This document shows, piece after piece, positions 1-32,528 of a DNA stretch of 32,528 bases; the stretch's first letter is position 1; the number at the start of each line of letters is the position of its first letter. A program made the translations under genes and the position numbers. Below the pieces are notes generated by a model. The model saw only the letters and a program-made list of their open reading frames with translations, did no database searches and had not been told where the DNA came from. This DNA comes from a virus. The stretch covers positions 1 through 32,528 of IMG/VR virus record IMGVR_UViG_3300032286_000827. One strand, 5' to 3'.

Positions 1-18
1 TAAAGTTAGGATTTCCAT
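1..18 (-). CDS. Small membrane protein, start only (partial)
   Basis: The ATG at 18-16 and the next five codons (MEILTL) run off the window edge. They are identical to the start of the complete 31-residue gene at 32258-32353, so this is the same gene met again at the other end of the unit. Confidence 0.6.
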
Positions 19-194
19 TTTGGTATTCTTTCTGGCCAAGGCGGGATAGAACCACCTCGGCCAATTTGGTTAGAACGGTACAGGTGTCCCGTCGGCATCT
101 AACTCGACGACGGCTGGTTTCGGTGCGCCAGGGCGATTGCATTTCCTGACAAAGTCTTTGTCGACTTTCACTTTGTTCGCTCCGGCAGGCAGTA
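1..194. repeat. Left copy of imperfect terminal repeat
   Basis: The first 194 bases match the last 193 bases of the window (32336-32528). The first 64 bases are identical. The rest differs by one indel and scattered substitutions. The repeat covers the start of a small membrane-protein gene and the 3' end of the ssDNA-binding-like gene. In the shared coding part I count eight synonymous codon differences, a TAA/TGA stop difference and no amino-acid change. This looks like two strain alleles of one locus at the ends of a circular or permuted genome. A true tandem duplication is less likely but possible. Confidence 0.85.
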
Positions 195-552
195 CCGCCT
201 GCACGTTTGCGTATGTAGAGCCATCACGCTCCGCATGTGTCACGAGGATCTGGCACGGCTTACCGATAAGCGTTTCCAGATCCAGATTCTGCGGTGGCGC
301 CTTTTTGGCGTAGGATTTCAGATCTTTGAACAGAGCCGCCTTTTCATGCAGGCTCAGTCCGTAACGCCGGCCGATGGTGAACGGCCGCCCATCCTCCATC
401 TTCTCAGCGATCTGCCAGACCAACCTGATCTGGTGCTTCTTACCGTACTGCGTTTCCACCACGCCGAGATCCTCAACGTCGCAGAACACTGCGTCGTGAT
501 TCCCTTCCGGGGCTGGCGTATACGTGCCCCCTCTGCTTGCTACTATTGGCAT
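70..552 (-). CDS. ssDNA-binding-like phage replication/recombination protein
   Basis: This 160-residue protein has a pattern I recall from phage proteins annotated as putative single-stranded DNA-binding: an N-terminal MPIVASRGGTY stretch, then PAPEGNHDAVFCDVEDLG, YGKKHQIRLVWQI, SLHEKAALFKDL and LDLETLIGKPCQILV. The protein is probably an OB-fold that coats ssDNA during replication or recombination, which is inference from family memory. It sits in the leftward early operon with a RecB-like nuclease following in the circular order (through 32353 to 31491). A second allele of its C-terminus is at 32404-32528. No strong Shine-Dalgarno precedes the ATG. Confidence 0.65.
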   Translation of the reverse strand: MPIVASRGGTYTPAPEGNHDAVFCDVEDLGVVETQYGKKHQIRLVWQIAEKMEDGRPFTIGRRYGLSLHEKAALFKDLKSYAKKAPPQNLDLETLIGKPCQILVTHAERDGSTYANVQAVLPAGANKVKVDKDFVRKCNRPGAPKPAVVELDADGTPVPF

Positions 553-598
553 ATTATTATTTTGCTTTCTTGGTTTGGGTTTCTTGGATTTGCTCCGA

Positions 599-814
599 CT
601 ACTCGTCGTCGCAAAAATCGTTATTCCTGTGCGGTTGGTTTAAGTCTTGGAACTCACGGTCGGCTAGGTGCCAAGCGATCTCGTGCTTGCGGGCCAAGTC
701 CTTTGCTTGAGCTAAGTCGCCACGATTCACGGCTTTCACAACTCGCTCGGCTGAGTTGCGGCAGGCCATTACTTCGATGTTCTCGATTAGGCGGAATTTC
801 GTCAGGTCGGTCAT
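599..814 (-). CDS. Small hypothetical early phage protein
   Basis: This 71-residue charged, probably helical protein has no motif I recognise. It starts two bases after the stop of the 46-residue gene at 817-957, in the chain of closely packed leftward early genes, which supports it being translated. About 45 bases separate its stop from the start of the ssDNA-binding-like gene. Confidence 0.6.
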   Translation of the reverse strand: MTDLTKFRLIENIEVMACRNSAERVVKAVNRGDLAQAKDLARKHEIAWHLADREFQDLNQPHRNNDFCDDE

Positions 815-816
815 AA

Positions 817-957
817 TCAGCCCCGACGATTGTTGCCGTAGTAATCGGCGAAACGCTGACTCTCATATTCAGAGTCAGCCCTCTCCCGCTCATAGACGTC
901 GTATTCGTAGTCCGGCTTGTCGTTGTTAATAGGTGTATCGTTGGTTGGTTCGCTCAT
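817..957 (-). CDS. Very small acidic hypothetical protein (46 aa)
   Basis: The ATG at 957-955 overlaps the TGA of the nuclease-like gene at 954-1289 as ATGA, and the frame stays open for 46 codons to a TGA at 819-817. The product is rich in Asp, Glu, Tyr and Arg (YEYDVYERERADSEYES) and is probably disordered or a short helix. Function unknown. The tight stop/start coupling on both sides is the main evidence that it is real. Confidence 0.5.
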   Translation of the reverse strand: MSEPTNDTPINNDKPDYEYDVYERERADSEYESQRFADYYGNNRRG

Positions 958-1289
958 TTTGTTTTTTCCTTCATCGACAGGCGGAATGACTTAGCGGTCA
1001 TCGCTACTGCTTCGGCCGTCAGGCACTTGGTTGTAAAGCGCCAGATGCGCCAGCCCAGGTCGGCTGCTGCTCGATATTTTTCGCAATCCTTAACCATCCC
1101 CATCCCTCGCCCGTGACGGCCGCCAAACGGTAGGAATGCACCGCCGTCTAGCTCGATCGCACAGCGGGCAGATTTGCAGGCGAAGTCGAAACGCCATTTA
1201 CGGGTCGGGTGGAACGTGTGCTCGGCGACTAGCTCCGGGCCGCCAGCCACAGTCCAAAGCACGATAAACTTTTTTGCCAGTGCGCTCAC
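954..1289 (-). CDS. Small PD-(D/E)XK-type endonuclease-like protein
   Basis: This 111-residue protein begins with GTG, which overlaps the preceding stop as GTGA. The core reads WRFDFACKSARCAIELDGG, then GRHGRGMGMVKDCEKY and LGWRIWRFT. The spaced D ... ExD with the GW(R/x)xxRxT ending resembles Vsr/DUF559-like or Holliday-junction-nuclease-like restriction-fold enzymes common in phage early operons. The likely role is DNA cleavage or processing during replication or recombination. The substrate cannot be told from sequence. Confidence 0.6.
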   Translation of the reverse strand: MSALAKKFIVLWTVAGGPELVAEHTFHPTRKWRFDFACKSARCAIELDGGAFLPFGGRHGRGMGMVKDCEKYRAAADLGWRIWRFTTKCLTAEAVAMTAKSFRLSMKEKTK

Positions 1290-1549
1290 GATTGCGCCCT
1301 CTTGAGCAGGCTTGCGACCACCTCTTGAATGCCGTCTAGGTCATTACGCAGCTTGCGGTACTTGGTTTGCAGATCGATCAAAGCAGTGGTCTGCGATAGC
1401 TGGGCAGATCCGTAGGATTGCGAGACGGAGATCGGCAGAATGCCCTCTGCTTCTAGGTCGCGAACAGTAGCCGCAGGCGGATAGAACGCCCCGGCCACGC
1501 CGCCTTGGGTTTCAGGTGCGGGGGCACCGTCGTCCTTGGCGTAAATCAT
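1286..1549 (-). CDS. Hypothetical early protein with C-terminal helix
   Basis: This 87-residue protein has a Pro/Ala/Gly-rich N-terminus and a helical, possibly coiled-coil C-terminal half (about residues 55-85, LIDLQTKYRKLRNDLDGIQEVV). A GGAGGG Shine-Dalgarno lies just upstream of the ATG at 1549-1547. The start overlaps the previous stop (ATGA), and its own stop overlaps the GTG of the nuclease-like gene. Function unknown. Confidence 0.6.
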   Translation of the reverse strand: MIYAKDDGAPAPETQGGVAGAFYPPAATVRDLEAEGILPISVSQSYGSAQLSQTTALIDLQTKYRKLRNDLDGIQEVVASLLKRAQS

Positions 1550-1707
1550 CTGCCCTCCCTAAAGAATCGACGCACTTGATCGACTACCCACCCAAGCACG
1601 AGTACGGCCACAGTTAGACCGGCGATTCCAGAGCCTACGAATAAAGCCCAGCCAGTGATCAGCATGGATAACTGGGCAAGATCGCGCATTACTTCCCACG
1701 AAATCAT
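1546..1707 (-). CDS. Small single-pass membrane protein (53 aa)
   Basis: I place the start at the ATG at 1707-1705, which overlaps the stop of the upstream frame as ATGA. A longer start at 1743 exists but gives an unlikely N-terminus. The product has a hydrophobic stretch from about residue 11 to 41 (ALFVGSGIAGLTVAVLVLGWVV) and a basic C-terminus (RRFFREGR). It is probably an inner-membrane protein with its C-terminus inside. Its position at the head of the early operon would suit a host-takeover or superinfection-exclusion peptide, but nothing proves that. Confidence 0.55.
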   Translation of the reverse strand: MISWEVMRDLAQLSMLITGWALFVGSGIAGLTVAVLVLGWVVDQVRRFFREGR

Positions 1708-1961
1708 TTGCTGGCCTCGTGTTGGGCGTGCCACATACGGCACACGGCGGGGTTTGGGTGATAAACGAACGCTTCGGGGGTCAAATTGTACCCGCCCCGC
1801 GAATTTAAATTTAGTTGTTGGTAGTGAGCCTTTTTAGGCTCAGTTATTACTGCCGTGTTACTGTCTCGGCTTAAGTCATTGTAACGATAAGCATCGGACG
1901 GGGTGGGATTTGAACCCACGGTTCTATCTCCTTCTTTGATTTGATTGATTATGCTTTGCAT
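1704..1961 (-). CDS. Open frame reading through the attP-like site
   Basis: This 85-codon frame starts at an ATG at 1961-1959 without a clear Shine-Dalgarno and ends in an ATGA overlap with the next gene. It contains VGSNPTPSD, the usual artefact of translating a tRNA T-arm and acceptor end, because the frame crosses the tRNA-like segment at 1895-1919. Either it is a real leader gene that integration would break in two, or only its 3' part matters as the upstream partner in translational coupling. Coding status is uncertain. Confidence 0.3.
   Translation of the reverse strand: MQSIINQIKEGDRTVGSNPTPSDAYRYNDLSRDSNTAVITEPKKAHYQQLNLNSRGGYNLTPEAFVYHPNPAVCRMWHAQHEASK
1825..1842. other. Short perfect stem-loop downstream of the attP-like site
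   Basis: TGAGCC, a TTTTTA loop and GGCTCA form a perfect six-base stem. It lies about 55 bases beyond the tRNA 3' end in the direction of leftward transcription. There is no U-run on either side, so it is a poor intrinsic terminator. It could be a processing signal or an accessory protein site near attP. Confidence 0.4.
1895..1921 (-). other. attP-like site: 3' end of a tRNA gene
   Basis: Read on the minus strand, a five-base T-stem (GTGGG) and a TTCAAAT loop at 1919-1903 are followed by CCCGTCC and G, which fit the 3' acceptor strand and discriminator base. No matching 5' half (GGACGGG) is present nearby, so this is a fragment and not a tRNA gene. It lies about 90 bases from the integrase start. 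Together these mark the segment a phage carries to restore a host tRNA gene after integration. G73 and the base context fit tRNA-Ser, but the isotype is uncertain. ATGC follows, not CCA. The exact crossover core cannot be defined without the host site. Confidence 0.75.
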
Positions 1962-1996
1962 GGTTGCTGTGTGTTATTGCTTTAAACTGAGCAAAT

Positions 1997-2010
1997 GTTA
2001 CCCTTGTAAC
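1997..2010. promoter_or_regulatory. Inverted repeat next to the integrase start
   Basis: GTTAC, CCTT and GTAAC form a perfect 5-4-5 inverted repeat ending one base before the integrase ATG. It may be a binding site for Int, the Xis-like protein or a repressor that controls integrase expression. There is no direct evidence of function. Confidence 0.35.
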
Positions 2011-2011
2011 T

Positions 2012-3109
2012 ATGGCCTATTCCTACATTAAGAAAGGCAATCCGTGGTTCTATATTCGTTTTAAAGATCCGTCCGGCAAGTGGCGTACTAAAAGCACCCG
2101 CTACAGAATCGACAATACGCTTCATCGCGCAAAGGCAACGGCCGAGGCCGCTCGACTTGGCGTTAACGAAAAGCGAAAAGATTGTGGCCACGAATGGGTT
2201 GATGATTTGATTGAAAATCATCCCGTTTCCCCTCTGACAAAAGTTTATTACAGAAACTGCTGGCGTCATCTTGCTCGTTTTATTAGTGAGAAAAAAATAA
2301 CCCTGCAAGCGTTTTCTGCATTCGATTGTGAAATTTATTTGCGATGGCGCCAAGGCCTTCCCCGCACGTCCGGCGGTAAGGCGGGTAGGAACCAAGCGTG
2401 CCAAGATCTGAAGATTCTTAAATGGATTCACCGCCAAGGCCGACTGCTTGGCAAAATGGATTCCGTTGCTCTTTTGGATTACAGAATTAAAAGGGGGCCG
2501 ATCGGACGAGTTAAACCCGTGTTTTCGGACAATGAAATTAAAATCACCCGGAAAGCCCTGGCTGTGGAAGGTGTGCCCGAATGGATGCGAGTCAGCTTTG
2601 AGATTGCCCTGGCTACGGGGTGCAGATTGCGTGAAACGCAGATTCCCTTGGAATGCGTCGATTTGAAGAACCGCATCCTTACTTTCCCCTGCCCCAAGGG
2701 TGGCACGGGCAAATCGTTTAGCATTCCCATCCCGGCCGCTATAGAACCCATGCTGGCCAGAATGAAGGCCGAGGGACGCGAGGTGACTTGCATCGTTCCC
2801 CGCACGCAAGCATCGCTTTGCTGGCGTCGACTGCTGAATATATGCGGTCTTAAACGTCACTGTTTTCATTCCTTGCGGGTAACTCGCGTGACTCGATTGA
2901 GGCTTTCAGGGTGTTCGCAATCTGTAGCCATGAGACTCGTGAATCACTCCTCGACGTTAGTTCACGAGCTTTACCAGCGGCACTGCGTAGACGATCTCCG
3001 CGATGCTGTGAATTTAGGCCAGTCTGCATCAGCCTCCACCGATCAAAGTCACTCGGAATTACCTTCCCGGCAATCAGCGGGAATCCAGGCAGTGCCTGCA
3101 TTTGCTTAA
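2012..3109 (+). CDS. int: Tyrosine recombinase (phage integrase)
   Basis: This 365-residue protein has the full catalytic set: R205 (GCRLRE), K229 in the beta-hairpin, H286 and R289 (HSLR), H312 (VNHSS) and Y321 (LYQRH). The N-terminus (about 1-55, MAYSYIKKGNPWFYIRFKD) looks like an arm-site DNA-binding region, followed by a core-binding domain. It would integrate the phage at the host tRNA gene matching the fragment at 1895-1921. It is on the plus strand, against the surrounding leftward transcription, and its last 260 bases overlap the convergent HTH gene at 2850-3215. About 44 residues follow the catalytic Tyr, a somewhat long low-complexity tail. Confidence 0.95.
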   Translation: MAYSYIKKGNPWFYIRFKDPSGKWRTKSTRYRIDNTLHRAKATAEAARLGVNEKRKDCGHEWVDDLIENHPVSPLTKVYYRNCWRHLARFISEKKITLQAFSAFDCEIYLRWRQGLPRTSGGKAGRNQACQDLKILKWIHRQGRLLGKMDSVALLDYRIKRGPIGRVKPVFSDNEIKITRKALAVEGVPEWMRVSFEIALATGCRLRETQIPLECVDLKNRILTFPCPKGGTGKSFSIPIPAAIEPMLARMKAEGREVTCIVPRTQASLCWRRLLNICGLKRHCFHSLRVTRVTRLRLSGCSQSVAMRLVNHSSTLVHELYQRHCVDDLRDAVNLGQSASASTDQSHSELPSRQSAGIQAVPAFA

Positions 3110-3215
3110 TCCGCACGTAGCCGAACCCGTAAGCAGCGCCTAGTTGGCGAAGGGAAAGAGCTTGGTTCTCCTGGCGGAGTTTCATGGCAACATCGTTGAG
3201 ACGCCCCAAGCTCAT
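2850..3215 (-). CDS. HTH protein, candidate excisionase
   Basis: This protein has up to 121 residues. Residues about 20-60 (LSLRQLGAAYGFGYVRIKQM ... FPLIAGKVIPSDFDRW) read like a small winged-helix/MerR-type domain of phage excisionases and AlpA-like proteins. It starts seven bases after the RHH gene stop, so the two are likely cotranscribed. The downstream half overlaps the integrase 3' end in antisense and is less convincing as folded protein. An excisionase role is inferred from position beside int and from the fold-like pattern. A plain DNA-binding regulator is the alternative. Confidence 0.55.
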   Translation of the reverse strand: MSLGRLNDVAMKLRQENQALSLRQLGAAYGFGYVRIKQMQALPGFPLIAGKVIPSDFDRWRLMQTGLNSQHRGDRLRSAAGKARELTSRSDSRVSWLQIANTLKASIESRELPARNENSDV

Positions 3216-3222
3216 AGAGATA

Positions 3223-3378
3223 CTATTGCTTATCCTTTTCTTCGAGCTGCGCCTCGATGAGTTGCGTAACTAACTGCGAAAAGGAAAGACGGCGATCGTC
3301 TGCAAGTTTAAATCCAGCCTTCTTAACATCGATCGGCAGATAGAGATTGGTTTGCTCATTTTCTATCGCTCGTGCCAT
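3223..3378 (-). CDS. Ribbon-helix-helix regulator, Cro-like position (51 aa)
   Basis: The frame from the ATG at 3378-3376 to the TAG at 3225-3223 encodes 51 residues with the RHH pattern TNLYLPIDVKKAGFKLADD ... LSFSQLVTQLIEAQLEE: a short beta strand, helix 1, then helix 2. It resembles the divergent protein at 3476-3661 (TNIYLPADIKKKAF ... LSLSAYITQLI), so the two look like paralogs. It is the first gene of the leftward transcript, followed by the Xis-like gene. By analogy with Arc/Mnt or Cro/CI pairs it would be the lytic-side repressor. That role is inference. Confidence 0.75.
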   Translation of the reverse strand: MARAIENEQTNLYLPIDVKKAGFKLADDRRLSFSQLVTQLIEAQLEEKDKQ

Positions 3379-3380
3379 AG

Positions 3381-3413
3381 GCGCACATTGTGCGCACATT
3401 GTAATGCGTCAAT
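3381..3413. promoter_or_regulatory. Left operator-like array: two 11-base tandem repeats plus ATGCGTCAAT
   Basis: GCGCACATTGT occurs twice in perfect tandem (3381-3391 and 3392-3402), followed by ATGCGTCAAT at 3404-3413. The junction also makes the palindrome TGTGCGCACA (3389-3398). An 11-base period puts both sites on one DNA face, as RHH dimers usually bind. The array overlaps the predicted leftward promoter and ends two bases from the 51-residue RHH gene's start. Confidence 0.65.
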
Positions 3414-3426
3414 AGATTTCTGTTAT
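3399..3426 (-). promoter_or_regulatory. Candidate leftward early promoter
   Basis: On the minus strand, ATAACA (3426-3421), a 16-base spacer and TACAAT (3404-3399) give a plausible sigma70-type promoter, with a start near 3392 and a 14-base leader before the RHH ATG. The -10 lies inside the left operator array. A better -35 (TTGACG, 3413-3408) exists but has no good -10 at the right distance. The assignment is tentative. Confidence 0.4.
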
Positions 3427-3440
3427 TTTTTTCTTTAATC

Positions 3441-3469
3441 TTGCATTGCGCACAACTAGCGCATATTAT
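3441..3469 (+). promoter_or_regulatory. Rightward promoter giving a leaderless RHH mRNA
   Basis: TTGCAT (3441-3446), exactly 17 bases, then TATTAT (3464-3469) form a good sigma70-like promoter. The predicted start is near 3476, which is the A of the RHH gene's ATG, so the message would be leaderless, like lambda cI from PRM. The spacer and -10 carry the right operator array. Confidence 0.6.
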
Positions 3470-3478
3470 GCGTCAATG
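3448..3478. promoter_or_regulatory. Right operator-like array
   Basis: GCGCACAACTA (3448-3458) and GCGCATATTAT (3459-3469) are again spaced by 11 bases and are followed by ATGCGTCAAT at 3468-3477. This is a diverged copy of the left array in the same orientation. It sits inside the rightward promoter and over the start codon, so binding would block that promoter. Confidence 0.6.
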
Positions 3479-3661
3479 AATAAGCAGAGAACGAACATTT
3501 ATCTGCCAGCAGACATTAAGAAAAAAGCCTTTGATTTGGCTAATAAAGGGGGCTTATCCCTTTCGGCATATATTACGCAGTTAATTCTGCGGGAATGCGC
3601 GATCGCGGATGGCAGGATTAAGGGTGAACTTGCTATTTTTACCAAGACCAATAAAAAATAA
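3476..3661 (+). CDS. Ribbon-helix-helix regulator, repressor-like position (61 aa)
   Basis: The best start is the ATG at 3476, which gives 61 residues: TNIYLPADIKKKAFDLANKG (strand and helix 1), LSLSAYITQLILRECA (helix 2), then a basic tail. An upstream ATG at 3446 would lie inside the promoter and operators, so I reject it. It is a CopG/Arc-type DNA-binding protein, probably dimeric. It is divergent from a paralog and cotranscribed, four bases apart, with an exported protein gene. The layout suggests the lysogeny repressor. Which RHH protein favours lysogeny is not shown by sequence. Confidence 0.75.
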   Translation: MNKQRTNIYLPADIKKKAFDLANKGGLSLSAYITQLILRECAIADGRIKGELAIFTKTNKK

Positions 3662-3665
3662 GCAG

Positions 3666-4148
3666 ATGAAAACATCCTCATTTATTTGTGCATTCTTTGG
3701 CTTATCATCTTTAGCTCTGTCCCAAGTAAGCAGTAGTTCACAACAAAAAGTGGGTGGTGGAGGATATTTTGTAAGACTTCCAACGGATGCTCAGGCTCAG
3801 AGAATGAAGCAACAGAGGGAAAGCCCAGCGGGTATGACGGCAAAAATGGTATGGGTAACGCCTGGCATGGTAGTGGCAAGGCACAAACAGGATGATGTAG
3901 TTATCCTAGAAATTACTTACATTAAGAAAACCGATAGTGGCGAAGAAGGATCAACCATATTATTAGCCGACCATCCAGATGCCTCAAACATTGCTGTGGG
4001 TGAATCCGCAAAGTGCATTGTGGCGCCTGGGCCAATTCGAGACGATTTTCAAGGCAGACGCCTTTACTATTTTTTCGACAAAAAAGAAGTAACCGAAAAC
4101 AATTTGCGTCAGTTTAAGGCTCAGTACGCCGACGCTGAGTTGGAGTAG
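3666..4148 (+). CDS. Exported protein, candidate lysogenic-conversion factor
   Basis: This 160-residue protein starts at the ATG at 3666. A Sec-type signal peptide is clear: MKTSSF, a hydrophobic core (ICAFFGLSSLAL) and a likely cleavage near LALSQ. The mature part has no family I recognise. It has a Gly-rich stretch (VGGGGYF), then predicted beta-rich sequence (VVILEITYI, STILLADHP, RRLYYFFDKKEV). It follows the rightward RHH gene by four bases and is one of only three plus-strand genes, so it is likely expressed in the lysogen. The gene is visibly AT-richer than the packaging genes, as in phage morons. A role in superinfection exclusion or host fitness is a guess. Confidence 0.6.
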   Translation: MKTSSFICAFFGLSSLALSQVSSSSQQKVGGGGYFVRLPTDAQAQRMKQQRESPAGMTAKMVWVTPGMVVARHKQDDVVILEITYIKKTDSGEEGSTILLADHPDASNIAVGESAKCIVAPGPIRDDFQGRRLYYFFDKKEVTENNLRQFKAQYADAELE

Positions 4149-4440
4149 TAGCCTTATTTAAAGGCGTGAGCCTGTAGTGCGGAACCTTCCTACAGTGGCC
4201 TAAAAACTTCTTCCCCTTTGCATCAACGTGAGGCAATCGGATCACATAGCTTTTTCTCTCAGCCCTGCCGTCTTTAACCAAGCAGGCTAAAAGTTTGTTG
4301 GCGTAATTTGCCGACTTACCCCAAAGCTCGGCGATCTGTTTTTTGGTTAGCCAGCCGGGTGGCACTACCTCCTGACGATACCCAGCGACATATTCCGTTA
4401 GGACAGATGCCCAATCTGACTTTACACTGGGTATCGCCAT
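4114..4440 (-). CDS. Small winged-helix-like DNA-binding protein
   Basis: A strong AGGAGG site four bases upstream of the ATG at 4440-4438 decides the start, giving 108 residues. Residues about 28-72 (WLTKKQIAELWGKSANYANKLLACLVKDGRAERK) look like an HTH in which a recognition helix follows AELWGKS. The basic C-terminus has KATTPTQRRR. It overlaps the end of the phosphoesterase gene by 19 bases and the convergent exported-protein gene by 35. It is the last gene of the late leftward block. Its target is unknown. Confidence 0.6.
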   Translation of the reverse strand: MAIPSVKSDWASVLTEYVAGYRQEVVPPGWLTKKQIAELWGKSANYANKLLACLVKDGRAERKSYVIRLPHVDAKGKKFLGHCRKVPHYRLTPLNKATTPTQRRRTEP

Positions 4441-5165
4441 ACGCCTCCTATGGGTGAAAGCACGTTCACCGTGCATCCCTGCCCGCCTTCTACGTACTCG
4501 CCCCAGGCTATTCCATGCTGCCACCTGGTAACGGATCGCTGGCGCCGGGCGTAGTGCATGCTTGGAATGTCTGCTAGGCAACCAATCGACCAGCCAACGG
4601 GTGCGCCAATGCTGCGGCCTGCGATTCTATCCACCCGGTGCAGGTGGCCCATCACGATAGGCTTTCTGACCATCTCTACGTGGTCGCGCACGGCTGATTC
4701 TGAGAACATAAACCCGTGGCCGAATGCCGTCCCGCCCAGATCACGCCAGCCTTTCTCAATGTCGTAAGGCACATACTGCGCCTTTAGATCCTTGCACATA
4801 TTGTAAATCTCCGACTTGGCCGAGGTGCAACAGTGAGCGACGATTGCGCTAGGCGAGTATTGTAAAGCTGTAAGTCTATGCTCGTGATTCCCCTCATAAA
4901 TCCAGTTTGCGCCCAGTTCTCGGACGAAATTAAGGCCAGCGTCGAAATCCTCGCGGATTGATGCGGTGCGTTCAGGCGAATCCGGATCTTTCCTTGCGCT
5001 ACCCATCAGCCCGGACAGATCCACGAAATCCCCTAAGTGCAGCGTCATATCTGGCTGCCACCTCCGCTTCATCTCTAAAGCAGCCTTGCAAGCGGCCGCG
5101 TTCGCCAGGTGTCCGTGGCTACAGCTAACCGCCAGCCAACGCTTCCACTTGCGGATGGCTTTCAT
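4422..5165 (-). CDS. Calcineurin-like (MPE-fold) metallophosphoesterase
   Basis: This 247-residue protein has most metallophosphoesterase motifs in order: HLGDFVD (about residue 42), EGNHEHR (about 92), FGHGF (about 150) and MGHLHR (about 172). The usual first motif DxH is here SCSHGH, so the Asp metal ligand is replaced by Cys or Ser, which may weaken or change metal binding. Phage members of this family are thought to hydrolyse phosphodiesters or phosphoesters. The substrate is unknown. Its ATG overlaps the preceding stop (ATGA). Confidence 0.8.
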   Translation of the reverse strand: MKAIRKWKRWLAVSCSHGHLANAAACKAALEMKRRWQPDMTLHLGDFVDLSGLMGSARKDPDSPERTASIREDFDAGLNFVRELGANWIYEGNHEHRLTALQYSPSAIVAHCCTSAKSEIYNMCKDLKAQYVPYDIEKGWRDLGGTAFGHGFMFSESAVRDHVEMVRKPIVMGHLHRVDRIAGRSIGAPVGWSIGCLADIPSMHYARRQRSVTRWQHGIAWGEYVEGGQGCTVNVLSPIGGVWRYPV

Positions 5166-5476
5166 TTTTTATCGGCCGCTGACGGGAACCCTTCCAGCAC
5201 GGCTAGAATCTGACGGCAACTTTCCCGCGATTGAGCTGCCACCACGCTCTCGTCGCTTGCCCCGATCAGTGCGATCTCGGCTATGACGGAGAGCTGCATC
5301 TTTAGGGTGTGGACGTAGGTGCATAGATCGAGCACCTCCTCCCACGCATCCTTCCACACGGGCCTACGCCACAAAGCCCCACCGTGCTCCTCTTGTCCTT
5401 TGCGATACTTAGCTTCTAAATCCCTGCTTAAATCACGCACAATACCAGCCAAATGCTTCTCGTGTTCGGGTGTCAT
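5162..5476 (-). CDS. Small helical protein, possibly MazG-like
   Basis: I start it at the ATG at 5476-5474, which overlaps the endolysin stop as ATGA. An upstream GTG at 5488 is less likely. This gives 104 residues. The pattern KYRKGQEEHGG, then WKDAWEEVLDLCTYVHTL has paired acidic residues like the metal-binding helices of all-alpha NTP pyrophosphatases (MazG/dUTPase-like). That would make it a nucleotide-pool enzyme. The match is partial, and a simple structural helical protein is possible. Confidence 0.5.
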   Translation of the reverse strand: MTPEHEKHLAGIVRDLSRDLEAKYRKGQEEHGGALWRRPVWKDAWEEVLDLCTYVHTLKMQLSVIAEIALIGASDESVVAAQSRESCRQILAVLEGFPSAADKK

Positions 5477-5994
5477 CGTGAACTCCACGGCCGGTTACTG
5501 ACTAGGCTTTTCGCCTTTGTCTTTTTGGGGATGTCCTTGACCATTACTTGTTCCACGGAGTTGCGTGGAATGTCACGCCAGCTCTTGTAGTCACTGCTTT
5601 GCAAGTGGCCTGTTTCCCAGCTAATGCCAGCCAAGCGGAATGAAATTCCCACGTGCTCGCCTAGGCGAAAAGCTGTCTCGTTGTCCCAATCCGCAAACCA
5701 CAGATCCGCGTTTTTGCCCGACTGCTTTAACGGCACCCAATCAAAAGCGAGGCCGTAGTTGTGATAGCTTTCGCCTGGCTTGGCCTTAGTCACGATCTTG
5801 CTGCCGCCGTCCGTCCTTCCTTTCGCATAAAGCGCGGCCTGCTCCTCCATGGTGCGACGGCCGCAATAGATCAGCGGCTCGATCCTGCTCTGCACCATCT
5901 CGTTCACCCATCCCCTCACCTGCTTTTGGAAGCTGGCGTCTAACGAATCAATCGCCCGCAAGGTACGCGAACTAGCTTCCGCTAGGCTGGTCAC
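5473..5994 (-). CDS. Endolysin, M15-type L,D-/D,D-peptidase
   Basis: This 173-residue protein starts with GTG, overlapping the lipoprotein stop as GTGA. Zinc ligands of the VanY/M15 peptidase family are visible: SYHNYGLAFDW (His and Asp of SxHxxGxAxD, about residues 76-86) and ETGHLQ (catalytic Glu and third ligand, about 127-132). It should cut peptide cross-links or the L-Ala-D-Glu bond in peptidoglycan to lyse the host. There is no signal peptide, so it needs the holin candidates next to it. The basic, Ser-rich tail after about residue 150 is extra. Confidence 0.9.
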   Translation of the reverse strand: MTSLAEASSRTLRAIDSLDASFQKQVRGWVNEMVQSRIEPLIYCGRRTMEEQAALYAKGRTDGGSKIVTKAKPGESYHNYGLAFDWVPLKQSGKNADLWFADWDNETAFRLGEHVGISFRLAGISWETGHLQSSDYKSWRDIPRNSVEQVMVKDIPKKTKAKSLVSNRPWSSR

Positions 5995-6242
5995 TGATTC
6001 CTCGCTCGCTCTCTTTCAACTTCTGCCAGGCAATCAGATAACGCTTTGAGCGATTTCGCAAACAGATCTCTGTAAGCCTGTGGGCAGGGTTTGTTTGTTC
6101 GTTCGGCCTTGTCCCACTCGTAGATGAAGTAGCTGATCGTGTCCGGGCTAGGCGGCGGGCCGTCCTGCGTTTGCGAGGTTGTCGCACAGGAGCACAGCGC
6201 AAGGCTAAGAACTAGTAGGAGGGCGTTTCGTCCACCAGGCAT
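5991..6242 (-). CDS. Lipoprotein, candidate outer-membrane spanin (o-spanin)
   Basis: This 83-residue protein has a lipoprotein signal (MPGGRNALLLVLSLALCSCATT) with the lipobox LALC at about residues 14-17. The mature part has a Pro-rich linker (GPPPSPDT) and a helical C-terminus with many charged residues. Its start lies inside the end of the preceding small membrane-protein gene, overlapping by 38 bases, as in Rz/Rz1 pairs. It would fuse outer and inner membranes at the last step of lysis of a Gram-negative host. Assignment rests on architecture only. Confidence 0.6.
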   Translation of the reverse strand: MPGGRNALLLVLSLALCSCATTSQTQDGPPPSPDTISYFIYEWDKAERTNKPCPQAYRDLFAKSLKALSDCLAEVERERARNQ

Positions 6243-6375
6243 CTATATCTCTCAGTCTTTTGCGGCGTTCTAGCTCGATCGCCTCGAAGTTGCGTTGAAG
6301 CGGTGATTTACGTTTCAAAAACCAGAGCACAATCCCGATTAACCCGCCCAACGCCGTCAGTATGCCGGCGATCAT
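6205..6375 (-). CDS. Candidate inner-membrane spanin (i-spanin, 56 aa)
   Basis: The frame runs from the ATG at 6375-6373 to the TAG at 6207-6205. It encodes one N-terminal membrane helix (MIAGILTALGGLIGIVLWFL), then a charged helix (LQRNFEAIELERRKRLRDI). The lipoprotein gene starts within it in another frame. This N-in anchored, charged-helix plan with an overlapping lipoprotein is typical of Rz-type spanins, though 56 residues is short. A stop codon directly precedes the ATG, so no longer start is possible. Confidence 0.5.
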   Translation of the reverse strand: MIAGILTALGGLIGIVLWFLKRKSPLQRNFEAIELERRKRLRDIDAWWTKRPPTSS

Positions 6376-6381
6376 TTACGA

Positions 6382-6552
6382 CTATTTTCGCGAGAATTTA
6401 CTCAGAAAATCCACTATGCGACCGAGGGTGCGCTCAGGCTCGTCGCCAGGGATAAACGCCGCCACGGCTGCAACGGCTGCCAAAAGGGCGGTAAGTGCGC
6501 CAAGGGCGCCAAGCCAATCAATTTTAAGTAGTTGGGGGATGAGTTGTTCCAT
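6382..6552 (-). CDS. Small holin-like membrane protein (56 aa)
   Basis: The ATG at 6552-6550 opens 56 codons to the TAG at 6384-6382. The protein has a hydrophobic Ala/Leu-rich span at about residues 12-33 (WLGALGALTALLAAVAAVAAF), then a charged tail ending FLSKFSRK. Its place between the XhlA-like gene and the spanin candidate, with the endolysin two genes on, suggests a holin or holin partner. There is no family motif. Confidence 0.5.
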   Translation of the reverse strand: MEQLIPQLLKIDWLGALGALTALLAAVAAVAAFIPGDEPERTLGRIVDFLSKFSRK

Positions 6553-6567
6553 GCCCTTGGCGGGGTG

Positions 6568-6828
6568 TCAAAGGCTGAACCGACGCTTAATCAACTCCCA
6601 CGCTGTGCTTATTACTGCCCCGGACACAAGAGCCACTAGCCACAGCTTCGTTTTAATCGTGTGGGCGTCGCGCTCCATGTTAGTTAGACGGCCGTGATAC
6701 TCGCCCAGGCTGGCTTGCGAGCGTTCTAGTAAATCTAAAATTACCGTCTGGCGGGTTTCAATTCTTGCAATGCTCTCACGGACTAGGCTCAATCGTTCCG
6801 CAAGTTCAGCGACTTGGTCGGTGCTCAT
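6568..6828 (-). CDS. XhlA-like coiled-coil membrane protein, holin candidate
   Basis: This 86-residue protein has an N-terminal coiled-coil (about residues 8-62, ELAERLSLVRESIARIETRQ) and one C-terminal membrane helix (LWLVALVSGAVISTAW, about 63-78) with a basic end (KRRFSL). This is the plan of the haemolysin XhlA family found in phage lysis cassettes. The ATG overlaps the previous stop as ATGA. It probably helps release or activate the endolysin at the inner membrane. Confidence 0.65.
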   Translation of the reverse strand: MSTDQVAELAERLSLVRESIARIETRQTVILDLLERSQASLGEYHGRLTNMERDAHTIKTKLWLVALVSGAVISTAWELIKRRFSL

Positions 6829-6980
6829 AGGGTGGCGTTCTCAGCTCCGTCCGCGATCCGCACCCACTCGTTACCCTGGGCGTCAGTCCAGCGAACAATA
6901 AATCCTTCCGCCTCCAGAAAGCGCAGGCTGGCAGTAAATTCACGCCAGCCGGGCGTGTTGCGATCGTCGGGCACAGTCAT
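6825..6980 (-). CDS. Small hypothetical protein before the lysis genes (51 aa)
   Basis: The ATG at 6980-6978 directly follows the TGA of the 41-residue lipoprotein gene, and the frame ends in an ATGA overlap with the XhlA-like gene. The product is charged and soluble, with Trp-containing segments (GWREFTASLRFLEAEGFIVR, WTDAQGNEWVRI). This pattern of small tail- or lysis-linked proteins is not one I can assign. Confidence 0.5.
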   Translation of the reverse strand: MTVPDDRNTPGWREFTASLRFLEAEGFIVRWTDAQGNEWVRIADGAENATL

Positions 6981-7106
6981 TCATTTTACCTTGCTCGCAT
7001 CTTCGGCCGCACCCATATCAGAATATCGGGGGAGCATATTATTATGATCTACTGGTCTTGGCGAGCAGGAGCAGAGGAATAGTAGCCCGACAAAAATAAG
7101 GGGCAT
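6981..7106 (-). CDS. Very small lipoprotein (41 aa)
   Basis: I start it at the ATG at 7106-7104, which overlaps the tail-gene stop as TAATG. An upstream ATG at 7187 would lie inside that tail gene. The product is a short lipoprotein: MPLIFVGLLFLCSC, lipobox LFLC at about residues 9-12, then only about 29 mature residues. It could be a second spanin-like or superinfection-blocking lipoprotein. Having two lipoprotein genes in one cassette is unusual. Confidence 0.5.
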   Translation of the reverse strand: MPLIFVGLLFLCSCSPRPVDHNNMLPRYSDMGAAEDASKVK

Positions 7107-7873
7107 TACTGAACATCCAATAGCCAGTGTGTTGATTGCAGAATAGCGGAAGGTGTAGAGCTTGGAGTAGAAGAAGAGTTTGAACAATGAATCTCTGGCC
7201 CGAATCTGTTTGTGCTTGTGTCGTTCGTTGGGCCGCCAGTTAAAGTCAGCAAGGGAGTCTGGCCTATGTTTATTGCTGGGTTAGTTTGTGAGTCAGCACC
7301 ATATAAATAAATGTTCCCTGCTCCGTCAGATTCAATGACAACGCCAAAAAAACGATTATCAGCCGAAGTAACACCGAATCCGTTTGTTAGCGTTGTGTAA
7401 GAAGTTGGAGTTAGATATGACGCATTATAACCAATTAGCCTAGCTTGGATAACGCTGGATTGCAGAGCAAATTCTACGCCAAATCCTTTTATTGTCAGTC
7501 CATCAACCCCTGCCAATGGTGCGTCAGTAGCGTTTCCAGTGCCGCCGAACACCATTCGGATGACAGAGTTTGTGCTTGCCATATACATCATCCCGCCGAT
7601 TGAGAATCTAATTCTTTTAGAATAATCAATCTTGTTGGCACTTGCCGTCATAAATGCGGCGGTTGGGTCAAAATATCCAATTTTTGATGTCCCATTTGCG
7701 GCACTACCAGCATTAAGATTTATGTTAAAACCACCAGTATTTCCAACCGACGCAGTACCACCAGCACCAGTTGTTTTCGTGTAAAGTCCAGCCAATCCGA
7801 CCCGATACATCTTCATTCGCCCAGAAGCGAAAAGAAAATTATCTATGTTGCTTGGATTTTTTGTGAGAGGCAT
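7106..7873 (-). CDS. Distal tail protein, candidate receptor-binding protein
   Basis: This 255-residue beta-rich protein is Gly, Ser, Thr and Asn rich (GGTASVGNTGGFNINL, NRFFGVVIESDGAGNIYLYG). A good AGGAG site lies upstream of the ATG at 7873-7871. It is the last large gene before the lysis cassette, where tail fibre or receptor-binding genes usually lie. The sequence suggests a lectin-like jelly roll domain, but I recognise no family. The role comes from position. Confidence 0.5.
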   Translation of the reverse strand: MPLTKNPSNIDNFLFASGRMKMYRVGLAGLYTKTTGAGGTASVGNTGGFNINLNAGSAANGTSKIGYFDPTAAFMTASANKIDYSKRIRFSIGGMMYMASTNSVIRMVFGGTGNATDAPLAGVDGLTIKGFGVEFALQSSVIQARLIGYNASYLTPTSYTTLTNGFGVTSADNRFFGVVIESDGAGNIYLYGADSQTNPAINIGQTPLLTLTGGPTNDTSTNRFGPEIHCSNSSSTPSSTPSAILQSTHWLLDVQ

Positions 7874-7882
7874 CGCCTGCTC

Positions 7883-9070
7883 CTAGCTAACTTCCGTCAC
7901 CCTAGCCGTGCCAGCCGTAGCGAATACTGCTGTATGGATAAGCGAACGCTGTCCCTCTGGACATTCCCAATAATCTCCTGCTGATAGACGCACCTGATAA
8001 CTGATGGTGGTTGCAGTAGCACCCGGTGAGATGAAAAGATTGCCAGCACCCTCATTAAATACTGTTAGCACATCTCTGCCCGCTACTGCCGAGACAAGCG
8101 TGGTAGAAGCTGTGGTACTGGTAAAATTACTATTAGTTACAGTTGTTCCTTGGGCTGAATAAATTGTGACTACAGTGTTAGAAATTGAGGCTGTGACTGA
8201 ACCAATTTGAGCAGTACCAGCAATTAAGGCAGGTAGCGATCCGATGGTGACTGAATTGCCAATCGTGACGGAGGATATTGAGATGGGAACAGTTCCGCTG
8301 ATGCTTGCCGTGACGCTTCCGATTTGGCTACTACCCGCTCCGATTGTAACCGTTCCACCGCCAATCGTCACGACTCCGATGCGGTTTGTGCCAGCGGGGA
8401 GAGGGTCAGATAACGATGCACTTACAACTGCTTGTGAGTCTCCCAATGAAATTGGCAGTCTATAACCTATCAGATCAGTTACCGAACGAACTCCAGAAGT
8501 TAGGGTATCTACTCCGATTGGAAATACATTTGCAACCGTTGAGCCTATGGATAGGCCATTCGCCGTCACCGTACCAGCAATCGTCTGTGTTCCAGTTGGG
8601 CTAGCCGTGACTGTTCCAGAGATTGTAACTGTATTTCCAACCGTTACGCTTCCAATTTGCGAAGTACCAGCACCGATTGTTACCGTTCCACCGCCAATCG
8701 TCACCACTCCGATGCGGTTTGTGCCAGCGGGGATAGGCTGTACCAAGACTGAAACTGTCTCAAGTGCACCATCTTCTGTAACAAGAAATGGGGTTGGCTC
8801 CCAAACTGCGCCATTATACCAACGACCGCCAGCCGTCACCGTGCCAGAGATGGCGGGAAGAGAACCGATGGTGACGCTGTTTCCTACCGTGACAGTTCCG
8901 ATGACAGTAGTGACTGATGCAGCTTGAACTGTAATTGCAGGCATCGTCACCACGTTTACGCTCACCACATTGGCTACGGTGACGGTGGATGAAAGTGCCC
9001 CTGAGATAACGGGTGCGCTTAATGTTACGACGGCGGGCGTTTCGGTAATCTGTAGGTAAATATCGCTCAT
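7883..9070 (-). CDS. Repetitive beta-rich tail fibre-like protein
   Basis: Most of this 395-residue protein is built from short Val/Ile/Gly/Thr units such as IGSVTVGNTVTISGTVTA and RIGVVTIGGGTVTIGAG, from about residue 20 to 300. These probably form a beta-helix or fibrous trimer. The C-terminal 80 residues (DVLTVFNEGAGNLFIS ... YWECPEGQ) look like a separate globular domain. The same pattern occurs in phage proteins with repeated beta units. The ATG overlaps the previous stop (ATGA). A structural or adhesive role is likely. Confidence 0.55.
   Translation of the reverse strand: MSDIYLQITETPAVVTLSAPVISGALSSTVTVANVVSVNVVTMPAITVQAASVTTVIGTVTVGNSVTIGSLPAISGTVTAGGRWYNGAVWEPTPFLVTEDGALETVSVLVQPIPAGTNRIGVVTIGGGTVTIGAGTSQIGSVTVGNTVTISGTVTASPTGTQTIAGTVTANGLSIGSTVANVFPIGVDTLTSGVRSVTDLIGYRLPISLGDSQAVVSASLSDPLPAGTNRIGVVTIGGGTVTIGAGSSQIGSVTASISGTVPISISSVTIGNSVTIGSLPALIAGTAQIGSVTASISNTVVTIYSAQGTTVTNSNFTSTTASTTLVSAVAGRDVLTVFNEGAGNLFISPGATATTISYQVRLSAGDYWECPEGQRSLIHTAVFATAGTARVTEVS
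8341..8400. repeat. 60-base internal direct repeat, copy A
   Basis: These 60 bases inside the repetitive fibre gene match 8674-8733 at 58 of 60 positions. They encode the repeated unit PAGTNRIGVVTIGGGTVTIG. Near identity at the DNA level, beyond protein need, suggests recent duplication or gene conversion and a possible site for copy-number change. Confidence 0.85.
8674..8733. repeat. 60-base internal direct repeat, copy B
   Basis: This is the partner of 8341-8400, with two mismatches, in the same orientation and frame. Unequal recombination between the copies would remove or add 333 bases (111 residues) and keep the frame. Confidence 0.85.
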
Positions 9071-9402
9071 GGGATTGTAATTCTTGGGGATAGTGTCACC
9101 ACGCCTTCCAGCAGCCTGGTCGCAATCCCTGCGCTAGTGACTTGGATTAGGTCGTACTTTGCCCCGGCGGTAGGCACAAGCAGGCTGGCCGCTGATGTGA
9201 CGGAAAGGCGGAGCTGGCCACCGGCCTCTGATACCACGCTTGTCGCAATCTGCGTCACTACAGTGCCCCCTGGCATCTGGCGGATCTGGGCGGTGAACGT
9301 ACGGCCGGTAAGGTTTATGTAGCCTTGGGTGGCGGTGGTAAGGAATAGATCGCGAGTCCAATCTGTTCCCTGCTCAATCGTGATATTGTATGAGGCGGCC
9401 AT
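9067..9402 (-). CDS. Small tail-associated beta protein
   Basis: The likely start is the ATG at 9402-9400 (MAASYNITIEQGTDW), giving 111 residues. An earlier start would overlap the gene before it. The sequence TFTAQIRQMPGGTVVTQI, then LLVPTAGAKYDLIQV is beta-rich and resembles small phage tail or baseplate-like proteins. Its stop overlaps the start of the fibre-like gene, suggesting cotranslation. I cannot name a family. Confidence 0.55.
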   Translation of the reverse strand: MAASYNITIEQGTDWTRDLFLTTATQGYINLTGRTFTAQIRQMPGGTVVTQIATSVVSEAGGQLRLSVTSAASLLVPTAGAKYDLIQVTSAGIATRLLEGVVTLSPRITIP

Positions 9403-9424
9403 GTGGATCTCGGGTGGGCTAATG

Positions 9425-10207
9425 TCAAAGTTCGCGCTTTGTCTTAATAGGCCACTCGATATTGGCCTCAATCCCATCCTCAAGATCTGCGATAAGGCCA
9501 TTAAATTGTGAACTTCCAATCTTTATTTTAGCGTTGGCCTCATTCTGCGATTGGGTCGCCCACCCGCTAAAGCCAATAACCCCGCCCACGTTCCTTGTTT
9601 TGGGATCTATGTATCCAGGGCCAATTTGAATAGAGGAATTACGGGTAGTCCGTTGGCCATAGTTTACTAAATAACCATAAATCCCCTCACCGCCGTCGTC
9701 GTAGTAAAATAGGTCAGGCCCGCGAACGATATCCCACCTGTCATAAGAATCGTCAGGTTTTTCTGGAGTTTCTGGATCTCCAGCAGTTCTGACAACAACC
9801 TTATGGTTTGTTTTTGTTCTGCGTAAAATAAACCATGCTGTAAATTTGCAATCAAAGCATGGGTTATGCCTAATTTTTATTAGGTCTAAGTCCTGAATTT
9901 TACCGTACAGCCCTGGTGGATTAAAAGAATCCAGTTTTTCAATTTTATATGTGCCATCTGTTTTTACGGTGGGGAATTTGTTTTCACGGTCGTCATTTAT
10001 TACATCAGCGGATATGAAATTATAAGTTGTAGACTGCGTTATGGTCTCCACGTCATCCATTCCGTAGCCAACGGTTGCGATAATTTGACCCGAAAAACTG
10101 ACTGTGAAATCAAGTAAGGATCGCTCTTTCCACAGAAAATAGTCATCTATTTTTATGTCTGTTTTTTGATCTGTTTTTAGGGTATGACAGTCGGCCTCGT
10201 AGAGCAT
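9425..10207 (-). CDS. Hypothetical tail-region protein
   Basis: This 260-residue protein is rich in Asp, Lys and aromatic residues, with no motif I know (DNHKV-like beta segments, CFDCKFTAWFILRR). With its neighbour at 10211-10810 it forms a clearly AT-rich stretch inside a more balanced genome, possibly acquired from elsewhere. It is probably part of the tail tip or fibre, judged only by place. It lies three bases from the preceding gene. Confidence 0.5.
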   Translation of the reverse strand: MLYEADCHTLKTDQKTDIKIDDYFLWKERSLLDFTVSFSGQIIATVGYGMDDVETITQSTTYNFISADVINDDRENKFPTVKTDGTYKIEKLDSFNPPGLYGKIQDLDLIKIRHNPCFDCKFTAWFILRRTKTNHKVVVRTAGDPETPEKPDDSYDRWDIVRGPDLFYYDDGGEGIYGYLVNYGQRTTRNSSIQIGPGYIDPKTRNVGGVIGFSGWATQSQNEANAKIKIGSSQFNGLIADLEDGIEANIEWPIKTKREL

Positions 10208-10210
10208 AGG

Positions 10211-10810
10211 TCACGTTTCCTGAGTCATTATAATGGCTGGATAGCCGTCCGAGCACATCAGCTTAACCAATATATTTGTTCTCACATTTTGAACTAGTTG
10301 ATAGTTTTTCCCGTCATCTGGGTCGTAGTAAAATCCGATTGTAATCCTTGACGCTATCTGATTCTCGTCAATTTCTACAGGCTCTAAGGCTTGGCTGTGG
10401 TTTTTTGTTTTAAACTCAAGCTCGGTAATCTTGAGATTAACAATTTTTGCTTCAAGGTAGATTTTTGATGGGGGATCAAAGTCCACCCACGATTCCTGAT
10501 TCTTTGCGATTACCGAATTACTGCCAACATAACCTGACCCAATGAAAAACTGATATTTTTTATCTTTTTGCCTTATTTTTATTTTAAATGGGTGAAGATC
10601 CTCTGCGCCAGATCCCCCTGAGCCAGTTTTAATTGTTAATGATGTTCCCCCGCTCGATCGCGTAAGGGTATATCCAACGCCAGGCTGAATGCGGCACTGA
10701 TCCACGGCCTCCCGCAGGCGGTTTAGCTTTTCTACGAATTGTGTGACGTTCGGATTCCGGGCCGTCTCAAATGGCCCGCAATTAAAGCTGTCGGGTTTGT
10801 CGTTGGCCAT
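10211..10810 (-). CDS. Hypothetical tail-region protein
   Basis: In this 199-residue protein, the N-terminal part (FNCGPFETARNPNVTQFVEKLNRLREAV) looks like a helical adaptor, and the middle is Gly/Ser-rich (TRSSGGTSLTIKTGSGGSG). The rest is beta-rich with many Lys. AT-rich like the next gene. The N-terminal helix could attach a fibre to the tail, but I do not recognise the family. Confidence 0.5.
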   Translation of the reverse strand: MANDKPDSFNCGPFETARNPNVTQFVEKLNRLREAVDQCRIQPGVGYTLTRSSGGTSLTIKTGSGGSGAEDLHPFKIKIRQKDKKYQFFIGSGYVGSNSVIAKNQESWVDFDPPSKIYLEAKIVNLKITELEFKTKNHSQALEPVEIDENQIASRITIGFYYDPDDGKNYQLVQNVRTNILVKLMCSDGYPAIIMTQET

Positions 10811-10816
10811 GGCGGC

Positions 10817-13036
10817 CTAACTAATCCGTGCTTGGATTGTAATCGGAACTTGAGCCAATACTGTCGTATCCGAGCCGTTCTTTTCCTCGATCTGAAGGTA
10901 TGCTGATGCCGATGTGTTTCCGCTTAAAATGGAAGTGACGGATGCAGTAGATAGATCGATCTGCTTTTTGTAGTAAACGGAGGATGGCGCAGAATCAATC
11001 GAAACGGCGGGAGCAGATGTGTAGCCAGTGCCGCCTGTGGTGATAGAAATCGTGGTGATAGAGCCATTATCAATGCTGGCCACGGCTACGGCGCCAGATC
11101 CGCCTCCGCCTGTCAAAGTGATAGCAGGAGCAGCTAGATATCCAGCGCCCTTACATGTGACAGTAAATGCGGAAACTTGCCCGCCGAGGTCTGGTTTGGT
11201 TACGACAACCGCAGGAACGCTGGTATAGCCGCGCCCAGGATTAACAATAGTAAACGATTGACTAGTCCCAGATTTTACAAAATTGACGATAGCGGTAGCT
11301 CCGCCTGTCGGAGCTGCGGATACGGTACAAGCAAACGTGCCGTCAGAGTAGCCAACGCCAGAAGTTACAACAGCCACAGTTCTAATCCCATTCCCACTGT
11401 TGGGTGCGCTAATAGTGACGGAAGGCGTGCTGATATAGCCATATCCAGCCGATACCAGCGATAGCGAGATCGTGCCATCACCATTAAGTCCGGCCGTGAT
11501 AACCGCAGGTGTGGCTCCTGGTGCTGTCGAAACAAAATTGATAGAATCTATTGTAATGGATGGAAGGTCTGTCCAGTAGCCAGATCCAGCGCAAGCAACC
11601 GTGAATCCAGATACGGATTTGTAGCTTGTAAAACTGACTACGGTTGAGGTTGTGGTAAATCCACTGCCTGCGCACGTCACCGTGATGCCAGCAAGTTGTC
11701 CTGCGTTAGATACGGAAACAGTGCCTGACGCTGCTAATCCGCCACAAGAATCGGAATTTATGGCAAACGGGATGGCGCTGCCGGATGCGTAACCAGATCC
11801 TGCGCAAGAGACAGAGGCAGAGGAAAAGTTGCGAGCAAGCGTAACAGGGTAAACATTTGCGCTAGTTGTCGTTAAGGACAGGGTCACGGTTGGTAAACAC
11901 GCATATTTCCCGATGCGATAGGTTATGGTGTTAGTCGCAACGCTTACAATAGGCCAAACGCCATCGACCCCAAACCAAGGTTGTGTGGCGGCACCCACAT
12001 AATTTACGGAATCAACAGAGATAAGAGATCCAGCAGCTAGACCGTGAGCTGGAATGGTCATAGTGACGGTACGACCAGACATGACTGCCGAAGTAACTGA
12101 TTTTGCAGAGCCAAGAGTATAATCACTAGGATCTGGAATTACAAAAACATCCGGCCTTGATCCGTAATTCTTGCCGACATTGGATACTGATAAATCTAGT
12201 TTCCCATTTGTCACTGTCGGATTAATTGTGGCTTTAAAACTTTCCGAAGATTTTACAAGCTGATAACTATATTGATATTCGCCTGCACCATTAGTGACAT
12301 ACGCCTTTAAATTTCCACGGAGAATATCAATATTATTTGTAGTAAAACCCGAGTAAGCGGTAGTTGTGTTAATTCCAACGCCAAAGCCCATAAGATAAAT
12401 TGGGTTGGTACCTTGACTATAAACGGTTGAATATGAATACAAGGACGGCCAAGAGTTACTGTCGGCCGTTGAAAAAACATCTGTAAAGGTTTGTCTTTGT
12501 TGATTTTCTTGAAATTGAGTTACTTGGAAAATGTCTGGATCAGAAACAAAAACACACGGGACGGTGCTAAAATAGTTACCGCATGTCGGCACTTCTAAGG
12601 CCACTAGGCTGTTTTCTTTTATGACGGGAATAACCGATGGAAGCTGCACCTGACTAAAGTTTGCGATGATAGATCCAGTGGTAGGGCTATTTAACCCCAC
12701 CGTAGCCGTAGCAGTAAGAGATCCAAGCATGGACGCAAGGCCAGTAGCAGTAACCGGGCTAGTGATCCCAGCCGTTGCTGTCCCATTAGCGGAAAGCGTA
12801 ACAACGGAAAGGGTAAGTGCGGAAGCAACGCTGGACGATCCGAGCGCTCCGATCCGCACGTTCACCGCGCTGGCCGCTGATGTGTATTGAGCCATCACGC
12901 CCGTACTTCTTGTTATCAATTCAAGCTCAAGTGTTGGCTTGTCGCCTTGGTAAAGACTAGGCGTAGCCGCGATCTGCGTGCTGGATGATCCTGTGATCAG
13001 CTTATTGTTGTCTAAATCTACGTAGTAGTGAGGCAT
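10817..13036 (-). CDS. Large repeat protein, tail fibre or tail spike-like
   Basis: This 739-residue protein carries at least eight variants of a unit reading xxCAGSGYxxxPxxxI, roughly residues 285-690: AGSGYASG, AGSGFTTT, AGSGYWTDLPSITI, AGYGYISTPSVTI, GRGYTSVPAVVV, KGAGYLAAPAITL, GGTGYTSAPAVSI and a likely earlier one (GKNYGSRPDVFVI). Such G-x-GY-x3-P-x-V/I repeats occur in structural proteins of other phages and probably build a beta-solenoid. The N-terminus (about 1-200) and C-terminus (LQIEEKNGSDTTVLAQVPI) are distinct domains. It is probably the main fibre or spike. Confidence 0.6.
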   Translation of the reverse strand: MPHYYVDLDNNKLITGSSSTQIAATPSLYQGDKPTLELELITRSTGVMAQYTSAASAVNVRIGALGSSSVASALTLSVVTLSANGTATAGITSPVTATGLASMLGSLTATATVGLNSPTTGSIIANFSQVQLPSVIPVIKENSLVALEVPTCGNYFSTVPCVFVSDPDIFQVTQFQENQQRQTFTDVFSTADSNSWPSLYSYSTVYSQGTNPIYLMGFGVGINTTTAYSGFTTNNIDILRGNLKAYVTNGAGEYQYSYQLVKSSESFKATINPTVTNGKLDLSVSNVGKNYGSRPDVFVIPDPSDYTLGSAKSVTSAVMSGRTVTMTIPAHGLAAGSLISVDSVNYVGAATQPWFGVDGVWPIVSVATNTITYRIGKYACLPTVTLSLTTTSANVYPVTLARNFSSASVSCAGSGYASGSAIPFAINSDSCGGLAASGTVSVSNAGQLAGITVTCAGSGFTTTSTVVSFTSYKSVSGFTVACAGSGYWTDLPSITIDSINFVSTAPGATPAVITAGLNGDGTISLSLVSAGYGYISTPSVTISAPNSGNGIRTVAVVTSGVGYSDGTFACTVSAAPTGGATAIVNFVKSGTSQSFTIVNPGRGYTSVPAVVVTKPDLGGQVSAFTVTCKGAGYLAAPAITLTGGGGSGAVAVASIDNGSITTISITTGGTGYTSAPAVSIDSAPSSVYYKKQIDLSTASVTSILSGNTSASAYLQIEEKNGSDTTVLAQVPITIQARIS

Positions 13037-13067
13037 AGGGATTTTAGATTATTCAGGTGTCAAAAGA

Positions 13068-13775
13068 TTAAGATCCGTAGAGGAACGTGTCCCAGCCACC
13101 TTCCCCGCTCATCTCGTATTCTTCTGTCACCGTGTAAGCTCCTGTCGTTCCTCGTGCGGAAACATTAATCAGAAGAAAAGTTGCGCCCGATGGCGTTCCG
13201 GGCACAGCTCCGCCCGGTGAAGATATTTTTCCAACTTTAACGCCCGATGGCGGGGAGGATGCTTGGTATGTTTTACGCACTACCATGGACGGGACGTAAT
13301 ACGATTCTACGCCTTTTGCTAAGTAGCCGTATAAACTTCTGCACTTGCCCAGATCTCCAGACACAAGCGAATCGGAAATATCGTCAAATGTTTTACCAGG
13401 AGTCTGCACCGTATCCTTAATCAGCTTTATATCCTCTGGCTTAATAAAGCCGCCGCTTGAGATTTGCGATCCGCCAAAGTTGGGGTGCAGTTCGATTGGC
13501 ACGGTGCGTACGGATGAAACGTATTCGTAGGCTGCCCCGACATTTAAAGCGGCGCCTTGGCCTGTAAATCCACCGCCCGCACTATCTGCTTCGATTTGAA
13601 ATTGCGTGCGAATCTGGCCAGCTTCCGACTTTGTTACTGACTTTGATTTTATAGTGCCGGAAATGCCTGAGCCAGGACTGGGGGCTTCCTCTGTGCCGAC
13701 AAAGGTTATTGTGGTCGTCTGTTTGCCGTCTTTATCGACAGAAATCGTGCGGCCTGGCTGTTCGTAATATGGCAT
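13068..13775 (-). CDS. Tail tip or baseplate-like protein
   Basis: This 235-residue protein follows the tape measure directly, its ATG overlapping the tape-measure stop as TAATG. The sequence is beta-rich (GRTISVDKDGKQTTTITFVG) with Gly-rich turns and a C-terminal YTVTEEYEMSGEGGWDTFLYG. Genes in this place usually code for distal tail or tail-tip proteins. No family recognised. Confidence 0.5.
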   Translation of the reverse strand: MPYYEQPGRTISVDKDGKQTTTITFVGTEEAPSPGSGISGTIKSKSVTKSEAGQIRTQFQIEADSAGGGFTGQGAALNVGAAYEYVSSVRTVPIELHPNFGGSQISSGGFIKPEDIKLIKDTVQTPGKTFDDISDSLVSGDLGKCRSLYGYLAKGVESYYVPSMVVRKTYQASSPPSGVKVGKISSPGGAVPGTPSGATFLLINVSARGTTGAYTVTEEYEMSGEGGWDTFLYGS

Positions 13776-14986
13776 TATTGTGCTCCTACAGGTGTTACTG
13801 ATCCTATGTTATTCCCGGCAAGGTTTTGCAGCGCCCTAGCTGAAGTTGCCGAACTGTCTTTAATGGCCCGCAGATAATCGTTGGCCTGATTCCCGCCAAC
13901 CTGAGCAAAACCTCCTCCACCTCCAACCTGCTGAAGTGAGTCAGCTAAAACCTGCATAGATCCAGACTTATCAGTCATTCCAGACAGTCGCTCTTTAATT
14001 TGTGCCATCTCCACTCCAAGCTGGCTGGCCTGCAGGTCACCGCCTTCCGTCTTAAAAGATTCAACCAACTTCTTTTCTGCGGAAAGAGCTGAATAGGTGG
14101 TCAGCAATCGCTTTGCGATCTGCTCTTGCGTCATTCCCTTTTCGGCAATCTTGTTTTCGATGTCTAATTGCTTTCGCAGGTTTTCGTTGATCTTGTCTTG
14201 AGTTTTATCTGTAACACTTTCCCTTTCTACGCCTGCGGCTTTTGTGTCCATAGCTGGAGTTGGAGTAAGAAGTGCGGTTATCGTGTTCATCCCTAGGAAA
14301 TTTGCCAGCAGGCTGGTGGCCCTAATGATTGAAGATGCGACTGATCCGAATGCGATTGTCCAAAGGTTTTCCAGCGTTTTAATTGCGTCAGATGCAGCCG
14401 ATAGATTTGCGATAGTTGAATCACTCCACACCCCCATGGAGTTGCCCTGTTCAATAATTGCGGCAGATCCTTGGTTCATTACTTTAATTAAATCAGTTTG
14501 AGCCTTTCCTAACAGCTCATTGACGATAATCATCTGCCGTCCGTTATTGGCTCCACTGGCAAAGCTGTCGGCTATTTTTAGGAATACATCTTCCGGCCCC
14601 ATGGTTTTAAGATCCTGCAACGTGACGCCTGCCTCGCGAAATGTGTCTTGCAGACCGGTATCTCCAGAGGTTGCCTTTTGTTGAGCTAGGGCGAGTTTAT
14701 TAAGACCGGCAGATATATTCTCAAGACTGCTGCCATAAACTGAAGCTGCATTCCCAAGCATTTGCAGTTTGCTAGCAGAAAGACCAAACTTCTCCGCAAC
14801 GTCCTGCAACTGATCGCCTTTTTCAATGGCTGAAGAAAAACTCGATATAAGTTTATCTAGGGCAAATGCTCCTAAGAGTGCGCCGCCCAATCCTTTAGCA
14901 AACCCAGCTACGCTTCCCTGTAGTCTGGCTAGTCCAGTTTGAAAGGCCGACGTCTCAAGACCGATTTTAGCTTTTAACTCTGCCAT
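13775..14986 (-). CDS. Tail tape measure protein
   Basis: This 403-residue protein has the usual traits: N-terminal MAELKAKIGLETSAFQTGLARLQGS, an Ala/Gly-rich hydrophobic stretch (FAKGLGGALLGAFALDKLIS), then long helices and a second hydrophobic stretch at about residues 210-235 (IAFGSVASSIIRATSLLANFLG). It sets tail length. By the usual 1.5 Angstrom per residue, 403 residues predict a short tail of about 60 nm. It lies between the tail-completion-like gene and the tail-tip gene. Confidence 0.8.
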   Translation of the reverse strand: MAELKAKIGLETSAFQTGLARLQGSVAGFAKGLGGALLGAFALDKLISSFSSAIEKGDQLQDVAEKFGLSASKLQMLGNAASVYGSSLENISAGLNKLALAQQKATSGDTGLQDTFREAGVTLQDLKTMGPEDVFLKIADSFASGANNGRQMIIVNELLGKAQTDLIKVMNQGSAAIIEQGNSMGVWSDSTIANLSAASDAIKTLENLWTIAFGSVASSIIRATSLLANFLGMNTITALLTPTPAMDTKAAGVERESVTDKTQDKINENLRKQLDIENKIAEKGMTQEQIAKRLLTTYSALSAEKKLVESFKTEGGDLQASQLGVEMAQIKERLSGMTDKSGSMQVLADSLQQVGGGGGFAQVGGNQANDYLRAIKDSSATSARALQNLAGNNIGSVTPVGAQ

Positions 14987-14989
14987 AAA

Positions 14990-15784
14990 TCAGAATCCCA
15001 TTGCTACGGCTTGTTTCTGTAATGCTATATCAGTCGCACGAATCATCTTTTCCTTTTGAATGTCAAGGGCACGTTGTATTTGCCCGCTGTTCAAGCACTT
15101 ATCTATCCACGGAACGTGATTCGCAATAATCACATACGGGTTTTCTTGGCTAGTGTTGTCTAAGACAGATCCGGAGGATCTTTTGCCAGCGTGACGGGTA
15201 ACCCATTGCGAAATGCCTCTTGTGCCTCCTAATAGTTTTGCACAGGCAGCCCAGCCCGCCTTTGCTGTGCCAACCTTTTTAAGGGTTTTATTAATGTAAG
15301 CCTGGTAATCCGATTGCGAGACTATCCCGCGCGGGCGGCCTTGATGCCTTCCGATATCCATCGACTGTCTTTTGCTGCTGGCATTTTTTACGTTGCCTCG
15401 CGATTGCGATCGCATGCTTTGATGAAATGGCTTCATCCCGCCACGAGTCATAAATTCATCCATGTCCGTGATCCAGATTGTCCCATCCTTCCTGCGGAGA
15501 TTTAGCCTTACCTGGCGGCCGCCCAACACCTCTTTAAAAAAAGCAAGACTGCGCTCATTCAGTGGTTTGAATATATAATTTAAATCGCGCTTAACCGCGT
15601 TTTCCCCAAGCATTCGACCCTGAGAATCGCCAAACGGCTGCGTTTGATAGGATAGATTTACGGCCACTAACCTCGCCTGTTGCCTAATGATTTGCGGCCA
15701 CGTTTTGCGTTGAGATGCGTAGTAGCGAAGTAAGGCCGCTTTAAATTTGCGGTCGTCGATTTCAAACTTAACGCCTGCTGACAT
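14990..15784 (-). CDS. Minor tail or tail-completion-like protein
   Basis: This 264-residue, basic and Trp/Arg-rich protein begins MSAGVKFEIDDRKFKAALLRYY, a start style common in phage minor tail or neck proteins. It also has a Gly/Arg/Ser-rich linker (SRGNVKNASSKRQSMDIGRHQGR). It sits between the chaperone-like gene and the tape measure. A specific family cannot be given. Confidence 0.5.
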   Translation of the reverse strand: MSAGVKFEIDDRKFKAALLRYYASQRKTWPQIIRQQARLVAVNLSYQTQPFGDSQGRMLGENAVKRDLNYIFKPLNERSLAFFKEVLGGRQVRLNLRRKDGTIWITDMDEFMTRGGMKPFHQSMRSQSRGNVKNASSKRQSMDIGRHQGRPRGIVSQSDYQAYINKTLKKVGTAKAGWAACAKLLGGTRGISQWVTRHAGKRSSGSVLDNTSQENPYVIIANHVPWIDKCLNSGQIQRALDIQKEKMIRATDIALQKQAVAMGF

Positions 15785-16348
15785 TTATTTAAGCCTTTTC
15801 TGTTTTACTTGTTCGATCGCCTCTTGTTCGCCAGGGCTTACAAGATCAATTTCCGCACCGCGATGCCTTGCAAACGCAACGTAGTACCAATGCGCCATTC
15901 CGATCGGCATGCTCCAGCTTCTGTCCTCGCTTAATCCATTCCGAATAAGCCAGGCAGCCATGTCTAAAGGTTGCGGGAGTGAGCACAACTGCGGCCCCTT
16001 TGCTTTCTCTAGCTCTTTTTCCCATAACATCGGAGGGGCATAAAAATCTCGTATATATGCAGAAAACTTGGCCGCCTCTAATGCTAAATTGGCTTTTCTT
16101 GTTTTTAGGCTCCACCACACGAGCGAAAGCCCGCTGGGGATGCGATACTCAGGCCAAGATCCAGAGCAGATTGCTGTGGCCAATCGCAAGTCGGTCATCG
16201 TGACGCCTCTATTGCCATGCCACAGCGGGCTATTGATTAGCTCTAAAAGTGTAGCGTGCCAAAGCGAGAGCGGCCGCAACTTGCAGCCTAGGACGACGTG
16301 GTCGTCCCGATTTACGATTGATTCGGAAAATAGTTTATCCAGGGCCAT
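15785..16348 (-). CDS. Tail assembly chaperone-like protein
   Basis: This 187-residue helical protein with many Trp and Leu (LSLWHATLLELINSPLW, PLDMAAWLIRNGL) is placed just before the tape-measure side of the tail module, where tail assembly chaperones usually lie. I see no frameshift site, so a G/GT-type fusion is not claimed. It would guide tape-measure folding. The name is from position and general character only. Confidence 0.45.
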   Translation of the reverse strand: MALDKLFSESIVNRDDHVVLGCKLRPLSLWHATLLELINSPLWHGNRGVTMTDLRLATAICSGSWPEYRIPSGLSLVWWSLKTRKANLALEAAKFSAYIRDFYAPPMLWEKELEKAKGPQLCSLPQPLDMAAWLIRNGLSEDRSWSMPIGMAHWYYVAFARHRGAEIDLVSPGEQEAIEQVKQKRLK

Positions 16349-16369
16349 AGAGCCGCCCTGTGCCCAGAA

Positions 16370-16669
16370 TCAGGCTAGATCCGGATAATAGACACCGCGC
16401 AAAGAAATTTTAACAACGTCACCAGTGGTACGCTTGCGCTCTACAGCAGTAGTTTGAAAGGTCAGGCTCTTTGCACTGAAAGTACCGGCGGCAGTATAAC
16501 CATCATCAATCCCCTCGATGCTCGCTTCGACGCGGCCGTTGTATGCTTCCTTTACCGGAGGAACGGTGTTCTCAGTGCCGCTTTCGGTGATGACTTGATC
16601 GACAGATCCGGAAAGAGTGGCATTCGTCACGACTAATCCAGTAACCGATACTGTTGTTCCAATGGCCAT
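16370..16669 (-). CDS. Small tail-tube-like protein
   Basis: This 99-residue beta-rich protein has Val/Thr/Ser-rich strands (GTTVSVTGLVVTNATLSGSV) and a C-terminal VVKISLRGVYYPDL. A small beta protein directly before the chaperone-like gene is where the major tail-tube protein is expected. 99 residues is short for that role, so it may instead be a tube cap or completion protein. Confidence 0.5.
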   Translation of the reverse strand: MAIGTTVSVTGLVVTNATLSGSVDQVITESGTENTVPPVKEAYNGRVEASIEGIDDGYTAAGTFSAKSLTFQTTAVERKRTTGDVVKISLRGVYYPDLA

Positions 16670-16678
16670 ATTATTTCC

Positions 16679-16960
16679 TTAGGGGATTGTTGACCAAGAC
16701 GCTTGCGTCTCTGTCACTCTGGGTTGATCTGTGTTTGATTCGCGATATTCGTAAGCCACCACAGCGCCGTTAGCCATAGTACCAGAGGCAAGTGTGGGGA
16801 GAGTCGTGCTGTAAGTTTCGACCTTCTTTTCACCCGCTGCGAATTTCTTAAAGCCTTTTTTGACGTTCCCGTCTGCGCCTTGAATGAAAACACGCTCAAA
16901 GGTCGTAGAGACTGTTTCGCTTAGAGTAGTGCTGGCCGGAGTTCCGTAGGTATATGCCAT
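16679..16960 (-). CDS. Small tail or neck protein
   Basis: This 93-residue beta-rich protein (TTFERVFIQGADGNVKKGFKKF, TMANGAVVAYEYRESNTD) pairs with the neighbouring 99-residue protein in size and style. It lies between the neck genes and the tail tube, so it may be the tube or a terminator protein. Which of the two is the tube is open. Confidence 0.45.
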   Translation of the reverse strand: MAYTYGTPASTTLSETVSTTFERVFIQGADGNVKKGFKKFAAGEKKVETYSTTLPTLASGTMANGAVVAYEYRESNTDQPRVTETQASWSTIP

Positions 16961-16988
16961 ACGCTGTTTTAGTTGCTGTCAACCAATC

Positions 16989-17408
16989 CTACGCAGGATC
17001 GACAAAGAATACTGCGGTAATGCTGTCTGCCATTGCCCGCTCGTTTGTTTCAGTCCGTTCCGCTTGAATGTAGCTGCCCAACACGCTGACCCCAGCCGTG
17101 ACTCCAGAGATTATTGATGCGCGATCTTTTAACCTAGCCTCCGCCCACAAGAAACTGGCCGTATGGCTTACTACAGTTTGAGCGTCATCCACGGGAGTCA
17201 TGACAGTAGCTTGAACAGTAATTTTGCGCGTGTTGCCTTGCAGACCGTCCTCGATCGATTCCGCACTCTCTGCGTGGATTACTAAAGCGGGTAGATCTAG
17301 CTCGCTGATCTTGTGCCCAGCCTGAATGTTTAGGCCGGTAGGCTTAGATGGGCTAACGGTAGTAAGATATGACGCCAATTTATCTTCAAACGAAAGGCGC
17401 AGGCTCAT
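16989..17408 (-). CDS. Tail terminator or head-tail joining-like protein
   Basis: This 139-residue protein begins MSLRLSFEDKLASYLTT and continues into strand/helix alternation (ITVQATVMTPVDDAQTVVSHTASFLWAEARL). This alpha/beta style and its place between the neck and tail-tube genes fit tail terminator proteins. It overlaps the next upstream gene by four bases. Confidence 0.5.
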   Translation of the reverse strand: MSLRLSFEDKLASYLTTVSPSKPTGLNIQAGHKISELDLPALVIHAESAESIEDGLQGNTRKITVQATVMTPVDDAQTVVSHTASFLWAEARLKDRASIISGVTAGVSVLGSYIQAERTETNERAMADSITAVFFVDPA

Positions 17409-17713
17409 CGCACATCCTCCGGGGTGATGAGCGTAAGACTTGTCGTTCCGCTGTCGCTATTGATCCCCGCTACCCTCTTGCGAACTCCTGCAACCGTGAT
17501 GACGGTCATTAGGCTGGGAGCAGTCACGCCTGCGCTCACATAGACAAATTCACTGCCTTGCGGATCGACCATACCACCGTAGCCGAGTTGGCTTGTCTGC
17601 TCGTTAGGCGAATAAAAACCTGTGACGACTGTTCCGCCAATAGATGCGGTAACGGGTGCGGCGGCAATCGCATCGGAAAGGCCGCTGGTCATAAGTTGTT
17701 CCAGCTCGGTCAC
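17405..17713 (-). CDS. Neck or head-tail connector-like protein
   Basis: I prefer the GTG at 17713-17711 (102 residues) over one at 17719, because an AAGGAG site sits five bases upstream of the first and overlaps the second. The protein is helical at the start (TELEQLMTSGLSDAIAAAP), then beta-rich (VVTGFYSPNEQT, MTVITVAGVRKRVAG). Position after the capsid genes and glycosyltransferases suits a head-completion or stopper protein. Confidence 0.5.
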   Translation of the reverse strand: MTELEQLMTSGLSDAIAAAPVTASIGGTVVTGFYSPNEQTSQLGYGGMVDPQGSEFVYVSAGVTAPSLMTVITVAGVRKRVAGINSDSGTTSLTLITPEDVR

Positions 17714-17723
17714 GATCACTCCT

Positions 17724-18347
17724 TTATGTCAAAGCTAGCTTTTCTCTTATCCGTCGCAGTCGTTCTGCTGGCGGGAAAACACCGCAAGGGTGATAGAGAA
17801 AGTCCCCCGGCTGCCAGTGCGATCCAGGCGTGCCCTCCTGCCCGTTAGGATGCGTCCATTCGCAAGAGTTAAATGATCGTAGTGGAGCAATTGTTACTAA
17901 GTCGCCCATCTCTCTTGCTAAGAGGGCCAGCCAAAATTGCCAACCACCTGGCAATGGCGACCAGATTTCTGGGTTGGCAGTGATTCCATTAAGCAGCCAA
18001 CGGGTGCGAAATGTGTTTTTCCAAATTAGACTTCCGCAATTAATTTTATTCCACTCGATAATTCCCTCTTCGCACACAGTGACGTGCGGCCCAAGGCAGG
18101 CCAGATCGTGAAAAGGCCGATCCATGTCGGTAATGACTGTGTCTGCGTCCAGCGTCCAGATGATGTCATAATTTGTTTCCAGAAAGTTTGCCAGCCGATT
18201 TGTAGAAACAACGGCCTCTTGGTACGGCAAGTTGTCTGCGATTAAACTGTAACCGTGGCGCAGGCAGTAGTCGGCCTTATTGACGATCGTTAGCCGAGCC
18301 AGCTCGCTGATGTTCTTAGATACGCTTGTAAATACAGCAGCTTTCAC
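17724..18347 (-). CDS. Glycosyltransferase (GT34-like fold, DxD)
   Basis: This 207-residue protein reads MKAAVFTSVSKNISELARLT, then IIWTLDADTVITDM (a DxD nucleotide-sugar metal motif at about residues 72-74), then NCGSLIWKNTFRTRWLL and a C-terminal HxxG-like region (YHPCGVFPPAERL). This is the plan of the GMA12/MNN10 galactosyltransferase-like group. The GTG start overlaps the previous stop (GTGA) and has a GGAGG site. It probably glycosylates a phage or host surface molecule with its neighbour. Confidence 0.7.
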   Translation of the reverse strand: MKAAVFTSVSKNISELARLTIVNKADYCLRHGYSLIADNLPYQEAVVSTNRLANFLETNYDIIWTLDADTVITDMDRPFHDLACLGPHVTVCEEGIIEWNKINCGSLIWKNTFRTRWLLNGITANPEIWSPLPGGWQFWLALLAREMGDLVTIAPLRSFNSCEWTHPNGQEGTPGSHWQPGDFLYHPCGVFPPAERLRRIREKLALT

Positions 18348-20479
18348 GCGGCCTCCTTTAGCAAGGCGTAGGCAGCAAGATTCCCGCCTGTGCCTTTGTT
18401 ATTTTGAAGCGCATCCGGCCCTAATCCCTCCTGCCGAATCTTCATTCCGTTTTTTCGATTTAGATCGGAAGTGTAGCAAACCAATGTAGCCACGCCTGCT
18501 TTACGCAGCTCTGTGGTGATCATGTAGTCATCAGCTAAAAAGCGAGCGCGATCTACGGGACTCAACCTGGCAAAATCATTGGCTGCAACGGCAGGCCACA
18601 GATCGGCCATCGGCATGTCCGAACGCCTACACATAACGCCACCGAAACCTTCCAAAATCTCAGCGTACCCGCCGTGATCTATCGCTTCTGCGTAGCCATT
18701 ATTGCCCGTCATAAAAAATCCGCAGACTCCAAGCGCCGTTTTTGGTCTATTGTGTAGCTCTTCAGCGAGGGTCTGCAAAAGTCGTGGGCTGTAGAGAATG
18801 TCGTCGTCCAGCCAACAAATCTTGTCGTCAGGATCCCCGCCTACTTCCAGCGGGCCAATAAACTTGGTCGCAGGCCCGTAGTCCTTCGTGCGGTGAATTT
18901 GTAATTTACCAGAATCGGCCAGCTCTTGTATCTCTTTTGGAATATCCCCAAAGCGTTCCCCTGTTCGCGCCAGTTTTTCGGGCACGGATAGAATGATATG
19001 ATCCGCTGGACGCGATTGGTTCAGCAGGCTTTTTATTGTTGGCAGAATTGTCCCAATACGTTTTGGCGTTGTAGTTAATCCAACAATGACGCGACCTGCG
19101 CGATCAATAGGATCTGGCAGTCGTTGCGCCCCTTGTGGAACGATGCCGTTTTCAATCAGATCCAGATCCCAGCGTAGTCCAGGCATTTTCCCATCTTTGG
19201 CTTGCACGGTAAGCAGAATATCTCCAGCAGCCGCGCCTATGGCTTCATCGGCTGAGTGAACAATCCGATGGCGATCGGCCTGCTTGTTTCCGCGTTGCGT
19301 TATCAGCATGTGCTGAATTGCGGCAGGATCGTCTGCCGTATCTGTATAGAGAGCAAGGGATCGTAAGCACTCTTCAGGCTCTCCAGCGTGTAGCACCGTG
19401 ATTCTGCCCCAAGCTGTTCTAAAGCCTTCCCTAACCATAACCTCGGCTTCTAGGTTTTGTTTATTTGCCCGCAAACATTGCGCCATGAACTGGCGGGGCA
19501 GATGTTTATACCAACGGTTTTCCTGATTCCAATCCGTTGTGTGGGGCATGGAATCCACCATTCTTAAAATGTGATAAGCGGAGACAAAATCTTCGTGATC
19601 CATTCTATCCGCCGCCAGCAATCCGTGCGCTTCACGGCGTAGTGGGCACAGCGTAATGGCTTTGCCCAGATGCTCCAATCGCTTCACCCGATCGGAAAGC
19701 ATCATAGAGGCTTGGGTGTGGAGCTGGTAACGCTCGGCTGGGCCGAGATCCGAATGCTCTAACGCTAACAGGCAAGGGCCGATGGCTTGCTGATATTCGT
19801 TCTTTAAAAAGTGCTCTTGCGCTAGGTAGTACCACTCCATGCCGATGCCGTTAATACGGCTGGCGATGATCCGCTTGTTCCGCTCTGCGCTAGATATCTT
19901 TGGCCCATTAGGGGCATGCAGGATTTTTAGGTGCTCCGCTACTGCAATCTTTGTGTCTTTTGCTGGGGTTACTCGTTCGTGGATCTGTCGCTCCCAATGG
20001 GCTGGGAGTTTGCCGTCATCCATCCTGCGAAAGATTCTTTCCCTACGATTGTTTCGCATTCCTGAGTTCTGCACATCGTATGTAGTTACCAGGATGTCCC
20101 AATCGGTCTTGCCTGCTTCCCTATCCATAATGGCTTGCCGATGAGCCTCTGCCTGACCCGGCTCGAAGATGTCGTCGCAATCTGCCCAGATCACATACTT
20201 GCCCGTGGCTAGGCTGAAGGCTTTATTCCTAGCGGCTGCAAAATTATCGATATGAGGCCAATCCTTAAATTCAGGGCTATTGTGGTACTCCTCGCACACT
20301 AAAGCCTCGCCAGCGGCCTCCTCAGCGCATTGACGCACACTGTGCGCATCATTTGCGCCTACTGCCGGAACGACCACGACTTGATCCCATAGGCCACGGG
20401 ATGACTCAATCAATCTACGCAAAATCGCCCCCTCTCCTGAGCCGGAGATGAGGGCGATTGAGACAAGGGGAGTTTTCAT
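18344..20479 (-). CDS. Two-domain glycosyltransferase (GT2-like plus second GT domain)
   Basis: This 711-residue protein has three parts. The N-terminal GT2-like domain (about 1-215) begins VSIALISGSGEGA and has YVIWADCDDIFEPGQ as its acidic motif. A middle helical, TPR-like segment (about 215-400) carries paired amphipathic helices (EWYYLAQEHFLKNEYQQAI). A C-terminal domain (about 465-711) begins RVIVGLTTTPKRIGTI and has ICWLDDDILYSP as its acidic site. The gene lies between the coat gene and the neck genes, just after a terminator-like hairpin, so it may be expressed less than coat. The likely role is sugar addition to virion protein or host wall. The acceptor is unknown. Confidence 0.75.
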   Translation of the reverse strand: MKTPLVSIALISGSGEGAILRRLIESSRGLWDQVVVVPAVGANDAHSVRQCAEEAAGEALVCEEYHNSPEFKDWPHIDNFAAARNKAFSLATGKYVIWADCDDIFEPGQAEAHRQAIMDREAGKTDWDILVTTYDVQNSGMRNNRRERIFRRMDDGKLPAHWERQIHERVTPAKDTKIAVAEHLKILHAPNGPKISSAERNKRIIASRINGIGMEWYYLAQEHFLKNEYQQAIGPCLLALEHSDLGPAERYQLHTQASMMLSDRVKRLEHLGKAITLCPLRREAHGLLAADRMDHEDFVSAYHILRMVDSMPHTTDWNQENRWYKHLPRQFMAQCLRANKQNLEAEVMVREGFRTAWGRITVLHAGEPEECLRSLALYTDTADDPAAIQHMLITQRGNKQADRHRIVHSADEAIGAAAGDILLTVQAKDGKMPGLRWDLDLIENGIVPQGAQRLPDPIDRAGRVIVGLTTTPKRIGTILPTIKSLLNQSRPADHIILSVPEKLARTGERFGDIPKEIQELADSGKLQIHRTKDYGPATKFIGPLEVGGDPDDKICWLDDDILYSPRLLQTLAEELHNRPKTALGVCGFFMTGNNGYAEAIDHGGYAEILEGFGGVMCRRSDMPMADLWPAVAANDFARLSPVDRARFLADDYMITTELRKAGVATLVCYTSDLNRKNGMKIRQEGLGPDALQNNKGTGGNLAAYALLKEAA

Positions 20480-20495
20480 TTTTTAAAGTGGGAAA

Positions 20496-20525
20496 GCTCG
20501 GACGCACCCCCCGATGCGTCCGAGC
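20496..20525 (-). terminator. Strong stem-loop after the coat gene
   Basis: GCTCGGACGCA and TGCGTCCGAGC make a perfect 11-base stem with an eight-base loop. It lies between the coat stop (20546) and the next gene start (20479). On the leftward transcript the stem is followed by only a short TTT. It is probably a partial terminator or 3' stabiliser that keeps coat mRNA high and lowers expression of the glycosyltransferases. Confidence 0.65.
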
Positions 20526-20545
20526 CACCCGGATGATTCTGTAAC

Positions 20546-21418
20546 TTAGACCAAGCGAACTAGTGAGCTGGTCGATCCGCGTCCCACGCCGAACAGCAAG
20601 ATGTAGCTGCGGTTAGTGGTTCCGAGGGTAGGATTCACGAACTCCCTGACGGCCAAAGAAAGGCCGCTGGAAGGATCGGTCACTACGTCCTGGCTGCCAG
20701 GATAGTTGTCGAGAGCTTCGGGCACGCGAGCCGCAACGATAAGGGCTTCTTTCTGTGCCGCAAAACCCTTGGACACTGCCGAGGGAAGCGCGGTGTAGGA
20801 GAACACCTCAATGCCGTTGACCATTCCAATGGAGCCGGTTTTCACCGTATCACCTTGGATCTGAGCGTTAGCAACGATGCTGCTGTCGTTCAGGAGGCTG
20901 GCTTTGTTATCTGGGGAAACGATCGCATAGCGGTCGTTCGACGGAACTTTGTTGTTATCGAGCGTAAAGCCCAAGCTGACTACGCCACGATAGCTTAACG
21001 CACCGGCCGCAACCGTGAGGGTCGAGGCATAGGATGTCGTCACAAGACCGAGCAAGCTATCAACCATGCTCTTGCCCAAGGCATAAGCTGCCGAGGAAGC
21101 AAAGCGGTTGATTAGATCGATGGAGGAGCTGTATTTCTCGTCATCGCGGATGGCGTAGGTGCTATGGATCAGGTTGCTCAAGCTGATGGTGGCATCAGTC
21201 TGAGTGCGATCCTGGGCAACGTATCCAGCCGTTGTGCTATAAGCACCGGCGGTGCCTACGGTCACGAGGTGGGTTGTGATGGTGTCGTTCATGCGGGCCG
21301 GGACATCTGAGAAGTCCGTCACCGCTTTGGTTAGGAAAGGCAGGGAATCAACAAGCGTGGTCAGTGCGCGTTGCGCAATGGCCTTGCCGTTAGAGACCGA
21401 GCCGAGTGTGTTAGCCAT
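20546..21418 (-). CDS. Major capsid protein
   Basis: This 290-residue protein follows the protease/scaffold gene and has a strong AGGAGA site before its ATG, as expected for the most abundant virion protein. It reads MANTLGSVSNGKAIAQRALTTL, then alternating helices and strands (KYSSSIDLINRFASSAAYALGKSMVDSL, GVVSLGFTLDNNKVPSNDRYAIVSP) with a conserved-style C-terminal half (RYAIVSPDN, VNGIEVFSYT). Length and layout fit an HK97-fold coat protein. Confidence 0.75.
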   Translation of the reverse strand: MANTLGSVSNGKAIAQRALTTLVDSLPFLTKAVTDFSDVPARMNDTITTHLVTVGTAGAYSTTAGYVAQDRTQTDATISLSNLIHSTYAIRDDEKYSSSIDLINRFASSAAYALGKSMVDSLLGLVTTSYASTLTVAAGALSYRGVVSLGFTLDNNKVPSNDRYAIVSPDNKASLLNDSSIVANAQIQGDTVKTGSIGMVNGIEVFSYTALPSAVSKGFAAQKEALIVAARVPEALDNYPGSQDVVTDPSSGLSLAVREFVNPTLGTTNRSYILLFGVGRGSTSSLVRLV

Positions 21419-21442
21419 GGTTTTTGTATCTCCTGTGGTGGG

Positions 21443-22405
21443 TTATCGTGCGAACTTGATTTGTTTAAAAATCTCCGCCGCACGACGGGGATTCTTTTCT
21501 GCGTTGAACTGCGCCAGCAATTCTACGCGAGAAAGTTGTTTGGAAGTTTCTACTTCGATTGGCTTAATGCCGCGAGAGGCTTCAAGCTCAATCACCTTTG
21601 CAGAAAGTTCGGCCTTTAAAGCAGCGGCTTCGTTAGCCACGGGTGCTTCTGGCTTCACTTCTTCAATCTTGGCTTCGGCCTCAACCTTAACGGCTGGTTC
21701 TTCAGCTTTGACTTCTTCCGCTTTTACTTCGGGTTCGGAAAGATTGGTTTCTTTAACCTTGGCGGCCATAGGTTCTTCAACCACATCGCTGACCGCATCA
21801 GCCGTCAGCATGGCCATGATGGCATCCAGCTTGTTATTGATGTCGGAGAGGGTTGGTTCAGCGGCTTTGACCGCTTCTTCCACCGGGGCCGCCGGTGCAA
21901 CGGGCGCGGCTTCTGCCAACGCTTCTAGTTTGGCCTCTTGAGCCGGAACGTTTTTGTCCATGGCTTTTTGATTGCTGTCAACCCGTGCGTGAAAAATTCC
22001 TGTTGGGTTCGCTGCAGGCGACAAAACTAGGTCAACGCTGAATAGGTTTTGAACGTCGGCCAGCATCGTGCCGTCTGCGGCTTCGCGCGGGATACCAGAA
22101 AAGCTAATGGAAAATCCGATCTGTCCTGGCAGGGTGCTGATTAACTCGCTGAAGTAGGAAAAGCCGTCGTGGCTTTGAAAGAGAGTTAGATCCGCACGAA
22201 CGCGACCGCCATCAAGGCTAAAGTTTTCAAGGTACCCAATGATGTTTGAGATGCTGGAGCTGTGGTCGCTCAATACCTTTACCTGCCCAGCTTCGTTACC
22301 GCGCTCGACTACTTGTGTGAGAGTATCCGCATCAATCACCATGCCGTGCCCTAAAGCTGGGCCTGCGGTGATGACGCTAATTCCTTTAAATTTCTTTTCG
22401 GCCAT
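21443..22405 (-). CDS. Prohead protease fused to scaffold-like tail
   Basis: The start is the ATG at 22405-22403 (320 residues). A TTG at 22414 is unlikely. The N-terminal half (about 1-150) has VKVLSDHSSS and IGFSISFSGIP, fitting the His/Ser pair of a U9/U35-type prohead protease. From about residue 155 the protein is a long Ala/Pro/Glu/Lys-rich, low-complexity scaffold-like region (KAEEVKAEEPAVKVEAEAKI), and it ends in a basic helix (ARRAAEIFKQIKFAR-like). An internal ATG near 21961 could make a scaffold-only product, as in lambda C/Nu3, but its ribosome site is weak. Confidence 0.7.
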   Translation of the reverse strand: MAEKKFKGISVITAGPALGHGMVIDADTLTQVVERGNEAGQVKVLSDHSSSISNIIGYLENFSLDGGRVRADLTLFQSHDGFSYFSELISTLPGQIGFSISFSGIPREAADGTMLADVQNLFSVDLVLSPAANPTGIFHARVDSNQKAMDKNVPAQEAKLEALAEAAPVAPAAPVEEAVKAAEPTLSDINNKLDAIMAMLTADAVSDVVEEPMAAKVKETNLSEPEVKAEEVKAEEPAVKVEAEAKIEEVKPEAPVANEAAALKAELSAKVIELEASRGIKPIEVETSKQLSRVELLAQFNAEKNPRRAAEIFKQIKFAR

Positions 22406-22420
22406 ATCGGCCAAACCGCG

Positions 22421-24037
22421 TCAACTCGTTTTCTTTTTGCGAGGCTTTTTGTCTTTAAGGCCAAGGCTTTTTGCGACCATCGTCAGTTCCTTGTCGCTGA
22501 AATTAAAATCTGGCTCGTCCTTCATGGTGAAGGCTTCGGTCTTGGCTACAGGCTTGGGCGCAATCTCGACAGGCGCAGCCAAAGTCACCGTTTCAGCAGG
22601 CGCGGAAAGCTCTGGAGCTGGAGCCTGTGCTGGCACTTCATCTGCTGGGGCTGCGCTAGGAGGAGTCACGGCTGGTTGGGATGGCTGTTGGTTTGGAATA
22701 AATTGCACCTCGCTAACTGGAATGCCGGCGGCTTCGCACTTCGCCCGGATGTAGGCTTGTTCGGCAATCTTCTGATCAATCGCATCCTGCCAAAACTCTC
22801 CTCTGGAGGCGTATATGGATGCGTAGGAGGTTAGGCCAAGCTTCAAATCCTCCCGGTCGGCCGCAGAATCTCTCCCTGCGTCAATGGTGGTTTGCCGTGG
22901 CGTGTGGTAGGTAGCTTTCCACCATTGATCCATCCCACGCGGAGGAATCAGATCGCCACGTTTGATTGCTTTGGCTAATGCCCAAAGGCGAACCCTGGAC
23001 ACGAGCTGATTGATTACGGTCTGTGAAATTTCATCAAATCTGCGCTGGGCTTGTGCCAGAACGAATCTCTGCGAAGGGCCAGATAGATCCGCTTTCCATA
23101 GGTACTCGTAAGGCAGGCCAAGGCCAGAGGCCACTGCTCGCAAAAACTGATCCATAAACTCGGTCAAGTTCGGGCTGGGACGATCATCTTTGATCTCGCG
23201 GATCTTGCGACCGTTTGGAACATTCCAGATCGCACCCGAACCAAATACTCGGTCTGTGGTGATTCCTTCCGAATTGGTTGATTCAGGGCCAAAGAATCCC
23301 GCACTGCCCTCGCCTTCCAAGGCCAAACCGATCGCGCTAGATCGTTTCACGCTCACCATAGTGTTGCTTAAAATTTCTTCGCGGTCTTGGATTAGGTTTA
23401 AGCATGTGACTAATCTGGAAAGGCTACGCAGTTCGTCAGCCCTATCGCGTTCCGCCAGCACGATCAGATCTGGGGCTTGAATCTCTGAATACTTATCTGC
23501 ATCGCCGGTGTTGATGTAGTAGGAGAGCGGGCGGCCTTGCGCATTCACTCGCACCCCATCGATCACCCGCTTTTCTCCCATGAGGTAGTCGGGTGTTTCG
23601 CAACGGTGCGCCTCGACCATCTGAAGCATTGGCCAGCCGTCGCCGTTATCAGTTAGCAAAATAAAGACCTCGTTATCGCGCAGGCAGGTGCGAGTGGCGA
23701 TTTGCTGGATCGTGCTCCAATCCAAAAGGCCACGGATATCGCAAGCGCGGCCCCAATTCTCTAGCCATTCCTCGGTGGCCTTGTTCCATCCCTCGTCGCT
23801 TGTGCGAGATTGCATTTTGATGCCAGGGCCAATCGAATTGCGAACCATGCAATCAATCGCGCCACGGACGACGGGGCTGTTATAAAACCAGTATCGCGCC
23901 AGACCCAGTACCTGCTTGCGGCTTTGGTTGGATACGTCAGTGCGAGTGTCCTGCGGAGTTACGTAGATGTGCTGCCGCTTTGTGTAGTCCTCAGCACCCG
24001 CCCGAACGATGCGGCCAAACCAAGAACCCAAGCTCAT
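22421..24037 (-). CDS. Portal protein, lambda-type
   Basis: This 538-residue protein reads like the lambda portal family: QHIYVTPQDTRTDVSNQSRK, YWFYNSPVVRGAIDCMVRNSIGPG, DNEVFILLTDNGDGWPMLQMVEAHRCETP and later GLGLPYEYLWKADLSGPSQR. It forms the dodecameric portal at the capsid vertex. The C-terminal 90 residues are Pro/Ala-rich (QPSQPAVTPPSAAPADEVPA) and then basic (KDKKPRKKKTS), which is long for the family. The ATG overlaps the preceding stop. Confidence 0.9.
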   Translation of the reverse strand: MSLGSWFGRIVRAGAEDYTKRQHIYVTPQDTRTDVSNQSRKQVLGLARYWFYNSPVVRGAIDCMVRNSIGPGIKMQSRTSDEGWNKATEEWLENWGRACDIRGLLDWSTIQQIATRTCLRDNEVFILLTDNGDGWPMLQMVEAHRCETPDYLMGEKRVIDGVRVNAQGRPLSYYINTGDADKYSEIQAPDLIVLAERDRADELRSLSRLVTCLNLIQDREEILSNTMVSVKRSSAIGLALEGEGSAGFFGPESTNSEGITTDRVFGSGAIWNVPNGRKIREIKDDRPSPNLTEFMDQFLRAVASGLGLPYEYLWKADLSGPSQRFVLAQAQRRFDEISQTVINQLVSRVRLWALAKAIKRGDLIPPRGMDQWWKATYHTPRQTTIDAGRDSAADREDLKLGLTSYASIYASRGEFWQDAIDQKIAEQAYIRAKCEAAGIPVSEVQFIPNQQPSQPAVTPPSAAPADEVPAQAPAPELSAPAETVTLAAPVEIAPKPVAKTEAFTMKDEPDFNFSDKELTMVAKSLGLKDKKPRKKKTS

Positions 24038-24363
24038 GGATTGATGGGCGACATAGCGCCAAAGTTAGGGTAGCTCATCTGCCCGTTTGATTTTGTAAGG
24101 AAGTTTTCGAGTTCGGCCGAGGTGGTGAAATCTTTAACCTTTGTCCAAAGCTCATAAGCCGCTTGGGCAATGTTGGACGGATTGACGCCTGGTTGCATTT
24201 GATAGCTGAAAGACTTGCCCGCAACAGATGCGCTAACCATCACGCGACCTCCATTATTAAAGGTGCTGTATTGATTTGCGGCAATTGCTTCAAGCGCAAG
24301 GCGTGTCGCAATCGGATCTTTTGCCGACTGTATCCAAAGGGAAAAAAGCAGACCTCGCTCCAC
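24034..24363 (-). CDS. Head-tail joining-like protein between terminase and portal
   Basis: This frame of up to 109 residues starts with GTG at 24363. Its stop overlaps the portal ATG. The sequence is helical with a short beta part (SASVAGKSFSYQM, AAYELWTKVKDFTTSAELENFL). In lambdoid genomes the slot between large terminase and portal holds gpW-like joining proteins, and the C-terminal part fits that loosely. The exact start is unsure. Confidence 0.5.
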   Translation of the reverse strand: MERGLLFSLWIQSAKDPIATRLALEAIAANQYSTFNNGGRVMVSASVAGKSFSYQMQPGVNPSNIAQAAYELWTKVKDFTTSAELENFLTKSNGQMSYPNFGAMSPINP

Positions 24364-24382
24364 ATCGCCAAAATCGTGTCAA

Positions 24383-26113
24383 TCATACCTGCGTTAGAGT
24401 TGCCTCTGCGGCGATCACCTTCCCATATACGGCAAGTCCAGCCAGGTATGTCTCGCAATCGTATAAGTGATCCTGACGGCTTTTAATTCGAATCCACTCA
24501 TAAACGTCCTTGCCCGTTTTGCGGTTAATCCGATGCGCTTTTCTGTGGCTTGCCATGTGCTCCCGATAATCCGGGCTTACGTCGTGCGCCACTTCCCACA
24601 ACGGCCCCTGCCCTCGTCGCAACCAAGCGAGCAGATCTTGGCACGCCGGCGAGCTGAGCAGAAGCAGATGGCAGCCTGCGTCTGTTAATTGCTCCGAACT
24701 GTGTACGCTTTTAATGCGAGTACCACCGCTCTCAATTAAATAATGCGGTCGATCCTCACCCTTAATCGCAATAAAACCGTAGCGAGCGCATATTCGGTAA
24801 GTGTCGGCTGATTCGTAACCGCTATCACAACAAGTATGCCGAGGCTTCACCCCTAAGTCTTGTAGGCTTTGAGCGATATCCTCGATCGTTCGTCTGTGCC
24901 CTTCCTCAATCAGTCGACTCGATCCATCCCTGCCAAACGCCCGCACCACGAACCAGTAGCCGTCAATCTGTCGATCGATCGCCGCCAGTTTTATGTGGTC
25001 GGCCTCCCACTCTTGCTTCTTTGCGAACGCTCCTGGCGGGATGCTGTTCAGCTCATCATCGTCGAATTGATCCTCCCACGGCATCGCACTCCACCCGTTC
25101 ACGAACCCTTGCAACCCGTGCAGATAGTGCTTTTCGGTTAAAAACTTTTTAGCCGCGTCAGCAAATCCGAGCGTGCTCGAATACCATGAGGGCAAGCGGA
25201 AAGATCTGCGCCCTATCTCAGCGTTAGGATTGCCCGCAACCCACTTGCCCTTTTCGATCGATTGCCTGCGATTCCTCTCGCTCCACTTTGCGTCGCACTT
25301 TGTGCAGTGGTAAGTGGCGGTTTCCGTTACCTTGCGCATGTCCCATTTGCCATCTTCTGATCGCGCCGTTTCATCCCACCTTATCTGCCCAAACTCCATC
25401 GCTTGAAATTCTCCGCACGCATGGCAAGGAACGTGAAAAGTCTCTTGCGATCCTGCTTGGTAGTTAATCCAGATATCCCCGGTGGATAGCGTTGGGGTGC
25501 TCGTAAGAACGTGCTTACGTTGCGGGAAGGATTTAGTGCGCTCCAAAGCCAGAGAGTAAGCGGCCGCGTCCTTTTCTGATGGCGGAGCAAAAGAGTCCAG
25601 CTCATCCAGCACGGCAATGCAGATCGGGCGTGAACTAAGATTGGCTGGGCTATTTGAACCAACAAGAGAGAGCGTGCAGGTCGCAAACTGCATTTCCATG
25701 ATCTTAAAATCGTTCATATCTACCGGGAAAAGTGCCTTTACTGGCTTGCACTTCTGGAACAGTGGCGCCAGCCGCGTCTCGCTGTACGACCTAGCCAGAT
25801 CCGCGTTTGGCATAACCAGCAACGCGGGGGCGGGATCGTTTGCAATTCTGTACGCAAGCCATACCGCAAGCGTCAGCGTCTTGCCTGTTTGTGATCCCCA
25901 GCAAAGCGTGACGGTGTGCACGCCAGGATCGGCCAATGCTTCCAGCACGCCCCGCACGTAAGGCGTCCACGTCGTGTTATATAAACCCGGCCGAGCCGTC
26001 AGCCTGCTGTCTAGCTGGATGTTTCGCTCCGCCCACTCAATCACCCCTGGCGGCTTTTCGTAGTGCCAACGCAGTCGCGCCCTTCTATGCAGCTCCGACT
26101 GCGCTTTGGTCAC
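24383..26113 (-). CDS. Terminase large subunit, GpA-type
   Basis: This 576-residue protein has the ATPase Walker A as GSQTGKT (about residue 71), with Walker B-like IAVLDELD (about 160), Cys pairs in a zinc-finger-like region (CHACGEF, CTKCDAKWSERN) and a C-terminal nuclease half with acidic motifs (TCCDSGYESADTYR). The match is to phage lambda GpA-type terminases, which cut concatemers and package DNA. The GTG start overlaps the small-subunit stop (GTGA). The lambda type suggests cos packaging, but no cos site can be shown here. Confidence 0.9.
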   Translation of the reverse strand: MTKAQSELHRRARLRWHYEKPPGVIEWAERNIQLDSRLTARPGLYNTTWTPYVRGVLEALADPGVHTVTLCWGSQTGKTLTLAVWLAYRIANDPAPALLVMPNADLARSYSETRLAPLFQKCKPVKALFPVDMNDFKIMEMQFATCTLSLVGSNSPANLSSRPICIAVLDELDSFAPPSEKDAAAYSLALERTKSFPQRKHVLTSTPTLSTGDIWINYQAGSQETFHVPCHACGEFQAMEFGQIRWDETARSEDGKWDMRKVTETATYHCTKCDAKWSERNRRQSIEKGKWVAGNPNAEIGRRSFRLPSWYSSTLGFADAAKKFLTEKHYLHGLQGFVNGWSAMPWEDQFDDDELNSIPPGAFAKKQEWEADHIKLAAIDRQIDGYWFVVRAFGRDGSSRLIEEGHRRTIEDIAQSLQDLGVKPRHTCCDSGYESADTYRICARYGFIAIKGEDRPHYLIESGGTRIKSVHSSEQLTDAGCHLLLLSSPACQDLLAWLRRGQGPLWEVAHDVSPDYREHMASHRKAHRINRKTGKDVYEWIRIKSRQDHLYDCETYLAGLAVYGKVIAAEATLTQV

Positions 26114-26589
26114 AGTGCCGCCTCTACCTGGCGCATGATTTGCCCGACTTCGTTTTCCACTTCGGCCTCAACCTCAACCGCTGGCCTATTAGCGCAGATC
26201 GGGGCCAACCTCTTTGCCATTCCTTTGAGTAGCGGGATCAGTGCGTTATCCCTTGCGGCCAGAATCTTGTCGGCCTCATCGACTGGCACCATCGTGCCCT
26301 CCGCTTGGTCAATGTCTGGCCGGTCGCCCTTCATCCTGCGTAGCGCCTCAACTAGCTTTGTGTAGTTGCTGATCAGTTCAGAGCGGTCGGCCCTTGTGTC
26401 GTCCTTTGCAGATTCGCCCAAGCTCGCTGCCAGATCCTCAAGCCGCTGGATCTCCACGTCCAGCCCGCCACCCTTCGCCTTCACGAGCGGCTGCGCCTCC
26501 GCCTTCTTGCGCTGAAGGTAGACGGTCGCACGGGATTTGCCCGTAGCCGCCATAGCCCTTTTAACGTCGTGGTTTACTGGTCTAGCCAT
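26110..26589 (-). CDS. Terminase small subunit-like DNA-binding protein
   Basis: The start is the ATG at 26589-26587 (159 residues). A TTG nine bases upstream is not used. The N-terminus has an HTH-like stretch (DVKRAMAATGKSRATVYLQRKKAEAQ, about residues 8-32), then a long helical region (LEDLAASLGESAKD, LISNYTKLVEALRRM) for assembly and a C-terminal acidic helix (VEVEAEVENEVGQIMRQVE). Placed directly before the large terminase. The 82 gene-free bases in front of it (26590-26671) have no motif I can name and are a candidate packaging-recognition site. Confidence 0.7.
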   Translation of the reverse strand: MARPVNHDVKRAMAATGKSRATVYLQRKKAEAQPLVKAKGGGLDVEIQRLEDLAASLGESAKDDTRADRSELISNYTKLVEALRRMKGDRPDIDQAEGTMVPVDEADKILAARDNALIPLLKGMAKRLAPICANRPAVEVEAEVENEVGQIMRQVEAAL

Positions 26590-26671
26590 AGGACGCAACT
26601 ACTACGGGGCCACACTCAAGAAATCAACGGCAGTCGATGCCACCCCGATTTGCTTCCAGCTAAAAGATTCC

Positions 26672-27133
26672 TTATGCACGGCCGCCAAGCTCCTTATAGG
26701 CCCGCACGATCGGCTCCGCTTCGGTCAGGAACTGGCTACGCAGTCCTTCGTTTTGCTTCACGTACCGCATGCCCTTGTTCGTTAGCCACTGACTAACTTT
26801 TATCACTGGCCACAGGAATGACTTAGGCTCAGTCGGTGTGCTGGTCGTGATTGGATCGGGCAGCATCTCAGCCCACAGCATGATCTGCCTGACCACACCT
26901 GGTTCACCGCTCGCCAGCTTGTGCTGATGTGCGGCCACACGTTCCAACCTCTTGCCTTGTTCGTCGGTTAGTCCAGCAGATTCCAGCAACTTGCCTAGAT
27001 CATCACCATTGCTTCTAGCTTTGGCTATAACGCTGCCTGCCATTGCGGCTAGGCTGATCACCTCGCCGACGGCAGTAAGCGTTTCCTCCCGCCTTGTATT
27101 GAGTTCCTTGACTATCTGTTTGAGTGTTTGCAT
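26672..27133 (-). CDS. DUF3102-like helical phage protein
   Basis: This 153-residue mainly helical protein (LNTRREETLTAVGEVISLAAMAG, SAGLTDEQGKRLERVAAHQHKLA) resembles phage proteins of the DUF3102 type, often found near terminase or early-gene borders. A good AAAGGGG site precedes the ATG at 27133-27131. It overlaps the preceding HTH gene by 22 bases. Function unknown. Confidence 0.5.
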   Translation of the reverse strand: MQTLKQIVKELNTRREETLTAVGEVISLAAMAGSVIAKARSNGDDLGKLLESAGLTDEQGKRLERVAAHQHKLASGEPGVVRQIMLWAEMLPDPITTSTPTEPKSFLWPVIKVSQWLTNKGMRYVKQNEGLRSQFLTEAEPIVRAYKELGGRA

Positions 27134-27594
27134 TTGACCCCTTTCATTAGTGCGCCGATTTTAAATTTAGGCGTTTCACGTCGACGCTTGTCGTGATGAC
27201 GCCTTGCCCGCTGTTCGTAAGACTTTCTGGCTGACTCGCTCTTGCCTGCTCTAAACCTAATCCCAAGCCTGTCTGACACGTCTAAAGCCTTCTTACTGAC
27301 GGCCTGCTTGGTAATCTTGAACCGCTTGGCAAGGCTGGTCATAGATTCGGTAGAGCGGTTTAGAACGATCGCTAGGATGCTGTGATCCAGCGTATCGGTC
27401 ATGTTCTGCATCGCTGGATGCTCTGGCGCCTTGGCCATTAGGTACTCAATTACATTGACCGTGTTAGTGATCCCGCACGTGCTTACCGTGATCGTTGCAT
27501 AAGCCTCATTTACCAAGTCCCGCAGGCTATCAATCATCATCGCTGGGTGAGTGTTTTTCCCCGGCATCTTTTCAATCATCTCTTGATCCATCAT
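27112..27594 (-). CDS. HTH DNA-binding protein next to the iteron cluster
   Basis: In this 160-residue protein, residues about 88-110 (SMTSLAKRFKITKQAVSKKA) form a sigma-region-4/HTH-type motif, and the C-terminus is strongly basic (RARRHHDKRRRETPKFK). A GAGGT ribosome site lies nine bases before the ATG at 27594-27592. It is the first gene after the iteron cluster, which lies just upstream of it. It is a likely regulator or origin-binding protein of these repeats. No partner is proven. Confidence 0.6.
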   Translation of the reverse strand: MMDQEMIEKMPGKNTHPAMMIDSLRDLVNEAYATITVSTCGITNTVNVIEYLMAKAPEHPAMQNMTDTLDHSILAIVLNRSTESMTSLAKRFKITKQAVSKKALDVSDRLGIRFRAGKSESARKSYEQRARRHHDKRRRETPKFKIGALMKGVKCKHSNR

Positions 27595-27609
27595 ATTAAA
27601 TTAACCTCG

Positions 27610-27741
27610 TTAGTGCAGTCGTTAGTGCAGTAATGGAAATGGTGTAATGCATTAGTGCAATAATAGGCCCTAAAGGGCCTTTATTACTGCACCTACATGC
27701 TCCGCAATACTGCACTAGTGCAGTAATAGTTATTGCACTAA
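27610..27741. repeat. Iteron-like cluster: seven copies of TAGTGCA(G/A)TAATA, both orientations
   Basis: In the 149-base gap between the helicase stop and the HTH gene, the core TTAGTGCARTAATA or its inverse appears at 27610-27621, 27622-27635, 27652-27665, 27681-27692 (inverted), 27707-27717 (inverted), 27716-27728 and 27732-27741 (inverted). The fifth and sixth make an 18-base perfect palindrome (27708-27725). Repeats 1 and 2 are 12 bases apart. This is the pattern of a replication origin with initiator sites or of a multi-site operator. Confidence 0.8.
27665..27680. other. Stem-loop inside the iteron cluster
   Basis: AGGCCC, TAAA and GGGCCT form a perfect six-base GC-rich stem with flanking AT-rich bases. 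It lies among the iterons. It could be a weak terminator for leftward helicase transcription or an origin hairpin. There is no proper U-run. Confidence 0.5.
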
Positions 27742-27743
27742 CT

Positions 27744-29699
27744 CTAGAATGGCTCATTTGTCACCTTTTTGCTGAATAAGCCATCGCTGGCCTCTTCGAT
27801 TAAACCGTCATCTTTGGCCTGCTTCACACGGGCCTTCGCTTGCCGTTCTTGCAACCCGGTGGCCTGCTGTACAAATGCGACCACTTGGCTGTATTTAGCC
27901 CCTTCGGGTAACTTGCCCCAATCGATCGTGGACGCCCTACGGCCCACTGACTTTTCGGGCGCTACAACCTCAATCCACGCCATCCCCTTGTCGGCATGCT
28001 TGAGGTGAACCAGCGGCTGCGTCTTGCTGGCAATTAAATCGCTTGCAGTTACGCCAGAACGCAAGCCAGACCGCTTTCCGCGCTTGGTTACTTCCAGCTT
28101 GTAGGTGTACGTTCCTTGCTCATCCTGGCCACAAGGCGACAGCATTAACACGGCTCTGGCCCAATTCGTCAGCTCGCTCGATCCAAATCCGCTGTAAGCC
28201 TTATCGTGACCTTGGTATCCGCTTCCGTCTCGTGTTGGCTTCGGGGTATGATGCATAAGCATCCAAGCAAATCCGCCAGATAAGGCGAGCGGGTTAAGCA
28301 AATTACGCAAAAAGCCACCGGCCGTCTCCTGGCTAGATAGGTCGCCACCGATAAACGCGAGCAACGGATCTACCCAGGCTAAGTCGGGCTTATGCTTTTC
28401 AGCTAAACGCCTCATCCTATCGACGAACCGCTCCCCCGTGGACGTGCAATCACGCACGATCACGATGTTCTGCTTAACTAACTCCAGCTCCTCTGCGGCC
28501 AAATCCAAAGCCTTTAGAATGCCCTGCAGCGCCTCTGCCACATCGCCCTCATCGTTCTCGGCTTGCACGATAAGCGACTTCAACGGCTTGCCGTGTGGCG
28601 ATATGCCAAACAGATCACGGCCAGCCGCCCATGTAATTGCGGCCTGTAAGCACAGCACGCTCTTGCCAAGGCCACTGCTACCCACCCACAACGCTGAACC
28701 GCCACGGCAAATCCACCGCTTGCCGAGCAGTTGGGTCGGATCTTCAGTTTCCTTAAAATTAAGCAAATCGTCCCACTTGTAAGGCTCAGGAATATCACCG
28801 TAGATCGTTCGCTCCATCCACTCCATGTAAGTCAGCGTGGGTGCGCCACACTCGACTAACTCCTGCTGTAAGCCGGTGGCCGTCCTCATCGCACCGGGCA
28901 ACCTAGAGTATCTGCCAGAGTCTTTATTTGCTGGGTCAGGCTTCGAGTGCTCTAAGTGCTTGTAAATAAAATCGACACGTTCCTCAAACTCCTTGGCACT
29001 TGTTGCATCAACTTTTACCCAAGCGTGCAGACTGCGTGCCCCGCTCTTAATAATTGCGGATGTAGGCAACCCGCTGCGCTTAATAATCGCCCACTGTTCC
29101 TGCAAGGTGCTTTCGTCGAACTCGATTAAGCAGTGACGCCATTTAACTACGTCATCTGATTTTTTGCCTTGTCCGTTGTTAGCGTTGATCGAAACATACA
29201 CACCGACTGCGCCGCCCTGCCACTTCTTCAAGCCGTCTGCCTTAAAAAGCTCCAGCCATTCCTCGCGGGTTTTAATCTCGCCGTAACCTTGTGGCCGCTC
29301 TCGATCTCCGTCCTTAATTGATCGGCAGATATTTATCTGATCGCCTACATCAAAACAGGTAGTCAGGAACTTATCTACCGGGCCGCTCTCAACGCTAATG
29401 GGCATAGGCGGAATGGGCAGATCTTGCCTAATGATCGCCCCATTCTGATAGCCATACTTGGCCTTTGGCTTCCACGCCTCGCGCTGGGGTTTGCTATAAG
29501 CAGATTTTACAACTGCCACCACCTCCTTCTGCGTTAGTCCAAACTTATGGCCCCATATCTCGGCCTCAGTCTCTGCATCAAACTGCGACAATCCTTGATC
29601 ACGGAATTGAAGTGCCATTTTAAACAGCTCATTATTGCGATGCCCCTCTGGGGCTCCGTTGTGGTAAATGGCTTCTGTGGCAGGCGGTAGTGCAATCAT
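27744..29699 (-). CDS. Primase-helicase fusion (PriCT, AEP-like, RecA-fold)
   Basis: This 651-residue protein has domains in order. A PriCT-like helical region covers about 10-75 (GHRNNELFKMALQFRDQGLSQF). An AEP-type primase core covers about 165-285, with CLIEFDEST, KSGARSLHAWVKV and GRYSRLPGAMR. A RecA-fold ATPase covers about 325-560, with Walker A GSSGLGKS, Walker B LAWVDPLLAF and MLMHHTPK. The C-terminus (about 590-640) is a winged helix-like segment. It would prime and unwind DNA at the phage origin, perhaps at the iterons next to its 3' end. The ATG overlaps the preceding stop (ATGA). Confidence 0.85.
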   Translation of the reverse strand: MIALPPATEAIYHNGAPEGHRNNELFKMALQFRDQGLSQFDAETEAEIWGHKFGLTQKEVVAVVKSAYSKPQREAWKPKAKYGYQNGAIIRQDLPIPPMPISVESGPVDKFLTTCFDVGDQINICRSIKDGDRERPQGYGEIKTREEWLELFKADGLKKWQGGAVGVYVSINANNGQGKKSDDVVKWRHCLIEFDESTLQEQWAIIKRSGLPTSAIIKSGARSLHAWVKVDATSAKEFEERVDFIYKHLEHSKPDPANKDSGRYSRLPGAMRTATGLQQELVECGAPTLTYMEWMERTIYGDIPEPYKWDDLLNFKETEDPTQLLGKRWICRGGSALWVGSSGLGKSVLCLQAAITWAAGRDLFGISPHGKPLKSLIVQAENDEGDVAEALQGILKALDLAAEELELVKQNIVIVRDCTSTGERFVDRMRRLAEKHKPDLAWVDPLLAFIGGDLSSQETAGGFLRNLLNPLALSGGFAWMLMHHTPKPTRDGSGYQGHDKAYSGFGSSELTNWARAVLMLSPCGQDEQGTYTYKLEVTKRGKRSGLRSGVTASDLIASKTQPLVHLKHADKGMAWIEVVAPEKSVGRRASTIDWGKLPEGAKYSQVVAFVQQATGLQERQAKARVKQAKDDGLIEEASDGLFSKKVTNEPF

Positions 29700-29887
29700 T
29701 TTTTGGCCAACCCTTCCAACGCCTTTGCGATCACATACTCAATCACAGCGTCGGGGTCTTTCTTTAACTGCTTCAGCCCAAATGCGTGCAACGCCTTTGC
29801 CGTCTTGGCGTCATAGGTTACGTCGACTAAAACTTGTTTTGGCGCAGGCCGTGCTTTGCCAAAAGTAATTTTGCCTAGATCCTTCAT
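29696..29887 (-). CDS. Small hypothetical early protein (63 aa)
   Basis: The start is the ATG at 29887-29885, chosen by an AGGAG site nine bases upstream and the ATGA overlap with the gene before. An earlier start at 29929 lies inside that gene. The sequence is Lys/Ala-rich with a helical C-terminus (VIEYVIAKALEGLAKK). Translationally coupled to the primase-helicase by ATGA overlap. Possibly a small partner or regulator of that protein. Confidence 0.55.
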   Translation of the reverse strand: MKDLGKITFGKARPAPKQVLVDVTYDAKTAKALHAFGLKQLKKDPDAVIEYVIAKALEGLAKK

Positions 29888-30063
29888 TTGCGTTTGCTCC
29901 TCTTTTTGCGTGGCTTCACTTCCTTCCAAATCTCAAAGTCCTTGTCGCAATCGACGGACAACAGCATCAGCCTCTGATACAGCCACCCGCCCCAGCTCCA
30001 CCGGGCGATCGTGTGGCTGACCATGTCTCCTAAGTAATAAAACAAAATTGAAAGCAGCTTCAT
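29884..30063 (-). CDS. Small hypothetical protein, conserved-style phage type (59 aa)
   Basis: The frame from the ATG at 30063-30061 to the TGA at 29886-29884 gives 59 residues: MKLLSILFYYLGDMVSHTI, WGGWLYQRLMLLSVDCD and a basic end (KPRKKRSKRK). I recall similar YYLGDxVS ... WLYxxYN-type small proteins in phages, with no function known. It overlaps both neighbours as ATGA. Confidence 0.6.
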   Translation of the reverse strand: MKLLSILFYYLGDMVSHTIARWSWGGWLYQRLMLLSVDCDKDFEIWKEVKPRKKRSKRK

Positions 30064-30236
30064 TTCTTGGCCTCCATCGCCTTGGCCTTGTAGCCCTCGG
30101 CCTGCTTCAGCATTTCCGTGGCCATAAGAACGGCCAGATCCAGCCGGGTGCGCACTGCATCGTACTGCTTCTTTAACAAATTCTTCTTCGCACGTTCAAG
30201 CACGGCGAGATGCCATGTGAGACGCTTTACGCTCAT
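30060..30236 (-). CDS. Small helical hypothetical protein (58 aa)
   Basis: The start is the ATG at 30236-30234, which overlaps the preceding stop (ATGA). A longer start at 30278 is not needed. The product is one or two basic amphipathic helices (LTWHLAVLERAKKNLLKKQY, LAVLMATEMLKQAEGY). Function unknown. Confidence 0.5.
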   Translation of the reverse strand: MSVKRLTWHLAVLERAKKNLLKKQYDAVRTRLDLAVLMATEMLKQAEGYKAKAMEAKK

Positions 30237-30529
30237 AAATTTTCGTACTTCTCCATAAAAGGAATGTCGTAAGCGCAATGATTTCTAAATTCAGGAATTT
30301 GCATCATAGTTTTATGCAAACTCTGCGCATCGACTTTGTCCCTAATAACTGCGTGATGAAAAGCAATCATCCAAAAAAGACCTGCACCCATTGCCTGCAT
30401 TTTTCTTGGCTCGCTTGGCCACACCATTGCAAAGCCATGTTTTTTTTCAAATGCGCTTAACAATCCATCGCCTGCTTCAAATAAGCACGAATGCTTTGTG
30501 CCGTAAGCATAGGCCAGACATATCTTCAC
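30233..30529 (-). CDS. Hypothetical protein (98 aa, GTG start)
   Basis: The GTG at 30529-30527 overlaps the preceding stop as GTGA. An open frame extends further back but passes through the neighbouring genes, so I do not use it. The protein has Cys, His and aromatic residues (KHSCLFEAGDGLLSAF, LFWMIAFHHAVI) and may bind metal. No family recognised. Confidence 0.5.
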   Translation of the reverse strand: MKICLAYAYGTKHSCLFEAGDGLLSAFEKKHGFAMVWPSEPRKMQAMGAGLFWMIAFHHAVIRDKVDAQSLHKTMMQIPEFRNHCAYDIPFMEKYENL

Positions 30530-30654
30530 CACTGCCCCATTCCCCACCGCATGCGATTGGCGCGGGCGATGATCACTTGCTCTGCGTACTGCTCCGGCGT
30601 GTAAGTACCAATTACGCGGGCGGAGAACATAGTAAGAAGATCGGCTAGGTTCAC
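30526..30654 (-). CDS. Very small hypothetical protein (42 aa, GTG start)
   Basis: The GTG at 30654-30652 overlaps the HTH gene stop as GTGA, and the frame runs 42 codons to the TGA at 30528-30526, which overlaps the next start. The product reads NLADLLTMFSARVIGTY, EQYAEQVIIARAN and ends RWGMGQW. The coupling on both sides supports translation, but function is unknown. Confidence 0.45.
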   Translation of the reverse strand: MNLADLLTMFSARVIGTYTPEQYAEQVIIARANRMRWGMGQW

Positions 30655-30932
30655 AGCACCGCCTTCGGCAGCGGCCCCGCCAGTTTGTAGACGTACTTAT
30701 TGCGATCGTATTCCAGCGGGTATCCGAAAAAGTCACGCAGCAGATCAATATCCCGCTGGATGGTCTTGTAGCTACATTCGAGTTTAACGCCCAACCTAGC
30801 ACAGCTCGGCAGGGTCAGATCTCGGCGCAACATTCCAGCAATCACGCCAAGTCGGCGAAACGTCGGCCGGGTATCGCCAAGGCCAGCAGCCCGATTCCGC
30901 TTAGAAGCAAACGTGGCGGCCTTCGTGGTCAC
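30651..30932 (-). CDS. HTH DNA-binding protein, YafY/DeoR-type
   Basis: This 93-residue protein has a GTG start that overlaps the preceding stop (GTGA). Residues about 30-75 read LGVIAGMLRRDLTLPSCARLGVKLECSYKTIQRDIDLLRDFFGYPLEYDRNKYVY, the HTH and wing of WYL-type or DeoR-like regulators (KTIQRDIDLLR is the recognition helix). The ligand-binding C-domain is absent, so this is a stand-alone DNA-binding unit, perhaps the early-to-late switch. Target unknown. Confidence 0.65.
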   Translation of the reverse strand: MTTKAATFASKRNRAAGLGDTRPTFRRLGVIAGMLRRDLTLPSCARLGVKLECSYKTIQRDIDLLRDFFGYPLEYDRNKYVYKLAGPLPKAVL

Positions 30933-31345
30933 TTCATCACCTCCACCATCGCGACCTTAGGTAGGCGCATCGCGTTGAACTGCTTTTCACTTGCAGCAAA
31001 CACGTCCACTACTGGCAACTTTCCTCCGCTCGCCTTCTTGCTCTTAACAGCAGTGCCAGTATCCACCGCCACCCACTCGCGCTTTCCGCCCATCACGCGG
31101 ATCTTTGACCACAGCGGAATGATATCTGGATCGACGGCGCAGTGACGACCGGCACGCAAGCGTGTTCCAGTGCTGGATTGATAGCGGCTGCTCCACTCAT
31201 CCTCACCCGGCCAGTAGCCGGTGATACGCACTTTAATTTTCTTAACGTCGATCTTTTTGGCGATGGGGCGCAAATCGATTAGAGCGTTGCCTAGCTTTGT
31301 GGTTGTAAAGCCAAGCAGGGCGAGGATTGATAGCAGTGTCCTCAT
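30929..31345 (-). CDS. Exported 3D-domain protein (RlpA/MltA-like barrel)
   Basis: This 138-residue protein has an N-terminal hydrophobic stretch that may be a signal peptide or anchor (MRTLLSILALLGFTT). From about residue 45 it has the 3D-domain pattern: ITGYWPGEDE, TGTRLRAGRHCAVDPDIIPLWSKIRV, VAVDTGTAVK and VVDVFAAS. The three spaced Asp residues named for the domain are present. Such double-psi barrels act on or bind peptidoglycan. It lies in the early replication block, not with the lysis genes, so it may alter the host wall early. The ATG overlaps the previous stop (ATGA). Confidence 0.75.
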   Translation of the reverse strand: MRTLLSILALLGFTTTKLGNALIDLRPIAKKIDVKKIKVRITGYWPGEDEWSSRYQSSTGTRLRAGRHCAVDPDIIPLWSKIRVMGGKREWVAVDTGTAVKSKKASGGKLPVVDVFAASEKQFNAMRLPKVAMVEVMK

Positions 31346-31494
31346 AGCCCGCTCCTGATGCGATCCATCAGATCGTTCTCGCGTCCTTCAGCAGCGGCCA
31401 ACGCAGCCTTTGCCTCCTCCAGCTCACGGGCCAGCGAGCGCACGCGGTTAAGTAACTGCTCGTGGGTGGATTGTTCGGGCAGAATCTCGATCAC
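31342..31494 (-). CDS. Small coiled-coil protein (50 aa, GTG start)
   Basis: The GTG at 31494-31492 overlaps the nuclease stop as GTGA, and the TGA at 31344-31342 overlaps the 3D-gene ATG. The product is one long charged helix (LLNRVRSLARELEEAKAALA) with heptad character, so a coiled-coil adapter is likely. Its function is unknown. Confidence 0.5.
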   Translation of the reverse strand: MIEILPEQSTHEQLLNRVRSLARELEEAKAALAAAEGRENDLMDRIRSGL

Positions 31495-32258
31495 AACCTC
31501 ACCTCACGCGGGTCGTACTTCTTCAGCCAGCGCCACACCTTGCAAATGGACGTGAACGCCTCAAACGCTTGGGCAACTTTCTCGGAGGTGTAGCGAATGT
31601 CCTGCAACTGGCCGGTGACTGGATCGATCAGGACGTTGCGGCATGCCATGCCCTCGTCCGTGAAAGCGTAGGCATAGGCACTGAGCTGAAGCAGATCAGT
31701 CTCATAGCCTGCCGCCTTGCCGTTCTTAAATTTGCGTGTTTTAAAATCGACTACCTCAATCACGCCGTGAATGTCGGCGATTAGATCGACTCGGCCTGCG
31801 TAACCTTCAGCCTCATTCACTAGCACGGACTCACTGGCGTGAACTTTAGTTACGCAACACTCCCGCCATTCCTTTAGGCCCGCATAGTGCTCCTCGTATC
31901 CTTTGACCAAGTCACCCGGCTCCTCGCCATTGATTATGATTTCAGCCAGGGAATGAATGTGAGTACCGCGCAGTGCGGCCGCCTCCACTTCCTTTCTGCT
32001 GTCTAGTACCACCCGCTTGGCAAAGTCACTGTCTGCCTCGCCATCGTTCCGTGGTAGCGACAGGGCGGATAGAATCGCCTGCTCCTCTTTCCAATTCATC
32101 AGCCCCTGCTTGCTGGGGCCAGCCGCTCCGAGGATCGTGGTCACCGATGGATAAGCCCCCACCTTACGGGCGGATCGCAGATCACCGTGGCATGATTCAC
32201 CTGACGCTAGGTAATAGTGCGACGACTCCGTCTTTGCCGTGGCAATAAGCGCAGCCAT
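31491..32258 (-). CDS. RecB/Cas4-like PD-(D/E)XK exonuclease
   Basis: I place the start at the ATG at 32258-32256 (255 residues), which overlaps the preceding stop as TAATG. A longer frame reaches back to 32432, over the neighbouring gene. The active site reads GRVDLIADI, then IEVVDFKTRKF (D ... DxK motif), then TDLLQLSAYAYA (the QxxxY motif). The N-terminal SVTTILGAAGPSKQGLMNWKE region is typical of phage RecB-like nucleases. It likely resects DNA for recombination with the ssDNA-binding-like protein. No annealing protein is visible nearby. Confidence 0.8.
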   Translation of the reverse strand: MAALIATAKTESSHYYLASGESCHGDLRSARKVGAYPSVTTILGAAGPSKQGLMNWKEEQAILSALSLPRNDGEADSDFAKRVVLDSRKEVEAAALRGTHIHSLAEIIINGEEPGDLVKGYEEHYAGLKEWRECCVTKVHASESVLVNEAEGYAGRVDLIADIHGVIEVVDFKTRKFKNGKAAGYETDLLQLSAYAYAFTDEGMACRNVLIDPVTGQLQDIRYTSEKVAQAFEAFTSICKVWRWLKKYDPREVRL

Positions 32259-32353
32259 TACTGCCAGTCCTTCAGCAAGCGCATGGTCATAAGAGCCAGC
32301 ACGACTGCGGTTGTTGGGAACACGATTTGAATTACTAAAGTTAGGATTTCCAT
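32258..32353 (-). CDS. Very small membrane protein (31 aa)
   Basis: The ATG at 32353-32351 opens 31 codons to a TAA that overlaps the nuclease ATG. Almost the whole product is one membrane helix (LTLVIQIVFPTTAVVLALMTM) with a short basic tail (RLLKDW). The start is repeated at the left end of the window. Too small for homology. It is supported by coupling to the nuclease start. Confidence 0.45.
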   Translation of the reverse strand: MEILTLVIQIVFPTTAVVLALMTMRLLKDWQ

Positions 32354-32528
32354 TTTGGTATTCTTTCTGGCCAAGGCGGGATAGAACCACCTCGGCCAAG
32401 TGCTCAGAACGGCACGGGAGTCCCGTCGGCATCCAACTCCACGACGGCTGGTTTCGGTGCGCCAGGGCGATTGCATTTCCTGACGAAGTCTTTGTCGACT
32501 TTCACTTTGTTAGCTCCAGCAGGCAGTA
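32336..32528. repeat. Right copy of imperfect terminal repeat
   Basis: This segment matches window positions 1-194, as described for that entry. The shared 64 bases at the start are identical. The second part differs mostly at third codon positions. With the left copy it closes the genome into a unit of about 32,335 bases. Confidence 0.85.
32404..32528 (-). CDS. ssDNA-binding-like protein, second allele of the C-terminus (partial)
   Basis: The last 40 codons, ending at a TGA, encode the same sequence as the C-terminus of the gene at 70-552 (KVKVDKDFVRKCNRPGAPKP and the DADGTPVPF end). All codon differences are synonymous. The gene is cut by the window end, so this is the edge of the same locus from another strain. 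Confidence 0.75.
   Translation of the reverse strand, partial: LPAGANKVKVDKDFVRKCNRPGAPKPAVVELDADGTPVPF

Follow-up and report, generated by a model that had tools for sequence, protein, structure and literature searches.

A probable immunity-type switch formed by two divergent ribbon-helix-helix paralogs in a temperate phage genome

Textbook accounts of phage immunity usually center on CI/Cro-type HTH repressors, and in lambdoid phages the immunity regions are exchanged between related phages. The immI region of phage P22 contains divergent genes for two ribbon-helix-helix (RHH) proteins, Mnt and Arc, with operators between them. These small proteins are about 40% alike, and one serves lysogeny and the other lytic growth (PMC7549136, PMC2629481). 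The F55 protein of SSV1, an RHH protein of 55 amino acids, is the main regulator of lysogeny; it binds 11-nt sites that are repeated several times at promoters, its own among them (PMC9608457). YosL of SPbeta is a predicted Arc-type RHH protein that is made upon prophage induction and is tied to the lytic cycle (PMC10516654). Leaderless repressor mRNAs are found in the CI/Cro switch of lambda and in the switch of the telomere phage PY54 (PMC4488713). In mycobacteriophage BPs (PMC4557955) and in Tn916 (PMC7288454), the attachment site is placed such that integration or excision alters gene expression.

We analyzed a viral record of 32,528 bases (IMGVR_UViG_3300032286_000827), and refer to this whole stretch as the window. 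Its terminal 194 bases are repeated at 94% identity (1-194 versus about 32336-32528) and, given these end repeats, the window probably represents a genome that is circular or complete. Since the repeats are only 94% identical, the record may fuse two strains of a population. The locus of interest has the order integrase (int), Xis-like gene, RHH-, a 97-base control region, RHH+, and a cargo gene, with the following features:

1704-1961, minus strand: first leftward (early) reading frame, 85 amino acids, running in frame through the attP core
1894-1921, no strand assigned: attP core TCGGACGGGGTGGGATTTGAACCCACGG, the 3' end of a tRNA
2012-3109, plus strand: tyrosine integrase (Phage_integrase, 6.6e-7; PHROG 1, 2.3e-28)
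2850-3215, minus strand: Xis-like small protein, 121 amino acids, possible HTH; downstream of RHH-, overlapping the 3' end of int in antisense, conserved in relatives
3223-3378, minus strand: RHH-, a 51-amino-acid ribbon-helix-helix protein, proposed to be Cro-like; first gene of the leftward transcript
3380-3410, no strand assigned: left operator-like array, GGCGCA (3380-3385), TGCGCA (3391-3396), and TGCGTC (3405-3410), covering the RHH- leader and -10 region
3398-3426, minus strand: promoter-like site P- of RHH-, ATAACA (3426-3421), 17 bases, TACAAT (3403-3398); a weak match, called by consensus alone
3441-3469, plus strand: predicted promoter P+ of RHH+, TTGCAT (3441-3446), 17 bases, TATTAT (3464-3469)
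3447-3474, no strand assigned: right operator-like array, TGCGCA (3447-3452), AGCGCA (3458-3463), and TGCGTC (3469-3474), in the spacer and over the -10 of P+
3476-3661, plus strand: RHH+, a 61-amino-acid ribbon-helix-helix protein, proposed lysogeny repressor (CI-like)
3666-4148, plus strand: secreted-looking cargo (moron) gene, behind RHH+

All other genes with recognized phage functions, namely nuclease, primase/helicase, terminase, portal, and a D-alanyl-D-alanine carboxypeptidase-like endolysin, are directed leftward.

The divergent RHH pair was conserved among related viruses. We compared the window with 76 viral loci from an integrase search (designated L and a number), and the pair was present in all loci long enough to examine, except L062 and L077. 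The same layout, which the sequence-only reading had suggested looking for in related phages, was common to 65 loci that fall into four allele types by RHH sequence, with the window included: A (6 loci), B (50), C1 (7), and C2 (2). The L062 locus is a 14-kb fragment in which int is present and the Xis-like gene and the RHH pair are missing at the int 3' end. Searching genome contigs with the integrase for a host gave a single relative (54%), whose 3.4-kb contig belongs to a Verrucomicrobia MAG; in 388 Verrucomicrobia genomes there was, besides this relative, just one 30% integrase match, and the exact attB was absent. None of 50,697 GenBank phage records matched the integrase, RHH-, or the remote RHH homologues tried, and no complete tRNA genes, sought as a sign of integrated copies, were found in the relatives.

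The two divergent genes encode paralogs that resemble known RHH repressors. Both short genes were present as the sequence-only reading had claimed, and the sequence patterns that it described as shared were exact (TNLYLPIDVKK and TNIYLPADIKK; LSFSQLVTQLI and LSLSAYITQLI). Its proposal of paralogy held when the two family profiles were compared with hhalign (97% probability, E 2e-11), and the pair in the window is 44% identical over 43 amino acids. Sequence-family matches of the single proteins were weak (E 0.002-0.1); the match to the Arc-like repressors of PHROG 582 had an E-value of 0.008 for RHH- and 0.002 for RHH+. The curated Pfam cut-offs were not reached by RHH- against RHH_5 (14 bits, cut-off 26) or by RHH+ against a NikA-like family (14.7, cut-off 27). 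The AF2 model of RHH- (pLDDT 75.7) resembles CopG-family, VapB, and Arc structures, and the top PDB matches of the RHH+ model (pLDDT 81.3) were Arc repressor, with Foldseek E-values above 0.04 for both. Helices were predicted at residues 12-24 and 29-44 of RHH+ and 16-28 and 33-50 of RHH-, in monomer models that have no assigned strand. As modeled by AF2, both are short proteins with two helices and a match to known RHH structures; members of the superfamily have an N-terminal strand ahead of the two helices. Within allele types, dN/dS was 0.04-0.11 for RHH- and 0-0.08 for RHH+, indicating purifying selection, and we conclude from these values that both are real genes. An alternative start for RHH- at the ATG at 3399 (58 amino acids) is possible and would overlap the left array.

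The region between the two genes contains ordered operator-like units that overlap both predicted promoters. The 97-base gap holds three pairs of units at 11-bp spacing (P about 2e-4 versus shuffles). The sequence-only reading had described two arrays with the same order of units, lying over the two predicted promoters; both arrays do overlap P+ and P-, and the order of units is the same in each, but the spacing is not equal: in the left array, the final interval measures 14 bp and not 11. Units spaced by 11 bp occupy the same place in every allele type. The 42 distinct type-B control regions have spacings of only 11 bp (126 cases) and 22 bp (42 cases). The sequence of the unit varies with allele type: GCGCA in A, TACGC in B and C1, and TGCGCC in C2. 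It broadly matches on both sides of the gap, with exceptions within type B. In a genome-wide scan, paired sites were found only at the switch and as one coding-region match at 20332-20359; this match (GACGCA, TGCGCA, and TGCGCC at 11-bp spacing) is inside a glycosyltransferase gene and may be due to chance.

Promoter P+ was conserved in sequence and position. Its consensus score averaged 8.7 matches of 12 over the 65 loci, compared to 6.6 in shuffles, and the form TTGNNN, 16-17 bases, TA--AT was kept in almost all loci. The -10 ends 6 nt before the RHH+ ATG in the window, and 6-8 nt before it in relatives, a distance so short that the RHH+ mRNA is likely to be leaderless.

The repressor genes and operators have been exchanged between close relatives as a cassette. 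The window and L002 were up to 98-100% identical next to the cassette on its left side; identity fell to about 50% within the cassette and was again about 85-95% from about 4190 onward. Over this right flank the window was likewise about 85-95% identical to several type-B relatives. Over many pairs of type A and type B loci, identity was 85.7% in the left flank and 54.4% in the cassette, compared to 83-88% for cassettes of the same type. Type A appeared at six places in the integrase tree, no better than with shuffled labels, and a single clade was rejected (p-AU 2e-10). Judging from these alignments, the exchanged unit is RHH-, the operators, RHH+, and the cargo gene, and int and the Xis-like gene stay put. 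The place behind RHH+ was occupied by the same cargo gene in the type A locus L007 and by a different small open reading frame in the type A locus L016, and the cargo was absent in the type B and type C loci examined. This pattern of exchange is what an immunity region looks like, and by analogy superinfection may be the selecting force.

The RHH pair travels with the lysogeny module and is dispensable for persistence of the remaining genome. In the remote phage L175 (a 72-kb contig), int is accompanied by two tandem RHH genes and, at the position of the Xis-like gene, a gene of the HTH_17/excisionase family. L175 has three 11-bp operator pairs; all lie between its two RHH genes, and the rest of the 6.1 kb has none. 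A second remote phage, L160 (a 35-kb contig), has int and a divergent RHH pair, followed in the direction of the RHH- homologue by Xis-like and replication genes; from this gene order, the RHH- side probably starts a lytic transcript in L160. Three relatives of 33.7-34.0 kb (L077/L251, L248, and L253) have lost attP, int except for residues 62-129, the Xis-like gene, and the RHH pair. We looked in the relatives for a CI/Cro replacement for the pair and saw loss of the module and no recognized substitute. The more distant L308 had neither int nor RHH genes at the equivalent place.

The lineage of L077/L251, L248, and L253 seems to have abandoned lysogeny. In L248 (4291-4494), L253 (6012-6215), and L251/L077, the remaining piece of int (residues 62-129) is fused in antisense to the early frame, with a promoter-like site before the fusion. 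An antisense promoter-like site within int (TTGCAG-17-TAATAA) is retained in L077-like genomes, and the site is also constrained by int coding. We dropped the idea that P- is the sole early promoter, as L077-like genomes have no P- and still retain early genes.

The attachment site is inside the first early reading frame. The attP core was kept 110-117 bases upstream of int in the relatives examined, and in 45 of 49 loci an ATG is located 45-51 nt upstream of the core and in frame through it. Downstream of the core, changes in length preserved the reading frame. Because attP is inside this frame, integration would part the start of the frame and P- from the other early genes. In L042 and L049, the core is unlike that of the other relatives examined and the tRNA-end pattern is retained, making a change of integration site likely. 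The label Xis-like rests on the position of the gene and an HTH-like stretch, and searches of Pfam, PHROG, NCBIfam, and PDB gave no convincing match for the protein.

Based on the paralogy, the operator-like arrays and their conservation, the allele types and their exchange, and the linkage to int, all of which are directly seen, we think it probable that this locus is an immunity-type switch of a temperate phage made from two RHH paralogs. The sequence-only reading had proposed a switch of the CI/Cro type. The comparative data fit it, given the conserved divergent pair with 11-bp arrays over both promoters, the exchange of the cassette and its coupling to int and an Xis-like gene, and the absence of a recognized CI-like repressor, but its standing as the main switch is, like operator binding, the role of each RHH protein, and immunity, something that we infer.

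The proposed switch would have two states. RHH+ would be the lysogeny repressor, probably made from a leaderless mRNA, with the cargo gene next in most of type A, and RHH- would be its Cro-like counterpart, heading the leftward transcript, with the Xis-like gene next. Both proteins would bind half-sites of the TRCGYA type, one dimer per half-site, and dimers at neighboring half-sites, one helical turn (11 bp) apart, would line up along the same face of the DNA. Occupancy of the right array would shut the RHH+ promoter and occupancy of the left array the RHH- promoter, and the preference of each protein for one array or the other would set the state: in a lysogen, RHH+ would keep P- off, and in the lytic state, RHH- would keep P+ off. 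The recombination of the cassette as alleles between phages is what one would expect of a determinant of superinfection immunity. With 61 amino acids, RHH+ has no room for a self-cleavage domain, and induction must then go another way, perhaps through proteolysis, through an antirepressor, or, like F55 with RadA, by contacting a repair protein.

Alternatively, the pair might be a secondary immunity region like P22 immI that runs a local function (the cargo or Xis), with another protein as the main repressor. Arc and Mnt are an RHH pair in exactly that role (PMC7549136, PMC2629481), the paired operator sites are local, and the window has other HTH-like reading frames that are candidates for DNA binding: an HTH_11 protein (30651-30932), an HTH-like protein (27112-27594), and an HTH-like stretch in 4114-4581. 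However, no homologue of an antirepressor (ant) was recognized near the pair or among the other open reading frames scanned, and RHH- leads instead into the Xis-like gene. The pair adjoins int and the Xis-like gene here, and int in the remote L160 and L175, and the type B loci examined have no cargo gene to control. A separate CI-type repressor, which the sequence-only reading had named as evidence that would count against the switch, was likewise not recognized, nor was a LexA-like one, among the open reading frames scanned (part of the total). We consider a secondary region unlikely. That the two genes are toxin-antitoxin or plasmid-partition genes and form no lysogeny switch is very improbable: there were weak matches to the CcdA, CopG antitoxin, and NikA families and to the HicB-like PHROG 497, but neither gene adjoins a recognizable toxin gene (the gene after RHH+ in type B is convergent with it), and the occurrence of two RHH genes, the operator-like arrays at either side of the gap, and the linkage to int and the Xis-like gene also speak against it.

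The pair might also govern the Xis-like gene alone, and so the choice between integration and excision, with circularization rejoining the lytic genes to their promoter, as in Tn916. This precedent (PMC7288454) is joined by the direct run of RHH- into the Xis-like gene, the location of attP in the first early frame, and the restriction of operators to the switch. By itself, control of excision does not explain why the repressor/operator cassette is exchanged as alleles, a pattern that suggests selection by superinfection, and the replication genes of L160 follow its RHH- homologue with no attP between. We find it quite unlikely as the only function of the pair, and it could coexist with an immunity switch of two RHH proteins instead of competing with it. 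The two could in fact be combined. With paired operator sites limited to the switch and one coding match, direct binding leaves the silencing of the other lytic genes unexplained. Tentatively, and with more doubt than for the immunity-type switch itself, we suggest that there may be a two-step switch without CI, in which the RHH pair gates the firing of P-, integration at attP cuts the lytic operon off from both P- and its own start codon, and only excision, helped by the product of P-, rejoins them. One RHH repressor at one control region would then silence the prophage, and the specificity of immunity would be traded as a cassette.

If the immunity-type switch of two RHH paralogs is correct, then the same switch logic is built from another fold, in uncultivated temperate phages with four allele types. 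The alleles would provide naturally matched repressors and operators with which to study the evolution of specificity, and the switch suggests why searches for HTH-family repressors can overlook that of such phages. The placement of attP points to a simple means by which a single control region could silence a prophage. The sequence-only reading had considered a mirrored RHH/RHH main switch unusual. Its parts do have precedents, in the P22 immI pair and in F55 as a main regulator (PMC9608457). In a limited search of the open-access literature, we found no description of an RHH/RHH pair that is the only recognizable switch, adjoins int and an Xis-like gene, and comes in allele types that are exchanged.

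The locus resembles P22 immI in having, as judged from sequence, divergent paralogous RHH genes with operator-like arrays in the gap. In P22, the primary region is immC, and immI is an additional one that governs the antirepressor Ant, whereas here there is no recognized ant or CI and the pair is located at int and the Xis-like gene. SSV1 F55 is a single RHH protein of a virus with an archaeal host, with no divergent paralog described and with sites across several early promoters; the phage described here has two RHH genes and paired sites only at the switch, apart from the coding-region match. SPbeta YosL is a lone protein beside an unrelated master repressor, MrpR. The placement of attP recalls Tn916 and, more loosely, the integration-dependent immunity of BPs, but the repressor gene of BPs contains its attP, and the attP described here is within the 5' part of the early frame, away from the RHH genes. 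As in lambda and PY54, a repressor gene and a Cro-type gene would be arranged with operators at their promoters, the geometry of the RHH+ promoter resembles that of leaderless lambda cI, and the cargo spot behind RHH+ can be likened to rexAB in lambda. The lambda proteins are HTH proteins, and CI has a self-cleavage domain; here, the two proteins, with 51 and 61 amino acids, are modeled as RHH.
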